This document shows, in pieces, positions 1-64,000 of a DNA stretch of 64,000 nt. Positions within the stretch are counted from its first letter, which is position 1. Every line of letters begins with the position of its first letter. The stretch spans positions 387,225 to 451,224 of the forward strand of contig NZ_CP061368.1 in assembly GCF_014725735.1 (NCBI RefSeq). Direction: 5' to 3'. The notes beneath the pieces were generated by a model. It had not been told where the DNA came from. It was given only the letters and a program-made list of their open reading frames with translations, and made no database searches. The stretch comes from Wenzhouxiangella sp. AB-CW3 (lineage in GTDB: Bacteria; Pseudomonadota; Gammaproteobacteria; Xanthomonadales; Wenzhouxiangellaceae). The position numbers and the translations under genes were made by a program.

Positions 1-973
1 GTCTGCAAAGCTTTACCACATGGGCTTTCGCCAGCCGATTCGTCGAGCAACTCTTGCCGATGCAAACGAGTCGCGAGATTGGAGAATTTACGGCGACTAT
101 GCCCAGCATCTGATTGCACAAGCGAGAAGCCTCTATGTCGACGAATCCATAAGCTCGGGTCTTCCCGATACGGTTTACGCACTCGACTCAACCACCATCG
201 ACCTATGTCTGTCGATGTTCCCATGGGCACCATTTCGCACGGCAAAAGCGGCAGTCAAACTTCATACCCTGCTGGATCTGCGCGGATCGATTCCCAGCTT
301 CATTCATATCTCCGACGGCAAGCTGCACGACGTCAATGTTCTAGACTTGCTGATTCCGGAGGCAGGTTCGTTTTACGTGATGGATCGGGCCTACCTGGAC
401 TATGCTCGACTATTCAATCTGGCCCAGGCCGGCGCCTTCTTTGTAATCCGGGCCAAATCAAACCTGGACTTCCGGCGGGTCTATTCTGCTGCTACAGATC
501 GGCAAGCTGGGCTGATCTGCGACCAAACTATTGCGCTCTGCGGCCAGCGTCCAAGCAAGTACTATCCTCAACACTTGAGACGCATTCGCTTCAAGGACCC
601 GGAAACCGGAAAGACCCTGGTATTTCTCACCAATCAGTTCCAACTCCCGGCTCTTACGATCTGCGCGTTGTACAAAAGCCGGTGGCAGGTCGAGCTGTTC
701 TTCAAGTGGATCAAGCAAAATCTCCGTATCAAGTGCTTCTTCGGCCGATCGGAGAACGCAGTCAAGACACAAATTTGGATTGCTGTGTCGACCTATGTGC
801 TGATCGCCATCATCAAAAAGCGTTTGGACCTCGATATTTCGCTGCACGCAATGCTACAGATTATCTCCATAACTGTATTTGAAAAAACACAGTTGAAACA
901 GGCGGTTACGATCGACCGAAGCGATCTGGATCAGATCAAAGACGGTAACCAATTGAATCTATTCGGCTTTTAA
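1..973 (+). CDS. IS4-family transposase, 5' end outside window
   Basis: DDE transposase lacking its first 66 or so residues, which lie off the window edge; the open frame runs from base 2. It matches residues 67-389 of the complete transposase at 24168-25337. Visible catalytic signatures are the first Asp in YALDSTTID, the second Asp in VMDRAYLDY and the Glu in the Y..RW.VE..FKWIK block typical of the IS4 family. A methionine at 20 is internal and not the true start. The gene should catalyse cut-and-paste movement of the element. Confidence 0.93.
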   Translation, partial: SAKLYHMGFRQPIRRATLADANESRDWRIYGDYAQHLIAQARSLYVDESISSGLPDTVYALDSTTIDLCLSMFPWAPFRTAKAAVKLHTLLDLRGSIPSFIHISDGKLHDVNVLDLLIPEAGSFYVMDRAYLDYARLFNLAQAGAFFVIRAKSNLDFRRVYSAATDRQAGLICDQTIALCGQRPSKYYPQHLRRIRFKDPETGKTLVFLTNQFQLPALTICALYKSRWQVELFFKWIKQNLRIKCFFGRSENAVKTQIWIAVSTYVLIAIIKKRLDLDISLHAMLQIISITVFEKTQLKQAVTIDRSDLDQIKDGNQLNLFGF

Positions 974-987
974 ACCGGACACTAGTG
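1..987 (+). mobile_element. IS4-family insertion sequence, copy 1 (left part outside window)
   Basis: The right-hand 987 bp of an element whose complete copy lies at 24154-25479 in opposite orientation. Every stretch compared, on both strands, reads the same in the two copies. The right terminus is the 15-bp inverted repeat CACTAGTGTCCGGTT (complement, ending at 987). From the 1326-bp length of copy 2, about 339 bp lie outside the window. The element sits inside a type I hsdS gene whose remainder begins at 988. If it made a 9-bp target duplication as copy 2 did, the missing left flank should read ACTTTGTAA, the bases at 988-996. Confidence 0.93.
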
Positions 988-1919
988 ACTTTGTAACCTT
1001 CGACGAAAGCCAGTATGATTTGAAGTTCCTATACTACTTGCTGGTTCATCTTGATCTCCCCAGGCTTGCTACTGGAGTCAAGCCAGGGATCAATCGCAAC
1101 AACGTTTACGCGATTGAGCGCTGGATACCGCCGGTGGAGGAACAAAAACGCATCGTCACCATTCTCGACGAGGCCTTCGCGGGCATTGAAACGGCCATCG
1201 CCAATACCCAGAAGGCCAAAGCCTGGGCTGATAAGCTATTTGATAGCTGCCTGAATCGCCGATTAGCCAGTATTGCATCAGCGGATGAAATTCAGACCTT
1301 GAGTGATGTGACGGAGCTGATTGTCGATTGTGAGCACAAAACTGCCCCAACTCAAGAAACGGGTTTTCCTTCAATACGCACTCCGAACATTGGCAAGGGA
1401 ATTCTGCTGCTTGATGGTGTAAAACGAGTCTCGGAGGAGGTTTATAACCAGTGGACCAGGCGTGCCAAGCCTGAGGGTGGTGACTTGATTCTTGCTCGTG
1501 AGGCGCCTGCTGGAAACGTCGGTGTCATCCCTGCAGATCAGAAGGTCTGTTTGGGGCAAAGAACCGTGCTCATCCGCCCTAAGAGAAACATGGTCAAGCC
1601 GAAGTATTTGGCATATTTGTTGCTCCATCCCGATGTGCAGCGCAGACTCATGGAGAAGTCAACGGGCGCAACCGTGCAGCATATTAACCTGCGTGATATT
1701 CGTGCTCTGCAGCTGGGAGCTATGCCGCCCATGGATGTTCAAAAGCGTGATGTGGCCGAACTTGAAATGCTTCAGGAAAGTTCGCAGCAAGCTCTAAACA
1801 TGATTGATAGTAAGCTGAAGGCGCTTGAAGAACTCAAGCAATCCCTCCTCCAAAAAGCCTTCTCTGGCGAACTGACCGCGGATCACGCCGAGCACGAGAT
1901 CGAATCGGCGGCCGTCTGA
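988..1919 (+). pseudogene. hsdS: Type I restriction specificity subunit HsdS, 5'-truncated by IS4
   Basis: The open frame continues straight out of the IS terminus (FVTFDESQYDLKFLYYLL...), so the upstream half of HsdS must lie beyond the IS. Retained are the end of target-recognition domain 1, the central conserved helix region (PPVEEQKRIVTILDEAF), a full second recognition domain, and the C-terminal helix (LKALEELKQSLLQKAFSGELT). A TTG at 1020 could start a protein of about 299 residues. HsdS gives sequence specificity to HsdM and HsdR. The intact protein would be 400-plus residues, so full activity is doubtful, although one recognition domain flanked by both conserved helices is a half-subunit architecture. 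Confidence 0.88.
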
Positions 1920-1943
1920 GTGATTTGACCAGCCGGAAGAATT

Positions 1944-1989
1944 CAGACAAACTGTCACCAGATATTGACAAATGGTGACGGTTTGTCTG
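1944..1989. promoter_or_regulatory. Near-perfect palindrome upstream of abiEi, probable operator
   Basis: Two 17-base arms, CAGACAAACTGTCACCA (1944-1960) and its complement (1973-1989), match at 16 of 17 positions around a 12-base spacer containing TTGACA at 1965-1970. The second arm ends 7 bases before the abiEi ATG. AbiEi antitoxins are known to bind inverted repeats in their own promoter, so this is the expected autoregulatory site. No Shine-Dalgarno sequence fits between the arm and the ATG, so the transcript may be leaderless or the arm may be part of the leader. Confidence 0.75.
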
Positions 1990-1996
1990 GTTCGCG

Positions 1997-2617
1997 ATGG
2001 CCGCTCAACGTTCACGCACTGATGGCTTCGACGATCCCGTGGCGCTGTTTCGAGCCCACGGCGGCCAACTGCGCCTGAGCGAAGCGCTGGCACTCGGACT
2101 CAATCGTTACCAGTTCTACAAACTGCGCGACGAGGGCGTGATCGAGCCGGTCAGCCGCGGCCTGTATCGCCTGACCGAACTGCCGCCGGTCGCCGACCCG
2201 GATCTGGTCGCGGTGGCCACGCGCTTTCCCCGGGCCGTGCTCTGCCTGGTGTCTGCGCTGGCCTGGCATGACCTGACCACCCAGATTCCCCGCCGCATCG
2301 ACCTGGCCGTCGAGCGCAATGCCCGTCTGCCGCGCCAGGATTACCCGCCGGTGCGCGGCTACCGTTTCTCCGGAGGTCGGTTCACCAGTGGGATCGAGCG
2401 GCACCCAATCGACGGCATCGAACTGAAGGTCTACGACCCGGAGAAAACCCTGGCCGACTGTTTTGCCTTTCGCAACAGCCTGGGCATGGATGTCGTACTC
2501 GAGGCGCTCGATCTCTACCGAAAGCGCCGGAGTCCGGCGTACGGCCTGCTCCTGAAGTATGCCCGCATCTGCCGGGTCGAGAAGATCATGCGCCCATACC
2601 TGGAGGCGCCAGGTTGA
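1997..2617 (+). CDS. abiEi: AbiEi-family antitoxin of a type IV toxin-antitoxin pair
   Basis: 206 residues. The N-terminal winged-helix region (ALFRAHGGQLRLSEALALG, then LRDEGVIEPVSRGLYRL) is the standard AbiEi DNA-binding domain. The central part (LCLVSALAWHDLTTQIPRRIDLAV) and the KVYDPEKTLADCFAFRN block match the AbiEi C-terminal antitoxin domain. The stop overlaps the TTG start of abiEii by 4 bases (TTGA), so the two are translationally coupled. AbiEi represses its own operon and counteracts the nucleotidyltransferase toxin; the palindrome immediately upstream supports autoregulation. Its position inside a restriction locus suggests a combined anti-phage module. Confidence 0.88.
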   Translation: MAAQRSRTDGFDDPVALFRAHGGQLRLSEALALGLNRYQFYKLRDEGVIEPVSRGLYRLTELPPVADPDLVAVATRFPRAVLCLVSALAWHDLTTQIPRRIDLAVERNARLPRQDYPPVRGYRFSGGRFTSGIERHPIDGIELKVYDPEKTLADCFAFRNSLGMDVVLEALDLYRKRRSPAYGLLLKYARICRVEKIMRPYLEAPG

Positions 2618-3525
2618 CGGCCAATATTGCCGCATCGGTTCGGCAGCGCCTGCTGAATCTCGCTCGTGACCAGGGGCGTCCGTTTCAGGAGGTGCTCCAG
2701 TTCTATGTGATGGAACGTTTTCTGTACCGATTGAGCCAGTCGGCCCATGCAGATCGCTTCGTGCTCAAAGGTGCTCTGATGCTCCAGGTGTGGGAATCAC
2801 CGGAGGCGCGACCCACGATGGATATCGATATGCTCGGCCGGACGGACAACGACCTGGACGTGCTCCTGGGACAAGTTAGGGAAATCATGGATGCCGACCT
2901 TGAAGTGGACGACGGGCTGACTTTTCATGGCGACTCGCTGGAGGCCGAAGTCATTACCGAAGATGCCGAGTACGAGGGTGTGCGCATCCGCGGCTGGGCC
3001 GAACTGGATCGGGCTCGGGCCAGAGTGCAGGTGGATATCGGTTTTGGCGATGCAGTGGTGCCCGAACCGCAGCGGCAAAGCTATCCAGTGCTTCTGGGCC
3101 AGCCTGCTCCGGAGCTGCTGTGCTATAGCCGTGAATCCACGATCGCGGAGAAGTTCCAGGCCATGGTGGCGCTGGGGGCTATCAACAGCCGCATGAAGGA
3201 TTTCTACGATATCTGGCTGCTGTCTCGGCAATTCAACTTCGAAGCGGCACCGCTTTTGCGAGCAATAACTGCGACATTCGAGCGGCGTGATACGCAGGTC
3301 CCGAGGGCACCGCTCTTCGAGGATGATTTTGCCCAAGAGAAGCAGGGTCAATGGCGCGGGTTTCTTCGGCGCCTGGGCGATGAGGTGCCCGCCGAGCCAG
3401 ATTTTGCTAATGTGCTAGCGGAGTTGAAAGACTTCATCGGCACCGTATTGGCCGTCGACGCTGATGAGGCGACAGCCCTGCACTGGCCAGCCGGCGGACC
3501 CTGGAACAGGAGGGACAGGGGGTAG
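2614..3525 (+). CDS. abiEii: AbiEii/AbiGii-family nucleotidyltransferase toxin
   Basis: 303 residues, TTG start set by the 4-base overlap with abiEi. Family signatures are FVLKGALMLQVW near residue 50, the metal-binding RPTMDIDML near residue 70 and KDFYDIWLLSR near residue 195. These correspond to the nucleotidyltransferase fold motifs (G-S/G...D-x-D and K-x-x-D-x-x-D) of AbiEii toxins, which arrest growth by transferring nucleotides to RNA targets. The stop codon overlaps the GTG start of hsdR by one base (TAGTG), so toxin and restriction subunit share a transcript. Only the family is supported; its substrate here is unknown. Confidence 0.87.
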   Translation: MTANIAASVRQRLLNLARDQGRPFQEVLQFYVMERFLYRLSQSAHADRFVLKGALMLQVWESPEARPTMDIDMLGRTDNDLDVLLGQVREIMDADLEVDDGLTFHGDSLEAEVITEDAEYEGVRIRGWAELDRARARVQVDIGFGDAVVPEPQRQSYPVLLGQPAPELLCYSRESTIAEKFQAMVALGAINSRMKDFYDIWLLSRQFNFEAAPLLRAITATFERRDTQVPRAPLFEDDFAQEKQGQWRGFLRRLGDEVPAEPDFANVLAELKDFIGTVLAVDADEATALHWPAGGPWNRRDRG

Positions 3526-5927
3526 TGAATCGAGCGAGACTCAATGAAGCCGAAACCCGGGCCGAGCTGATCGACCCCGCCTTGCGCGAAGCCGGGTGGG
3601 GTGTGGTCGACGGCAGCCGGGTGGGGCGCGAGGTGATCGCACCGGGGCGGCTGATTGGCGCCGGTCGGCGCGGCAAGCAGGATATCGCCGACTACGTGCT
3701 GTTCTACCACGGCCAGAAACTGGCGGTGATCGAGGCCAAGAAGCAGGATCTGCAGCCCACCGAGGGTCTGGCCCAGGCCAAGCGCTATGCCGAGCGGTTA
3801 CAGGCACGTTTTGCCTATTCCACCAATGGCCTGGAAATCTACCGGGTCGACATGGAAACCGGCGCGGAAGGCCCGGTTGATGACTGGCCGGCGCCGGATG
3901 CGCTTTGGGGAGAAACTTTCAAGGAGCCTGACCCGTGGCGCGAGCGGTTCGGTGCCGAGCCCTTCGAGGACAAGGGCGGGGCCTGGCAGCCGCGCTATTA
4001 CCAGCACAATGCGATCAACCGCGCCCTGGAGGCAATTGCCGATGGCAATGACCGCATTCTCCTGACCCTGGCCACAGGCACTGGCAAGACCGCGATCGCC
4101 TTCCAGGTCGCCTGGAAGCTGTTTCATGCCCGCTGGTCACTAGCGGCGCGCGAGACCGGCGAACCTGCCCGACGGCCTCGCATCCTGTTTCTGGCCGACA
4201 GAAATATCCTGGCCAATCAGGCCTTCAACGATTTCTCCGCCTTTCCCGAAGACGCGCTGGTGCGCATCGACCCGCAAATCATCCGCCAGCGGGGCCGCGT
4301 ACCCAAGAACGGCAGCGTTTTCTTCACCATCTTCCAGACCTTCATGACCGGAACCGATGAAGAAAGCCGACCGGCGCCGAATTTTGGCGACTATCCGCCC
4401 GATTTTTTCGATTTCATCGTGATCGACGAGTGTCACCGCGGCGGCGCCAACGACGAAAGCAACTGGCGCGGCATCCTCGAGTATTTCGCGCCGGCCGTGC
4501 AGCTCGGCCTGACCGCCACGCCAAAGCGAACACACAACGCCGATACCTACGCTTACTTCGGCGAGCCGGTCTACGCCTACTCGCTCAAGGACGGAATCAA
4601 CGACGGTTATCTCACCCCGTTCAAGGTCCAGCAGATCGCTACCACCCTGGATGAGTACGTCTACACCGACGATGACGAGATCCTCGAGGGTGAGGTCGAG
4701 ACCGGTAGGCGCTACCGCGAGGACGATTTCAATCGCGTCATCGAGATCAGGGCGCGCGAGGCCCATCGCATCAAATTGTTTATGGAGAAGATCGATCCGC
4801 GTGAGAAGACGCTAGTATTCTGCGCCACGCAAGAGCATGCGCTGGCCGTGCGCGACCTGATCAACCAGATCAAGCCGATATCCGACCCGAACTACTGCGT
4901 GCGTGTGACCGCCAACGACGGCGCCGAGGGCGAACGATTTCTGCGGACATTCCAGGACAACGAGAAGACCATTCCCACCATCCTGACCACCTCGCAGAAG
5001 CTCTCGACCGGCGTGGATGCCCGCAATGTACGCAATATCGTGCTGATGCGGCCGGTCAACTCGATGATCGAGTTCAAGCAGATCATCGGCCGCGGCACCC
5101 GCTTGTACGACGGCAAGGATTACTTCACCATTTACGACTTCGTGAAGGCCTACGAGCACTTCAACGACCCGGAGTGGGACGGCGAGCCGATCGAGCCGGA
5201 ACGCTGCTCGATATGCAACAACCAGCCCTGTACCTGCGTCGTCGACCCGCCGAAACCCTGTCCGGTTTGCGCCGAAAGACCCTGCGTGTGCGAGAAGGAA
5301 GCACCGGAACCCTGCCCGGAATGCGGGCAGCGCCCCTGCATCTGCCTAAAGCGAAGAAAGCTGAGGATCAAGCTGGCGGATGGCAAGGAAAGAACCATCC
5401 AACACATGAGCGCGACCAGCTACTGGAGCCCGGAAGGCAAGCCAATGTCGGCCGTGCAGTTCGTTGAACGCCTGTTCGGCGAACTTCCGACGCTGTTCCG
5501 CAACGAAGACGAACTGCGCGAGCTCTGGAGCCGTCCGAAAACCCGCAAGGCGCTACTTGAAGGGCTGGAGGAAAAGGGATACGGCATCGAGCAACTGCGC
5601 GAGATCGCCAGAATGATCGACGCCCCCAACAGCGACCTGTTCGACGTGCTGGCTTACATAGCCTGGGCCCGCCCACCCATCAGCCGCGCCGAGCGCGTCG
5701 AATCGCACCGTCCGCTGATCTTCGACGGCATCGACTACCCCCAGAAGGAATTTCTTGAATTCGTGCTGGATCACTATGTCGAGAGAGGCGTCACCGAGCT
5801 CGACCCCGACAAGCTGCCCCACTTGATCGACCTGAAGTACCACAGCGTCTGCGACGCTGTCCGGGAACTTGGAAGTGTCGCGGGCATCCGAGACGTGTTT
5901 GTCGATTTTCAGCGAAAGCTGTACTAA
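3525..5927 (+). CDS. hsdR: Type I restriction enzyme R subunit (EcoEI-like)
   Basis: 800 residues, the shorter EcoEI type rather than the roughly 1100-residue EcoKI type. The N-terminal nuclease shows DYVLFYHGQKLAVIEAKK (Asp, then Glu-x-Lys, about residues 55-72). Helicase motifs follow: LATGTGKTAIAFQ (Walker A, about 181), VIDECHRGG (motif II, about 300), LTATPKR, and TGVDARNV / IGRGTRLYDGK (motifs V-VI). Residues 560-608 hold three successive CxxC...PCxC units, a likely zinc-binding module. It cleaves DNA after ATP-driven translocation in complex with HsdM and HsdS. Its HsdS partner is damaged here and hsdM is not in the window. Confidence 0.95.
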   Translation: MNRARLNEAETRAELIDPALREAGWGVVDGSRVGREVIAPGRLIGAGRRGKQDIADYVLFYHGQKLAVIEAKKQDLQPTEGLAQAKRYAERLQARFAYSTNGLEIYRVDMETGAEGPVDDWPAPDALWGETFKEPDPWRERFGAEPFEDKGGAWQPRYYQHNAINRALEAIADGNDRILLTLATGTGKTAIAFQVAWKLFHARWSLAARETGEPARRPRILFLADRNILANQAFNDFSAFPEDALVRIDPQIIRQRGRVPKNGSVFFTIFQTFMTGTDEESRPAPNFGDYPPDFFDFIVIDECHRGGANDESNWRGILEYFAPAVQLGLTATPKRTHNADTYAYFGEPVYAYSLKDGINDGYLTPFKVQQIATTLDEYVYTDDDEILEGEVETGRRYREDDFNRVIEIRAREAHRIKLFMEKIDPREKTLVFCATQEHALAVRDLINQIKPISDPNYCVRVTANDGAEGERFLRTFQDNEKTIPTILTTSQKLSTGVDARNVRNIVLMRPVNSMIEFKQIIGRGTRLYDGKDYFTIYDFVKAYEHFNDPEWDGEPIEPERCSICNNQPCTCVVDPPKPCPVCAERPCVCEKEAPEPCPECGQRPCICLKRRKLRIKLADGKERTIQHMSATSYWSPEGKPMSAVQFVERLFGELPTLFRNEDELRELWSRPKTRKALLEGLEEKGYGIEQLREIARMIDAPNSDLFDVLAYIAWARPPISRAERVESHRPLIFDGIDYPQKEFLEFVLDHYVERGVTELDPDKLPHLIDLKYHSVCDAVRELGSVAGIRDVFVDFQRKLY

Positions 5928-5951
5928 ACGTGCCTTTGGAGTCGGGCCGCA

Positions 5952-6269
5952 TTGATCGAGTCTACCTTTAGTCAAGCCACATCGCTGTTGAATGAGTATG
6001 GCTTTCAGCTGAGTAGTCGGGAGTGGGCTGGGCTTTTCTGGGTGGTGGTAGCGGCGATTGCCTGCCTCCAGATAAGCAGCGCCCGAAGAAAGATTGCTCA
6101 GGCGCTGAGAATCGCGCTCGGGCCAAAAGTGCTTCCAATCTGGTTGGTCTACTTGACATGGATTGCCGGATTCATTTGGACATCAAATGTCCTTGGCTAT
6201 TGGGAGAATGCCTTGGGGAAACTCACCTTTGTCTGGGTCTTTACGGCAGGAATTGTCCTGGTTTCCAAG
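5952..6269 (+). pseudogene. 5' part of a membrane-protein gene split by IS21
   Basis: A TTG start with GGAG 12 bases upstream opens a 106-codon fragment with three hydrophobic segments (for example GLFWVVVAAIACLQ and FVWVFTAGIVLV). It ends at the IS21 left terminus. Joining base 6269 to base 8720, so that one CCAAG target copy is kept, restores one reading frame (VLVSK then FPDASKSGF) with no extra stop codon. The complete protein would be about 450 residues: an N-terminal multi-pass region and a cytoplasmic tail. No family was recognised. Base composition is lower in GC than the core genes, consistent with accessory DNA next to the restriction locus. Confidence 0.8.
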
Positions 6270-6401
6270 TGTTAATGGCCAACTAAACTGACCCACTATT
6301 GGCCAACAATTTTGACCCACCCCGGGTGGCTTTGGCCACAAAACACTGTAGCGTCCCGTGCCAGACAAATAAGCCGGGACAGATCATTGAAGGAGTGGGT
6401 T

Positions 6402-7926
6402 GTGATTCACAAAATCAAAGCATTACACGATCAGGGGCGGGGCCTATCGGTCCGGGCGATCAGCCGGGAACTGGGCATTGCCCGTAACACGGTTCGCAAG
6501 TACCTGAGACTGAACGAGATGGCGATCAGCCAGGCCCAGGAGGATCCCTCGCGTAGCAAGCGTCTGGACGAGTATCGAGATTTCCTCATCCACCAGCTCA
6601 AGACGTATCCCCGGCTGAGCGCCATCAAGCTGGCTCGGCGACTGCGTGAGAAAGTGGGCGAGTTGCCAGCCTCTGAGCGTAGCCTGCGCCGCTACGTGCG
6701 AGCACTCAAGGAGCAAATCGCCAACGGCCAGACTCGTTATTACGAGCCGGTGGTTGACGCCGTACCCGGCGTTCAGTGCCAGGTTGACCCCGGCGAGCTG
6801 CGCGGAGTGATGATCGCAGGGTGGAGCGGGTGGTCTACTTCGTGGTCTTCGTTCTGGCCTGTTCACGGCTGATGTACGTGGGGTGCGATTCCAGCCTCTG
6901 GACACCGAGGCGTTCATCCAGCTTCACGACGAAGCCTTCCGCTACTTTGGTGGTGTGCCTGAGGAGTGTGTATACGATCAGACCAAGCTCGTGGTGATCC
7001 ACGAGCGGTACCGAGAGCTGACGCTCAATCAACGCTTTCACCAGTACGCCACGACTGCCGGTTACCGGATCCATGCCTGCGAGGGCTATGATCCCGAGAG
7101 CAAGGGCAAGGTGGAGGCCGGGGTCAAGTACGTCAAGCAGGACGCCCTTTACGGGGAGTGCTTCGAGAGCGAGACGGCGCTGTGCCAGCACCTGCAAGGC
7201 TGGTTGGAGGCCGTGGCCAATGTTCGCAAGCACGGCGCCACCGGTCGCCAGCCGCGGGCCCACTTCGAGGCCGACGAGCGCGCACACCTGCGTCCCTACA
7301 TTGTGGCGCAAAGCCTGCTTCAGGCTCGCCCTGACCACGAGACCCGCCGGGCCGACAAAACCGGGCTGATCTCGTGGAAAGCCAACAAGTACTCAGTGCC
7401 CCTGCGCTGGCAGCGGGCCCAGGTGGGTGTCTCTGAACAGGAGGGGCACCTGCATATCCATGACCTGGAGAGCGGCGAGCACATTGCTGAGCACGTGCTG
7501 TGTCTGGAGAAAGGCCGCACGATCAAGAACAACCACCACTACCGGGATCCGGCCCAGCGCATCGCGGATCTGGAAGCGGCCATCTGCCAACAGCTGCCCG
7601 ACGGTCAGGGCGAGACGCTGTGCCACCTGCTCAAGGTGACCTCGCCGAGGATCTACAAGGACCAACTGGCAGGCCTGCGTGATCTGCTCAACCGGCATGG
7701 ACCCGTCGACGCCGAACTGCTGCAGACACTGACTCAGCAGCCCCGGTTGACCGCCAGCACCGTGCAACGCTACCTGGAGGCGTGGCAGCAAGCTCGAGAC
7801 CGCGGGCGAGCCCCCGATACCAACACAACGCCTGATCCTGAGGACCGAATGCCTGTCTCGGCCCTGCAAGCCTATGCTCAGGTTGGCCGCTCCAGTGGCC
7901 AGGAGGTGACCCATGAGTCGGCTTGA
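6402..7926 (+). pseudogene. istA: IS21 transposase IstA with two -1 frameshifts
   Basis: GTG start at 6402 with AGGAG at 6391. The N-terminus has the IS21 HTH (GLSVRAISRELGIARNTVRKYL). The reading frame is lost near 6819 after GELRGVMIAG and again near 6881. The intermediate frame encodes VERVVYFVVFVLACSRLMYV, and the frame from 6883 continues with RFQPLDTEAF, YDQTKLVV and GYDPESKGKVEAGVKYVKQD, the DDE core. Both breaks lie at G runs, and one extra G in each would restore a product of about 508 residues. They may be sequencing errors or true decay. As read, no complete transposase is made. Confidence 0.85.
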
Positions 7927-8653
7927 ACAGACCCAGTCCCAGTACCGCAGCCTGCGCCTGAGCGCCACCGCCGGGCACCTGGGTGAGCTGCTGGCCCAAG
8001 CCGAAGCCAACGAGCTGTCCTATCTGGAGCTTGCCCGGCAGATCGCCGAGCACGAGCTGGCCGAGCGCACCCGCCGCCGCATCGACCGGCACCTGAAACA
8101 GGCACAGCTGCCGGCGCACAAGCCGCTAGAAGCGTTCGACTACCGCCACCAGACCACCATCACCAAGCGTCAGGTCAGCGCCCTGCTGGACTTCGGCTTC
8201 ATCGATGAGCGCCAAAACCTGGTGTTCATCGGTCCGCCCGGGGTGGGCAAAACGCACTTGGCCATCGGCATTGCTCTGAAGGCCATTGAAGCCGGCTACA
8301 AGGTGCTGTTCCGCACGGCACTGGCGCTGGTCGAAGACCTGGAGCTGGCCGAGATGAAAGGTGAACTGAAAAAACGGCTGAGACAGTTGGGTAAGTACGA
8401 TGTGCTGGTGATCGATGAGCTGGGCTACCTGCCCATGACCCGGCAAGCCCGCTACAACCTGTTCCAGCTGATCAATAGCCTGTATGAGTACCGCTCAATC
8501 ATCCTGACCACCAACAAGGACTTCAGCAACTGGGGAGCCTTCTTCCACGATGACGCCGTGGCGGTACCGATCATTGACCGCGTCATCCACCACTCACACA
8601 TCTTCATGCTGGGAGGAGAGAGCTATCGCTTGAAACAGAAAACCACGAGCTAG
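7913..8653 (+). CDS. istB: IS21 helper ATPase IstB
   Basis: 246 residues, ATG inside the end of istA (14-base overlap), the usual IS21 arrangement. Walker A is GPPGVGKTHLAIGIAL near residues 104-119; Walker B is DVLVIDELGYLPM near 163-175; NKDFSNWGAFFHDD is the family C-terminal motif. IstB is a DnaC-like AAA+ ATPase that assists IstA in target capture and strand transfer. The gene is intact although istA is frameshifted. Confidence 0.95.
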   Translation: MSRLEQTQSQYRSLRLSATAGHLGELLAQAEANELSYLELARQIAEHELAERTRRRIDRHLKQAQLPAHKPLEAFDYRHQTTITKRQVSALLDFGFIDERQNLVFIGPPGVGKTHLAIGIALKAIEAGYKVLFRTALALVEDLELAEMKGELKKRLRQLGKYDVLVIDELGYLPMTRQARYNLFQLINSLYEYRSIILTTNKDFSNWGAFFHDDAVAVPIIDRVIHHSHIFMLGGESYRLKQKTTS

Positions 8654-8714
8654 ACGACACACGGTGGGTCAAAATAAATGGCCAAAAGTGGGTCAAAATA
8701 GATGGCCATTGACA

Positions 8715-9751
8715 CCAAGTTTCCGGATGCTTCGAAGAGTGGCTTTTTCGGAGAAATAGTTGGAGGTGTGATCGGCATTACGATTCTGGTCGAGTACTTC
8801 GTCAATCTAGCCACGTTCTCCTTCTGGGTTGAGCTCATCTTGCAGCCCGTCTTGGTGATCCTTACCGTCTTGCTGGTGGTCTCAGAGCGAAATGATGACT
8901 CTCGAATGGTCAAGACCACTATTGGCACGATTTTTATTCTTTTTGCAGCTTTTCTGATTGTTTACTCGATTCGCGAACTTCTTATGGCTCCAGCGCAAGC
9001 TGATATTCGGTTCCATGCCCTTCAGATCGTCTGGCCGATTCTTCTGACTTTGTGGGTCCTCCCCCTTATCTATGCTCTTGCAGTGATCAGCGGATACCAG
9101 ATGGCTTTTCTGCGGGTGAGCCAAAGTCAGGACGAATCGAGCGGCGCATGGAAGTCTCGTCTGGGAATGATTTTGGCCTTTGGTATCCGTCTCAAGTGGA
9201 TCCGTGAGGCGGAGAAAGGAGGAATCGTGCATCTTGCAAGAGCCAAGTCAGTCTGGCAAGCCTACAGAGCGGGCCGGGAAATTGTCAGCGAGAAACTCTC
9301 GGAAACTCGCCGGGAGAATGAGTATCAAGAGAATCTCATTCGGTTCGCCGGTTCCGAGGAAGTGGACGGGGAAGGTCGTCCATTGGACAAGCGGGAGTTC
9401 CGGGAGACGGTTGCTGCACTTAATTGGCTCTACACCTGCCATTCGGGCTGGTACTCGCGAGAGCCGCAGGGGTACAAGGCAGATCTGCTTGCAAGGCTTG
9501 GAGATGATTTTTCCATGCACGGCCTTTCCAAACCGTCCGGAATTACCATGCATGTTTTCGAGGATGGGAGGCGATGGTATGCATGGCGCAGAACGCCCTG
9601 TGGACGACATTTCGCGATTGGGGCAGGAGGACCGCCGCCAGACCAGTGGCTATATGATGGTCCCGAACCGCCCAGTGATTTCCCAGGAATGGGCCCGGAA
9701 TGGGGGGATGCCCCATTCGCAGATGAGTTCGCCCCGAATTGGTTCGATTAG
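8715..9751 (+). pseudogene. 3' part of the membrane-protein gene split by IS21
   Basis: In-frame continuation of the fragment at 5952-6269, starting at the second CCAAG copy. It has four or five hydrophobic helices (IVGGVIGITILVEYFV, LQPVLVILTVLLVV, TIFILFAAFLIVYSI, PILLTLWVLPLIYALAVI) and then a charged, probably cytoplasmic tail of about 200 residues rich in Trp, Pro and Gly (GGPPPDQWLYDGPEPPSDFPGMGPEW) ending DEFAPNWFD. An ATG at 8702 could restart translation, but its first five residues derive from the IS end. The family is unknown. It might be a defence-associated membrane component given its position just after the restriction locus, but nothing in it proves this. Confidence 0.72.
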
Positions 9752-9763
9752 TCTCACGAATGA

Positions 9764-9788
9764 GCCCGCCCCGGTACTCGGGGCGGGC
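9764..9788. terminator. GC-rich hairpin after the split membrane-protein gene
   Basis: Perfect 10-bp stem GCCCGCCCCG / CGGGGCGGGC with a 5-base loop, 13 bases after the stop at 9751. No U-tract follows, so it would be an atypical or mRNA-stabilising 3' structure. Confidence 0.55.
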
Positions 9789-9810
9789 GGAACGGTCGGA
9801 GCTCGGAATC

Positions 9811-9890
9811 TGTGGTTGGGGTGGCCACTTTATGCTTCCCTGGTGACCATAAACTGGCCAAAACGGCCAATTTATGCTTCCCCAACCACA
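9811..9890. repeat. 80-bp palindromic element with 11-bp terminal inverted repeats
   Basis: The ends are TGTGGTTGGGG (9811-9821) and its exact complement (9880-9890). Inside are two similar direct copies of GGCCAnTTTATGCTTCCC (9823-9840 and 9866-9883) and a TGGCCAAAACGGCCA core. The repeated GGCCA motif and TG start recall IS21-type ends, so this may be a fused pair of IS ends or a MITE of another element. No target duplication is visible. It fills the space between the split gene and the tRNA. Confidence 0.55.
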
Positions 9891-9914
9891 AACCGTTCGA
9901 TGTGTACGGAGAGG

Positions 9915-9991
9915 TGGTGGGCCCTGTTGGACTTGAACCAACGACCTACCGATTATGAGTCGGCTGCTCTAACCAGCTGAGCTAAGGGCCC
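9915..9991 (-). tRNA. tRNA-Ile2 (anticodon CAT)
   Basis: On the minus strand: acceptor stem GGGCCCT/AGGGCCC, D arm GCTCAGCTGGTTAGAGC, anticodon loop CTCATAA with anticodon CAT, T arm GTTGG-TTCAAGT-CCAAC, and an encoded CCA end at 9915-9917. The body resembles gammaproteobacterial tRNA-Ile2, whose CAT is modified to lysidine to read AUA, more than elongator tRNA-Met. Key matches are GGCCCCTTAGCTC-like acceptor/D sequence and the GACTCATAATCG anticodon arm. Final identity depends on TilS recognition. Confidence 0.88.
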
Positions 9992-9999
9992 GTGGGGGT

Positions 10000-10323
10000 T
10001 CAGGACTTGTCTTCGTCGGGGGACTGGGCTTCGGCCATTGGCTTGGGTGTGAGGCCCTGGGCTTCCAGTTCTTCTTTTTTGCGCTTCTGGATGTAGCTCA
10101 GGTTGTTCTTGTACATGGTGGCGACCTTGTCGACGCCGCCGGGTGCAAGAAAACCCTGATTGCCGGCGGCAATGAAGGTGGCGTAGACGCCGGATGCGGC
10201 CATCAGGGCGGCGGAAACCAGTTTGGCGTCGAAGCCGCGTTCGTTGACCATCTTGTTGGCCACTTCGATGAATTCACTGGTTGCCTGGTTGTGGGCGTCG
10301 AGCTGCTTCTGCTGTTCTGACAT
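10000..10323 (-). CDS. DUF3144-family protein
   Basis: 107 residues, small and soluble with no signal peptide. It resembles the DUF3144 family: helical core FIEVANKMVNERGFDAKLVSAALMAAS, then GVYATFIAAGNQG and GGVDKVATMYKNNL. The C-terminus is charged and low in complexity (EAQSPDEDKS). Function is unknown. It lies just downstream of the tRNA on the same strand and upstream of nothing else in its direction, so it appears monocistronic. Confidence 0.75.
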   Translation of the reverse strand: MSEQQKQLDAHNQATSEFIEVANKMVNERGFDAKLVSAALMAASGVYATFIAAGNQGFLAPGGVDKVATMYKNNLSYIQKRKKEELEAQGLTPKPMAEAQSPDEDKS

Positions 10324-10391
10324 GATGGGCTTTGCCTTTAGCTTCCGGTTTCGGGTCTCAGCCCCCTAGAATACCATGCTCGCTGCAGGTG

Positions 10392-11252
10392 TCAGCCCTG
10401 ATCTTTTCCGCGCCGGCGGATTGGAATGTCGGCGATCGGTACGCTGGCCACTTCGGTCTTTTCGTGGCGAATGGGCTGGCCGCTGGCCGGTGCCCAGGCC
10501 GATGCATAGACGATTTCCCAGGTCAGTGCGAAGCCGTCGCTGTTTTTTCCGTCGGCCGGGAATGCCTGGTCCAGATGATCGGCGGCGGTGCCGGAAACCA
10601 GGCGGGTGCCGCTATGGTGCAGGTCGTTGATGAGGCCCTGTCGGCTGATGTGGGTAGTGGTCAGCCAGTCGCTGTCAACAACCGGTTCCTGGAACCCGGT
10701 GCGCACCAGCAGGTCACCCAGCCGCATGGCGTGTATGACATGGCTGCCGGCCAGGGCCTGAGGATTATTGGTCATCAGCGCTTTCAGTTCGCGATGCGTG
10801 TCGGGGCCGGTGGTGGCGATCAGCATCAGGCCTCCCGGGCGCAGGATGCGGCGCAGTTCGCTGAGTACCTTCTCCGGATCGCGACACCATTCCAGCACCA
10901 GGCTGCAGAAGACCAGGTCGATGCTGTCGTCGCTCAGGGGCAGTGCTGCGGCATCGCCTGCCAGCAGCTCGAAGCGTCGTCGCCAGCGCCCGCGCTGCCG
11001 GCGTGCGCGATTGAGCATGCCCCGCGATGCATCGATGGCCAGAACGGGGGCATCGGGATAGCGACGGTGAAGCTGCCGTGCAGCCTGGCCGGTACCACAG
11101 CCCAGGTCGAGAATCCTGGCAGGATTGAAGCGGAGACCGTCGAGCCGTTCGATCAGGCGAGCGGCGGTTTCGGCTGCGACGGCGGCATGCCGGTCGTACT
11201 GCCCTGCAACCTCATCGAAGTGCCGGCGGATATGGCGGTGATCGTCGTTCAT
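10392..11252 (-). CDS. bioC: Malonyl-ACP O-methyltransferase BioC
   Basis: 286 residues. Class I SAM methyltransferase with motif I ARILDLGCGTGQAARQL at about residues 46-61, acidic residue in VLAIDASRGMLNRAR, and motif IV region LVFCSLVLEWCRDPEKVLSELRRILRPGG. The N-terminal IRRHFDEVAGQYDRHAAVA is characteristic of BioC. It methylates malonyl-ACP to start pimeloyl-ACP synthesis for biotin. It is divergent from comF with 48 bases between starts; bio and comF genes are neighbours in other gammaproteobacteria. The rest of the biotin operon is not in the window, although birA is at 17.5 kb. Confidence 0.85.
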   Translation of the reverse strand: MNDDHRHIRRHFDEVAGQYDRHAAVAAETAARLIERLDGLRFNPARILDLGCGTGQAARQLHRRYPDAPVLAIDASRGMLNRARRQRGRWRRRFELLAGDAAALPLSDDSIDLVFCSLVLEWCRDPEKVLSELRRILRPGGLMLIATTGPDTHRELKALMTNNPQALAGSHVIHAMRLGDLLVRTGFQEPVVDSDWLTTTHISRQGLINDLHHSGTRLVSGTAADHLDQAFPADGKNSDGFALTWEIVYASAWAPASGQPIRHEKTEVASVPIADIPIRRRGKDQG

Positions 11253-11300
11253 TCATGGCCGATGATAATCTGTACGAGGTGATTCGGGTGGAGTGGGCTG

Positions 11301-12020
11301 ATGGTGCCAAGGGGTTCGATTTCGGGATTGGGGCATGCTGCCCGGGGGTTGGGGTACCTGGTGCTGCCTCCGGTCTGCGTGGTATGCGGGTTGTCGGCTC
11401 GACCGGGACTGGATTGCTGCGCGGACTGCGAGCAGGACTTGCCGGTCCCGGGCGCATCGTGCCGGCGTTGTGCCCTGGAGCTGGTTCGGAGCGTGGACCT
11501 GTGCGGGCGATGCATCCGGCATTTGCCGGCATTCGATCAGGCATTCGCCGGCTTTGCCTACCGCGGCGGCATTGAGCGGTTGGTGCAGCGATACAAGTTT
11601 CGCCATGATCTGGCCGCCGGTCGGGTGCTGGCCGGGCTTCTGGCACGCCGCCTGGCGGCGCAGGCAGCACCCCGCCCGGATCTGATGGTGCCGGTTCCCT
11701 TGCACTGGCGCCGACGCCTGATGCGCGGTTTCAATCAGTCCGAGTTGTTGTGCGCCGACCTCTCGCGTCATTTCGGGGGGTTGCCCTGGCGTGCGCTGTT
11801 GGGGAGGCGTCGCGCCACGGCCGCCCAGTCGGAGTTGCCGGCGGACAAGCGTACGGGCAATGTGCGCGGCGCATTCCACCTGCGTCGAGGGCTGCCGGCA
11901 CGGCACGTTGCCCTGGTCGACGACGTGATGACCACGGGTTCGACCCTGGACGAATGCGCCCGCGTATTGAAGCGCGCCGGGGTCAGCCGCATCGACGTCT
12001 GGGTCGTGGCGCGAGCCTAG
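11301..12020 (+). CDS. comF: ComF-family phosphoribosyltransferase-like protein
   Basis: 239 residues. The N-terminal zinc-binding region has cysteines near 26/29, 39/43, 54/57 and 68/71 (CVVC, CADC, CRRC, CGRC). The C-terminal type I phosphoribosyltransferase domain ends in the PRPP loop VALVDDVMTTGSTL near residues 204-217. RGFNQSELL is the typical ComF middle motif. The family acts in natural transformation or nucleotide/iron-sulfur trafficking (ComF/GntX), and the exact reaction is unsettled. The 3' end overlaps the convergent gene at 12017 by 4 bases. Confidence 0.9.
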   Translation: MVPRGSISGLGHAARGLGYLVLPPVCVVCGLSARPGLDCCADCEQDLPVPGASCRRCALELVRSVDLCGRCIRHLPAFDQAFAGFAYRGGIERLVQRYKFRHDLAAGRVLAGLLARRLAAQAAPRPDLMVPVPLHWRRRLMRGFNQSELLCADLSRHFGGLPWRALLGRRRATAAQSELPADKRTGNVRGAFHLRRGLPARHVALVDDVMTTGSTLDECARVLKRAGVSRIDVWVVARA

Positions 12021-15000
12021 TGCCACAGCAAGCGTGCCATGCCGATCGACGATGCCGCTTCGCCATCGGGATCGACCTGGTAGATCTGCCCCCCGAGGAG
12101 CAGGGCATCCGGGGTCAGGGCCATGGCATCAATGAGCGCAGTCAGGCCGCCGGCGAGGGGCTCGAAGCGGCCGTCTTCGTACACGAACAGGTGAGACCCC
12201 TGATCATCGGCCGGATGAACATTGCCGGCCAGAAACAGGCGGTCGCCGGCCCCGATGATATGGAAGAACTGCGCCGCGGTGTCTGCGGCGACGGCCGGGA
12301 ATCCACGTTCTTCCGTGGCCAGCTCGATCCATTCCTCGCCGTCCCAGTACCCCAGTACCAGGCGATCGGGGTCATCGCCCTGTCCGGAAGAGGCAACACT
12401 GACATGGATGCGGTTTCCATCGTAGTGCAGGACGTTCGGTACGTCGCTGACGCCCGAGCCCAGGGCCTGCCATTGATCACCGTTGAAGTAGGCGACATGC
12501 CGGGCAGTCAGGCCGTCGACGGACTGAAACGATCCGGCGGCCACCAGCGATGAAGCGCCCGCTCCGGCGGCCACGTCCAGACGCGAGACCATGCCGTCGA
12601 AATGGTCCTCGAAAACTTCGACCTGGCCGTCGATGACTCGTGCGATATAGCCGGTGCCGGAATCCAGGTCCACTTGTTCGCCGCCGGCAATCCAGATCGT
12701 GCCGGCCGAATCGGCGGTGATGGCGCTGATTCCGGGCAGTGACTCGGTGCCCGGCACCTCTTCCCAGCCATCCGGCCCCAGTCGGAACAGTCGAGCGCTC
12801 CAGCCATCGGGCTGGCTTTCGGCCTGCATGGTGCATCCAAGATACAGGGTGTCCTGGCCATCCATGACCAGGCCTTGACCGGGAGCGCCGCATTCCAGCC
12901 AGTAGCCGTCTTCGGGTTCCGGCAGCCGGTGTTCCACGGGCTCCCAGGTGTTGTCGACCAGTCGTGCGACGCCTGACCGGGCTTGCTGTCCGCCAAAATG
13001 CGTCGGGCCATATGCATAGACGCCGGCGCCGTCGGCACGGGTCGCCAGGCTGGTCACCGGGCCCGAGGTTCCCAGTCCGGCTTCTCCCTGGGCCCTGAAT
13101 TTCTCGCCATCGAATGCGATCAGGCCATGGGAGGCGACTCCGCTGAGCCCTCCGAATGCACCGCCGGCATAAAGCTGGCCCTGGTGCTTGACCAGCTGCT
13201 GCATGCGAAGCACCCAGGCGACCAGTGGGGATGGCTCGCCGCCGCAAGCCAGCGAAGTCCAGTACACCGTGCCCACGAAGTCGGGTGCAGGTTGCGGATC
13301 TTCCCAGCGACCCCCATTCCAGCGGGCTATTCCGTTCGGTGCCGAAGTGCCGCCGTCGCTGGCGGGAGCATTGAGGTGGTCAAAGCAGCCGATCGCGTAG
13401 AGCGAACCGTTGAACTTGCGCACGTCGCTGACCACGCCAGCGACGTCCCCCAGGTAAAAGCCGCTGCCGATGCTTTCCCAGCCCTCGCCGGTGTGACGTG
13501 CGACAGCATCCTCGGCGTCGGACAGCCGGTATCCGCTGGCATACAGTGTGCCGTTATCGCTTGTGACCGACAGGATTCGACCGGAGCCTGGCAAGTCCAT
13601 CGACACCCACTCCTGCCCGTCCCACATTGCGCTGCGGTTGGCCGGCTGATCGCCGATGGCGGAAAAGTCCCCGCCGATGATGAGCTGGTCAAGATCGCGC
13701 TTGATTGCATAGACGGGTCCATCGGGCGATCCGTCAGGCGCCGGTTCAGTGTCCTGCCCGTTCCAGACCGCCAGGTTGGTGATGTGCGAATTCGAAGTCG
13801 CCGCGGCAGGCATCGGGACCTCGTCGCTGGGAGCAAAATACCCGCCCAGCCAAAGTTGGTCCTCGAACCACACGAGTTCCCGGATCAGCCCGTCATAGAG
13901 AAAGATGGTATGGACCGCCCCGTCGGCATTCTGCAGGATGACTCGTCCGCCATGGGCCTCGCCTTCCATCAGCAGGCTTTCCTGAACGGCAAGCGCCAGG
14001 CCGTGTTCAGGGTGCGATGCGGCAGCCGTAATGCTTTCGGTGATTTCCAGGTCGGGCAGCCCTTCCGGCGCCTGCCAGCCGTCGGATTCAAGCACCATGG
14101 CTCCTTCTCGCCGTTGATTGCCGTGCCAGGCAAAGTCTCCAACGGCCAGCAGGCGATCATCGTCCAGTGCTTCGAAATCCAGGACGGCCGGATTGAAAAT
14201 GGTCTTGCCGCCGATGCCGGCCACGCCGAATTGATCGTCCCACTGGGCCTGATCGAGTCGGGCATGGGCGGTCACGGGAAACGGGCACTCGATGTCTTCG
14301 AGCTGACTCAGTCGAACCAGTTGCTGTTCGCCAGCGCCGTATCCGGGAAGGTCGGACTGGTAGCTTACCAGGCCGCTGTTGCATTCGAGCTCGAACACGA
14401 GCTCGCCCCACTCGGGTCGGGATACTTCGGAGGAGTCGCGTTCCTGTCCGAATCGACCGCCCATGGGCTGATGGACATCATCGAATACCACTGCTCCGTT
14501 CGTTGCCAGGCCCGTACCCATCATCCAGGCCTGATCGCCGTCGGGGGCATAGGTGAACCAGAGCATCAGCGCCTCGTCGCGGTCGAGCCAGTGCAGTATG
14601 AAGCCCTCTCCGGCATGGTCGGGATCGAACCACGACCCGCTCAGTCCGGCTTCGCTGCGAATGGGCAGGTCGGACTCGTCGCACGCCGATCCCATGGTCT
14701 GGGTCAAGCGCGCAATGGTGAGCTCTTCTTCATGGCCGAAGGCGCGATAGCGGATGGAGCCGACCTCGCAGTCCTCGAACTGCATGACGGCATCGCCGAC
14801 GACCGGGTCACTGACCTCGTCGGGATCGAATCCCGGGCCGAAGCGACCCCCTGAGGTCGTGCGCAGCTCGGGGAAGCGGAGTTGCTGGCCGTGATCAACC
14901 GTCTCGACGAAACCGTCACCAATCAGCCAGCGTTGATCGCCGTTGTCGTCGTAGGTAAACCAGTACAGGACCGCCCGGTCGGGCTCGACCATCTCGAGTA

Positions 15001-15166
15001 CCCAACCTTCGCCGTCATGATCGGGTTGATGCCAGAGGGCGCTGTGCCCGGAATGAATCGTGCTGTCGCCGGCACTGACCGCCCCCCAATGCGCGCTGGT
15101 CAGTGCCAGCAGCGCCAAGCCAATGGCAAATCGGCGACACTGTGCGTTGCGATGTCTCGACATCAC
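12017..15166 (-). CDS. Secreted protein: two GEGF modules plus a Rax2/delta-60-like repeat region
   Basis: 1049 residues with a signal peptide (FAIGLALLALTSAHWGAVSA). Residues about 40-165 and 170-295 are two copies of the module shared with the LRR array at 24-33 kb (WHQPDHDGEGW...YWFTY and SGSWFDPDHAGEGF...WFTY...WMMGTG, each ending near a Cys). The remaining 750 residues contain about twelve repeats of the form L(Y/W)xGGxF...AxWdGxxW, for example LIIGGDFSAIGDQPANRSAM and LYAGGAFGGLSGVASHGLIA, predicting a beta-propeller-type fold. It is probably extracellular. The ligand is unknown. It is 57 bases downstream of ubiA on the same strand, possibly with its own promoter. Confidence 0.8.
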   Translation of the reverse strand: MMSRHRNAQCRRFAIGLALLALTSAHWGAVSAGDSTIHSGHSALWHQPDHDGEGWVLEMVEPDRAVLYWFTYDDNGDQRWLIGDGFVETVDHGQQLRFPELRTTSGGRFGPGFDPDEVSDPVVGDAVMQFEDCEVGSIRYRAFGHEEELTIARLTQTMGSACDESDLPIRSEAGLSGSWFDPDHAGEGFILHWLDRDEALMLWFTYAPDGDQAWMMGTGLATNGAVVFDDVHQPMGGRFGQERDSSEVSRPEWGELVFELECNSGLVSYQSDLPGYGAGEQQLVRLSQLEDIECPFPVTAHARLDQAQWDDQFGVAGIGGKTIFNPAVLDFEALDDDRLLAVGDFAWHGNQRREGAMVLESDGWQAPEGLPDLEITESITAAASHPEHGLALAVQESLLMEGEAHGGRVILQNADGAVHTIFLYDGLIRELVWFEDQLWLGGYFAPSDEVPMPAAATSNSHITNLAVWNGQDTEPAPDGSPDGPVYAIKRDLDQLIIGGDFSAIGDQPANRSAMWDGQEWVSMDLPGSGRILSVTSDNGTLYASGYRLSDAEDAVARHTGEGWESIGSGFYLGDVAGVVSDVRKFNGSLYAIGCFDHLNAPASDGGTSAPNGIARWNGGRWEDPQPAPDFVGTVYWTSLACGGEPSPLVAWVLRMQQLVKHQGQLYAGGAFGGLSGVASHGLIAFDGEKFRAQGEAGLGTSGPVTSLATRADGAGVYAYGPTHFGGQQARSGVARLVDNTWEPVEHRLPEPEDGYWLECGAPGQGLVMDGQDTLYLGCTMQAESQPDGWSARLFRLGPDGWEEVPGTESLPGISAITADSAGTIWIAGGEQVDLDSGTGYIARVIDGQVEVFEDHFDGMVSRLDVAAGAGASSLVAAGSFQSVDGLTARHVAYFNGDQWQALGSGVSDVPNVLHYDGNRIHVSVASSGQGDDPDRLVLGYWDGEEWIELATEERGFPAVAADTAAQFFHIIGAGDRLFLAGNVHPADDQGSHLFVYEDGRFEPLAGGLTALIDAMALTPDALLLGGQIYQVDPDGEAASSIGMARLLWH

Positions 15167-15223
15167 GGTATCTCCCAGTGCGATTTGCCTTGTGGGGGCT
15201 AATGGTAACCCCCTGAGCGTTGC

Positions 15224-16117
15224 CTATTGGACCGCATGGCCCCCAAGCGCCGCCCCGATGAAGATCACCAGGCCGATCCAGTGATTGCTCAGGAAGGTGC
15301 GAAAGCATACCGCCGGGTCGCGATCACGGATGCGCCAGAGCTGGATCTGGAAAAGCATGAAGGTGATGGCCACGGCGGTGAACCAGGCTGGGTGCGGAAT
15401 GAAATGCAGTCCGATGATGACCAGCAGGGCGGTGACGATGCCCATGAGCGCCCCCAGGATGGGTACATCGGCGCGACCGAAGGCTATCGCCGTGGACTTC
15501 ACGCCCACCTTCAGGTCGTCATCGCGGTCGGCCATGGCGTACTGGGTGTCGTAGATCACCGTCCACAGGAAGTTGACTGCGAACAGCCACCAGGCCAGAT
15601 CGGGCACGGTGCCGGCTTCGGCGGCAAAGGCCATGGGAATCGCCCAGCTGAACGCGGCGCCCAGTACCAGCTGGGGAAAATGGGTGAAGCGTTTGAAAAA
15701 GGGGTAGGTGGCGGCCAGCAGGGCGCCGAAGAAGGCCATCAGTACGGTCAGGCGGTTGGTCAGCAGCACCAGGACCAGGGCAATGGCCAGCAGCCCGAAG
15801 AACAGCAGCAACGCTTGTCGCGGCGTGATCTCGCCAGCCGGAATGGGCCGGTCACGGGTGCGGCTGACGTGGGGGTCAAGCCGGCGGTCGGCAAAGTCGT
15901 TGATCACGCAGCCGGCCGCGCGCATCACGATCACGCCGAGGGTGAAAATGACCAGGTTCCGGAAGCTGGGCACGCCGCCGGCGGCAAACCACAGTCCCCA
16001 CCAGGTTGGCCACAGCAGCAGGGCAATGCCAATCGGCCGGTCGAACCGCATCAGTCGCAGCCAGGGCCCGGCGGGGCTGGCGAAAATGCGCGCTCTCAGG
16101 CGGAACTCCAGGCTCAT
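15224..16117 (-). CDS. ubiA: 4-hydroxybenzoate polyprenyltransferase UbiA
   Basis: 297 residues, a multi-pass membrane protein. The first Asp-rich motif is NDFADRRLD (about 73-81) and the second YDTQYAMADRDDDLKVG (about 190-206), both Mg-prenyl-diphosphate sites. It attaches the polyprenyl tail to 4-hydroxybenzoate in ubiquinone synthesis at the inner membrane. It is the last gene of a seven-gene overlapping operon and starts within the last codons of the SPOR-like gene (4-base ATGA overlap). No ubiC lies alongside. Confidence 0.94.
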   Translation of the reverse strand: MSLEFRLRARIFASPAGPWLRLMRFDRPIGIALLLWPTWWGLWFAAGGVPSFRNLVIFTLGVIVMRAAGCVINDFADRRLDPHVSRTRDRPIPAGEITPRQALLLFFGLLAIALVLVLLTNRLTVLMAFFGALLAATYPFFKRFTHFPQLVLGAAFSWAIPMAFAAEAGTVPDLAWWLFAVNFLWTVIYDTQYAMADRDDDLKVGVKSTAIAFGRADVPILGALMGIVTALLVIIGLHFIPHPAWFTAVAITFMLFQIQLWRIRDRDPAVCFRTFLSNHWIGLVIFIGAALGGHAVQ

Positions 16118-16818
16118 GCCGATGGTTCCCGTGTGGCGTTATCCCCGGAGGTGGTAAAGCAGGGGATGGACATGCGCTGGGCACCGGGCGAGGCTCGCAG
16201 GATGAAGCGCCAGGGCGGTTCGTCCCCGGGGGTGACCCGGTAGTCGATCCAGAACTGTGGAATGCGTTCCCGGCGCACTTCCATCTGAGCATTGAAGCCC
16301 AGCTCCTGCATTCTGGCCTGGCGGCGACGTGCATTCTCGATGCTCTGGAAAAGCCCGACAGACACGGCATTCTCCATTTCGCCGCCGGCGACCACGTAGT
16401 AGTCCTCGACGTCCGCTTCGGCCAGTTCTCGGGTCAGCTGCAGCGCTTCGGAGCGGCTGCTGGTCGACAGATAAACCCACCAGCCGCGATCATGGTCGGC
16501 CGTGGTCTGGCGCAATCGCAAGTCTGAAACAAAGGCACGCAGCCGGTCTTCGCCACGCTGCTGGGCCAGTAGCGTGGGCAGGGGGCCGATGCTGTAGCAG
16601 GCTGGTGCCTGACTGGCATCGGGCTCAAACTGGCTGACTTCCGACACCAGGGGGGGCTGATTGACATCGGCGGCAAGGGGCGGCATGTCGGGCGCATCCG
16701 TCTCGACCACGGGGTCGGACAGTAGAAAGCCGAAGCCCGCCGCGATGTTGAGCAGCAGCAGGCCCAGCGCCATCCAGCGCCAGGGCATCACGAGTGTTGT
16801 GTTCTCATTACTCAGCAT
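16114..16818 (-). CDS. Membrane-anchored SPOR-like domain protein
   Basis: 234 residues. One transmembrane segment (WMALGLLLLNIAAGFGFLL, about 14-32), then a Pro-rich linker. A SPOR-like domain spans about 75-185: ACYSIGPL, GWWVYLSTSSRSEALQLTREL, DYYVVAGGEMENAVSVGLFQSIENARRR. SPOR domains bind denuded peptidoglycan at division septa. The C-terminal 50 residues are family-unlike. It overlaps coaX by 7 bases and ubiA by 4, so it is translated from the operon. A division or cell-wall role is inferred. Confidence 0.72.
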   Translation of the reverse strand: MLSNENTTLVMPWRWMALGLLLLNIAAGFGFLLSDPVVETDAPDMPPLAADVNQPPLVSEVSQFEPDASQAPACYSIGPLPTLLAQQRGEDRLRAFVSDLRLRQTTADHDRGWWVYLSTSSRSEALQLTRELAEADVEDYYVVAGGEMENAVSVGLFQSIENARRRQARMQELGFNAQMEVRRERIPQFWIDYRVTPGDEPPWRFILRASPGAQRMSIPCFTTSGDNATREPSA

Positions 16819-17546
16819 TGTCGGGCAACCATGGCCAGCCCCCGCAGAACAAGATGTTCATCGGTGCCGAACTGCAGTCGGGTCAGCGGCATGATAGCGG
16901 CTGAGTCGCCGCCGGTCACCCAGATCCCGGGTCGGGTGCCCAGGGTGGCGCAGGTGGCGTCAACGGCACGTTCGATGCCTCCGACCAGTTGCAGCAGCGT
17001 GCCCCGGGCAATGGCCTGGCCGCTGTGGCATGCCGGAATGTCGGCCGTATCCGCCTCTCCCGATCGTGGCAGTCCGGGTGCCTTGTCGAACAGGCTTTCG
17101 CGCGCGGTGGCCAGGCCGGCCATGATCCAGCCCCCCCGATGTTTTCCCGTGGCATCGACAATGTCGATGGTCACGGCGGTGCCACAGTCAATCACGCACA
17201 GGGCGGCCTGGTCCTGGTGCCAGGGCCATTGCACGGCCAGCCAGCGGTCGCATCCCAGGCTGTCGTAGGACGGTTTTATCGGCAGTTCGGCGGCACCGGT
17301 GGTTAACTTCGTCATACCCAGTCCGTGTCTCTCGGCCAGGGCTACTAGCCAGCGGGCCGCTTCGGGCCGTGTCTGGGCTGAAACCCAGAGGTGGCTGTTG
17401 GGGGCAGCGGACAGCACCGGCTCAAGTTCCGCCCGATCGGCCAGGGCAACGCTGCCAAAGCCAGCAGGCTGGCCGGCCGGGTCCAGTCGCGCCCACTTGA
17501 TGCGGCTGTGTCCAAGATCGATCAGCCAGTCAGCGGCCACGGACAC
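16812..17546 (-). CDS. coaX: Type III pantothenate kinase CoaX
   Basis: 244 residues. ASKHA-fold kinase: phosphate loop DLGHSRIKWA (about 10-19), GCDRWLAVQWPW (about 98-109), and the adenosine/phosphate motif VIDCGTAVTIDIVD (about 117-130), then GGWIMAGL. It phosphorylates pantothenate as the first step to coenzyme A. Type III enzymes are insensitive to CoA feedback and need a monovalent cation. It follows birA with a 17-base overlap, a pairing common in gammaproteobacteria. Confidence 0.92.
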   Translation of the reverse strand: MSVAADWLIDLGHSRIKWARLDPAGQPAGFGSVALADRAELEPVLSAAPNSHLWVSAQTRPEAARWLVALAERHGLGMTKLTTGAAELPIKPSYDSLGCDRWLAVQWPWHQDQAALCVIDCGTAVTIDIVDATGKHRGGWIMAGLATARESLFDKAPGLPRSGEADTADIPACHSGQAIARGTLLQLVGGIERAVDATCATLGTRPGIWVTGGDSAAIMPLTRLQFGTDEHLVLRGLAMVARQC

Positions 17547-18477
17547 TCACCTCGCCACTGCCAAGTGCCTGTACCCGATGGTCTCGACGCACCAGGAGCC
17601 GGCCCTGGCCATCGATGCCCTCGGCCCGGCCACTGAAGTCTTCATTGGCGGCCCGGCGGATCTCGACGGTTCGTCCGGCCAGCGCATCAAAGTCTTGCCA
17701 GGCAGGCAGAAACGCCTCGAATCCGTCACGGTCCAGGCGTGGCAGATCGGTTTCGAGACGGCTCAGAATGCTTCCGGCCAGCCGGTTGCGCATCGAAGCG
17801 TTCGTGTGCTCGGACAGTCCAGTAACCGGTTGATCCAGGGCAGTGCCGGCTGGCCGGTGGCAGTTGATGCCGATGCCGATAATGGCCCGGCACGGACCTT
17901 CGGCGGCACCGTTGACCTCGACCAGGCAGCCGCCGAGCTTGGCATCGCCAATGACCAGGTCGTTGGGCCACTTGACGCGAATGCCATCGATACCGAGGGA
18001 GCGGATGGCGCTGGCCGCGGCCAGGCCCACCACCAGGCTCAGAGGGGCCAGGCCGGCCAGGCCCGATGAGAACTCCCAGCCCAGAGACAGGTACAGCCCA
18101 CCGGGCGGCGATTGCCAATCTCGACCGCGCCGGCCGCGACCGGCCTTCTGGGCCTCGGCGACAATGGCGCGGGCATGCACATTCCTGCTGTCGGCCAGCC
18201 GGGAATTGGTGGAATCGACCGCGCCGACCACTTCAAGCTGGATGCGCGATGGCCCGAGGTGCTCGCGGATCAGCGCCGGATCGAGCAACTCGATGGCCTG
18301 GTCGAGCCGGTAGCCATCACCGGCGGTGCCGGCAACGGCCAGGCCAAGCTGGCGCAAAGACTGTATGCGTTTCCACACCGCGGCGCGGCTGATGCCCAGC
18401 TCCTCGGCCAGTGCCGCGCCGTTGTGGCGCTGGCCGTCGGCCAGGCGGATATAGAGTTCCTGGATTTCAGGGCTCAT
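17530..18477 (-). CDS. birA: Bifunctional biotin ligase / biotin operon repressor BirA
   Basis: 315 residues. The N-terminal winged helix (GAALAEELGISRAAVWKRIQ, about 20-40) marks the repressor type. The catalytic loop GRGRRGRDWQSPPGGLYLSL (about 113-132), KWPNDL (about 168-173) and GIGINCH follow; the C-terminal SH3-like subdomain contains GRAEGIDGQGRLLV. It activates biotin as biotinyl-AMP and attaches it to the acetyl-CoA carboxylase carrier, and in dimer form represses bio genes. bioC at 10.4 kb is a plausible target. It overlaps plsY by 11 bases. Confidence 0.95.
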   Translation of the reverse strand: MSPEIQELYIRLADGQRHNGAALAEELGISRAAVWKRIQSLRQLGLAVAGTAGDGYRLDQAIELLDPALIREHLGPSRIQLEVVGAVDSTNSRLADSRNVHARAIVAEAQKAGRGRRGRDWQSPPGGLYLSLGWEFSSGLAGLAPLSLVVGLAAASAIRSLGIDGIRVKWPNDLVIGDAKLGGCLVEVNGAAEGPCRAIIGIGINCHRPAGTALDQPVTGLSEHTNASMRNRLAGSILSRLETDLPRLDRDGFEAFLPAWQDFDALAGRTVEIRRAANEDFSGRAEGIDGQGRLLVRRDHRVQALGSGEVSVRGR

Positions 18478-19132
18478 TGGACGACCGGTGGTTCTTTCGT
18501 CGGCGCATCAGACGCACCTTGTCGAAGCGGTGTTCCGAGCCGCTGAGCAGGCGAGCCAGGTTGCCGCGATGGGTATAGATCAGCAACACCGCCAGGGCGA
18601 TGGCCAGCCCGCCCAGCGCCGGTGGCACGGGGTCTGGTCCCAGCAGCCACATCGCCGGAACAAGGCTCAGCCCGGCCAGAACGGTGGCCAGGCCGACATA
18701 GCCGGTGCCAAGTATCGTGACCACCCAGACCAGCAGAAGCGGCGCCAGGCACCAGGGTGCGACGATGGCCACAACGCCCACGGCGGTGCCGGCTCCCTTG
18801 CCGCCACGGAACCGGAAGTAGACCGGCCAGACATGTCCGAGTACCGCGGCCAGCCCGGCTGCAGCCGCCAGACTGGCCAAGTCCATGTTCACCGGCAGGA
18901 CCAAAGCCACGATAGCCGGCGCCAGCCCGGCGGCGACGATTCCCTTGCCCACGTCGATCAGCACCACGCCCAGGGCAAAGCGCCAGCCGACCGTCCGCAA
19001 GGCGTTGGTGCCGCCGGCATTGCCCGATCCGAGCTGGCGGATGTCGATGTCGCGCAGCCGCCCCAGCAGCAGGCTGCCGGAAATCGAACCGAGCAGGTAG
19101 CCCAGGGCCACGGCCATCAGCACTTCAGGCAT
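18467..19132 (-). CDS. plsY: Acyl-phosphate:glycerol-3-phosphate acyltransferase PlsY
   Basis: 221 residues from the ATG at 19132 (CGGAG 9 bases upstream); a GTG-type start 13 codons earlier gives a less likely extension. An inner-membrane protein with the three PlsY signatures: GSGNAGGTNALRTVGW, GHVWPVYFRFRGGKGAGT and a C-terminal THRGNLARLL loop. It transfers an acyl group from acyl-phosphate to glycerol-3-phosphate, the first step of phospholipid synthesis. The start overlaps the end of the FakA-FakB fusion by 8 bases, linking acyl-phosphate supply to its use. PlsX is not in the window. Confidence 0.94.
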   Translation of the reverse strand: MPEVLMAVALGYLLGSISGSLLLGRLRDIDIRQLGSGNAGGTNALRTVGWRFALGVVLIDVGKGIVAAGLAPAIVALVLPVNMDLASLAAAAGLAAVLGHVWPVYFRFRGGKGAGTAVGVVAIVAPWCLAPLLLVWVVTILGTGYVGLATVLAGLSLVPAMWLLGPDPVPPALGGLAIALAVLLIYTHRGNLARLLSGSEHRFDKVRLMRRRKNHRSSNEP

Positions 19133-20948
19133 TGCGCCGCTCCGGGGGATGCCAGGGATGCATGCCGACAATCAGGGTGCCCGGTCCGGCGTGGGCGCCT
19201 ACCGCCGGACTGGCCTCGACGATCCAGCAGGCATCCACCTGCGGACGGGCGGCCAGGATTTGTTGCCGAAGTTGCCGGGCATCACTCTCGGCGTTGGTGT
19301 GACTGATGATCATGCGATAGGTTTTCCGGGCCTCCATGCGTTTGATGAGGTAGCGCCCGAACCGTTCGACGGCACGGCCACGCCCGGCGATCACGCCGCG
19401 CGCACCCAGGCGACCGTCCGCGGTGGCCGACAGTACCGGGTTGAGTCCGAGCCGGCGTGCCAGTTTTTCCATCCAGGGTTTGATCCGTCCGCCGCGCACG
19501 CCCCAGGACAGGTCTCGCGCCAGTGCGAAGGTCTTGAACTGGCCGATGGTTTCTTCCAGGCGGGTGCGGATGGCAATCCGTTCCCAGCCGCGCTCGGCCG
19601 CCTCGGCCGCCCAGAGCACCGCCAGCGCCTGGCCGCAGGCCGCATTGCGAGTGTCGACAATTTCGACACGCGCCGGGTCGACCCGCTCGGCTGCCGACTC
19701 GGCGGCCTGCAGCGTGCCGCTGAGGCGGCGTGACAGCTGCACGCCCAGCACATCCAGTCCGTGCGAGGTGAGCAGTTCGAACTGGCGCCGGAAATCCGCC
19801 GGGGGCGGCTGGGAGGTGCGCGGATGGGTGTCGCTTTCGGCGAGGCGCTTGTAGAACTCGGCCGGGCTCATGGTGAGCTTGTCGAGAAACTCCTCGTCGC
19901 CGAAACTCAGCCGCACGGGAACGACATGAATGCCGAGCCGGTCGATCTCCTCTTCGGGCAGGTCGGCGGCCGAATCGGTGACGATGGCGACCTGGCCCGA
20001 ATGGTTCATCAGGCCGTGCTGGCGGGTCATGTCGTCGGCCTTCTGCTGGCGAATCTCGCCGAACTCGCCGCAGACGCGAAAGACTTCCCCGGGACGATCG
20101 GTATGGATGTGGACCCGGGCCCGCCGGTGTCCGCCGGCGACCACTAGGGAGTCGGCGTCCTGTTCCATGAGTTGCTTGCGCAGGCGATCGACATCGATGC
20201 CGTCGCCTTCGATCAGGCATTCGGTGCAGAAGCGATGCTGTTCGGGGGCGCCGTGACTGCCGGCCGCGGCCACCGGCTGCATGCCCTCGCGATGTTCGCT
20301 TTCCGGGACCTCGGGGATCTGTCCACTGCGCATGTAACGCCAGACGCCATCGAGCAGGTCGACAAACCCCTGGGCACCGGCATCGACCACACCAGCATCC
20401 TTGAGCACGGCAAGCTGCTCGGGCGTGGCGGCCAGCGAGCGGTGGGCGCGCATGAGCCCCTGGCGAAACATCTCGCGGATGTCGTCGACGCCATCGGCGG
20501 CCAGCCGGTTGAGCTCGTCGGCGAAGTCTTCCAGCACGGTCGGCAGGGTGCCGGGTACGGGTTCGGCCATGGCACTCCAGGCCGAACGTGCGCCGGCCGT
20601 GGAGACCCGCGCAAAGCGATTCGAGTCGAGCACCTGAAAATCACGGCTGCAATCGCTCAGGCCCTGAAAGTATTGGGCCATGATCGCCCCGGAATTGCCG
20701 CGGGCACCGTCCAGGGCGGCATCGGCGATCTGGGAAAGCAGTTCGGGCAGGCTGCGATGATCACGGTCGAGCAGTACCTTGCGCACACTGGCCAGGGTGA
20801 AGGCCAGGTTGGTGCCGGTGTCGCTATCGGCCACCGGAAAGACATTGATGGCATTGATGTGATCGCGCCGCCGAAACACATTGGCGATGCCGGCCAGCAG
20901 GGCCTGCTCGAAGCGGGCTGCGTCGATATGCGAAATGACCCGGGTCAC
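19125..20948 (-). CDS. FakA-FakB fusion: DAK2-domain fatty acid kinase joined to DegV lipid-binding domain
   Basis: 607 residues. Residues 1-200 are a DhaL/DAK2 kinase domain: INVFPVADSDTGTN (31-47), DGARGNSGAIM (80-90), LKDAGVVDAGAQGF (182-195). Residues 230-300 resemble the FakA middle domain, with FCTEC (Cys241) and VHIHTD (His280, His282) in the positions of its zinc ligands. Residues 319-605 are a complete DegV/FakB domain (VAIVTDSAADLP, RTSQPPP, RLSGTLQAAE, VRGGRIKP, HAGPGTLIVGMH). In Firmicutes these are separate proteins that make acyl-phosphate from fatty acid and ATP. It is translationally coupled to plsY. The product is inferred, not shown. Confidence 0.85.
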   Translation of the reverse strand: MTRVISHIDAARFEQALLAGIANVFRRRDHINAINVFPVADSDTGTNLAFTLASVRKVLLDRDHRSLPELLSQIADAALDGARGNSGAIMAQYFQGLSDCSRDFQVLDSNRFARVSTAGARSAWSAMAEPVPGTLPTVLEDFADELNRLAADGVDDIREMFRQGLMRAHRSLAATPEQLAVLKDAGVVDAGAQGFVDLLDGVWRYMRSGQIPEVPESEHREGMQPVAAAGSHGAPEQHRFCTECLIEGDGIDVDRLRKQLMEQDADSLVVAGGHRRARVHIHTDRPGEVFRVCGEFGEIRQQKADDMTRQHGLMNHSGQVAIVTDSAADLPEEEIDRLGIHVVPVRLSFGDEEFLDKLTMSPAEFYKRLAESDTHPRTSQPPPADFRRQFELLTSHGLDVLGVQLSRRLSGTLQAAESAAERVDPARVEIVDTRNAACGQALAVLWAAEAAERGWERIAIRTRLEETIGQFKTFALARDLSWGVRGGRIKPWMEKLARRLGLNPVLSATADGRLGARGVIAGRGRAVERFGRYLIKRMEARKTYRMIISHTNAESDARQLRQQILAARPQVDACWIVEASPAVGAHAGPGTLIVGMHPWHPPERRNA

Positions 20949-20959
20949 CGTTCGAGCGT

Positions 20960-21190
20960 TCAGTCTTCGACCAGGTCGCGTACCTGCGAGGCGGTAAAGG
21001 GCCAGGTCAGCTTCTCGCCCGTATCAGGATTGAACAGGACCGGGATCTGGGTGGCGTAGCGTTCGAGCAGTTCAATATCGGTTTCGATGTCGACCAGTTC
21101 GTACCGGCTGCCGAAGCCGCCTTCGGCCAGCAGTGCCTGTGCCTTGTCGCAGAGGCCGCAGTCCGGCCGCGTGTAGAGCTTGAGCGTCAT
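20960..21190 (-). CDS. Glutaredoxin-like thioredoxin-fold protein
   Basis: 76 residues. The thioredoxin-fold N-terminus TLKLYTRPDCGLCDKAQALL has a CxxC at positions 11-14; TQIPVLFNPDTGEKLTWPFT contains the cis-Pro and substrate-groove region. It matches the short glutaredoxin-like (DUF836) family. It probably reduces disulfides or mixed disulfides in the cytoplasm; the target is unknown. It is the first gene of the minus-strand operon, 11 bases before the fatty-acid-kinase fusion. Confidence 0.85.
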   Translation of the reverse strand: MTLKLYTRPDCGLCDKAQALLAEGGFGSRYELVDIETDIELLERYATQIPVLFNPDTGEKLTWPFTASQVRDLVED

Positions 21191-21273
21191 GGGTACAACC
21201 CGATTTTCTTGCGGTGGCCAAGTATTCCATTGTAGCGGCTGCGGGTCCAGTCGCGGGCAGATCGGAGTGCGCG

Positions 21274-21279
21274 TAGAAT
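21274..21279 (+). promoter_or_regulatory. Candidate -10 element for sdaA
   Basis: TAGAAT matches the -10 consensus at five of six positions and lies 36 bases before the sdaA ATG. No convincing -35 is seen at the expected spacing, so the call is tentative. Confidence 0.35.
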
Positions 21280-21314
21280 GACGCTTTCATACAGCACTTT
21301 CTGGATCGCAACGC

Positions 21315-22685
21315 ATGGCAGTCAGTATCTTTGACCTGTTCAAGATCGGTATTGGTCCGTCCAGTTCGCATACGGTGGGACCGATGCGCGCCGCCGGCAT
21401 CTTCCTGAAGCGTCTCGAGGAGGCCGGCTGCCTGGAGAAAGTGGCCCGTCTCAAGGTGGGCCTCTACGGTTCGCTGGGTCATACGGGCCGGGGCCACGGC
21501 ACCGACAAGGCCGTGATCCTGGGACTGGAGGGAGAAGTGCCTGACCAGGTCGACCCGGATCACGTCCCCGCGCGCCTGGCCGAATTCGAAAAGAGTGGAC
21601 GGCTGCGCCTGGCCGGACGGCACGAAATCGAAGTGAATGAGCGCAAGGATCTGGTCTTTCACAAGCGCGAGACCCTGCCGCATCATCCCAACGGCATGCG
21701 CTTCACGGCTTTCGATGGCGACGGCAATGAGCTGCTACAGGGCGAGTACTACTCTGTTGGCGGTGGTTTCGTGGTCAATGCCGACGAGGCCGCGGCTGAT
21801 CGCATCGTGGCCGACGATACCCCCATGCGATATCCGTTTTCCTCCGGCGACGAGTTGCTGGCCATCTGTCGCGACAATGACCTGCGCATCGCCGAGGTGA
21901 TGATGGAGAACGAGAAGGCCTGGCGCAGCGAGGCCGAGGTCCGCGACGGCCTGCTGACCATCTGGCAAGCGATGCAGGACTGTGTCGATCGAGGCATTCG
22001 CCAGAGCGGGTATCTCCCGGGTGGTCTGAAGGTCAGTCGCCGGGCCCCTGAGCTCTACCGCAAGCTCAACGAGCGCGCGGAAAAGGATGATCTCGACCAG
22101 CTCGACTGGATCAACCTTTACGCGCTGGCCGTCAACGAGGAGAATGCCGCCGGTGGACGGGTGGTCACCGCGCCCACCAACGGGGCGGCGGGCATCATTC
22201 CGGCGGTGTTGCACTACTACCGGCGATTCGTGCCCGGCTCGAACGAGGAAGGGGTGCTGGAGTTTCTGCTTACTGCCGGTGCCATTGGCATTCTCTACAA
22301 GGAAAACGCTTCCATTTCCGGTGCCGAGGTGGGCTGCCAGGGCGAAGTGGGCGTGGCCTGCTCCATGGCCGCCGGCGGCCTGACCGCCGCTCGCGGCGGC
22401 GACATGAGCCAGGTCGAGAACGCCGCCGAAATCGGCATGGAGCATAATCTGGGGCTGACCTGCGACCCGGTCGCCGGCCTGGTGCAGATTCCGTGCATCG
22501 AGCGCAACGCCATGGGTTCGGTCAAGGCCGTCAACGCCACCCGCATGGCGCTGGCCGGCGACGGCAAGCACCGCGTGTCGCTCGACAAGGTCATCAAGAC
22601 CATGCGGGACACCGGGCGTGACATGAAGTCGAAGTACAAGGAGACGTCGCGGGGGGGGTTGGCAGTGAATGTGATTGAGTGCTGA
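21315..22685 (+). CDS. sdaA: L-serine ammonia-lyase (iron-sulfur, single chain)
   Basis: 456 residues. The N-terminal beta domain begins [23 protein letters not shown]; the alpha domain has the [21 protein letters not shown] and [16 protein letters not shown] stretches that supply cysteines for the [4Fe-4S] cluster. It is the type II architecture of E. coli SdaA/SdaB, about 455 residues. It deaminates L-serine to pyruvate and ammonia in the cytoplasm. It is transcribed alone on the plus strand, divergent from the glutaredoxin-led operon. Confidence 0.96.
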
Positions 22686-22694
22686 AGCATTCGG

Positions 22695-22735
22695 ATGAAA
22701 GGTGAAAGGTGAAAGGTGAAAGGTGAAAGGAAAAA
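22695..22735 (+). repeat. Tandem GTGAAAG heptamer tract
   Basis: About five copies of the heptamer GTGAAAG/AAAGGTG followed by GGAAAAAAGG, between sdaA and the M23 gene. Roughly 60 bases later a pyrimidine stretch (CTTTTACCTCTTACCTTTCC, about 22788-22807) is its near complement, so transcripts could pair. A related pair of tracts occurs at 50235-50382. Confidence 0.75.
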
Positions 22736-23750
22736 AGGCGATGAGGGCTGGTGGCATCGTAGCGTGGCGATAGCCGGTTTTCCCCCTTTTACCTCTTACC
22801 TTTCCACCTTTCCCCCATTCGCAACATCGTTGATTCTGCTCCTGCTGTTTTCGCTGACTCTGGTTTCGACGCCGGCTTGGGCTCAGACGATTTACATCTA
22901 CGAAGACGAACACGGCGTCACGCATTTCACCGACCGTCAGCCCGAGACCGAGCGTGAGGTCACCATTCAGCGGGCGGTGGCCGAGCCGGAGGAGATGCTC
23001 GACGTGCGTCGGCACGGGCCATCGGAGTCGCCGGTCTGGATGTTTCGCAATCGTACCCACGGGCCGCTGGCCGTACGGGTGGCGCTGGGGGAGCAGGACA
23101 ATGTCGTGACCCAGCCGATGCTGCCGCACACTTTTGTTCTGGGGCCGCTGGAAGACCGGGAGCTGGTCACCATCGGCCCGTTTGATCGCTACCGGTCCTG
23201 GTCTTATCGCCTGGAAACCGAATCGCTGCCGGGTCGTCCGGATGCTGCCCATCGGCCCGGGCAGCCCTATCGGGCACCGTTTTCTCAGGGCGCCCGCTTT
23301 CGCATCGGCCAGGCGTTCGGGGGAAGTTTCAGCCACGATCAGCCCTCGAACTATCACGCCGTCGATATCGCCATGCCGGTGGGCACGCCCGTGCATGCGG
23401 CCCGCGAGGGTGTGGTCATGGACCAGGCGCGTTATTTCCACGGTGCCGGCGAGGATATGGAACGCTACGGCGACCGCGCCAATTTCGTGCGCCTCCTTCA
23501 CGACGACGGCACTATGGCCGTCTATGCGCATCTCGACTACGAGGGCGTGCGCGTGGCGCCAGGCCAGCGCGTCGAGCGTGGCCAGCTGATCGGCAAATCC
23601 GGCAACACCGGCTTCACCACCGGCCCGCATCTGCATTTCGTTGTCCAGAAAAACCGCAACATGGAGCTGGTGTCGGTGCCCTTCGAGTTCGGGGGCACGA
23701 ACGGGAGTGGCGTGACGCCGCGCCAGGGGCTCAGGCTTGAGGCGCGTTGA
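22716..23750 (+). CDS. Secreted M23 (LytM-type) peptidase with DUF4124 N-terminus
   Basis: 344 residues if the GTG at 22716, inside the heptamer tract, is used. A TTG near 22831, just before ILLLLFSLTLVSTPAWAQ, would give a shorter form; neither has a textbook Shine-Dalgarno. After the signal peptide comes a DUF4124 motif (IYIYEDEHGVTHFTDRQPE). The peptidase domain shows YHAVDIAMPVGTPVHAA (His and Asp zinc ligands) and GPHLHFVVQ (HxH), so the metal site is complete. Such enzymes cut peptidoglycan cross-bridges, or activate amidases when the site is lost. Confidence 0.9.
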   Translation: MKGERKKGDEGWWHRSVAIAGFPPFTSYLSTFPPFATSLILLLLFSLTLVSTPAWAQTIYIYEDEHGVTHFTDRQPETEREVTIQRAVAEPEEMLDVRRHGPSESPVWMFRNRTHGPLAVRVALGEQDNVVTQPMLPHTFVLGPLEDRELVTIGPFDRYRSWSYRLETESLPGRPDAAHRPGQPYRAPFSQGARFRIGQAFGGSFSHDQPSNYHAVDIAMPVGTPVHAAREGVVMDQARYFHGAGEDMERYGDRANFVRLLHDDGTMAVYAHLDYEGVRVAPGQRVERGQLIGKSGNTGFTTGPHLHFVVQKNRNMELVSVPFEFGGTNGSGVTPRQGLRLEAR

Positions 23751-23863
23751 ACGCTGCTACAAAGCCCGTGAACGGCTGACTGGGACAGACCAGCCCTCAC
23801 TCAATCCCGTGGCCCGACCTCGTCAACCTGGTCCAACCAAGCGAGCCAGCCAGCCAAGCGGGA

Positions 23864-24153
23864 TTATTCACACTCCGCCAGCATCGGCCGCGCCAGCCGT
23901 TCGATCGAATAGTCGCCCGATCCGTAATCCTCGTTCACGCTGTCGTACCAGATGTGGCCGTTCAAGTCATCGTCGAATGCCATCACCAGGCTGCCCCAGT
24001 GGGTGAACTCGACCTCGTCGGGATCGAAGTCGGGGCCGAAGCGGGTGCCGGTGGGTTGAATAAGGTTCTCGATAGTGAGCGTGGTGCCCTCGAAATCACC
24101 GTCGCCCATCATCCAGGCCTGGTGGCCGGACCGATCGGGTTGATAGGTGAACC
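23864..24153 (-). pseudogene. 3' end of LRR-A gene, cut off by IS4
   Basis: C-terminal remnant of the LRR gene at 25480-27313. It begins at the IS terminus in the middle of a GEGF module (GFTYQPDRSGHQAWMMGDGDFE) and continues through RFGPDFDPDEVEFTHWGSL and YDSVNEDYGSGDYSIERLAR to the family's shared C-terminus LARPMLAECE. Removing the IS and one AGGTGAACC copy restores YWFTYQPDRSG in frame. Confidence 0.9.
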
Positions 24154-25479
24154 CACTAGTGTCCGGTTTAAAAGCCGAATAGATTCAATTGGTTACCGTC
24201 TTTGATCTGATCCAGATCGCTTCGGTCGATCGTAACCGCCTGTTTCAACTGTGTTTTTTCAAATACAGTTATGGAGATAATCTGTAGCATTGCGTGCAGC
24301 GAAATATCGAGGTCCAAACGCTTTTTGATGATGGCGATCAGCACATAGGTCGACACAGCAATCCAAATTTGTGTCTTGACTGCGTTCTCCGATCGGCCGA
24401 AGAAGCACTTGATACGGAGATTTTGCTTGATCCACTTGAAGAACAGCTCGACCTGCCACCGGCTTTTGTACAACGCGCAGATCGTAAGAGCCGGGAGTTG
24501 GAACTGATTGGTGAGAAATACCAGGGTCTTTCCGGTTTCCGGGTCCTTGAAGCGAATGCGTCTCAAGTGTTGAGGATAGTACTTGCTTGGACGCTGGCCG
24601 CAGAGCGCAATAGTTTGGTCGCAGATCAGCCCAGCTTGCCGATCTGTAGCAGCAGAATAGACCCGCCGGAAGTCCAGGTTTGATTTGGCCCGGATTACAA
24701 AGAAGGCGCCGGCCTGGGCCAGATTGAATAGTCGAGCATAGTCCAGGTAGGCCCGATCCATCACGTAAAACGAACCTGCCTCCGGAATCAGCAAGTCTAG
24801 AACATTGACGTCGTGCAGCTTGCCGTCGGAGATATGAATGAAGCTGGGAATCGATCCGCGCAGATCCAGCAGGGTATGAAGTTTGACTGCCGCTTTTGCC
24901 GTGCGAAATGGTGCCCATGGGAACATCGACAGACATAGGTCGATGGTGGTTGAGTCGAGTGCGTAAACCGTATCGGGAAGACCCGAGCTTATGGATTCGT
25001 CGACATAGAGGCTTCTCGCTTGTGCAATCAGATGCTGGGCATAGTCGCCGTAAATTCTCCAATCTCGCGACTCGTTTGCATCGGCAAGAGTTGCTCGACG
25101 AATCGGCTGGCGAAAGCCCATGTGGTAAAGCTTTGCAGACTGAACCTGGAGACAGGCTTCGATGTCCCGCAGGCTCTCGCGGTAGGTCAGCTGGGCAAAG
25201 GCCATACAGCGGAACTGTTCGGCGCAGCTCAGAGTTCGCACTCGCCGGTTGCCGTCGTATCGGTCGACGGTGCGGTGGAAAGTCTTCCAGGGAAGGAAAT
25301 CCATAATCTGAGCAAAAAGCGTCTTGCCGATGTTCATTTGCCACTCCGGAGGGCACGGTATCGGCTTGGTTATACACCGCGAACTCCGCGTTCAAATCGG
25401 GGACACCTTTTTCCGCTTGTAATGTGCTGTAAAACATGCGATTTTCGGGATTCAGAGCACTTTTAACCGGACACTAGTG
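24154..25479 (-). mobile_element. IS4-family insertion sequence, complete copy 2
   Basis: 1326 bp bounded by 15-bp perfect inverted repeats CACTAGTGTCCGGTT. A 9-bp target duplication AGGTGAACC sits at 24145-24153 and 25480-25488. It appears identical to copy 1 over their shared 987 bp, so at least one insertion is recent. It interrupts an LRR gene in its second GEGF module. Matching target copies on both sides show that no inversion between the two IS copies has occurred at this junction since insertion. Confidence 0.96.
24168..25337 (-). CDS. IS4-family transposase, complete
   Basis: 389 residues, the only coding gene of the element. The N-terminal domain (MNIGKTLFAQIMDFLPW, SCAEQFRCMAFAQLTYRESL) resembles the DUF4372 region found in this IS4 subgroup. 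DDE residues lie in YALDSTTID, VMDRAYLDY and SRWQVELFFKWIK. There is no frameshift or stop, so this copy can probably transpose and could also act on copy 1. Confidence 0.94.
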   Translation of the reverse strand: MNIGKTLFAQIMDFLPWKTFHRTVDRYDGNRRVRTLSCAEQFRCMAFAQLTYRESLRDIEACLQVQSAKLYHMGFRQPIRRATLADANESRDWRIYGDYAQHLIAQARSLYVDESISSGLPDTVYALDSTTIDLCLSMFPWAPFRTAKAAVKLHTLLDLRGSIPSFIHISDGKLHDVNVLDLLIPEAGSFYVMDRAYLDYARLFNLAQAGAFFVIRAKSNLDFRRVYSAATDRQAGLICDQTIALCGQRPSKYYPQHLRRIRFKDPETGKTLVFLTNQFQLPALTICALYKSRWQVELFFKWIKQNLRIKCFFGRSENAVKTQIWIAVSTYVLIAIIKKRLDLDISLHAMLQIISITVFEKTQLKQAVTIDRSDLDQIKDGNQLNLFGF

Positions 25480-27313
25480 AGGTGAACCAGTAAACCACGC
25501 CGCGGCCATTGTCGAGCACTTCGACGATGAATCCTTCGCCATTGGCATCCGGGTTGTACCAGGCACCCGAAAGTGCCTGGTTGGGTTGCTGGTTGTCGCA
25601 GCGGGTGCCGGCCAGGCGGGTGAGCGGCATGAGATCGTGCCGGCCTGACTTGACGTTGTGAGAGCAACCCCAGGCGATGCACAGCGAGCCATGATTGAGC
25701 TGATAGGAAAAATGGATTTCGTCGGCCGCCGTGCGGTCCTGGCGTGTGGTCGCAGACCAGCGTTGTGGTTGTGGCCGTTGCCCTTCCAGGCCAATGCTGA
25801 AGCGACCCCCTTGGGGAATCTGGAATCCGGTGTGCTCGACCCAGCTCTCGCCCGGCGAGGCCATGGCGAGCATCCATGTCTGACCTTCCTGGTCGGTACT
25901 CGTTGCCTGCTCCGGGGCGTAGGTGAACCAGTAGGTTAGTAGCTGGCCATCGGTCAGCAGCATCTGGGTCAGGCCTTCGCCGGCGCGGGACGGGTCGAAC
26001 CAGGATCCCCCGGCTTCGAGGTCCATCGACACGCGCTGGCGACCGATGCAGGCCTCGAGGTCGTGGCCACGCTGGACGGGGTTGATTTCATCCAGCAGTT
26101 CCGCTGCCGGGAGTTCGACGTCGGTGAAACAAAGGTCCAGCCCGAACACGGCCGATGGTGCCAGGCCGTAGGGGCTGTTGAACTTGCGGTAATCCAGGTC
26201 ATCGGGGAGGCTGCCGTCGAAAGGATTGTTGTGCGCGTGCAGGCGAAGTCGATCTGAAACGCCCGGCGGCCCATCCGGTTGGGGCAGTACGATGCTGTCC
26301 ACGTCCAGGGCCGCGAACAGGCGGTCGATCGGACCTTCGAGTTCGTTGTTGCCCAGGCCAAGCCCGAGCAGCGACAGCTCGGCGAACCATTCCGGCAGCT
26401 CGCCGGCCAGTTGATTGCTGCCCAGATTGAGTGTTTCGAGTTGCTCGAGTTCAAGCAGGGAGTCGGGCAGCTCGTTCAGCTTGTTAAGATTCAGCTTCAA
26501 CTGCTCCAGCTTCTCGAAGGTCGCATCGGCCAGCGGCCAGGGCTCGATTCGATTGTCGGACAAGTCCAGTATCCTGAGGTCGGGCAGCAGGCTGGATGCC
26601 ATGTTATGCACTTGCTCGATGTCGTTGCCAGAAAGCCGCAGGGTTTCCAGCTCGGGCCATGGCGCCTCATCCAGGTCCAGAATCGGACCGAGTTGATTCC
26701 CCGACAGGTCCAGGAGCTTGATCCGACCATGCTCTCGCCAGGCCGCCGGAGGCAGTTCCTGGAAGCGGTTGTCGGCCAGCTGCATGCTGCGTGGCTCGGA
26801 GGGCCAGTGGGGTGTCGAGCCCGGTGCCGAAAAGCCTGAAAAGCGGTTGCCGGACAGGTTGAGGCTGAGCATCGGGTGATCCAGCAAGGCACCCGGTATT
26901 TGTCCCAGCAGATTGTTTTCGGCCAGTGAAAGGGAACGCAGCTGGTTCAGGTGCCAAAGGGTTCCGGGCATCGTACCTTGCAGCGCATTGCGCGAAAGCC
27001 GAAGTGTATCCAGGTGCTCCAGTTCGCCTAACGATGCCGGCAGACTGCCGGTCAAGCCATTGTCGGTCAAAAGGATTTGCGTGACATGGCGCACTTCCCC
27101 GTCGCCTGGATTGCAGACGATGCCATACCACTGGCATTCGGTCCCCCTGGCTCCACGCCAGCCCATCCTGAGTTTCCACTGATCGCCACCGGTGGCGTCA
27201 TACAGACGGATCAGCGCCTCGCGTTCACCGTCGGTCACCTGGGCCTCGGCCTGCCCGAGAACCGAACACAGCACCAGTATCATCAGCCCACTGAAAATAC
27301 GCCACAGATTCAT
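25480..27313 (-). pseudogene. LRR-A: secreted leucine-rich-repeat protein, 5' part, disrupted by IS4
   Basis: The signal peptide ends near residue 24 (CSVLGQAEA). The N-cap is ALIRLYDATGGDQW...CQWYGIVC, followed by about ten plant-type repeats (LxxLxLxxNxLxGxIPxxL; for example LGELEHLDTLRLSRNALQGT) to about residue 360. Two GEGF modules start near 434 (GGSWFDPSRAGEGL) and 580 (SGAWYNPDANGEGF). Translation enters the IS after YWFT and stops after six foreign residues. The intact protein would have been about 705 residues, with its end at 23864. An extracellular role is inferred; the ligand is unknown. Confidence 0.9.
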
Positions 27314-27454
27314 GCTTCAACTCCTGCAAAAACCAACGATCCACCGCCCATCCTGAACCCAATGCATGCCATCGTCCCTTTCGGCCTCAAGCTCGGCCGT
27401 GCCCGGCTGGCGCATTCGTTCGGCTGGTCCCGGACTCGTTCTTCCAATCACGAT

Positions 27455-29683
27455 TCACTCACACTCTGCCAGCATCGGCCGAGCCAGGCGTTCAAGTGAG
27501 TAGCCACCACTGTCGAACGCTTCGAGTCCGCTGTTCCAGTAAGCGTTGGCGGTGTCGCCGACAACAAATTCCAGCACCAGGCTTCCCCAGTCGATGTAGT
27601 CGATCGCATCACTGTCGAAATTCGGTCCCAGTACGGTGCCGACCGGCTGGACGAGTTGTTCGATCTCGAGCCGGGCCAGTGGTGTGCCCGGCGGCGGCAC
27701 ACCGATAATGGGGTCGGAATTCGGTTCGAAGTAGCCGTCGCCGATCATCCAGGCCTGGCGGCCGGAGTCATCGGGAGCGTATGTGAACCAGTAGACCAGG
27801 CCGCGATCGTCGGGCAGTACTTCGAGTATGAACCCCTCCCCGGGGGTATCCGGGTTGTACCAGGCACCGGAGTATTCCTGGAAGGGGCTTTGGTTGTTGC
27901 AGGTGGTGCCGGCGAGTTCGGTCAGCCGAACGTGTTCGAGACGCTCCTGAATGGGCGGTAGCGGGGGATCGACAATGATGTGCCGTCCCTGGGCATGCCA
28001 GCCAGAAAGTATGCTGAGGGAGTCGTCGGTCCGGTGGACCATCTCGAGTTGCCGTTGCCCGTAGGGCCAGATGTTGCCCGCGCCCAGGCCGTGGCCAAAG
28101 CGACCGCCGTACGGGACCAGCGAGGGCGGATGGATGGCGGCCTCGGCCGCCGGCTCGATAACCTGGAACGACCACATTTGCTGGTCGACCCTCAAGTCGA
28201 TATGCGGTGGATAGCCGAACCAGTAGTGCAACAGTTCGCCGTTGTCGAGCAGCATGACCGTGTAGCCCTTGCCGGATCGCTCCGGGTTGTACCAGCTGCC
28301 GCTGATGGAGAGGTCGATGTCGGCCAACTCCCGGCCATTGCAGTCCGACGGGTTACCGGCAATGTGAACCTGCGTCAGAAACTCGTCGATATCGGCCTCG
28401 AAGGGCTGGTCGAAATGATTCCAGCACAGGTTCAGCCCCGGACCGGACGACAGGTTCCGGTGGGCAAAATCGATCTCCATCAGGGCTTCGGGTACCGGGC
28501 CCTCGAAACGGTTGCGTGACAGGTCGAGGCTTACCCAGCGCTCGTCTTGCACTGCAGTCAGCCACGGTTCGATATCGCCGTCGAGGCGATTGCCGGACAG
28601 GTCCAGGTTGCGCAGTGACAGCTCGCCGAACCACTCGGGCGGGTCACCGGCCAGTGCGGCACTGGCGAGCTTCAAGCGCAGCAGCGGGGAAGCCTCATTC
28701 GGCAAGCTGCTTGGCAACGCCTGCAACGGGTTTTTGTGCAGCTCGACCGTGCGCAGGGTCTCGATGGTAAACAGCGGCGCTAGGTCCTGCCCGTGCAGTG
28801 TGTTTCGGCCCAGGTACAACTCCTCCAGTGCGGGGTGTCCGGAAAGGCCGATCGGCGACGACTCAAGTCCGTTGCCCGTCAAGTCCAGTACGCGCAGTTC
28901 GGGAATCTCCAGGCCGTCGACCGGCCACGGTCCCCTGATGTCATTGTCGGCAAGGTAGAGGTGGCGCAGATCCGGAAGTATCCCAGGGGTCACGCTGTTA
29001 ATGGTGTTGCCCTCGAGAGACAGGAGGCTCAGCCCTGGCCAGGGGCGATCGCCGAAATCGATCTCTCCGCTCAGTGCGGTGCGATTGAGTTCCAGTGCGC
29101 TCAGGGCACCGGAGTCGCGCCAGCTTGCCGGCGGCAGGCTGCCAATCGGGTTGCCGCTCAGATCGAGACTGATCGACCCCTGCGGGGTTGCAATGGGGTC
29201 GGTGTAGCCGTCGAGCTGGTTGTCTCTCAAGTTGATGTTTACGCCCGGACTGTCGAGCAGTGCTCCGGGCACCGGCCCGGTCAGGCGGTTACCGCCCAGG
29301 TCCAGCCAGTCCAGGTCGGGCAATTCGGCCAGCGACGGCGGCACCGGGCCACCGATCTGATTGGCGCGCAAGTTGATCCTCCGGATGCGCTCGAGGCCGG
29401 CGAGTGACTCAGGTAGCTCGCCGCCAAGCCCGTTGCCGGGCAGAAGCAGGTTGCTCACGTAAGCGTCGTTGTCGGCCTCGCCCCAGCAGTGGACGCCATG
29501 CCAGTCACACTCACTGCCCTCTTCGCCCAGCCAGCCCTCGTTGTTGTGCCAGTCCTCACCGCCGGTGGCGTGATATAGGTCGATCAGCGCGTCGCGCTCG
29601 GTCTCCGAGACCTGTGCGCTTGCCGCCCCGGCCAAGGTGAGGGCCGCACAAAACAGAATCGCTCTTGCACTTGCTTCAATCAT
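27455..29683 (-). CDS. LRR-B: secreted LRR protein with two C-terminal GEGF modules
   Basis: 742 residues from the ATG at 29683 (AGGAG 8 bases upstream); an upstream start at 29707 is less likely. The signal peptide is ARAILFCAALTLAGAASA. The N-cap is ALIDLYHATGGEDWHNNEGW...CDWHGVHC. Plant-type LRRs (for example LAGLERIRRINLRANQIGGP and VNINLRDNQLDG) run to about residue 445. GEGF modules begin near 460 (SGSWYNPERSGKGY, a GKG variant) and 603 (SGAWYNPDTPGEGF), ending LARPMLAECE. It is the only full-length array member besides LRR-C. Confidence 0.88.
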   Translation of the reverse strand: MIEASARAILFCAALTLAGAASAQVSETERDALIDLYHATGGEDWHNNEGWLGEEGSECDWHGVHCWGEADNDAYVSNLLLPGNGLGGELPESLAGLERIRRINLRANQIGGPVPPSLAELPDLDWLDLGGNRLTGPVPGALLDSPGVNINLRDNQLDGYTDPIATPQGSISLDLSGNPIGSLPPASWRDSGALSALELNRTALSGEIDFGDRPWPGLSLLSLEGNTINSVTPGILPDLRHLYLADNDIRGPWPVDGLEIPELRVLDLTGNGLESSPIGLSGHPALEELYLGRNTLHGQDLAPLFTIETLRTVELHKNPLQALPSSLPNEASPLLRLKLASAALAGDPPEWFGELSLRNLDLSGNRLDGDIEPWLTAVQDERWVSLDLSRNRFEGPVPEALMEIDFAHRNLSSGPGLNLCWNHFDQPFEADIDEFLTQVHIAGNPSDCNGRELADIDLSISGSWYNPERSGKGYTVMLLDNGELLHYWFGYPPHIDLRVDQQMWSFQVIEPAAEAAIHPPSLVPYGGRFGHGLGAGNIWPYGQRQLEMVHRTDDSLSILSGWHAQGRHIIVDPPLPPIQERLEHVRLTELAGTTCNNQSPFQEYSGAWYNPDTPGEGFILEVLPDDRGLVYWFTYAPDDSGRQAWMIGDGYFEPNSDPIIGVPPPGTPLARLEIEQLVQPVGTVLGPNFDSDAIDYIDWGSLVLEFVVGDTANAYWNSGLEAFDSGGYSLERLARPMLAECE

Positions 29684-29773
29684 CTCCCAGCTCCTTCCCC
29701 CTAACATCTGAACTACAAATCAGCCCCAATACCTTACCCCAGTCTTGCAATTGGCCAACACTTTGGCTTCGAG

Positions 29774-29852
29774 GCCGGTCAGGGCCGGGAGGATGCACTT
29801 CGGTTCAACGCGGTGGCGAGGCCCTCAGTGCATCCTCCCGGCCCTGACCGGC
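29774..29852. repeat. Perfect 26-bp inverted repeat between LRR-B and LRR-C
   Basis: The arms at 29774-29799 and 29827-29852 are exact complements (CCGGTCAGGGCCGGGAGG is the core of the left arm), separated by 27 bases. A transcript would form a very stable hairpin. There is no U-run, so a classical terminator is unlikely. It could be a transcription barrier, a REP-like element or a recombination relic. Confidence 0.8.
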
Positions 29853-29893
29853 TGGCGCAGCGGGTCAATTCCAGCGGCCGGCCAGGCATTGTT

Positions 29894-31636
29894 TCAGTCA
29901 CATTCGGCCAGCATTGGTCGGGCCAGTGGCTCGATTGGATGATCGCCGCTGCCGAAACCGTCGTCGTTGCTGTCCCAGTAGACGTGACCGGTTCGATCGC
30001 GGAAAAATTCAATACCCAGCCTGCCCCAGTCTTCCCAGACGATGTCCTCGTGCTCGAAATCAGCTCCAAATCGGGTTCCGGTCGGCCGGGCCATGCTGTC
30101 GATCACGATTGTATGTGTCGGAAGACCAGGCGGCGGAATGTTAATTACCCCGCTCTTGATTTCCCCGGTGCCCATCATCCACGCCTGCTCGCCTGACCCG
30201 TCCGGGGTATGAGTAAACCAGTACACCACGGCGCGGCCATCCTCGTTGACCTCGACGACGAAGCCCTCGCCGTCGCGTTCGGGGTCGTACCAGGCGCCGG
30301 ACAGCCATTGATCCGGACGCTGGTTGTCGCAGGTAGAGCCGGCCAGGCGGGTCAGTGGTACATGGTCGGCCCGGTTCGATTCCAGTCCGTAAGAAACCAG
30401 GCCGGACACGCTGCCGCCGCGGATGATGGAGCGGCTGTAGTCGATTGTCTGGCGATGATTGCCGACCGGGTTGACCGAGAGCCGGAAGGGCGAGGCTTCC
30501 AGGTCATCTCGACCGTCGTTGAAACGACCGGTCGAGGTGTATAGGTGCTCGAAGCGTACCGAGGTCTCCCGTGCCGGCGCCACGCCGAAATGCCAGGCCT
30601 GCTGCTGGTCGGCCTGGCGAGGGAAGGTGAACCAGTACTGCAATACCTGGCCGTTTTCCAGCAGGTGGTGGACGAAGCCTTCGCCGTCGCGTTCCGGGTC
30701 GAACCACGAACCGCTGACGGTGGGGTCCATGGCCAGGCGCTGGCGCTGGCAGTTTTCCAGGCCACCACCGTGGTGATGGGCATCGATGAACTCGGCTAGC
30801 TCGGCATCCGGTGTTTCGAAGTCGTTCCAGCACAGGTCCAGGCCGGGCGGGAAGGCGGCCGACCACAGGGTTTCGACCGGGCCGGTGCGGCTGCCATCGA
30901 GCGGGTGGGGATCGAGCGCCATCAGTTCCTCGGGGATGGGGCCGGTGAACTGATTGCCGGCCAGGCGCAGGTGAATGGTCTCGTCCAGCGTCATGGCCGC
31001 CACGGCCGGTGCGATGTCGCCTTCCAGAAGATTGTCGCCCAGGTCCAGGTGGTCGAGGTTCAGTTGCGCCCAGTTTTCGGGGATCGTGCCTTCAAAAGCG
31101 TTGCCGGCGAGGTCTAGTTCATGAAGATCGAAATCGTCGTCGCTGTCGCCGATTGTTGGTAAGGGACCGGTCAGTTGGTTGTCGGCGAGCCTGACCACGG
31201 GGATGCGTTCCAGAAGCATCGACAGTTTGCCGGAGATATCGTTGCCGGACAAGTCCAGTAGACGGCTGGGGACGGGGGACCAGTTCGGGTGATTGAAGCG
31301 TTCGATCACCTCCGGGGTCAGTTCGCCACTGAGGTTGTTGTCTGACAGTCGGATCTCACCCACCCAGGTGAACCCCCCGAACTGGATGCCTTCGACGACA
31401 CAGGTGATGCCGTACCAGTCACAGACATCCACCTCTTCATCCAGCCAGCCGTCATTGCGATGCCAGTCGTCGCCGTTCATGGCCTCGTAGAAATCTTCCA
31501 GTGCTTCGACGGGTAAAGGTGGCGGAGGGCTGAGGGCCTGTGCTGTCATCACGGCCAGCGGCCCGGCGCAAAACCCGATGGCGACGATCGTGACTATCCG
31601 GTTGAATCGGTGTATCCCGTGCCTGCTATTGCTCAT
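29894..31636 (-). CDS. LRR-C: secreted LRR protein with two C-terminal GEGF modules
   Basis: 580 residues. AGGGAGAAAG lies just upstream of the ATG. The signal peptide spans about residues 12-34 (VTIVAIGFCAGPLAVMTAQA). The N-cap is ALEDFYEAMNGDDWHRNDGW...CDWYGITC. A shorter LRR block (about 75-250) includes GEIRLSDNNLSGEL and LDLGDNLLEGDI. GEGF modules start near 306 (SGSWFDPERDGEGF) and 445 (SGAWYDPERDGEGF); the terminus is LARPMLAECD. Intact. It is closest to LRR-D in its N-terminal region. Confidence 0.88.
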   Translation of the reverse strand: MSNSRHGIHRFNRIVTIVAIGFCAGPLAVMTAQALSPPPPLPVEALEDFYEAMNGDDWHRNDGWLDEEVDVCDWYGITCVVEGIQFGGFTWVGEIRLSDNNLSGELTPEVIERFNHPNWSPVPSRLLDLSGNDISGKLSMLLERIPVVRLADNQLTGPLPTIGDSDDDFDLHELDLAGNAFEGTIPENWAQLNLDHLDLGDNLLEGDIAPAVAAMTLDETIHLRLAGNQFTGPIPEELMALDPHPLDGSRTGPVETLWSAAFPPGLDLCWNDFETPDAELAEFIDAHHHGGGLENCQRQRLAMDPTVSGSWFDPERDGEGFVHHLLENGQVLQYWFTFPRQADQQQAWHFGVAPARETSVRFEHLYTSTGRFNDGRDDLEASPFRLSVNPVGNHRQTIDYSRSIIRGGSVSGLVSYGLESNRADHVPLTRLAGSTCDNQRPDQWLSGAWYDPERDGEGFVVEVNEDGRAVVYWFTHTPDGSGEQAWMMGTGEIKSGVINIPPPGLPTHTIVIDSMARPTGTRFGADFEHEDIVWEDWGRLGIEFFRDRTGHVYWDSNDDGFGSGDHPIEPLARPMLAECD

Positions 31637-31714
31637 ACACTTTCTCCCTACATTGCCCCTACTCTTTGGAATCTTGAACCAAAACCATAGGCGGTTGCAA
31701 TGAATACTCGCTGA

Positions 31715-31734
31715 ACCGGGGATGCAACCCCGGT
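31715..31734. terminator. Small hairpin downstream of LRR-D
   Basis: ACCGGGG-ATGCAA-CCCCGGT forms a perfect 7-bp stem about 50 bases past the LRR-D stop. The sequence resembles dispersed REP-type hairpins. No U-tract follows. Confidence 0.45.
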
Positions 31735-31783
31735 CTACACTCCATCATGAAATTTCCGGCAGGTCATGACTGCTACAAGCCGG

Positions 31784-33508
31784 TCAGTCGCACTCAGCCA
31801 GCTTCGGCCGGGCCAGGCGCTCGATGGGGAAGTCGCCGGTGCCGAAGTCTTCCAGGTGGCTTTCGAAGTAGACATGGCCGGAGTCGGCGTCGTCAAACTG
31901 GATGCCCAGCCAGCCCCAATCGATGCGTTCGACATCGGTCGGGTCGAAGTCGGGGCCGTAGGTGGCGCCGATGGGCTGCCACAGGGTTTCGACCTCCAGT
32001 GGCGTATCGGGAGGCGGTGGTGGCGGGGTTCCGATGATCGGCGGCGGGTGGCCGATGCGGCCGACGCCCGTCATCCAGGCTTGGTAGCCCGAACCGTCGG
32101 CGGCGTAGGTGAACCAGTAGACAAGTGCCTGATCATCCTCCAGCACCTCGACGACGAAGCCTTCTCCGGGCTGTTCGGGGTTGTACCAGGCGCCGGAATA
32201 CTGCTGGTAACCGGTCTGGTTGTCGCAGCTCGTGCCGGCCAATTCGGTCAGGCGGTCGTAGTCGAGGCGGTCGGCGTAGAGCGGGGGTGGGCAGGGCATG
32301 GTGGGTGGACGGTCGGGGTCGGCGTACTCCAACGGTCCGCAGGCGGCCATGTCGTAGTAGTTGCGTTCCACGTGCAGCAGATCGTTGTCCAGGCGGTCGA
32401 ACCGCATCCGGGTCATGCCGCGCATCAGGGGGTAGTCGCCGTCGAAACGAAAGCCCTGGCCGAAGTCGCCGCGGGTTTCCATCAGCCGCTCCCACTGGAA
32501 GGATTGCGGGGCGCCATGGCCGACCTCGAACAGCCATTGCTGCCGGCCCTGCCGGTCGAAGCTGAAGCTGTAGAGCAGCGGGGCGCCGGTATCGAGCAGT
32601 TGCAGGGCCACGCCTTCGCCGTCGAAGTCGGGATTGAACCAGCTGCCGCTGATGTCGGCCGTCATGTCGGCACGCTCGCGGCCCAGGCATTGCTCGAACT
32701 CCGGCCCGCCGGCGTGGTGCCCGGCGATCCATTCAGCGACGTCGTCATCGGCCACGGTGAAGTCGTTGAAGCAGATTCGCAGCCCGCCGCCGACATTGCC
32801 CTGATCGTTCGGGTTGAGGTCGGCGATGAAGATGGCGGAGGTCAGCTCGCCGCTGAAGCGATTGCCGCCCAGGTCAAGGTGGCTTTTGCCGCTGTCGACA
32901 TCGCTTACGGCGTGAAAGGCATGGAGAAAGCCGTCGTCCAGAAGATTGTCGGACAGGTCGAGTCGACGCAGTCGCAATTCCTTCCAGCTCTCTGGCACGG
33001 CACCCTCGAACCGGTTGCGTGCCAAAAGCAGATGCTGGTCGATCAGGGGGTGGATGTCCGGATCAAATGCCGGGAGCGGGCCGGCCAGGCGGTTGCCGGA
33101 CAGATCGACGTTGCCGGTGAGGATTGGAAAGTGGTGCAGCGCCCCGCCAATATCGTTGTTGGCCAGATCGAGCTGTTCGCGTGGCGGTAGGTGCTTGAGC
33201 AGCAGCCAGACCAGCTCTTCGTTCACCTCGCCGGAGAGGTTGTTATCGGGCAGCTCCAGCGCCAGGAATTCGTAGTAGCCCCAGAAATCGTCCTCGCTGC
33301 AGGTCACTCCGTACCACTCGCACCAGTGCACGTCGTCGTCCAGTCAGCCGTCGTTGCGGTGCCAGTTGTCGCCGTCGAGCAGCGAATAGAGCATCGGCAG
33401 CAATTCGTCATCGGGCTGCGGTGGCGGTGGGCTGAGAGTATGTGCGGGACTGGCGAGAACCGCGAGTATCCAGGTAAGGAGAATCCAGTAGAGGCGGGAT
33501 GAATTCAT
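31784..33508 (-). pseudogene. LRR-D: secreted LRR protein gene with an early UGA stop
   Basis: The reading frame starts at ATG 33508 with a signal peptide (YWILLTWILAVLASPAHT) and N-cap NWHRNDG. It then meets UGA at 33344-33346 where paralogs have Trp (NDGWLDEE in LRR-C), consistent with a TGG-to-TGA change. The frame then runs open for 515 codons from a GTG at 33331 through CEWYGVTC, LRRs and two GEGF modules (SGSWFNPDFDGEGV near 285, SGAWYNPEQPGEGF near 437) to LARPKLAECD. A restart would lack the signal peptide, so the gene is probably inactive. Confidence 0.85.
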
Positions 33509-33750
33509 GTGGCCAACACTTTGTTCATTGCGCGTTCAACAGTGTACCGCTTCGGTCCTCTGACCATCAACGTATCCGGTCGACGAAACATCTCGCCGAC
33601 CGGATTCGATGAAGCCGTCCATGTCGCCTTCCCAGACGATAGTGGCTTCGTCTTCATTGAGGAAGGTCGGTATGAGCTGTCCGAGGGCAACAGTTTGATC
33701 GTTTCGGGATCAAAATCATCGACGAAGAATTCGCCGGTGGGCATATGCAT
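33505..33750 (-). CDS. Hypothetical 81-residue protein upstream of LRR-D
   Basis: A short minus-strand frame beginning MHMPTGEFFVDDFDPETIKLL. Its TGA overlaps the LRR-D ATG in an ATGA arrangement, and LRR-D has no Shine-Dalgarno of its own, which hints at coupling. An AGGAGG lies about 35 bases upstream of this ATG, too far to serve it directly. No family recognised. A plus-strand frame of similar length covers the same bases, so this 299-base gap (33509-33807) may instead be non-coding. Confidence 0.3.
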   Translation of the reverse strand: MHMPTGEFFVDDFDPETIKLLPSDSSYRPSSMKTKPLSSGKATWTASSNPVGEMFRRPDTLMVRGPKRYTVERAMNKVLAT

Positions 33751-33807
33751 GTCATTAGTAATTTCGATCGCGACCTCCTGTCCGCCAGGGGAGGGGTCCC
33801 GACGTGG

Positions 33808-34272
33808 TCATTGATTGGCGGGTTCGTCTATCCGAATATCGAAATGGAGCACCTCTTCGGCCGCTCCGAGTCTGGAGTAAAGGGCGATGGGAGCCCGATC
33901 GTTCCGATCCGCTTGCACGAAGGTGCTATGTGCACCAATTTCTCTGGCCAGTTTCGCGGTGTTCCGGATCAGCGCGGTGGCGACTCCCTGTCGGCGATAG
34001 TCCTCGGCCACTGCCAGGTCATAGATATAAATCTCGCTACGTGCCTGTTCGAACTTCTTCAGTTCATAGGCAGCTATTCCACCGATAACCTTGTCGCCAT
34101 CCATTGCAACCAAAGCGATGAAAGATTCGTTGGCTAGTAGGGTGCCGAGATAGTTGTCGTCCGGTTGCTTGTGGCAATAGACTTCCTCTTCGTCGAATGC
34201 TGCTCCAAACACGTCCAGCAGAGATCTAATCAACTGGACATCGCCTTCCCTGAGTGTGCGAATGCGATACAT
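33808..34272 (-). CDS. AAC(3)-I-like aminoglycoside N-acetyltransferase (GNAT)
   Basis: 154 residues, the length of AAC(3)-I enzymes. Its sequence closely follows that family: QPDDNYLGTLLANESFIALVA, AAYELKKFEQARSEIYIYDL, and the acetyl-CoA loop YRRQGVATALI, ending ALYSRLGAAEEVLHFDI. AAC(3)-I acetylates the 3-amino group of gentamicin-type drugs. Resistance is inferred from similarity only; distant members may act on other substrates. It is 52 bases downstream of the CPBP gene on the same strand, in a segment of visibly lower GC than its surroundings. Confidence 0.85.
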   Translation of the reverse strand: MYRIRTLREGDVQLIRSLLDVFGAAFDEEEVYCHKQPDDNYLGTLLANESFIALVAMDGDKVIGGIAAYELKKFEQARSEIYIYDLAVAEDYRRQGVATALIRNTAKLAREIGAHSTFVQADRNDRAPIALYSRLGAAEEVLHFDIRIDEPANQ

Positions 34273-34324
34273 CTTTCTCTCCCGAGGTGGGCCGAATCTT
34301 CAGTTGGTTCCGGTTGAATTTCTG

Positions 34325-35017
34325 TCAGGCCGAGGCTAGACCAAGCGCGGGGATAAGAATCATCGCGTTCCCAAGCAAATGCATGAGCATGCATGCCCAG
34401 ATGTTTCGGCGCCAGACATAGAGCACATATATGAGTGCAACCGTGAGCCCATGGTATGTAAGCCACTGGCTGCCGAAGAAAACGATATGAGGTGTGACAA
34501 AGAGGAACATGCTAACGACAATGGCCAACCATGGCGTTCGGGTCAGTTCGGTCAGGCGCTCGACCGAGTAGCCTCTGAAAAGTATTTCCTCGCTGATCGA
34601 AGTCGTGAGGATTATGGCAACCAAAACCGGCAGGGACAGGGATAGCATAATGTCCATCCCCTCGGACGGTGGCGGTGGGTGAACCGAATGCAGGAACCCT
34701 GAGAATCCGGTGGAAACTCCCCAGAAGATCAGAGCCCACTGTATGTCGCCGGCATTCGGGCGCCTGAATGAAATCGAGGACAACGGTCGCGTTTCAACAG
34801 TGAACATGAATACAAAAAGCACCAGCACGGCAAGCCAGTTCACCACGAGTACGGCTTGCGGGCCCTGAATCAGTTGCCAGGAGGCGCCCAGGTGTTCCAG
34901 CACCTTAATGACATACAGCGGGCTGTATGCAATCAGCAGTCCGATCAATGTGATGTGCCACGACAGGCGGTGATCAGGGTTGCCGGTACTCCGCGACTCA
35001 ATTGCCCTGTCGGTCAC
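34325..35017 (-). CDS. CPBP-family intramembrane metalloprotease
   Basis: 230 residues, about seven membrane segments. The CPBP (CAAX protease and bacteriocin-processing) motifs are present: SISEEILFRG (EExxxR), FLFVTPH (FxxxH) and MHLLGNAM (HxxxN). The family includes eukaryotic Rce1; bacterial members process peptides or protect against bacteriocins. The substrate is unknown here. It overlaps the upstream SRPBCC gene by 4 bases. Confidence 0.87.
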   Translation of the reverse strand: MTDRAIESRSTGNPDHRLSWHITLIGLLIAYSPLYVIKVLEHLGASWQLIQGPQAVLVVNWLAVLVLFVFMFTVETRPLSSISFRRPNAGDIQWALIFWGVSTGFSGFLHSVHPPPPSEGMDIMLSLSLPVLVAIILTTSISEEILFRGYSVERLTELTRTPWLAIVVSMFLFVTPHIVFFGSQWLTYHGLTVALIYVLYVWRRNIWACMLMHLLGNAMILIPALGLASA

Positions 35018-35535
35018 GGCACTTCACTCGCGATGCGCTGTTTTGTCGCACTGCCGCGGGAAATCAGCCACCTCAGAAAACGCACCCAGAGCGACCACGG
35101 TGTAACGCTGGGTTTCAATCCGAGACTGGCTTGTGCCTTGGCTAGCGAGTCTTCGATCAGGGCATCGTGAAGTGGTCTGAAGATCAGGGGCCAGCTCAAT
35201 AGCGCCCCACCTGTCGCCTTCATTTCCAAGCAATGACTGAGCACACTGATGCCGTTCCCGCTAGTCTGGATCTGATAGGAATGCTGGCCGTTGAATCCTC
35301 TGGGTGCGGTGAACCGAAAGGTGATTCGGCTTCCGGCTTTGTACTCCACCACCCAGTACCTGACAGGGCCGTGCCCGCCACTTGCGCCTGTTCCGAGTGG
35401 AGCGTCCAGTTTCAATGGGGGCCAGCATTCTGTCGGCCACAAGAGATCTTCATCGGAGGCCAGTGAGTCCAACAAGCGGGCTACGTCCTCCTCCGGTGCG
35501 TTCAGTTCACGCTGGTGTAGGTTAAGAACCTTCAT
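35014..35535 (-). CDS. SRPBCC-like (START-type) protein
   Basis: 173 residues without signal peptide. The pattern RELNAPEEDVARLLDSL, then GPVRYWVVEYKAGSRITFRFTAP, LSHCLEMKATGGALLSW and a C-terminal helix LHDALIEDSLAKAQASL matches SRPBCC-fold proteins with a hydrophobic pocket. Ligand unknown. It is first in a three-gene minus-strand set with the CPBP protease and the acetyltransferase. Confidence 0.7.
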   Translation of the reverse strand: MKVLNLHQRELNAPEEDVARLLDSLASDEDLLWPTECWPPLKLDAPLGTGASGGHGPVRYWVVEYKAGSRITFRFTAPRGFNGQHSYQIQTSGNGISVLSHCLEMKATGGALLSWPLIFRPLHDALIEDSLAKAQASLGLKPSVTPWSLWVRFLRWLISRGSATKQRIASEVP

Positions 35536-35692
35536 GGCAACCTCGCCAATGCTGGCAAATGCGGTCCACGGTTCAAGGATCCCAGGATCCCGGACAGAAT
35601 GAAAGACGATGTTGGAATATGCAAATCAGGAAGTGCGTTTGTGAGGGAAACATTCGCTGTGCGGTTGGTGCAAAATGGCCTGCCCCGCAAGT

Positions 35693-35698
35693 TACAAT
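35693..35698 (+). promoter_or_regulatory. Candidate -10 element for prfC
   Basis: TACAAT, five of six -10 consensus positions, 27 bases before the prfC ATG. No good -35 is seen at 16-18 bases upstream; TTGGTG is present but 22 bases away. Confidence 0.35.
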
Positions 35699-35724
35699 TA
35701 TGAGTTTGACCGACGGCCCTGATC

Positions 35725-37329
35725 ATGTCTCGACTGGACGATGAAATCGCGCGCAGACGCACTTTTGCCATCATCTCGCACCCGGATGCCGGCAAGACCA
35801 CGCTGACCGAGAAGTTCCTGCTGTTCGGCGGGGCGATTCAGCTGGCCGGGTCGGTGAAGTCGCGCAAGGCGTCTCGCCATGCCACTTCCGACTGGATGGA
35901 GATGGAGAAGGAGCGCGGCATCTCGATTACCTCCTCGGTGATGCAGTTTCCCTACCACGAGCGCATCGTCAACCTGCTCGATACACCCGGTCACGCGGAC
36001 TTCTCGGAGGACACTTACCGGGTGCTGACCGCCGTCGACTCGGCCCTGATGGTGATCGATTGCGCCAAGGGTGTGGAGGAGCGCACCATCAAGCTGATGG
36101 AGGTCTGTCGCATGCGCGACACGCCGATCTTTACCTTCATCAACAAGCTCGACCGCGAGGGCCGCGAGCCGATCGAGCTGCTCGACGAGGTCGAGGAGGT
36201 GCTGGGCATCGAGTGCGCGCCGGTGACCTGGCCGATCGGCATGGGACGGCGTCTGAAAGGTATCTATCACCTGATCCGCGACGAGATTCACCTCTACGAG
36301 TCGGGCAAGAACTACATGCGCCAGGACCCGCGCATCATTTCCGGCATCGACTCACCGGAAGCGAGGGAAGCGTTGGGCGAGACGGCCGACGAGCTCAGAG
36401 ACGAGATCGAACTGGTCCAGGGCGCGAGCCACGATTTCGACCTGGAGCGTTATCTGGCGGGCAAGCAGACGCCGGTGTTCTTCGGTTCGGCGCTGAACAA
36501 TTTCGGCGTCATCCCGCTGCTGGATGAATTCGTCGAACACGCCCCGGCGCCGCAGGCGCGGGCCACCCTGGGCCGTGCGGTGGAGCCGGCCGAGGACAAG
36601 TGCACCGGCTTCGTGTTCAAGGTGCAGGCCAACATGGACCCGGCCCACCGTGATCGCATGGCCTTCATGCGGGTGTGTTCGGGCGTGTTCGAGAAGGGGA
36701 TGAAACTGCATCACGTGCGCCTGGGCAAGGAACAGCGCACCCACGGTGCGCTGACCTTCATGGCCGACGAACGCGCCACGGCCGAGTATGCCTATCCCGG
36801 CGATATCGTCGGTCTGCACAACCACGGCACCATCGGCATCGGCGATACCTTTACCGAGGGCGAGAAGCTGCAATTCGCCGGCATTCCCAGCTTCGCGCCT
36901 GAACTGTTCCGGCGCGTGCAATTGAAAGACCCGCTCAAGCTCAAGGCTCTGACCAAGGGTCTGACCCAGTTGTCAGAGGAAGGCGCGACGCAGTTCTTCA
37001 AGCCCCTGCTCGGCAACGACCTAGTTCTGGGCGCGGTCGGAGTGCTGCAGTTCGAAGTGGTCGCCTACCGGCTGAAAGCCGAGTACAACGTCGAGGCCGT
37101 GTTCGAGCAGGTCAACGTGGCCACCTGCCGCTGGGTGAGTTCGGATGACGAGAAGGCGCTGGAGAAATTCCGCAACAAGAACGAGCAGTTCCTGTCCGAG
37201 GATGGCGGCGGGCAGTTGGTCTACCTGGCACCGACCCGCGTCAACCTGCAGCTGGCCGAGGAGCGCCACCCGGAAATCACTTTCCGCGCCACCCGCGAGG
37301 TCAGCGTGTACGTGACGACTGACGACTGA
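35725..37329 (+). CDS. prfC: Peptide chain release factor 3
   Basis: 534 residues, the expected RF3 length (E. coli 529). GTPase motifs: [17 protein letters not shown] (G1, about 17-33), [30 protein letters not shown] (G3) and NKLDREG (G4). Domain II and the RF3 C-terminal domain follow ([20 protein letters not shown]). RF3 removes RF1/RF2 from the ribosome after peptide release. Its last 29 bases overlap the convergent FHA gene. Confidence 0.97.
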
Positions 37330-39397
37330 GCCGTCGGCCGAGCAGGCCACGCGCGATCAGCAACCAGGTGACGATCTGACCGACCAGGAAGGCGGCGGCG
37401 CGAATGGCCCGGCGGGGTTCCTGATCCGTGCCGGCGAGAAGCATCGTCTCTAGTTCCAGGCCCCAGTAGACCGGCAATATCTCGCGGATGCGGCCAAACA
37501 GCCACCCGCTCACGGCTTCATCCGGTGCCACCGTGGTGATAACGATCCATTGCAGCACGACCAGGGCGGCAGCCAGCGGCATGACCAGTCGGGCACGGGT
37601 CGGGTCAATGGTCCCCAGCATCAGCCCCAGGGCCGAGCCGGCCACGGCCACGGCCAGCATGGCGCCCAATAGTGCGACCGCGCTGCTTGTGTCCAGTCCC
37701 GACAGCCATGCCATGCCGCCGCCGGCCACCGCGACCTGGCCGACTGCAACCAGCCATACGAACAACAGGCGGGCAATCAGGTCTTCCAGGGGCAGGACGC
37801 CGCCGTGGACCTCCGCGCGCAGGCGTTCCCGGTCGGCGCCGATTTCCGGAGCTGCGGTAAACAGCGTCGTTGCCATGGCCACGGTCAGCATGATGGTTGC
37901 AAGGGGCTGGTAGGGCAGGGCCAGGGCGCTGGCGGCCAGGGTCAGCAGTATGGGCAGCAGCAGATACAACACCAGGGTGCCGGGATCGAGTAGCCGGAGC
38001 CGGCACTGGCGGTCAAACAGGGTGCGGATTCTGTGCAGGCGCAGGGTCTGGCGTGCGCTTCGAGCAGCATCGGGGTCCGTGCCATTCACCGCCGGGGGTG
38101 GATCGACGGCGTCAGCCTGCTTTGCCGGCTCGATGATGTGGTCGAGTCGCGCCGGGTCCAGTCGTTCGATGCCGCTCAGGACAACGGTTGTGCCGGTTCG
38201 CGTCAACTGCCGCAGTCGGTGCATGAGCTGGCCGCGCTGGGTCGCGTCCAGCCCATCCAGTGGCCGGTCCAGGCACAGCAGGGCAGGGCGGATGATCAGT
38301 TCGGCTGCAATGGCCACCAGGCGGCGGTGGGCCGGATCGAGCCGGTCCAGGCGAGTGTCTCGAAACGCCTCCATGCCCAGTTGCGCCAGGCTGGTGGCCA
38401 GCAGATTCTCGCGCCGATCTCGACGCATGTCGGGCGGCAGCCGCAGTCGCGATGTGTAGTCCAGGTGCTGCCATACAGTCAGGCGGGGTTCCAGTGCAGG
38501 TCTTGCCGGAACGTAACCGACCCGCTGGCTGCGTCCCGCCAGTTCACTGGCGGGCGGGAACTCATCGTGCAGTATCTGTCCCCGTTCGGGCCGGCGACGG
38601 CCGGCGATCATGGCGAGCAGTGCCGTGGCCTGTCGTGGTCGTTGCAGAGATATGCCAGCCAGACTGCCGGCCTCCACCGTGGACTCCACGGGGTCTGGCC
38701 CTATACCGGGGTCGCTGAGTCCCTGCAAGTGCAGCCGCAGCCCGGACGGACGGTCGGCCACGGTGACCAGGGCGCCGCCATCATCCAGCGGCAATACCGA
38801 CATGCGGCTACTGCCCAGCTCGACCCACTGTTCGTCGCTCAGCGGGCAGGTATGCTGCCTGGGGCAGGGCCGACCGTCGATGCGGATGCCATTGAGACTT
38901 CCAAGGTCGCGAATGTGCAGCTCGCCGTCGACGCGCTGCAACTCGGCATGGTGATGACTGACAGTCGGATCGGCGGGCAGAGCGACGTCGCAATCCGGCG
39001 CCCGGCCGATGAGCCAGCGTTGGCCGGGTTTGAGTGTCACGCTGCGCAGGCCACCCTGGCTGGCGGCCAGCTCGAAGTCGGGTGGATTGGGTCGTCCCAG
39101 GCCGATCAGATCGCCGCGCTGCAAGTCGTGCCGGCTGTCGATGTACACACCATTGACGTATACGCCGTTGGTGGAGTCCATGTCCACAATGCGCCAGCCT
39201 CGCTCGCTCGGCTCGACGCGGCAATGCTGACGCGATACTCGTCCCGCGCTCAACACCAGGTCGGCCTGGTCGGGATCACGGCCGATGATGATCGCCCGTT
39301 CTGTCAGGCGGTGCTCGGCATCCAGCGGTGCCGGGCTCAGTGCGCGCAGGCTTAATGCCGAGCGCCGGTGTTCGTGACGGGTGCTGCGCTGGTTCAT
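37301..39397 (-). CDS. Two-FHA membrane protein with degenerate ABC ATPase-like domain
   Basis: 698 residues from ATG 39397; an upstream extension lacks family similarity. FHA1 ([33 protein letters not shown]; about 31-97) and FHA2 ([29 protein letters not shown]; about 118-190) keep the phosphothreonine-binding residues. Residues 240-430 align with an ABCG-type ATPase, but the P-loop reads [11 protein letters not shown] (no GxGKS), Walker B reads [12 protein letters not shown] (Glu replaced by Arg), and LSGGQ is lost. Six C-terminal membrane helices complete an ABC2-like region. ATP hydrolysis is unlikely. It is divergent from a Ser/Thr kinase, the likely source of its phospho-ligand. Confidence 0.85.
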
Positions 39398-39653
39398 GGC
39401 GTGCGGGTGACAGTCTGAGTGGTGCCGGAAGGACTGCTCCAGTGGACGGTTCAAAGGGCCGGGTGTTGACGCTGCAGGCACTCTACGGGGGATCGGACGA
39501 AGGGTCAATCGACGAAATCGAGTTGCGGCCATCGACAGCGGCCGCGAGACTCTGGCGCCGGCGAGTGGAGGAGACCCCGGCAGGTGCGCTATATTGGGCA
39601 GATACACAGGCAGTCGGCGTTGTCCTTTCGGGCGCGTTCAGGAGGCAGGAAAC

Positions 39654-41582
39654 ATGGCGCAGACGCTCGGTCGGTACCACATCATCAGTGAGCTGGGTCG
39701 CGGCGGGATGGGCGTGGTCTACAAGGCGCTGGATCCCAAGCTCGAACGATTCATTGCCATCAAGTGCCTGAGCGATGAGCTCAGTCGCGACGAGATTGTC
39801 GTGGCGCGGTTTCTGCGTGAGGCGCGCAGCGTGGCCGCACTCAATCATCCCAATATCGCCCAGATTTTTATTGCCGACGAGCAGGACGGGCGGCCGTATT
39901 TCGTCATGGAATACGTCGATGGCGAGTCGCTGGCCGACTTTATCGCCCGCGAAGGGCAGTGCAGCCCGGAAATGGCGCGGCGGGTGACCGAGCAGTCGGC
40001 CGAGGCGCTGGCGGCGGCCGCTGCCGAGAACATCGTTCACCGCGATATCAAGCCCGGCAACATCATGCTGGACCGGCGCGGGCGTGCGGTGTTGACCGAC
40101 TTCGGTATTGCCTGCGTGGCCAATCCCTCCGATGAAGCCGGCGAGGCCTCGGAGACATTGATGGGAACCCCGGGCTACCTGCCCCCGGAAAGCCTGTCCG
40201 GGCAGCGGCCCGATTGTCGTGGCGACCTGTTCGCGCTGGGACTGGTCTACTACGAGATGCTGACCGGCAGCCGGCTGGTGCGCGATACCGGCCTCAAGGC
40301 TACCTTGGCCACCTACATGCAATCTGACTTTCCCGACCTGTCGGCACTGGATGGCAAGGTCGATGAGCGCGTGATCGATATCCTGTGCCGCATGCTGGCG
40401 GTGCGTCCGGAACAGCGCTACCCGGATTGCCGCAGCCTGCTTGAGGACATGGCGCCGCTAAAGACCGGCCATACCGGGCCGGTGGAGCGTGAACCAACGC
40501 AGGAGCCGGCCGCAACCCGGGTATCGGACCGGCCGGGCCCCAATACACCCGAGCCGGCCATGACCCGTGAGATCGCCCCGGGCGCGCCGACCGATCAGCT
40601 TGGCGAATCGCCGGCCCAGTCGCCGGCCACTGTTGCCGTCGAGGAGGAAGCCAGGGGCGGACGCGGACGACGCTATGCCCTGGTGGGCGTTCTGGCCGCT
40701 TCCCTGGCCATGCTGGCCCTGGGTGTGGCGCGACTGGATGATGCGCACTGGGAGCGCATGGCCGCGCTATGGAACGATGATGAGGATGCCGCGAGCGAGC
40801 AGGCGGCGGTGGCCGATGACCTGCCGGCCATGGCCGAAGCATCCTCCGAGCATGAAACGGCACCTGCCGGCGATGTTGGAGGCGAGGAAGCGGGGGACAT
40901 GCCAGCCGACCGATCTGTCCGCGAGGACACGCCGTCGGATGAGCTTGTCGAACAGATCGACGAGCCGACCGAAAGCCCGGAATCATCGATCGCGGCACAG
41001 TCTCGGCACGCTCATGATCACGATCCCGCGCCTGTTGAAGTCGATCCGCAGGCGGATGAAGAGGTATCGGCGCAAGTGGCGGCGGGAGAGCGGTCTGCTG
41101 CCGAAGCACCGGCCGCCCCGGTCAGTGAACCCACGGAGCAGCCTGAGCGTCCACGCGGAATCGCGGTCATCGGGGTGGGTGACCCGGTGATTGCTGATCC
41201 CATGGCCAACGAAATCGAGCAGTCGCTGCGTGAGGTCAGTCCGCCGCTGGTCGATCGGCAGTTCATGGGGAATTACCGGCGCTTCATTGACGGCGAGGAA
41301 GTCGACTTGTCCGGCCTGGCCGAACCAGCCGCCGAAGCCGGGGTTCGCTACCTGGTGGTGGCGCGCGCACTTCCGGCCGGAAGCCGTGAGCTGAGTTTCT
41401 ACAATCGGGTCGAGACGGCCTGGATCGTGCAACTCGAGGCGAAAACCTTCGATCTGTACCTGGGCCGGGAGATGGCTTCATCGCCGCTGGAGCAGGTCGA
41501 GTACACGGCACTCAATGCCACCGAGCGTGCCCGGCAGTCGGTTGAACCGTGGCTGCCGGGCCTGAAAGCCCAGTTCGAGTAG
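39654..41582 (+). CDS. Membrane-anchored Ser/Thr protein kinase (PknB type)
   Basis: 642 residues from ATG 39654 with GGAGG upstream. The kinase domain (about 8-270) has LGRGGMGVVYKA, catalytic Lys37 in AIK, HRDIKPGN (129-136), DFG (149-151) and GTPGYLPPE, so it should be active. A Pro/acidic linker leads to one transmembrane helix (about 340-361, LVGVLAASLAMLALGVARL). The periplasmic region has a Glu/Ala-rich stretch and a folded C-terminus (RGIAVIGVGDPVIADPMANE...YLVVARAL) that resembles lipoprotein-type nucleotide-free alpha/beta domains. The stop is 8 bases from the convergent CsgG-like gene. Confidence 0.93.
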   Translation: MAQTLGRYHIISELGRGGMGVVYKALDPKLERFIAIKCLSDELSRDEIVVARFLREARSVAALNHPNIAQIFIADEQDGRPYFVMEYVDGESLADFIAREGQCSPEMARRVTEQSAEALAAAAAENIVHRDIKPGNIMLDRRGRAVLTDFGIACVANPSDEAGEASETLMGTPGYLPPESLSGQRPDCRGDLFALGLVYYEMLTGSRLVRDTGLKATLATYMQSDFPDLSALDGKVDERVIDILCRMLAVRPEQRYPDCRSLLEDMAPLKTGHTGPVEREPTQEPAATRVSDRPGPNTPEPAMTREIAPGAPTDQLGESPAQSPATVAVEEEARGGRGRRYALVGVLAASLAMLALGVARLDDAHWERMAALWNDDEDAASEQAAVADDLPAMAEASSEHETAPAGDVGGEEAGDMPADRSVREDTPSDELVEQIDEPTESPESSIAAQSRHAHDHDPAPVEVDPQADEEVSAQVAAGERSAAEAPAAPVSEPTEQPERPRGIAVIGVGDPVIADPMANEIEQSLREVSPPLVDRQFMGNYRRFIDGEEVDLSGLAEPAAEAGVRYLVVARALPAGSRELSFYNRVETAWIVQLEAKTFDLYLGREMASSPLEQVEYTALNATERARQSVEPWLPGLKAQFE

Positions 41583-41590
41583 CTCGGATC

Positions 41591-42592
41591 CTACTCGATG
41601 GCCAGGGTGTGTTCGCCGGCCACCCAGCCGGTGCGGCCCTGGTCATCCTCAATCTGCATCCACTCACCGGCACGGGCGGTGACATTGACGATGGCGCCTG
41701 AGCTCAGGGTGAACTCCACCGAGCCTTCCGAAGACGGACCCGAGCGCACGTTGATCGACCCGGCGGTGATCACGACACGGTCATCGCTGTTGGCGCTGGC
41801 CTGTGAGCCACCGGTCTGGGTGGCCGAGGCAGTTGCCTGTCCGCCGTGACGGTAGTACTGCTGCGGCGTCCGGCTGACCACTTCTTCGACCGCCTTGCCG
41901 ATGACCTGACGCAGGGCCTTCTCGCGGGGCGTGTTTTCCCAGGTTTCCAGGGCGCCACCCAGGCTGTGGCGGCTGGTGTAGGTCGAAAGTGCGCCGCCGA
42001 TGTCGAAATCGCGGGCTTCGCCCTCGACGCTGGTGGCGGCAAGAATGCGGCTGGTGTCGGTATCGATGATGCGCAGGTCGATGGCCATGTGAGCGGAACT
42101 GGTGCCCCCGGCAATACTGCCCAGTGCGCGGCCCAGGCGACCGCCGCCGACCGAACCCCGTGTGCCACCGCTGTCCTCGGAAAACTCGGTGACGGCGGCA
42201 ACGACCAGCAGCTCGGCACCCTCGATTTCACCGATGGCCGCGGCGGTTTCGCCGCGAACACGGCCGCTGGCGCCCAGGTCCTGTTCGGCCATGACATCGT
42301 CGATGGCACCGCGCTCAAGCACGATGAAGCGGTTGGTCTGGAACAGGGCGGTGGTCAGCATGTCCGCCATGCCATCACCGATGGACTGGTTCCACCAGCC
42401 GCCGGTATTGCCGGCCTTGTTCTCGAAACGGGCCACCGCGATGCGGGCCTGGGGGCCGTCGTAGTGAGCGGCACGTGCCTCGGCCATGCTGGCCCCGGAG
42501 CCGCTGTCCCGAACCTGGCCGGTGGTGCCAGCCGTGGGGCAGCCGGTCAGGAATGCCAGCATGCAGACTCCTGCAATGGTTCTCCAGTACAT
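41591..42592 (-). CDS. CsgG-family lipoprotein with C-terminal SH3 domain
   Basis: 333 residues from ATG 42592 (AGGAGG 8 bases upstream). The signal peptide ends in lipobox LTGC (Cys18). The CsgG-like domain (about 50-255) begins ARIAVARFENKAG and includes GMADMLTTALFQTNRFIVLERG and VEGEARDFDIGGALSTY. A bacterial SH3 domain follows (GSINVRSGPSSEGSVEFTL, WMQIEDDQGRTGWVAGE). CsgG forms curli export pores, but no curli genes lie here. The SH3 domain suggests peptidoglycan contact. It is convergent with the kinase gene. Confidence 0.88.
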   Translation of the reverse strand: MYWRTIAGVCMLAFLTGCPTAGTTGQVRDSGSGASMAEARAAHYDGPQARIAVARFENKAGNTGGWWNQSIGDGMADMLTTALFQTNRFIVLERGAIDDVMAEQDLGASGRVRGETAAAIGEIEGAELLVVAAVTEFSEDSGGTRGSVGGGRLGRALGSIAGGTSSAHMAIDLRIIDTDTSRILAATSVEGEARDFDIGGALSTYTSRHSLGGALETWENTPREKALRQVIGKAVEEVVSRTPQQYYRHGGQATASATQTGGSQASANSDDRVVITAGSINVRSGPSSEGSVEFTLSSGAIVNVTARAGEWMQIEDDQGRTGWVAGEHTLAIE

Positions 42593-42777
42593 TGATCTTC
42601 CTCCTGCAAATCGTGCGTGTTGATTCAATTCATTCCGCGACCATCCGTTCGCAATCAGGACGTGTCACGGCGTTTGTTGTGGTTGTTACCTGACTTATAC
42701 GGATTCTGTCCGGATTTTCGGTCAGCCTTCATGTGCGCTTCCCCTGCTCTTGTACCACCAGGACGATGCCGGCGCCA

Positions 42778-43173
42778 CTAGTCTTCCGGTTCGAATCTCA
42801 GGGCCACCGAGTTGATGCAGTAGCGCTTGCCGGTGGGCGGCGGACCGTCATCGAAGATGTGGCCGAGGTGGGCCTGGCAGTTGGCGCACAGCAACTCGAT
42901 GCGGCGCATGCCGTGGGAGGTGTCGAGGCGTTGTTCGATGCCGGCTTCGTCGAGCTCGGAATGGAAGCTGGGCCAGCCGCAGCCGGACTGGAACTTGGAG
43001 CCGGAATCGAACAGCGGGTGGTCGCAGCACACGCAGTGATACACCCCTTGCTCGTAGTGGTCGTTGTACTCGCCGGAAAACGGCGCTTCGGTGCCAGCCT
43101 CCCGGGTGACGCGATACTGCTCGTCGGTCAGCCGCTCGCGCCATTCCTGTTCGGTTTTCGGCCGCCTGGTCAT
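42778..43173 (-). CDS. msrB: Peptide-methionine (R)-S-oxide reductase MsrB
   Basis: 131 residues from ATG 43173. Zinc cysteines are in CVCC and CANC; the active-site Cys is in GKRYCINSVAL, and GWPSF is conserved. It reduces methionine-R-sulfoxide in proteins using thioredoxin. It starts 19 bases after the methyltransferase stop, so the two are probably co-transcribed. An earlier start at 43206 would overlap that stop. Confidence 0.96.
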   Translation of the reverse strand: MTRRPKTEQEWRERLTDEQYRVTREAGTEAPFSGEYNDHYEQGVYHCVCCDHPLFDSGSKFQSGCGWPSFHSELDEAGIEQRLDTSHGMRRIELLCANCQAHLGHIFDDGPPPTGKRYCINSVALRFEPED

Positions 43174-43192
43174 TGTTGGTGGCCTTTGAGGG

Positions 43193-43966
43193 TCATGTGG
43201 ATTCAATCGGTTGGGCGATCACGATCATGCGCTCGGCTTCGAGATCGTAGTCGGCGCCCTGGTAGTCGCCGTGGATGGCGAGAATGTCGAAGCCGTGGCT
43301 GTTCAGCAGGCTGCTGATCTCCCCGGCCGACCAGACACGATGCGAGAAATGCGTGCGATGGATGGTATCGCCATCGATCAGCAGCCACTCGTTGTCCAGT
43401 CGGGTCATGTGGTCGATCAGCGCGGGCCGTTCCACGAGCAGTCGGCCGTCGTCGTATTCGGTCAGGTGCACCGGTTCCATGGTGCGACACAGGGTTTCCA
43501 GCCCGACCAGGTCAAGGACCAGCCTGCCGCCCGGCCTGAGACTGGCGCTCATGTTTTCGAGCACGCGGGCATGATCGGCTTCATTCTCAAAGTAGCCGAA
43601 GCTGGTCCACATCACCAGGACGAGTCCAAAGGCCTGCTCGCGGACGAACTCGCGCATGTCGGCCCGCATGATCTCGACGGGCAGATCGCTGGCCGATTCA
43701 CCCAATTGGTCGAGCAGATAAGCGCTGGTGTCCAGGGCGGTGACCGGATACCCTGAACGTGCCAACGGCAGGCTGTGACGGCCGGGGCCGGCCCCCAGGT
43801 CGAGCGTCGGCACCGGCGGCATGTCGAGCAGACTCAGTAAGCATTCGATTTCCTCCTCGCCACGGGCGAAGGTATCGGCATTGAACATCAGCGGGCCGAA
43901 CGTGCGCCAGAACTCTTCATCGAGATACCAGTTGTTGTCCAAGTCGATCTTCCTTGCGTTTTGCAT
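43193..43966 (-). CDS. SAM-dependent class I methyltransferase
   Basis: 257 residues from ATG 43966. The N-terminal NWYLDEEFWRTFGPLMF is typical of a SAM methyltransferase subgroup. Motif I is PTLDLGAGPGRHSLPLA; others are VTALDTSAYLLDQL, VEIMRADMREF and LRPGGRLVLDL. The substrate is unknown. Its first 30 or so bases overlap the 5' end of the divergent aminopeptidase-like gene. Confidence 0.85.
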   Translation of the reverse strand: MQNARKIDLDNNWYLDEEFWRTFGPLMFNADTFARGEEEIECLLSLLDMPPVPTLDLGAGPGRHSLPLARSGYPVTALDTSAYLLDQLGESASDLPVEIMRADMREFVREQAFGLVLVMWTSFGYFENEADHARVLENMSASLRPGGRLVLDLVGLETLCRTMEPVHLTEYDDGRLLVERPALIDHMTRLDNEWLLIDGDTIHRTHFSHRVWSAGEISSLLNSHGFDILAIHGDYQGADYDLEAERMIVIAQPIEST

Positions 43967-44972
43967 TCTGTGGCTGAGCGGCTGCGCGACCGTCGGCTGG
44001 TACGGGCAGGCGGCACGCGGGCAGATGGAAATGTTGTGCAAGCGCCAGCCCATCGAGCAGGTGCTGGCCGATCCCGAAACCCCGGAGACGCTGCGCGAAC
44101 AGCTTGAAGTCGCCCTGGCGGCCCGCGCCTTCGCCGTGACCGAACTCGGCCTGCCCGACAGTCGCTCCTACACCTATTATGCCGATCTGGAACGCGATGC
44201 GGCCGTCTGGAACGTGGTTGCCACGCCGCGCTTTTCCATGGACCCGAAGACTTGGTGCTATCCACTGGTGGGCTGCCTGGCCTACCGCGGGTACTTCCGG
44301 GACGATTCGGCCCGTCGGCAGGCCGACCGACTGGAAAAGCAGGGTCTGGATGTGGCGGTGATGCCTGCCGTGGCCTATTCCACCCTGGGCTGGTTTGCCG
44401 ATCCGGTGCTCAATACCATGCTGGCCCGCGACGAGGTCTGGCTGGTCGGGCTGATTTTTCACGAGCTGGCGCACGAAAAGCTATTCGTGCGCGGTGATAC
44501 CGCGTTCAACGAAGCCTACGCCGGCCTGATCGAGCGAGAGGGCGTGCGGCGTTGGTTACGCTCGCGTGGCGAGCAGCAGCGGCTGGCCCGCTGGGAAGAA
44601 GAGCTGGCACTGCACACAGCGTTCATCAAGCTGCTGCTCGAAGCGCGGCTGCAACTGGAGGCGCTTTACGAGGAGGGTGGGCCGGAAGAGGCACTGGCGG
44701 ACAACAAAAAGGCCGTGTTCGAGGACTTGCGCGAGCGCATCAGGGCATTTGCATCGGCAAATGATCGCCCGGTGGAGTCGCGCTGGCTGGATGGCGAGAT
44801 CAACAACGCCCACCTGGCCAGTGTGGCCACCTACGAAGCCGGCATCGAGGCTTTCGCCAGGCGACTGGACGAGACCTGCGACGGGGACCTGCACTGCCTG
44901 CACACCGAGGCGGCTGAAATGGCCGAATGGACGGCGGCACGCAGGGCCCGTTTTCTTGCCGGAGAGGATTGA
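43932..44972 (+). CDS. Lipoprotein aminopeptidase-like gluzincin
   Basis: About 346 residues from TTG 43932 (TTG 43935 is equally possible). The longer frame upstream is antisense to the methyltransferase and has no signal-peptide logic. The lipoprotein signal is FLAFCILWLSGC. The HExxH motif sits in GLIFHELAHEKLFVRGDTAFNEAYAGLIEREG, with the third zinc ligand likely the Glu of NEAYA. It matches the predicted aminopeptidase family PF10023. It is probably at the inner leaflet of the outer membrane or periplasm. It is followed directly by lptD. Confidence 0.85.
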   Translation: MLSKSIFLAFCILWLSGCATVGWYGQAARGQMEMLCKRQPIEQVLADPETPETLREQLEVALAARAFAVTELGLPDSRSYTYYADLERDAAVWNVVATPRFSMDPKTWCYPLVGCLAYRGYFRDDSARRQADRLEKQGLDVAVMPAVAYSTLGWFADPVLNTMLARDEVWLVGLIFHELAHEKLFVRGDTAFNEAYAGLIEREGVRRWLRSRGEQQRLARWEEELALHTAFIKLLLEARLQLEALYEEGGPEEALADNKKAVFEDLRERIRAFASANDRPVESRWLDGEINNAHLASVATYEAGIEAFARRLDETCDGDLHCLHTEAAEMAEWTAARRARFLAGED

Positions 44973-44975
44973 TCC

Positions 44976-47180
44976 GTGGGCGTTTGTCGGCGACCATACC
45001 TGGCTGTTTCCGTTCTGGAAGGTCGCTTGACCCGCATTTTTGCCATTGTCGTGGTTTCAGGCCTGTTGTGGACGGCGTCGCTGCCGGCTGTCACGCCGGT
45101 CGATCGTCCGGACTGGTGCGAGCCGCCTCATGCCGTCGCCGACGAGGGTGCCCGCGAATCGGTGTCCGAGGCACAGATCCGGGCCGGTGCCTACAGCGCG
45201 CCGAGCGATGAGCCGGTTCGTTTCAGCGATGGGGTGCGTCTCAAGCAGTTCGACCAGTTGCTGGAGACCGAGTCCCTGAGCTTTGATCCCGACTCGCGCC
45301 TGGTCGATATCCCCGTCTGGCTGCGCTATACCGACTCGCTCATTCAGATCGAAGCGGCCCGCGCCTATTATGATGCGACCGATGGCACCGGGCGATTCGA
45401 CGAGGTGATTTATCGCCTGGTGGGCCATGACGGGTCCGGCCATGCCGATTCGGTGGCCATGGTCGAGCCCGGGCAGGCGCGCCTGGAACGTTTCGCGTTT
45501 ACCACCTGCGACCCCGACCAGCCCGACTGGCAGCTGCGGGCGGCCCGCGTCGAGCTGGCCCTGGCCGAGGGGGTCGGGACCGCCCGTCACGCCCGCCTCG
45601 AGTTCCGGGGTGTGCCGATGATGTACCTCCCCTACATGAGCTTCCCGCTTAACGACGAGCGCAAGAGCGGATTCCTCTACCCCCGCATCGGGTTTTCCGG
45701 CGGCGACGGGCTTGATCTCAGCGTGCCCTGGTACTGGAACATTGCACCCAACCAGGACGCCACCCTGACGCCGCGCTGGATTCAGCGCCGTGGCGTCATG
45801 CTCGACAGTGAGTATCGTTTTCTGACCGCGAGCCAGCGTGGGCAGGCCGATCTCGAGATTCTGCCCGACGACCGTCGGGCCGGACTGACCCGTTACTTCG
45901 GCCAGTTCGATTACCGGGCGCGCCTGGCACCTGGATGGAACGCGCGTGCCGACCTGCGCAGGGCCAGTGATGATGACTACTTCATTGATCTGGGCAATGA
46001 TCTGGTCGAGTCCTCCGTGCAGTTCCTGCGCTCTTCGGTGGCGCTTAGTGGCCGCGGTTCCGGCTGGCGCCTGGATCTTGGCGCCGATGACTTTCAGCTC
46101 CTAGACGACAGTGTCGCCGCGGAGCGGGCGCCCTACCGGCGTCTGCCGAGAATTCAGTTCCAGGCCGGTCGCCCCATGGCCCATGGGCTGGAGTGGCTGG
46201 TGGACTCCGAGCTGGTGCATTTCGACCGCGATGTCGGGGTCACCGGTACGCGGCTGGATGTTCGGCCTGTCCTGCGCTACCGCTGGCTGACCCCGGGCAG
46301 TTTCGTGCAGCCGGAACTGGCGCTCAGAACCACACATTATCGGCTCGATGGCGACCATCGCCGCAATCCTGATCGAACCCTGCCCATCGCCAGCCTCGAT
46401 GCCGGCCTGTTCTTCGAGCGTCCGGCCGGCAGCGATCGGATACAGACCCTGGAGCCCAGGCTCTACTACCTGTACGTGCCCTACCGCGACCAGGCCGATC
46501 TGCCCGACTTCGATACGCGCGAACTGACTTTTGGATTCAGTCAACTGTTTCATCACAACCGGTTTACCGGCGCCGATCGCCAGGGGGATGCCAACCAGCT
46601 GGCGCTGGCCCTGAGCTCCCGCCTGATCGAGGCGAGCGATGGCCGCAGCCTGCTCGAAGGGCATGTCGGCCAGATCGTTCACTTCAGCGACCGCCGGGTC
46701 CAGTTGCCCGGACGCGAGAAAGAGCAGGGCAGCCGCTCCTCGACGCTGGCCGAAACCGTATGGCGACCGGCCGAGGCCCTGGCGGTGTCGGCCGGCCTGC
46801 AGTGGGACAGCCTGAACAATGAAACCGAAGTCGCGCGCGTTGGTCTGACCTACCGCGGACAGGATGCGCGCCAGGCCGCGCTGGGTTACCGCATGCGCCG
46901 TGACCAGGTCGATCAGGCCGATGTGCGCTTCAGATATCCGGTCAATGAGCGCCTGAAGCTGATCGGTCGGTTACTCTATTCGTTTGAAGACAACGAGCCG
47001 CTGGAGATTCTCGGCGGCGTGGAATACGAGAGTTGCTGCTGGGCGTTGCGCCTGACGGCACGTGATTATGTCCGTGACCGGGATGGCGATCGGCGCACCT
47101 CGGTGTTCATGGAGCTGGAGTTGCGGGGCCTGGCCAGCCTGGGTCGCGCACCCTACGAGCTGTTCAGGGACCATCCCTGA
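44976..47180 (+). CDS. lptD: LPS-assembly outer-membrane protein LptD
   Basis: 734 residues, somewhat short for the family, from a GTG at 44976 with GGAGAGG upstream; TTG 45027 would shorten the signal region. The signal peptide is IFAIVVVSGLLWTASLPA. A short N-terminal OstA/beta-jellyroll domain precedes a C-terminal barrel. The four conserved cysteines can be placed: Cys48 (DWCEP), Cys178 (TTCDPD) and the CC pair near 686-687 (ESCCWALRL), matching the LptD disulfide pattern. It inserts lipopolysaccharide into the outer leaflet. It heads the lptD-surA-pdxA-rsmA operon. Confidence 0.95.
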   Translation: MGVCRRPYLAVSVLEGRLTRIFAIVVVSGLLWTASLPAVTPVDRPDWCEPPHAVADEGARESVSEAQIRAGAYSAPSDEPVRFSDGVRLKQFDQLLETESLSFDPDSRLVDIPVWLRYTDSLIQIEAARAYYDATDGTGRFDEVIYRLVGHDGSGHADSVAMVEPGQARLERFAFTTCDPDQPDWQLRAARVELALAEGVGTARHARLEFRGVPMMYLPYMSFPLNDERKSGFLYPRIGFSGGDGLDLSVPWYWNIAPNQDATLTPRWIQRRGVMLDSEYRFLTASQRGQADLEILPDDRRAGLTRYFGQFDYRARLAPGWNARADLRRASDDDYFIDLGNDLVESSVQFLRSSVALSGRGSGWRLDLGADDFQLLDDSVAAERAPYRRLPRIQFQAGRPMAHGLEWLVDSELVHFDRDVGVTGTRLDVRPVLRYRWLTPGSFVQPELALRTTHYRLDGDHRRNPDRTLPIASLDAGLFFERPAGSDRIQTLEPRLYYLYVPYRDQADLPDFDTRELTFGFSQLFHHNRFTGADRQGDANQLALALSSRLIEASDGRSLLEGHVGQIVHFSDRRVQLPGREKEQGSRSSTLAETVWRPAEALAVSAGLQWDSLNNETEVARVGLTYRGQDARQAALGYRMRRDQVDQADVRFRYPVNERLKLIGRLLYSFEDNEPLEILGGVEYESCCWALRLTARDYVRDRDGDRRTSVFMELELRGLASLGRAPYELFRDHP

Positions 47181-47210
47181 CCAGCGATGAATGATATTTT
47201 CGGAGAAGCA

Positions 47211-48500
47211 ATGAGCGTAATGAAATTAGCCACGATCCGGACGATTCCCCTGCTGGCCATGGGGCTGGCGCTGATCTCGGTGGGTCACGCCGAGGAACGC
47301 GAAGTCGACCGTATCGTCGCGGTGGTCGAGGAGGACGTCATCCTGAAAAGTGAACTCGATGATGCCATTACCCACCTCGAGCGCCAGGTGCAGGCGCGTG
47401 GAGAGTCGCTGCCGCCGCGCAGCGTGGTCGAGGAACAGATGCTTGAACGTCTGATCATGAACCGTCTGGAGGTGCTGCGTGCCGAGTCCACGGGTATTCG
47501 TGTTTCCGATTCGGATGTCGATCAGGCTCTCAACCATGTCGCCCAGAACAATGGCATGACCATTGAGCAGTTGCGCATGGCCCTGGAATCCGATGGCATC
47601 GAGTTCTCGGAGTTTCGCGAGGAGATACGACAGGAGATGCTCAGCTCTCGCTTGCGCCAGCGTGTGGCGCAGTCGATGGATGACATCACCGAAACCGAGA
47701 TTGACATGTTGTTGGCATCTGATCGACTCGGTGGCCGGGAGTATCTGCTGTCGCAGATCGTGATCAACGTTCCCGAGGCAGCCAGTCCGGCGGAAGTCAG
47801 TGAAGCGGAGGGTCGAGCCGAGGAAGTGCTTGGGCAGCTGCGTGGCGGCATGGACTTCGCTGCCGCGGCTATCACCTACTCGCAGGGTGCCGAAGCACTG
47901 GAAGGCGGTGATCTCGGCTGGCGCAATCTCAACGCGCTGCCACCCATGTTTGCCGACGAGATCGAAGGCCAGGAGCCGGGCACGATTGCCGGCCCGATTC
48001 GCACTCCTGCCGGTTTCGTGATCCTGCAGGTCCGTGATACGCGTGACCATTCCCAGGTGATCGTACGGGAGTACCGCGCCCGTCACATCATGGTCGAACC
48101 GACCGAACTGGTCTCGCCGGAGCAGGCTGAACAGCGTATCCGGGATCTGCACGAGCGCATTGCCGACGGTGAGGATTTTGCCGAGCTGGCGCGAAGCTAT
48201 TCGACCGACGAAACCTCGGCCAATCTGGGTGGTTTGCTCAACTGGTTCCCGACAGGCCAGTATGGCTCCAGCATTCAGCAGATGCTCGATCGGATGGAGC
48301 CCGGCGAAGTGTCCGAGCCGTTTCGCAGCCAGTCCGGCTGGCACATCGTCAAGTTCGAGGATGTGCGCGAGGCCGATCGCACCGCCGATGCCATGCGTTC
48401 GCAGGCGCGCGAGATGCTGTTCGAGCAGCGTGCCGAGGAAGAGGTCGAACGCTTTCTGCGCCAAATGCGCGGCGAGTCCTACGTCGACGTAAGGCTGTAG
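47211..48500 (+). CDS. surA: Periplasmic chaperone and peptidyl-prolyl isomerase SurA
   Basis: 429 residues from ATG 47211 (GGAG 7 bases upstream). The signal peptide is TIPLLAMGLALISVGHA. The N-terminal chaperone domain begins EVDRIVAVVEEDVILKSELD. Two parvulin domains start near 178 (YLLSQIVINVPE) and 290 (YRARHIMVEPTE), with SQGAEALEGGDLGW and SQSGWHIVKFE blocks. SurA carries unfolded outer-membrane proteins, including LptD, to the Bam complex. The upstream gene lptD ends 30 bases before. Confidence 0.96.
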   Translation: MSVMKLATIRTIPLLAMGLALISVGHAEEREVDRIVAVVEEDVILKSELDDAITHLERQVQARGESLPPRSVVEEQMLERLIMNRLEVLRAESTGIRVSDSDVDQALNHVAQNNGMTIEQLRMALESDGIEFSEFREEIRQEMLSSRLRQRVAQSMDDITETEIDMLLASDRLGGREYLLSQIVINVPEAASPAEVSEAEGRAEEVLGQLRGGMDFAAAAITYSQGAEALEGGDLGWRNLNALPPMFADEIEGQEPGTIAGPIRTPAGFVILQVRDTRDHSQVIVREYRARHIMVEPTELVSPEQAEQRIRDLHERIADGEDFAELARSYSTDETSANLGGLLNWFPTGQYGSSIQQMLDRMEPGEVSEPFRSQSGWHIVKFEDVREADRTADAMRSQAREMLFEQRAEEEVERFLRQMRGESYVDVRL

Positions 48501-48503
48501 TTT

Positions 48504-49472
48504 GTGCCTGCCTCGCTGCTGCTGACCCCGGGTGAACCGGCCGGGATCGGCCCGGAGCTGGCGGTGCGCGCGGCAGCCGAGGATCCGGCCATCGTGCTGG
48601 TGGCCGACCCCGGGCTGCTGAGTCGTGCGGCGGCCCGGATCGATCTGGACGCCGATATCGTCGAGCTGTCCGATGTCAGCGCCGATGCCATCGGCGGCAT
48701 TCGTTGCCTGCCCGTGACCATGGGCGCGCCCGAACAGCCCGGGCAACTGGATCCGAACAACTCGGCCTACGTGCTGGAATGCCTGCACACGGCGGCGCGC
48801 GAGTGCCTTGAGCAGCGTGCAGGAGGGCTGGTGACGGGGCCGGTGCACAAGGGTGTGATCAATGCTGCCGGCATTGCGTTTTCCGGTCATACGGAGTACC
48901 TGGCCGCACAGGCCGGCGTCGACGATGTCGTCATGATGCTGGCCGCCGGACGAGTTCGGGTAGCCTTGGTCACCACTCACTTGCCCTTAAAGGATGTGCC
49001 GGCTGCGATCACGGCGCGACGCGTCAGGCGCACGCTCGAATTGCTGCACGGAGAACTGCTTGCGCGCTTCGGTATCCAGGAGCCGCGCATCGCCGTGCTC
49101 GGGCTCAATCCGCATGCCGGTGAGGGTGGGCACCTGGGCGACGAGGAAATCGAGATCATCGAGCCGGTCCTGGAACAGGCACGCGCGGCCGGCATGCAGA
49201 TCAGTGGGCCGCTGCCGGCCGATACCGCCTTTGTGCCCACCCAGCTGCGCCAGCATGATGCGGTCGTGGCGATGTACCACGATCAGGGGCTGCCCGTGCT
49301 CAAGCATGTTGGCTTCGGGCATGCCGTCAATGTCACCCTCGGCCTGCCTTTCGTGCGGACCTCGGTCGATCACGGCACCGCACTGGATCTGGCCGGCACG
49401 GGCCGGGCCGATGGTGGCAGCCTGAGTAGCGCCGTGGCGCTGGCCCGGCAGCTTATGGCACCGGGGCCGTGA
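48504..49472 (+). CDS. pdxA: 4-hydroxythreonine-4-phosphate dehydrogenase PdxA
   Basis: 322 residues, GTG start 3 bases after the surA stop. Conserved PdxA features: LTPGEPAGIGPEL (N-terminal), LVTGPVHKGVINAAG, FSGHTEYLA, LGLNPHAGEGGHLGDEE and MYHDQGLPVLK, containing the metal-binding His/Asp. The C-terminal FVRTSVDHGTALDLAG is intact. It oxidises 4-phosphohydroxy-L-threonine in pyridoxal phosphate synthesis. It overlaps rsmA by 4 bases. Confidence 0.96.
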   Translation: MPASLLLTPGEPAGIGPELAVRAAAEDPAIVLVADPGLLSRAAARIDLDADIVELSDVSADAIGGIRCLPVTMGAPEQPGQLDPNNSAYVLECLHTAARECLEQRAGGLVTGPVHKGVINAAGIAFSGHTEYLAAQAGVDDVVMMLAAGRVRVALVTTHLPLKDVPAAITARRVRRTLELLHGELLARFGIQEPRIAVLGLNPHAGEGGHLGDEEIEIIEPVLEQARAAGMQISGPLPADTAFVPTQLRQHDAVVAMYHDQGLPVLKHVGFGHAVNVTLGLPFVRTSVDHGTALDLAGTGRADGGSLSSAVALARQLMAPGP

Positions 49473-50254
49473 ACCGGCATCGACCGCGCAAGCGCTTCGG
49501 CCAGCATTTTCTGCACGACGCCAATATCGTCAGCCGCCTGGTGCGCGCCATCGCCCCGGGCCCCGATGACCACCTGATCGAGATTGGCCCGGGCGAAGGC
49601 GTGCTGACTGCGCCGTTGCTGGAACATGTCAGGGCCCTGACCGCAATCGAGCTCGACCGCGATCTGGCGGCCACCCTGGGTGAGCGCCTCGGCCATCCCG
49701 ATGGCTTGACGGTGATCCAGGCCGATGTGCTCACGGTTGATTTGGTCGAGCTGGCCCCGGACCGGCCGGTGCGTATTGTGGGCAATCTTCCCTACAACAT
49801 CTCCACGCCCATCCTGTTTCACCTGTTCGACAGCCAGGCCGATATTGCGGACATGCATTTCATGCTGCAAAAGGAAGTGGTTGACCGCATGGTAGCCGGG
49901 CCAGGTTCACGCCAGTATGGCCGGCTTTCGGTGATGGCCGCGTTTCATTGCGACATGACGCGCCTGTTCAACGTTCCGCCGGGCGCCTTCCGGCCACCAC
50001 CGAAGGTGGATTCCGCCATTGTCCGGCTGGCGCCCAGGGCACTGTCCGAGTCGGATCGGACGCTTTTGCCGGCATTCACCGAAGTCGCCCGCCGCGCCTT
50101 CGGCCAGCGCCGCAAGACACTGAGAAACAGCCTGAAAGGCCTGCTGGATGCCGAACAGATCAAGGCGGCCGGCATCGACCCGGGTGCTCGTGCCGAGACA
50201 TTGTCGATGGAGCAGTTCAGGAAGTTGGCTGAGGAGGTAAAAGGTAAAATGTAA
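49469..50254 (+). CDS. rsmA: 16S rRNA dimethyladenosine transferase RsmA (KsgA)
   Basis: 261 residues, GTG start overlapping pdxA. Signatures: KRFGQHFLHDANIVSRLV, IEIGPGEGVLTAPLLEH (SAM motif I), IGNLPYNISTPILFHL (motif IV, NLPY), PPPKVDSAIV. It dimethylates A1518 and A1519 of 16S rRNA during small-subunit maturation. The last codons lie in a polypurine repeat (GAGGTAAAAGGTAAAATG), part of the tract at 50235. Confidence 0.96.
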   Translation: MNRHRPRKRFGQHFLHDANIVSRLVRAIAPGPDDHLIEIGPGEGVLTAPLLEHVRALTAIELDRDLAATLGERLGHPDGLTVIQADVLTVDLVELAPDRPVRIVGNLPYNISTPILFHLFDSQADIADMHFMLQKEVVDRMVAGPGSRQYGRLSVMAAFHCDMTRLFNVPPGAFRPPPKVDSAIVRLAPRALSESDRTLLPAFTEVARRAFGQRRKTLRNSLKGLLDAEQIKAAGIDPGARAETLSMEQFRKLAEEVKGKM

Positions 50255-50382
50255 AAGGTAAAAGGGGTTTCGCTCGCTGTCGTACGCCAACACCGTACCG
50301 TGCCGCGCCGGGCCACGCGCTGCTTTCAAGACCTCTGCATCGGTCCACCAATACTCGCTCCTTTAACCTTTCACCTTTAACC
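50235..50382. repeat. Paired AAAGGT(A/G)-type polypurine/polypyrimidine tracts
   Basis: GGTAAAAGGTAAAATGTAAA-type repeats at 50235-50262 and the pyrimidine stretch CCTTTAACCTTTCACCTTTA at 50360-50379, about 100 bases apart, could base-pair. The same arrangement occurs at 22695-22807. It sits between the convergent rsmA and DUF2782 genes. Confidence 0.65.
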
Positions 50383-50399
50383 GGCCCGCCGTGCGGGCC
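50383..50399. terminator. Short GC hairpin between convergent rsmA and DUF2782 gene
   Basis: GGCCCGC-CGT-GCGGGCC, a 7-bp perfect stem with a 3-base loop, immediately next to the DUF2782 stop. It lacks a U-tract but is symmetrically placed between converging genes. Confidence 0.4.
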
Positions 50400-50401
50400 C
50401 C

Positions 50402-50764
50402 TCACCACTCGAATATCTTCCAGTGCGCCGGACGCACCGGCTCCATGTGTTCGTGGCGAGAGTCGAAATTTCCGTCTCCGGTGGTGTCGATCAGGTAGTA
50501 CGGGGGACCGACTGCAGGCACGATGCGGATCATGTAGACCACGCCTCCGGCATGGTATTCCTCGATGATGCGGTCATCTTCGCGCCGGATCACCACCTGG
50601 GGTTCAAGCATCTCGTCGGGATCCTGCACCTTGGGCGGTAGTGGCTCATGCTCCGGAATGGGTGGAGGTGAAGCGGCATCGCTTTCGGGTGGTTCGTCGC
50701 CCGTGGCGGAATATGTAGACGCGGTCATGGACAAGGCCGCAAGCAGGGCAATCAGACGGAACAT
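50402..50764 (-). CDS. Secreted DUF2782-family protein
   Basis: 120 residues. Signal peptide FRLIALLAALSMTASTYSA, then an acidic Pro-rich linker and the DUF2782 core (PQVVIRREDDRIIEEYHAGG, VYMIRIVPAVGPPYYLIDTT). Function is unknown. DUF2782 genes commonly adjoin polA in gammaproteobacteria, as here, where the two diverge with about 135 bases between starts. Confidence 0.85.
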   Translation of the reverse strand: MFRLIALLAALSMTASTYSATGDEPPESDAASPPPIPEHEPLPPKVQDPDEMLEPQVVIRREDDRIIEEYHAGGVVYMIRIVPAVGPPYYLIDTTGDGNFDSRHEHMEPVRPAHWKIFEW

Positions 50765-50899
50765 AGGGGGTCTCCGGGCTGAGGTGTCATGATGTCAGTC
50801 TATCGGTTTTGACCATTTCGGGGAATTGTCATTCCATACGTTTTCCTCACCGGGTTGGTTATCATGAGCCGTCCCCGACACCGATGCTTCCAGAATTCC

Positions 50900-53575
50900 A
50901 TGTCGAAGTCGCCACAACTGTGCCTGGTCGATGGCTCGTCCTATCTCTACCGCGCCTTTCATGCCCTGCCCAGCCTGACCAATGCCGAGGGTCAGCCCAC
51001 CGGCGCCATCTTCGGCGTGGCCAATATGCTCCGGCGGCTGACCGAGCAGCATGATCCCGAGCGCGTGGCGGTGATCTTCGACGCACCGGGCAAGACATTT
51101 CGGCACGAGGCCTTTGAGGACTACAAGGCCAATCGTCCGCCCATGCCCGACGAGCTCCGGAGCCAGATCGAGTCGCTGCACAAGCTGGTCGATGCCATGG
51201 GGTTGAAGCGTCTGGTCATCGAGGGCGTGGAGGCCGATGACGTGATCGCCACGCTGACCCGGCGCGCGCGTGCCGAGGGTCTCGATGTGCTGATCTCGTC
51301 GGGCGACAAGGACCTGGCCCAGCTGGTCGACGAGGGCGTGGTGCTCGAAGACACCATGCAGGACAAGCGCTACGATCCGGCCGCAGTCGAGGAAAAATTC
51401 GGCGTCGGCCCGGAACGCATTGCCGACCTGCTTGCGCTGACCGGCGACACGTCCGACAACATTCCCGGGGTCGAGAAGGTCGGACCCAAGACCGCGGCGA
51501 AGTGGCTCAACAAATTCGGCAGCCTGGACGAGCTGATCGAGCGAGCCGACGAGGTCGGCGGCAAGATCGGCGACAACCTGCGTGCCGCGCTCGACACCAT
51601 CCCGCTCTCGCGCGAGCTGGTGGCGCTGGACGAACAGGTCGAACTGGGGCTGGAGCTCGATGAACTGCGGCCGGCCGGGCCGGACAGGGCGCGCATGATC
51701 GAACTGCTCAAGCGATTCGGCTTCGCCACCTGGCTGAAGCAGTACAGCGAGGCCGATGAGATCGAGGAAAGTGAGCTGGTTGTCGAAACGGTGACCACCC
51801 GCGCCGGCCTCAAGGCGCTGGTCGAGACGTTGGAGCAGGCCGAACTGATCGCCTTCGACACCGAGACCACCAGCCTGGAAGCGCTTGAAGCCGACCTGGT
51901 CGGCTTTGCCTTCGCCGTCGAAAGCGGAAAGGCCTACTACGTGCCATTGGCCCATGCCGACCAGGACAACGAGTTCGATCGCGACGAGGCCGTCGAGGCG
52001 TTGCGCCCGGTGCTCGAGGATGCCGGGCGCGCCAAGGTCGGCCAGCACCTCAAGTACGACCTCAACGTGCTGGCCCGCGCCGGCGTCAGCCTGGCCGGTG
52101 TGGCCCACGACACCATGCTCGAGTCCTACCTCTACCATTCCACAGCCACGCGTCATGACATGGACTCGCTGGCCTCCCGCTACCTTGGCCGTCAGACCAC
52201 CTCGTTCGAGGCGGTGGCCGGCAAGGGCAAGAAGCAGGTCACCTTCGACCAGGTGCCGGTGGCCACGGCGGCCGACTATGCCGGCGAGGATGCCGAGGTC
52301 ACCCTGGCCCTGCACCGGCATCTGTGGCCGAAACTCGAGGCGCTCCACGGCCCCCGGCGCGTGTACGAGGAGCTGGAGATTCCGCTCATCCCCGTGCTCG
52401 CGCGCATGGAGCGCACCGGCGTGGCGCTGGACGTCGACCAGCTCGCCGCCCAGAGTCGCGAGCTGGAACAGCGCATGGACGAACTGATCGAACAGGCGCA
52501 TGCCGAAGCAGGGCAGGAATTCAAGCTGGGCTCGACCAAGCAGTTGCGCGAGATCCTGTTCGACAAGCTCGGGCTGGAACCGCGGCGCAAGACGCCGGGC
52601 GGGCAGCCGTCGACGGCCGAGGATGTGTTGCAGGAACTGGCCGCCGAGCATGCCTTGCCGCGCCTGATCCTCGAACATCGCGGCCTGGCCAAGCTCAAGA
52701 GCACCTACACCGACAGTCTGCCTGGAAAGGTCAACCGCGAGACCGGCCGTGTCCACACCCATTACCACCAGGCCATCGCCGCCACCGGCCGGCTGTCCTC
52801 GACCGACCCCAACCTGCAGAACATTCCCATTCGCAGACCCGAGGGCCGGCGCATCCGCAAGGCCTTCATTGCACCGGAAGGCACCACCTTGCTGGCGGCC
52901 GACTACTCGCAGATCGAGTTGCGCATCATGGCCCACCTGTCCGGCGACGAGCGCCTGCTCCAGGCCTTCGCCGACGGCGAGGACATTCACCAGGCCACCG
53001 CCGCGGAGGTGTTCGGTCTGGACATCGACCAGGTCGAGCCGGAGCAGCGCCGCGCGGCCAAGGCGATCAACTTCGGCCTGATGTACGGCATGAGCGCCTG
53101 GGGCCTGTCGCGCCAGCTCGAGTTGCCGCGCTCGGAAGCCGAGCACTATATCGAGCGTTACTTCGAGCGCTATCCCGGGGTGAAGGAATTCATGGACCGT
53201 ATCCGCAAACAGGCACGCGAGGACGGTTACGTCGAAACCCTGTTCGGGCGCCGGCTGTGGGCCGACGAGATCCGCTCGCGCAACCCGGCCCGTCGCCAGG
53301 CCGCCGAGCGCGCCGCCATCAACGCGCCCATGCAGGGCACGGCCGCCGACATCATCAAGCGCGCCATGATCGACGTCGATGCCTGGATTCAGAGCGAAAA
53401 AGTACCCGCGCGACTGGTCATGCAAGTGCATGATGAACTGGTGCTGGAGGTCGAAAACGGAGCGCTCGAGGCGGTCACTGCGGGCGTGGTCGAGCGCATG
53501 CAGTCCGCTGCCCGCCTCGATGTGACCCTGGAAGTCGATGCCGGCACCGGGAAAGACTGGGAAAGCGCGCACTAA
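50900..53575 (+). CDS. polA: DNA polymerase I
   Basis: 891 residues from ATG 50900; a start 12 codons earlier is possible, and neither has a strong ribosome site. The N-terminal 5'-3' exonuclease (LVDGSSYLYRAFHALPSL, GVEADDVIATL) is followed by a 3'-5' exonuclease with intact AFDTETTSLEA and HDTMLESYL. The polymerase domain contains DYSQIELRIMAHLSGDE (motif A), RRAAKAINFGLMYGMSAWGL (motif B) and QVHDELVLEVE (motif C). It fills gaps, removes primers and repairs DNA. Confidence 0.97.
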   Translation: MSKSPQLCLVDGSSYLYRAFHALPSLTNAEGQPTGAIFGVANMLRRLTEQHDPERVAVIFDAPGKTFRHEAFEDYKANRPPMPDELRSQIESLHKLVDAMGLKRLVIEGVEADDVIATLTRRARAEGLDVLISSGDKDLAQLVDEGVVLEDTMQDKRYDPAAVEEKFGVGPERIADLLALTGDTSDNIPGVEKVGPKTAAKWLNKFGSLDELIERADEVGGKIGDNLRAALDTIPLSRELVALDEQVELGLELDELRPAGPDRARMIELLKRFGFATWLKQYSEADEIEESELVVETVTTRAGLKALVETLEQAELIAFDTETTSLEALEADLVGFAFAVESGKAYYVPLAHADQDNEFDRDEAVEALRPVLEDAGRAKVGQHLKYDLNVLARAGVSLAGVAHDTMLESYLYHSTATRHDMDSLASRYLGRQTTSFEAVAGKGKKQVTFDQVPVATAADYAGEDAEVTLALHRHLWPKLEALHGPRRVYEELEIPLIPVLARMERTGVALDVDQLAAQSRELEQRMDELIEQAHAEAGQEFKLGSTKQLREILFDKLGLEPRRKTPGGQPSTAEDVLQELAAEHALPRLILEHRGLAKLKSTYTDSLPGKVNRETGRVHTHYHQAIAATGRLSSTDPNLQNIPIRRPEGRRIRKAFIAPEGTTLLAADYSQIELRIMAHLSGDERLLQAFADGEDIHQATAAEVFGLDIDQVEPEQRRAAKAINFGLMYGMSAWGLSRQLELPRSEAEHYIERYFERYPGVKEFMDRIRKQAREDGYVETLFGRRLWADEIRSRNPARRQAAERAAINAPMQGTAADIIKRAMIDVDAWIQSEKVPARLVMQVHDELVLEVENGALEAVTAGVVERMQSAARLDVTLEVDAGTGKDWESAH

Positions 53576-53664
53576 CCTTTTGATATTTAAGGAAAACAAA
53601 AAAAATTCGAAATTTTTTGCAACATTAGGAACTTTTCCGGAGAAAGCCCGGTCTGAACTATCGC

Positions 53665-53780
53665 CATGCGCATGGTTTGACTCACCTCCCTCCCTAGGTG
53701 AGTCATGAGGATTCGGTTACAGTCCCCAAACCGGATCCGACTACAGGCCCCGGGTCCTCCCTCGCCCGGGGCCTTTCTTT
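53665..53780 (+). ncRNA. Candidate small RNA downstream of polA with CU-rich loops
   Basis: A stretch of about 115 bases with no good protein frame. Hairpin 1 (53678-53687 / 53696-53705) is a perfect 10-bp stem TGACTCACCT/AGGTGAGTCA with loop CCCTCCCT. The rho-independent terminator at 53745-53780 has a second CU-rich loop, TCCTCCCTCG. Exposed CCUCCC motifs are typical of RNAs that pair with Shine-Dalgarno regions. The A/T tracts at 53597-53617 could serve as an UP element; the core promoter and 5' end are uncertain. The gene downstream of polA is the position of Spot 42 in E. coli and of ErsA in Pseudomonas. Confidence 0.65.
53745..53780 (+). terminator. Rho-independent terminator
   Basis: Perfect 10-bp stem AGGCCCCGGG/CCCGGGGCCT, 10-base loop, followed by TTTCTTT. 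It ends the candidate small RNA and possibly polA read-through. Confidence 0.9.
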
Positions 53781-54050
53781 AATCCCGAAATCGGTTGAGA
53801 GCTACTGCGCGCGCCTGCCGGCGTCCGGCAGCCACGCGCTCGCTACGCTCTCAAGCGATTTCACCTTACTTGCACGTGTCTGTGCTGATTCGGTTAATGG
53901 ACCTCCTTGGGTAGAATCATGAGGCTGGACAAATCTTGTGCTACCAACAGCCGGCCGCGATTTTCTTGACAATGATCAATTTCAGGCCGAGTATGTGTCC
54001 TGAACAGCAGGGGTAAAAAGGGGCAGAGCCTGACATAGGGAGCGTCGGCA
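53781..54050. other. Non-coding leader region of the giant surface protein
   Basis: No supported gene. It contains a small GC hairpin (GCCTGCCGGCGTCCGGCAGCC, 53814-53834 area), a TAGAAT at 53912-53917 without a matching -35, and a better promoter at 53966-53994. AGGGAG lies 12 bases before the GTG start of the next gene. Confidence 0.5.
53966..53994 (+). promoter_or_regulatory. Candidate sigma-70 promoter for the giant surface protein
   Basis: A perfect -35 TTGACA (53966-53971), a 17-base spacer and a weak -10 GAGTAT (53989-53994), 57 bases before the start codon. Confidence 0.45.
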
Positions 54051-57000
54051 GTGGCCTACCGTTTGCTAATCGTACTCCTTGCCCTTCATGGGGCTGCCGC
54101 GTTCGCGGTCGAATCGCAGTTCGATCTGCTTGTTGACCTTGATGGCAGCAGCTCGACCGGCTGCACTGTCTCCACCCCGGCCGGCCCCTTTGACGGCGTC
54201 GAGTCGATTCTCAGCACCTTTGTCGAAACCGATGGCAGTGACCAGGCGCGCGTGGTGCGGGTCGAGCGGCGCCATTGCATCGATCCGGCTGGCGATCAGT
54301 TCGGGCCGTCCGAGGTGGTGGATGCCGGGGAGTGGCCGGTTGGCATCGGCAACGGACTAGACGGCTTCAACGTCATCGAGACGTACCTGCCCCTGTCGCA
54401 TTCCGATCGCTTCAACGACCTGCGGCTGGCGCTGGTTGCCAGGGATGATTCAGGCAATGACTCGGTGCTGATGAGCGGCCTGGGTGGTGAGGATATCGTG
54501 CTGGACGGACTGCCGGCCATTCCTGTTCCACTGGCCGGAACCGTCGCCCTGGGTGTGCTGGCACTGCTACTGCTTCTGACCGGCCTGTTGATTCTCAATC
54601 GCCGGGGGCGTCTCACATTTGCCGCCCTGGCTTGCCTGGTGGCTGGAGGAGCCGCCGGGGCAGCCTGTGTTCTCGACGGCGAGGTGTTCAACTGGAGCAT
54701 GCAGGATCTGCTGGCCGAAACGGCGGCCAGCGACCCGGAAAACGGGGTTGATATCCGCGCCCTGTTTGCCCGTCGGGACGCTGGTGGCCAGCGCCTGTGC
54801 GTACGCATTGATGCCGCACTGCAGTTCACCACCGCCCCGCAGGCAGCCGATGACGACTATGTCACCGTGGAGACATCCTTGCTGGCGGTGTCGGCGGCTG
54901 ATGGCCTGCTGGACAATGACATCCTGGGCATCCCGGCCGCGGAACTGGCCAGTTTTGGTGGTGGCAGTCTGGGTGGTGAAGTGACGGACCACGGCGCCGG
55001 TACCAGTATCACGGTCGGAGCGGACGGCAATCTGAGCGTGCAGGCTGACGGCAGCTTCGAATTTCAGGCGGAAACCGGATTCGAGGGCGATTTCACATTC
55101 GAGTACCGGCTGGAGAACATCAGTGGCAGCAGCGATGCCACGGTCACCGTTCAGGTTCAGAGTCCGCCGGAGGCCGTTGACGATGACTACCAGGCAGAGG
55201 TCGGACAGCTCTTTGAGCAACCGGCTCCGGGGCTGCTGGCCAACGATGGTGGCGTGCCGGCTCCGGAAGTGGCCAGTTTTGGTGGGGGAGATCTGGGCGG
55301 GACAGCCACTGATCACGCTGCCGGCAGTAGTGTATCGATCGCCCCGGACGGCAACGTGGAAGTGCAGGCCGATGGCAGTCTGTCGTTCCTGCCTCCGACG
55401 GGCCACACCGGACCGTTCGAGTTCTACTACCAGGCCGAAAACCCTGCCGGCGATGATCAGGCGCGGGTTGAGGTCACCGTCAACCAGGCGCCGGAGGTCA
55501 CCTCAGACGACAGCCACACCTGCGAGGCGGGCACGACCTGCGAGTTCGATTTTTCGGCCACCGGCTATCCCGAGCCGGTCATCACTGTACAGGGCGACTT
55601 GCCCGATGGCGTCAGCTTCGATGCCGCGGACGAAAGCCTGACTGGCACACCGGACGCAGGCACCGGTGGTGTCTGGACGATGACCGTGACGGCCGCCAAC
55701 GGTATTGGCAGCGACGACGAGCAGAGTTTTACGCTGACCGTCAACGAGGCCCCGTCCATCACCTCGGATGACAACCATGCCTGTGAAGTGGGCAGCACCT
55801 GCAGTTTCACCTTTGAAGCCGACGGTCATCCGGCCGCGACCTTCGACCTGCCCGGCCTGCCGGCAGGCCTGAGCCTGGACAGCAATAGCGGTGAACTGTC
55901 CGGCACGCCCGATGCCGGTACCGGCGGCACCTATAACCTTACCCTGACGGCCGGCAACGGCATCGGCAGTGACGACACCCAGGCCTTCACGCTCACCGTC
56001 GGCGAGGCCCCGGAGATCACCTCGGCCGACAGCCACAGCTGCGAGGTGGGCAGCACTTGCAGTTTCACACTGACCGCGACGGGCCTGCCCGACCCCGAGT
56101 TCGACCTGCCCGACCTGCCCGATGGGCTGAGTCTGGACTCCAGTTCCGGAGAACTCAGTGGCACCCCGGACAATGGTACTGGCGGTGTCTACAACCTCAC
56201 TGCCACGGCCAGCAACAGTGTCGGCAGCGATCAACAGAGTTTTACGCTGACCGTCAACGAGGCCCCGTCCATCACCTCGGATGACAACCATGCCTGCGAA
56301 GTGGGCAGCACCTGCAGTTTCACCTTTGAAGCCGACGGTCATCCGGCCGCGACCTTCGACCTGCCCGGCCTGCCGGCAGGCCTGAGCCTGGACAGCAACA
56401 GCGGTGAACTGTCCGGCACGCCCGATGCCGGTACCGGCGGTACCTATAACCTCACCCTGACGGCCGGCAATGGCATTGGCAGCGACGATACCCAGACCTT
56501 CACGCTCACCGTCGGTGAGGTACCGGAGATCACCTCGGCCGACAATCACAGCTGCGAGGCCGGTAGTACCTGCAGCTTCAGCGTGACCGCCGACGGTCAC
56601 CCGGACCCGACCTTTAGCATCACCTCCGGCACACTGCCCGACGGACTCAGTCTGGCGGCCGACGGCACCCTGTCCGGCACACCCGATGCCGGCACCGGCG
56701 GGGTCTACAACCTGGAATTGACGGCCACCAATTCCATCGACAGTGACGAGCAACCCTTCACGCTCACCGTCAACGAGGCACCCACCATTACTTCGGCGGA
56801 CACGCTCAACTGCGAGATTGGCAGTGCCTGCGCCTTTACCGTGACGGCCGACGGCCATCCCGAACCGACCTTCAGCATCACGTCCGGCTCACTGCCCGAC
56901 GGGCTCAGCCTGGCGGCCGATGGCACCTTTTCGGGCACACCCGACGCGGGGACCGGCGGCGCCTACAACCTGGAGCTGACGGCCTCGAACGGCATCGGCA

Positions 57001-60000
57001 CGGATGGCACCCAGGCCTTCACGCTCAACGTTGGCCAGGTACCGTCCATCACCTCGGCCGACAATCACAGCTGCGAGGCCGGTAGTACCTGCAGCTTCAG
57101 CGTGACCGCTGACGGTCACCCGGACCCGACCTTCAGCATCACCTCCGGCACGTTGCCCGACGGACTCAGCCTGGCGGCCGACGGCACGCTGTCCGGCACG
57201 CCCGATGCCGGCACCGGCGGGGTCCACAACCTGGAATTGACGGCCACCAACACCATGGGAGATGACGACCAGTCGTTTGAACTGACCGTAACCGAGGCGC
57301 CACAGGCCAACGACAACCCCAGTGGCGGCATCCCGTCCGACTCGTCACCGGGCAGCATGCCTTACCATGGCAGTATCGACACAACACTGGTGGTATCCGA
57401 TGCCAACGGGGTACTGACCAACGACACCCTGGGCTTCCCCGCGGCCAGCATTGCCAATCCGACCCCGACCAGCGCCAATGGCGGCAGCGTCACTCTGAGT
57501 ACTGACGGCGGCTTCTCCTACATCCCACCCAGTGCAAGCTTCACCGGCATTGACACGTTTGAATACTGCCTGGACGACGGTGCCAATCCGCCCGACTGCG
57601 CCACGGTGTCGGTGGCCATCGGCGAGCGACCCGAGGCCAACGACCACAACTTCCCCGCAACCCTGTTGGGCAATACCCACGTTGACACCGCCCACGACAG
57701 CGGTTTCTCACTGTTCAGTCTGACCAGCGGCGACAGCCTGTCCATCTCGGTGGTCAGCGACACCAACGGCGATGCGGCCGTTAATGCCGCAACCGGCACC
57801 TTCAGTTTCAGTCCGGCGGCCGGTCACAACGGCTCGGCGTCATTCCAGTATTCGGCCAGCAACGGCTTTGGCAGTGCAACCGGTACCGTGACCTTCGATG
57901 TGCAGGGGATGGTCTGGTACTTCGACAACTCGGCTGCCAGTGGTGGTGACGGGCGTCTTGCCTCGCCGTTCAACAGCCTGGCCGGGGCGAGCTCCGCTGC
58001 AGCCGGCGAGGTGCTGTTCCTTCACACCGGATCAGGTGACTACACCGGCGGCATTACGTTGCTGGACAATCAGACCCTGGTTGGTCATGCCGATGTCGGT
58101 AATCTTGAAACCCATGCCGGCCAAGGCGCACCGGATGACAGTCCGCTGCCGCCGGTCTCGACCGAACCGGTGATAGCCAACGCCGGTGGTCATGGCATCG
58201 CCCTGGGTAGCGGCAATGCCATCCACGGTCTGCACGTGGGCGACACCAACGACTTTGGAGTATTCGGCGATGACTTCGGAACCCTGACCGTCTCGGGCGT
58301 GAGCATTACCGGCAGCGGTTCGGGGCTGCACCTGGATGACGGTACCGTTTCCGGCGCCGGTTTTGACCAGGTCAGCGCCACCACCGGCACGCACGGAATC
58401 CTGCTGACCGATGTTGCCGGCACGGTAGATCTCGGTGGTGGTGCGATCAGCGGCGCCACCACTGCTGCCCTGGAACTCAATGGCGGAACGGCCGACGTCA
58501 ACTACTCCGGCACCCTGCAGCCGGGCACCGGCGGGCGCCCGGCGCTGGTTCAGAACAAGAGCGGCGGCACGGTGGCGCTGAGCGGCGCGCTGGACAGTAC
58601 CGAGCAGGGCGTGCGGGTTGCCGACAACCCGGGCACGACCACACGCTTTGCCGGTGGCATGAATCTTTCCACCGGCAATAGCGTGGCTTTCCATGCCAGC
58701 GGAGACGGCACGGTGGAGGTCTGTGACGACAACCCGTGCAATCCCGCGGTCGACGGCGGCCTGATCAACAACCTGAGCACCACGACGGCCACTGCCCTGG
58801 AGGTGATCAACACCACCATCGGTGCCAACCATCTGGAGTTTCGCAGTATCTCTGCCGGCACCAGCAGCAACGGTCCCTCTCATGGCATTCTGCTGGACAC
58901 GACCGGGACCAGCGGTGGCTTGATCCTGCGCGGCACCGGGTCGAGTGGCAGCGGTGGACTGATCCGGAATACTGGTGATGTTTCCGTGCTGCTGCTCGAT
59001 ACCGCCGAGATCGAGCTGAATGACCTGGATGTTTTCAATAGCGGGAATGACGGTATCCGGGGTCAGGGCGTGCACAACTTCGCGCTGGTTGGCGCCAATC
59101 TCACCGACAACGGCGATGGGTTCGGAGAGAACGGCTTGCAGTTCGGTGCGCCAACGGGCAGCGTACCAGGCGTCACCGGAACGCTGACCATCACCGATAC
59201 CAACATCAGCGGTTCGGCCGGCAACAACGTTCATATCCGCAACACCTCCGGTACCCTGGACGCCATGAACGTCAGCGGCGGCAGCTTCAATGAAGTCAGC
59301 GGCACCACCGGCGCCAACTCCTTCTTGTTCGAGATGGCCGGAGATGCGGTGACCAACGCGGCCACGATTGCCGGATCAAGCTTCGAGGATAATTCGCCCC
59401 AGCGTGCGCTGGAGGTGATCGTGGGCGACAGCAGTACCTTGGCCGATTTCACGATCTCGAACAACATCTTCAGCAATAACGGCATTCACGCCAGTTTCTC
59501 GCAACAAAACACCGCTGACCTGACGCTGTCTGTGCTTGACAACGACATGCAACTTGCCGACCCGCTGCACGCCATCAATGTGTTCTCTTCGAGCAGTTCG
59601 ACCGGCGGCTCGGTCACCGGCACGATCGACGGCAATACCATTGGTGATTCGGCGGTCGCCAGTTCGGGGGCTCGCGGCAATGGTATCCGGGTCTTGATCC
59701 AGGGGCAGACCGAGGCGGTGTTGCTGATCAATGACAACACCCTTCGCCAGATCTGGGACGAGAACAATGCCGTGCGCGGCATAGAGGCTTCCTTCCGCGG
59801 CTCGACCGCGTCGGGCCTGCCGATTGTCCAGAGCGATATCACCATCACCAACAACGATGTCGATACCATGGCGCCAGACACGGAATTCCCCTTGGCGGCT
59901 ATCTTCGTGTCGGCCGACGACCAGGGAAGCCCGGCCCGGGTGCGCGCGGATATTCGCGATAATATCGCCCAGAACAGCGTTGGTGGCGGTAGTTGGGAAC

Positions 60001-60188
60001 CTCCCGATTTCGATGGCAATGGCGCACACTTGGTCTTTACCGAGGAAGTTCAACAGAACGAGGAGGGGCAACTGGTTGACACGTTGAACGGCGCTGATGC
60101 ACAGACCCAAATGGAGAACAACAATTCGGCCACGGTTTATGCGCCGCCGGAAATCACCCTGATTCCGGGGCCGATCAACACACCCTGA
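54051..60188 (+). CDS. Giant surface protein: cadherin-like/Ig repeats plus beta-helix
   Basis: 2045 residues. Signal peptide 1-18. Residues about 157-187 (IPVPLAGTVALGVLALLLLL, then LNRRG) look like an IPTL-type sorting/anchor segment placed internally. Two cadherin/VCBS-like domains (about 261-477, DDDY...DGSF.F) precede seven He_PIG/Ig-like repeats of about 86 residues (478-1082), each with two Cys (HxCExGSTC) and an LSGTPDAGTGG turn. Two more cadherin-like domains (1083-1283) lead to a right-handed beta-helix C-terminus (ITGSGSGLHLDDG, LTDNGDGFGENGLQFG). Probably an adhesin or exported surface polymer. It starts with GTG. Confidence 0.82.
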   Translation: MAYRLLIVLLALHGAAAFAVESQFDLLVDLDGSSSTGCTVSTPAGPFDGVESILSTFVETDGSDQARVVRVERRHCIDPAGDQFGPSEVVDAGEWPVGIGNGLDGFNVIETYLPLSHSDRFNDLRLALVARDDSGNDSVLMSGLGGEDIVLDGLPAIPVPLAGTVALGVLALLLLLTGLLILNRRGRLTFAALACLVAGGAAGAACVLDGEVFNWSMQDLLAETAASDPENGVDIRALFARRDAGGQRLCVRIDAALQFTTAPQAADDDYVTVETSLLAVSAADGLLDNDILGIPAAELASFGGGSLGGEVTDHGAGTSITVGADGNLSVQADGSFEFQAETGFEGDFTFEYRLENISGSSDATVTVQVQSPPEAVDDDYQAEVGQLFEQPAPGLLANDGGVPAPEVASFGGGDLGGTATDHAAGSSVSIAPDGNVEVQADGSLSFLPPTGHTGPFEFYYQAENPAGDDQARVEVTVNQAPEVTSDDSHTCEAGTTCEFDFSATGYPEPVITVQGDLPDGVSFDAADESLTGTPDAGTGGVWTMTVTAANGIGSDDEQSFTLTVNEAPSITSDDNHACEVGSTCSFTFEADGHPAATFDLPGLPAGLSLDSNSGELSGTPDAGTGGTYNLTLTAGNGIGSDDTQAFTLTVGEAPEITSADSHSCEVGSTCSFTLTATGLPDPEFDLPDLPDGLSLDSSSGELSGTPDNGTGGVYNLTATASNSVGSDQQSFTLTVNEAPSITSDDNHACEVGSTCSFTFEADGHPAATFDLPGLPAGLSLDSNSGELSGTPDAGTGGTYNLTLTAGNGIGSDDTQTFTLTVGEVPEITSADNHSCEAGSTCSFSVTADGHPDPTFSITSGTLPDGLSLAADGTLSGTPDAGTGGVYNLELTATNSIDSDEQPFTLTVNEAPTITSADTLNCEIGSACAFTVTADGHPEPTFSITSGSLPDGLSLAADGTFSGTPDAGTGGAYNLELTASNGIGTDGTQAFTLNVGQVPSITSADNHSCEAGSTCSFSVTADGHPDPTFSITSGTLPDGLSLAADGTLSGTPDAGTGGVHNLELTATNTMGDDDQSFELTVTEAPQANDNPSGGIPSDSSPGSMPYHGSIDTTLVVSDANGVLTNDTLGFPAASIANPTPTSANGGSVTLSTDGGFSYIPPSASFTGIDTFEYCLDDGANPPDCATVSVAIGERPEANDHNFPATLLGNTHVDTAHDSGFSLFSLTSGDSLSISVVSDTNGDAAVNAATGTFSFSPAAGHNGSASFQYSASNGFGSATGTVTFDVQGMVWYFDNSAASGGDGRLASPFNSLAGASSAAAGEVLFLHTGSGDYTGGITLLDNQTLVGHADVGNLETHAGQGAPDDSPLPPVSTEPVIANAGGHGIALGSGNAIHGLHVGDTNDFGVFGDDFGTLTVSGVSITGSGSGLHLDDGTVSGAGFDQVSATTGTHGILLTDVAGTVDLGGGAISGATTAALELNGGTADVNYSGTLQPGTGGRPALVQNKSGGTVALSGALDSTEQGVRVADNPGTTTRFAGGMNLSTGNSVAFHASGDGTVEVCDDNPCNPAVDGGLINNLSTTTATALEVINTTIGANHLEFRSISAGTSSNGPSHGILLDTTGTSGGLILRGTGSSGSGGLIRNTGDVSVLLLDTAEIELNDLDVFNSGNDGIRGQGVHNFALVGANLTDNGDGFGENGLQFGAPTGSVPGVTGTLTITDTNISGSAGNNVHIRNTSGTLDAMNVSGGSFNEVSGTTGANSFLFEMAGDAVTNAATIAGSSFEDNSPQRALEVIVGDSSTLADFTISNNIFSNNGIHASFSQQNTADLTLSVLDNDMQLADPLHAINVFSSSSSTGGSVTGTIDGNTIGDSAVASSGARGNGIRVLIQGQTEAVLLINDNTLRQIWDENNAVRGIEASFRGSTASGLPIVQSDITITNNDVDTMAPDTEFPLAAIFVSADDQGSPARVRADIRDNIAQNSVGGGSWEPPDFDGNGAHLVFTEEVQQNEEGQLVDTLNGADAQTQMENNNSATVYAPPEITLIPGPINTP
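55485..57297 (+). repeat. Seven tandem Ig-like repeat units inside the giant gene
   Basis: Units of about 255 bases. Units 2 and 4 encode the same protein sequence over about 75 residues and are offset by 513 bases; units 5 and 7 are nearly identical and offset by 519. This shows duplication of two-unit blocks and a substrate for length change by recombination. Confidence 0.85.
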
Positions 60189-60226
60189 CCAGGCGTCAGC
60201 GGGCAATCGATCAAGGAGAGCGTGCA

Positions 60227-60730
60227 ATGTCGGAACCGTTTCTCAGCGAAATTCGCATGATGAGCTTCAGTTTCCCGCCCAAGGGCTGGGCCTTGTGTAA
60301 CGGCCAGGTGCTGCCCATCAACCAGAACCAGGCGCTGTTTGCACTGCTGGGCACTACTTTCGGTGGCGATGGTCAGACCAACTTTGCGCTGCCGGATTAT
60401 CGCGGCCGCGCCCCGGTTCACGTCGGCAACGGGCATGCCCTGGGCGAACGTGGAGGCGAGCAGGCTCATGCGCTGAGCGTATCCGAGATGCCGATCCATC
60501 ATCACACGCTGCAGGCCACGGCGGATGATGCTGACCAGTCGATGCCGACTGGGAATCTGTTCGCGCGCCAGGCGCCCGACAATGCCTACGTTGCACCTGG
60601 CTCACTGGGGGCGATGAATGATGCCTCCATCAGCAATGCCGGAGATTCGCAACCGCACCTCAACATGCAGCCGTACCTGACGGTTTCCTTCTGCATAGCC
60701 GTGCAGGGCATTTTCCCGAGCCCGAACTAG
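60227..60730 (+). CDS. Phage tail collar domain protein 1 (MdpB-like)
   Basis: 167 residues, ATG with AAGGAGAG upstream. The collar-domain (PF07484-type) pattern is complete: FLSEIRMMSFSFPPKGWALC, QVLPINQNQALFALLGTTFG, GDGQTNFALPDYRGRAPVH, then a His-rich HHHTLQA and a C-terminal QPYLTVSFCIAVQGIFP. No signal peptide. These proteins occur as triplets outside prophages; their role is unknown but they form trimeric fibre tips in phages. First of three; 39 bases after the giant gene. Confidence 0.9.
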   Translation: MSEPFLSEIRMMSFSFPPKGWALCNGQVLPINQNQALFALLGTTFGGDGQTNFALPDYRGRAPVHVGNGHALGERGGEQAHALSVSEMPIHHHTLQATADDADQSMPTGNLFARQAPDNAYVAPGSLGAMNDASISNAGDSQPHLNMQPYLTVSFCIAVQGIFPSPN

Positions 60731-60741
60731 GAGCAGGCACC

Positions 60742-61245
60742 ATGACGCAACCCTACATTGGTGAGATCCGTATTTTTGCAGGAAATTTTGCTCCCTCCGG
60801 CTGGAAGTTCTGCGATGGCAGCCTGCTGCCCGTTTCCGAGAACGAAGTATTGTTTCAGTTGATTGGCACGAGTTATGGCGGTGACGGGCAAACGACTTTT
60901 GCGTTGCCCGATCTGCGTGGCCGCATACCCCTGCATCAAGGCAACGACTTCGTGCTGGCTCAATCGGGCGGTGCGGAGACCGTAACGCTGACTTCCAACC
61001 AGATTCCAAGCCATAACCATGCGCTACTGGCTTCAGCGGAAGTTGCCAACGACCCCAATCCCGGTGGAAACGTGCTCGGGGAACAATCGGCCACGTCCCA
61101 CTTTCATGGTGGCAATCCGCAGGCAGCGATGGCTTCGGGCTCGGTGACCCCGGTCGGAGGCGGGCAACCGCATGACAATGTCCAGCCATTCCTGTGTGTG
61201 AATTTCATCATTTCGCTGTTCGGGATATTCCCGTCTCAGAACTGA
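60742..61245 (+). CDS. Phage tail collar domain protein 2 (MdpB-like)
   Basis: 167 residues, 11 bases after protein 1, with GGAG before the ATG. Same architecture: YIGEIRIFAGNFAPSGWKFC, SYGGDGQTTFALPDLRGR, IPSHNHALLAS, QPFLCVNFIISLFGIFPSQN. It differs from protein 1 in the variable middle, as expected if each contributes a different subunit. Confidence 0.9.
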   Translation: MTQPYIGEIRIFAGNFAPSGWKFCDGSLLPVSENEVLFQLIGTSYGGDGQTTFALPDLRGRIPLHQGNDFVLAQSGGAETVTLTSNQIPSHNHALLASAEVANDPNPGGNVLGEQSATSHFHGGNPQAAMASGSVTPVGGGQPHDNVQPFLCVNFIISLFGIFPSQN

Positions 61246-61264
61246 GCTGGAGGAGCTAGTCGCC

Positions 61265-61789
61265 ATGGCCGACCCATTTGTCGCCGAAATTCGCATGTTC
61301 CCTTTCAACTTTGCGCCCAGAGGTTGGGCATGGTGCGACGGGCAGTTGCTGCCTCTTTCGCAGCACACCGCGCTTTTTGCCTTGCTGGGCACTACCTATG
61401 GCGGCAACGGCAAGTCGAATTTCGCGTTGCCGGATTTGCAGGGATGTGTGCCGATGCAGCCGGGCCAGGGCCCAGGCCTGACCTCACGCAGCCTGGGCGA
61501 GTCGGGTGGGACGGAAACCGTCACGCTGACCGAATCGGAACTCCCGGAGCATGACCATTCGCTGATGGCCACGGGAATGCTTGCCAACCGCACCTCCCCG
61601 GTCGGGAACTCCATTGCCCGCCCCAGTGCGGGCTCCTCGTTCAAGCCGTCATCAGGGGAATCGCTTACCGCAATGGCGTCACAAGCGCTGGCCCCGGCCG
61701 GTGGCAATTTGCCGCACAACAACATGCAGCCGTACCTGACCTGCTATTTTGCTATCGCCCTGCAGGGTGTGTTTCCGCCTCGTGACTGA
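61265..61789 (+). CDS. Phage tail collar domain protein 3 (MdpB-like)
   Basis: 174 residues, 19 bases after protein 2, GGAGGAG upstream of the ATG. FVAEIRMFPFNFAPRGWAWC, TYGGNGKSNFALPDLQGC, LPEHDHSLMATGM, QPYLTCYFAIALQGVFPPRD. Its stop overlaps the next start (TGATG), coupling it to the GNAT gene. Confidence 0.9.
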   Translation: MADPFVAEIRMFPFNFAPRGWAWCDGQLLPLSQHTALFALLGTTYGGNGKSNFALPDLQGCVPMQPGQGPGLTSRSLGESGGTETVTLTESELPEHDHSLMATGMLANRTSPVGNSIARPSAGSSFKPSSGESLTAMASQALAPAGGNLPHNNMQPYLTCYFAIALQGVFPPRD

Positions 61790-62334
61790 TGAACAGGACC
61801 GCGTGGCAACGGGTCAATGCACTCACCGACAGCGCCACGCTGAAGCTGCGCCCGGAAAGCGATGCCGATGAAACGTTTCTCGAAGCCCTGTACGGCACCA
61901 CGCGGGCCGATGAGATGGCCCTCGTCCAGTGGCCGGAAGCGCAGGTCCGGCAGTTTGTTGGCCAGCAGTTTCGCGCCCAGCGGGCGCATTACCGCAGACA
62001 CTATCCTGGAGCCGCTTTTCTGGTGGTCGAAAAAGATGGCCAGCCCATCGGCCGCTTGTACCTGCACACAACCGGAAGGGAACTGCGCCTGATGGACATC
62101 CTGTTGTTGCCCGAGTGGCGCGGGCATGGCCTGGGCCGACAGTTGCTGGCAGCCGTTGTGCGCATGGCCATGGATGCCAGCCTGCCCGTGACCCTGCATG
62201 TCGAGCCGTTCAATCCGGCCCGACGATGGTATCAGCGGCTCGGTTTCGAGTTGCTGGATGAGCGCGGCGTGTACTGGTTCATGCGCTTGCCCGCCGAGCG
62301 GCTGGCGCCGGCCCGTCAACTCCTTGTCTGCTGA
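61789..62334 (+). CDS. GNAT-family N-acetyltransferase of the collar cluster
   Basis: 181 residues. LKLRPESDADETFLEALYGTTR (N-terminal GNAT), AAFLVVEKDGQPIGRLYLH, and the acetyl-CoA loop LLPEWRGHGLGRQLLAAVV, then NPARRWYQRLGF. Translation is coupled to the third collar gene. The acceptor is unknown. Its tight coupling suggests it modifies a collar protein or related assembly. Confidence 0.88.
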   Translation: MNRTAWQRVNALTDSATLKLRPESDADETFLEALYGTTRADEMALVQWPEAQVRQFVGQQFRAQRAHYRRHYPGAAFLVVEKDGQPIGRLYLHTTGRELRLMDILLLPEWRGHGLGRQLLAAVVRMAMDASLPVTLHVEPFNPARRWYQRLGFELLDERGVYWFMRLPAERLAPARQLLVC

Positions 62335-62347
62335 CCGGAATCGTTCG

Positions 62348-62641
62348 TCAGGAAAAGGTGATCTCGTAGCGCATGCCGGTCTCATCCGGACCGATCGGCA
62401 CCAGAAACAGTTCCAGTTCGCCGTTTTCCGGGTGCACCAGGGTGTGGATGCCCTGCGGCCAGTATCGATTCGGTTCCCCGCAACGCACGATGACGCTGAA
62501 AGGCTGGCGTTTGCCGGGGCGCCCCCCGGAGCCTGGCTGGCACTGAACGACAACGGCATTGTGAAGGTTGTCGCCAAAGCGAATCGCGATGGTTTGCCCG
62601 ATCAGCGGCGTGAAATCCTCGAGAGTCAGTTGGTCGAGCAT
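62348..62641 (-). CDS. DUF6916-like protein
   Basis: 97 residues from ATG 62641 (an upstream start adds 16 unlike residues). A compact beta-rich protein: LTLEDFTPLIGQTIAIRF, KRQPFSVIVRCGEPNRYWPQ, GIHTLVHPENGELELFLVPI, then GPDETGMRYEITF. It resembles DUF6916 proteins that are found beside collar triplets. Here it is convergent with the GNAT gene rather than in its operon. Function unknown. Confidence 0.65.
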   Translation of the reverse strand: MLDQLTLEDFTPLIGQTIAIRFGDNLHNAVVVQCQPGSGGRPGKRQPFSVIVRCGEPNRYWPQGIHTLVHPENGELELFLVPIGPDETGMRYEITFS

Positions 62642-62737
62642 GGCTTGGAATGTGCCTCGGCAGGACTGGAAACCATCATGGTAAATCATCGCCGGCTATA
62701 CTCTGCCCGTTGCGAACATCTCAGAGGCGAAAGCGCC

Positions 62738-64000
62738 ATGCTTGAAGTCATTATTCTTGCCGCCGGTGAAGGCAGGCGCATGAACTCGGACCGGCCCAAG
62801 GTCTTGCAGCACGTGGGTGGGCGGCCGATGTTGTCCCACTTGGTCGATACTGCCGAGGCACTTGAGCCCCGAGCCATTCACGTGGTCGTGGGGGCGGGTG
62901 CCGACCAGGTTCGGCAGGCGCTGGCCAACCGGCCGATCCGCTGGTCGGTGCAGGCGCAGCGTCTGGGTACCGGCCATGCCGCCATGCAGGCTTTGCCGGC
63001 CGTCGACCCCGGTTCACGAGTGCTGGTGCTGCCCGGCGACATGCCGCTGGTACGCCCGGCCACGCTGGCCGGCCTGCTTCAGAATGATGCCGATGTGGCC
63101 GTCTTGAGCTTCATGGCCGACAATCCGACAGGATACGGCCGCATCCTGCGCGATGGCGATGCCGTGTGGGGAATCCGCGAGGAAAAGGACGCCAGTGATG
63201 AAGAACGAACCATTAGAGAGGTCAACAGTGCCGTGCTGGTTGCTGGCGCGGGCGATCTGGCCGGGTGGCTGGACCGCGTTGGTGCCGACAACGCTCAGGG
63301 CGAATACTACCTGACCGATTGCGTGGGGCTGGCGGCCGCTGATGGCCGTCGGGTCGAGGCCGTGGTGGCCGGGGACGCCAGCGAGTTAATGGGAGCCAAC
63401 GACCGGTTGCAGATGGCTGCGCTGGAAGCTGTGTTCCAGCGGCGTGCTCGTCGGGCGCTGCTGGAGCAGGGTGCGGCGCTGGCCGATCCCGATACGGTGC
63501 AGGTGCGTGGCGATGTGGAAGTGGGGCGCGACGTATTCATCGACGTCAATGTCGTGTTGCAGGGTCGCGTCCGGCTGGGTGATGGAGTCAGCGTGGGGCC
63601 CGGCAGTGTGCTCAGCGACTGCGAACTGGCCGCCGGCACCGAGGTGCAGCCGTACTGCGTGATCGAGGGCGCAAAGACAAGCGGTGCGTGCAGCGTTGGT
63701 CCGTTTGCACGCCTGCGAGCCGGCACGGAGCTGGCCGAGGGCGTCAAGATCGGCAATTTCGTCGAAACCAAGAATGCCCGACTGGAAGCCGGGGCCAAGG
63801 CCTCCCACCTGAGCTATGTCGGCGATGCCGCGGTGGGAGCAGCGGTCAATCTCGGCGCCGGCACCATCACATGCAACTATGACGGGGTCAACAAGCACCA
63901 GACGATCATTGGCGAGCGCGCCTTTGTCGGCTCGAACACCAGCCTGGTGGCTCCGGTCGAGATTGGTGCCGGCGCCACCATTGGCGCCGGCAGCGTGATA
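62738..64000 (+). CDS. glmU: Bifunctional UDP-GlcNAc pyrophosphorylase/acetyltransferase GlmU, 3' end outside window
   Basis: 421 codons visible of about 455; the frame is open to the window end. The uridyltransferase domain starts VIILAAGEGRRMNSDRPKVL with QRLGTGHAAMQA, PGDMPL and LTDCV. The C-terminal left-handed beta-helix contains PFARLRAGTELAEGVKIGNF, KASHLSYVGDAAVG, and NLGAGTITCNYDG. It acetylates glucosamine-1-phosphate and then makes UDP-GlcNAc for peptidoglycan and LPS. The start is ATG 62738. Confidence 0.96.
   Translation, partial: MLEVIILAAGEGRRMNSDRPKVLQHVGGRPMLSHLVDTAEALEPRAIHVVVGAGADQVRQALANRPIRWSVQAQRLGTGHAAMQALPAVDPGSRVLVLPGDMPLVRPATLAGLLQNDADVAVLSFMADNPTGYGRILRDGDAVWGIREEKDASDEERTIREVNSAVLVAGAGDLAGWLDRVGADNAQGEYYLTDCVGLAAADGRRVEAVVAGDASELMGANDRLQMAALEAVFQRRARRALLEQGAALADPDTVQVRGDVEVGRDVFIDVNVVLQGRVRLGDGVSVGPGSVLSDCELAAGTEVQPYCVIEGAKTSGACSVGPFARLRAGTELAEGVKIGNFVETKNARLEAGAKASHLSYVGDAAVGAAVNLGAGTITCNYDGVNKHQTIIGERAFVGSNTSLVAPVEIGAGATIGAGSVI

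Follow-up and report, generated by a model that had tools for sequence, protein, structure and literature searches.

A predicted small RNA gene with C-rich loops and a sigma-E-type promoter downstream of polA in Wenzhouxiangella sp. AB-CW3

The stretch of DNA analyzed here (the window, 64,000 nucleotides in length) belongs to the complete 3.84 Mb genome of Wenzhouxiangella sp. AB-CW3 and contains polA, the gene for DNA polymerase I (906 amino acids, positions 50855 to 53575, forward strand), which was recognized by its open reading frame, a Pfam DNA_pol_A match of 537 bits, and the 5'-3' and 3'-5' exonuclease domains. 3' of the polA stop at position 53575 and on the same strand we predict a small RNA gene of about 120 nucleotides (53658 to 53782, forward strand). 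A sequence-only reading of this DNA had placed an RNA candidate at 53597 to 53780; the interval covers the RNA but begins about 60 nucleotides ahead of the likely transcript, in an A/T-rich stretch upstream of the promoter. The folding energy of positions 53656 to 53784 is −60.3 kcal/mol compared to −36.5 ± 3.6 kcal/mol in shuffled sequences (z = −6.5), and 0 out of 200 shuffles were as good. The terminator taken alone is not unusual, with one terminator-like site found in the region and 0.8 expected from shuffles, unlike the RNA as a whole, whose fold lies far below the shuffles. The terminator scan of the region gave no second terminator-like site between polA and the RNA, and no Rfam family except one tRNA reached its threshold within the 64-kb window.

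Beyond the terminator the palindrome CTGCCGGCGTCCGGCAG follows shortly at 53815 to 53831, with no further copy within the 64-kb window. GC-rich inverted elements downstream of the RNA are also present in the relatives L005-L008. The neighboring open reading frame (54051 to 60188, forward strand, 2045 amino acids) carries He_PIG and Big_9 Ig-like domains and probably encodes a large surface or secreted protein.

The computed fold of the RNA contains three stable stem-loops exposing the loops CCCUCCCU, ACAGUCCCCA and CCUCCCUC, the third stem-loop being the terminator. Stem-loop 1 (53678 to 53705, forward strand) is composed of TGACTCACCT, the loop CCCTCCCT and AGGTGAGTCA with 10 perfect pairs, exactly the perfect first hairpin that had been described before. 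Stem-loop 2 (53709 to 53738, forward strand; GGATTCGGTT, ACAGTCCCCA, AACCGGATCC) presents UCCCC in its loop and is nearly invariant in sequence; it had escaped the sequence-only reading, which regarded the RNA as consisting of two hairpins. Stem-loop 3 (53745 to 53780, forward strand), an intrinsic terminator found both by folding and by the terminator scan, comprises AGGCCCCGGGT, CCTCCCTC and GCCCGGGGCCT at 53745 to 53774, followed by TTCTTT in a U-rich tail. The terminator had been noticed correctly, but the loop then assigned to it, TCCTCCCTCG, is the computed 8-nucleotide loop plus its closing U-G pair. The loop motifs CCCUCCCU, GUCCCCA and CCUCCCUC have an unpaired probability above 0.9 in the ensemble. 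Ahead of stem-loop 1 the 5' palindrome CCATGCGCATGG (53664 to 53675, forward strand) could form a small hairpin and is kept in most of the genus according to the family alignment.

Upstream of the RNA a motif scan identified a sigma-E-type promoter, GGAACTT-N16-GTCTGA (53628 to 53656, forward strand); no promoter had been given by the earlier reading. The sigma-E consensus reads GGAACTT, about 16 nucleotides and GTCnnA, to which the site fits near-perfectly. Few bases remain to the expected RNA start, and the putative 5' end would lie within a few bases downstream of the −10 box. The promoter is preceded by an A/T-rich stretch (53596 to 53627, forward strand; read directly) that is possibly UP-element-like, and A/T runs are likewise placed in most relatives. 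A sigma-70 promoter scan of the region found none. In the 64-kb window the pattern GAACTT-N15-18-TCTGA has a single occurrence, with 0.08 expected. Genome-wide, GAACTT-N16-17-TCTNA is not enriched, with three matches compared to eight for the reversed control; the pattern alone is therefore uninformative at this scale, and it is the conservation that is informative. The boxes are kept in all 22 Wenzhouxiangellaceae loci: the −35 box is GGAACTT in 19, GAAACTT in two and TGAACTT in one, GTC is present in 22 out of 22, and the spacer of 15 or 16 nucleotides is near random in sequence save at its edges. RpoE is encoded in the same genome away from the RNA (332.8 bits, above the curated cut-off, with sigma-70 domains), and we read the open reading frames after rpoE as RseA- and RseB-like. 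The window RNA thus shares with sigma-E-dependent sRNAs both the motif and an encoded RpoE, and its transcription would be under RpoE control.

DNA matches to the RNA were found in 23 out of 61 relatives, nearly all immediately 3' of polA, and the records of named Wenzhouxiangella species, the closest named relatives, bear the same element; W. sediminis and W. limi are two species that have the locus. In an alignment of 21 sequences hardly any change is seen in the loops, whereas helix 1 varies with compensation, with compensatory changes at 8 out of its 10 pairs. Over the whole structure 35 double-change cells were counted; shuffles gave 11.3, and slid controls never more than 6. The compensation is strong, although it carries no formal probability because sequence counts are not independent events. 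In helices 2 and 3 there is too little variation for covariation to speak for or against them.

To follow the RNA beyond the family two covariance models were built in this analysis, R1 from the Wenzhouxiangellaceae RNA family alone and R2 from 36 distant copies without any Wenzhouxiangellaceae sequence; their E-values are rough. The window RNA is matched by R2 with 100.9 bits (E 1.6e-34). R2 is not entirely independent of R1, since its sequences were first picked out by R1, while the locus and the promoter were used in neither and represent independent checks. R1 hits occur in 78 out of 272 gammaproteobacterial genera, and R2 hits in 206 out of 369 sampled gammaproteobacterial genomes at E≤1e-3, with 174 at E≤1e-9. 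Among the best 30 class-level R2 loci, 28 adjoin polA and/or engB. The strict sigma-E pattern lies just upstream of 20 out of 45 class-level hits, compared to 1 among 2336 control windows taken from these loci; its spacer is 16 in 18 of these 20, and looser forms are found upstream of many of the remaining hits. Hits near E 1e-4 are not trusted, because one extra weak R2 hit in the window's genome is a tRNA.

The arrangement at the locus varies across the class. The RNA is convergent to polA in some genomes (L055, L059, L060, L082) and lies beside engB without polA nearby in others. Tandem copies in or near the polA-engB gap (four in L065/L144, two each in L060, L070 and L073) point to an increase in gene dosage in certain lineages. 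In Alcanivorax dieselolei a dRNA-seq transcript, sRNA4758272, adjoins a gene for a ribosome-biogenesis GTP-binding protein and is conserved across the genus, with two copies in some cases (PMC9788540); this transcript may represent a relative that is expressed. Visual inspection of the engB-linked loci did not show the Na+/H+ antiporter neighbor that is reported next to an Alcanivorax sRNA. A further C-loop hairpin, not linked to the first, lies elsewhere in the window's genome (L179:1501-1597, reverse strand; G000:C1:1551319-1551415; R2 E 4.9e-7). It has a terminator, a TTGACA/TAAAAT-like promoter immediately precedes it, and it may be one more sRNA of the C-loop kind.

The best-studied relative is sX13. 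The Rfam model for sX13 (RF02232) scores 30.0 bits on the window (E 5.5e-4 for 401 bases) against a gathering cut-off of 50, so we regard the window RNA as an sX13 homologue and not as a curated member. Conversely, 30 loci found with the sX13 model, of which 20 lie above the Rfam cut-off, are all recovered by R1 at the same place (30 out of 30, E≤2.8e-6) and by R2 (30 out of 30, E≤1.7e-9). The sequence-only reading had named sX13 and ErsA as similarly placed, and indeed 25 out of the 30 sX13-model loci adjoin polA, as does an ErsA locus. The action of sX13 is reported to be Hfq-independent: its C-rich loops repress mRNAs that carry G-rich motifs close to their start codons, and the RNA becomes more abundant at high salt and at 37 °C (PMC3771888).

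With regard to potential targets, G-rich sites before ATG number 70 compared to 24 in the reversed control and are common for ordinary reasons. A partial list of GGGAGGG sites before ATG consists mostly of chance or plain Shine-Dalgarno sites; two genes were kept from it, in the first place a TonB-dependent receptor gene and in the second a T2SSM_b type II secretion gene. The ribosome site of the receptor gene (L185:1501-1520, window's genome), GGGAGGGA, is an exact 8-nucleotide complement of UCCCUCCC in loop 1. The predicted duplex of GGGAGGGA with the loop-1 segment alone amounts to about −22 kcal/mol, ignoring the cost of opening the closed stem. We predict the receptor mRNA as a candidate target. 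The window RNA complements the Shine-Dalgarno core still more closely than sX13 does. As a conserved target hfq was considered and rejected, since a GGGG motif is missing at the hfq start in the window's genome.

These observations suggest a mechanism. Under envelope stress sigma-E (RpoE) would transcribe the RNA of about 120 nucleotides from GGAACTT-N16-GTCTGA, and its three rigid stem-loops would keep the short C-rich loops single-stranded. The loops could then base-pair with target mRNAs at ribosome-binding or enhancer sites rich in G (GGGAGG/GGGG) and block translation, a mechanism that has been shown for sX13 in Xanthomonas. By analogy with other sigma-E sRNAs and with ErsA (oprD), the likely targets may include mRNAs of outer-membrane proteins. 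The window RNA would represent one lineage of a polA-engB C-loop sRNA across Gammaproteobacteria, of which sX13 and ErsA also appear to be members.

We therefore favor, with a probability of roughly 80%, a free-standing sRNA, activated by sigma-E, that acts in trans to repress mRNAs whose ribosome sites are G-rich, and that is one lineage of the polA-engB C-loop sRNA. The sRNA gene after polA, with loops that would pair with ribosome sites, which the sequence-only reading had proposed is also our best reading, on account of its conservation 3' of polA in Wenzhouxiangellaceae, the compensatory changes, a conserved promoter of its own and the sX13 homology seen by covariance models. We consider it quite improbable that the RNA is merely a structured 3' untranslated region of polA with a terminator and no regulatory role. 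Its position directly 3' of polA on the same strand, with a terminator at its end and no other such site between, would be in agreement with that view, but its own promoter is conserved in 22 out of 22 loci, the loops stay constant while the stems change with compensation, the RNA elsewhere stands convergent to polA or beside engB in the absence of polA, and both sX13 and ErsA, its relatives, have been studied as discrete sRNAs. A real anti-ribosome-site sRNA that resembles sX13, ErsA and the class-level hits through convergence is unlikely in our estimation. C-loop hairpins that pair with G-rich ribosome sites would in that case have arisen repeatedly, and the letters in common are indeed mainly those of the C-rich loops and the terminator; the ar14 model outscores sX13 on the window, the alphaproteobacterial R2 hits examined do not lie beside polA or engB, and the weak R2 hits include a tRNA. 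Convergence leaves unexplained, however, the common locus (polA and/or engB adjoin 28 of the 30 best loci), the common promoter type and the graded intermediates across the order Xanthomonadales.

Several stable hairpins with repeated loop motifs resemble in outline a protein-binding decoy, that is, a sponge for CsrA/RsmA or for Hfq in place of an mRNA-pairing RNA, and to this explanation we attach very little weight. CsrA-type sponges carry GGA in their loops, whereas the loops of the window RNA are C-rich and without GGA. The action of sX13, furthermore, is by pairing and takes place without Hfq (PMC3771888). A Spot 42 homologue is scarcely credible to us: the window RNA occupies the same position 3' of polA as E. 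coli spf, but at E≤10 neither did the Spot 42 model match in the window nor R2 in the E. coli polA-spf-yihA region, and the repression of spf by cAMP-CRP (PMC3295665) contrasts with the sigma-E-like site found here. The synteny with Spot 42 pointed out by the sequence-only reading accordingly applies to the position and does not extend to covariance with the E. coli spf locus.

The window RNA is, with strong computational support, the product of a conserved sRNA gene; it is homologous to sX13 while lying outside the curated family, and it belongs to a known kind of regulator. More general and less expected is the finding that a C-loop sRNA, often with a sigma-E-type promoter, is present in about half of the sampled Gammaproteobacteria, with the best examples almost always at polA-engB. 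The conserved sigma-E-type site ties many of these RNAs to envelope stress, a link that Xanthomonas sX13 alone would not reveal, and the result connects Rfam families that have no common clan in the search tables. A testable prediction arises from this: one stress-induced RNA would dampen translation from G-rich ribosome sites, possibly including those of outer-membrane receptors.

Compared to sX13, the window RNA has the same place directly 3' of polA, three stem-loops with C-rich loops of which the last is the terminator, a length near 115 nucleotides and a host of the same order in the genome set, and the covariance models match each other's loci. They differ in that loop 1 of the window RNA is CCCUCCCU and not a CCCC motif, in that the sX13 target hfq lacks the GGGG motif near its start in the window's genome, and in the promoter, which is of sigma-E type here while the Xanthomonas sX13 loci (among L113-L142) are without the boxes. 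Other Xanthomonadales keep partial or full sigma-E boxes (e.g. GAACTT...GTCTAC in L132 and L133); the sigma-E promoter thus seems to have been lost or replaced in Xanthomonas sX13.

ErsA (Pseudomon-1, RF01719) is located between polA and engB (PMC5819304; PMC8575079) and has in common with the window RNA this locus, a sigma-E/AlgU-type promoter and a C-rich terminator loop. The sigma-22 (AlgU, sigma-E-like) promoter motif typical of ErsA is present in 22 out of 22 loci of the window family, for which sigma-22-type dependence is predicted; the Pseudomonas ErsA locus (121 bits with the Rfam ErsA model) has GAACTT...GTCATA upstream, in line with its published sigma-22 dependence (PMC5819304). R2 matches this locus weakly (E 2.2e-7), and the Rfam ErsA model (gathering score 50 bits) gave no match on the window stretch at E≤10. 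ErsA differs by a long unpaired 5' region with two stem-loops, compared to the three stem-loops and short 5' palindrome of the window RNA, and by activity that is Hfq-dependent for several targets (PMC8575079).

The Burkholderia anti-hemB RNA (RF02837) matches many class-level relatives (E 1e-3 to 1e-7) via the CCGCU..CUCCCUGAGCGG loop, while its model did not match on the window at E≤10. Class-level copies beside engB with polA not nearby (L218-L224, L227, L231, L238, L239) have a CCCGCTT..CTCCCTGAGCGGG loop that resembles this Rfam family. The alphaproteobacterial ar14 (RF02344) likewise has three hairpins and CCUCCUCCC-type loops, and its model reaches 43.0 bits on the window, below the gathering cut-off of 58.8. 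As 0 out of five alphaproteobacterial R2 hits examined lie beside polA or engB, these were treated as unrelated, and the ar14 resemblance is probably a likeness of function rather than of descent.

Spot 42 fills the same slot, 3' of polA and before engB/yihA, but under cAMP-CRP control, and has a role in carbon metabolism (PMC3295665; PMC3771888). In the open-access literature we found no paper naming both ErsA and sX13, and an earlier unification elsewhere is possible. We hold it to be rather probable that sX13, ErsA, the Burkholderia anti-hemB RNA and the window RNA descend from a single ancient sRNA, present in the ancestor of most Gammaproteobacteria, which would have originated at polA-engB under sigma-E and whose C-rich loops would repress G-rich ribosome sites. 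Individual lineages would later have changed the promoter (Xanthomonas sX13), the 5' part (ErsA) or, in the tandem arrays, the copy number. In the lineage of Spot 42 the same slot would be filled by a different RNA.
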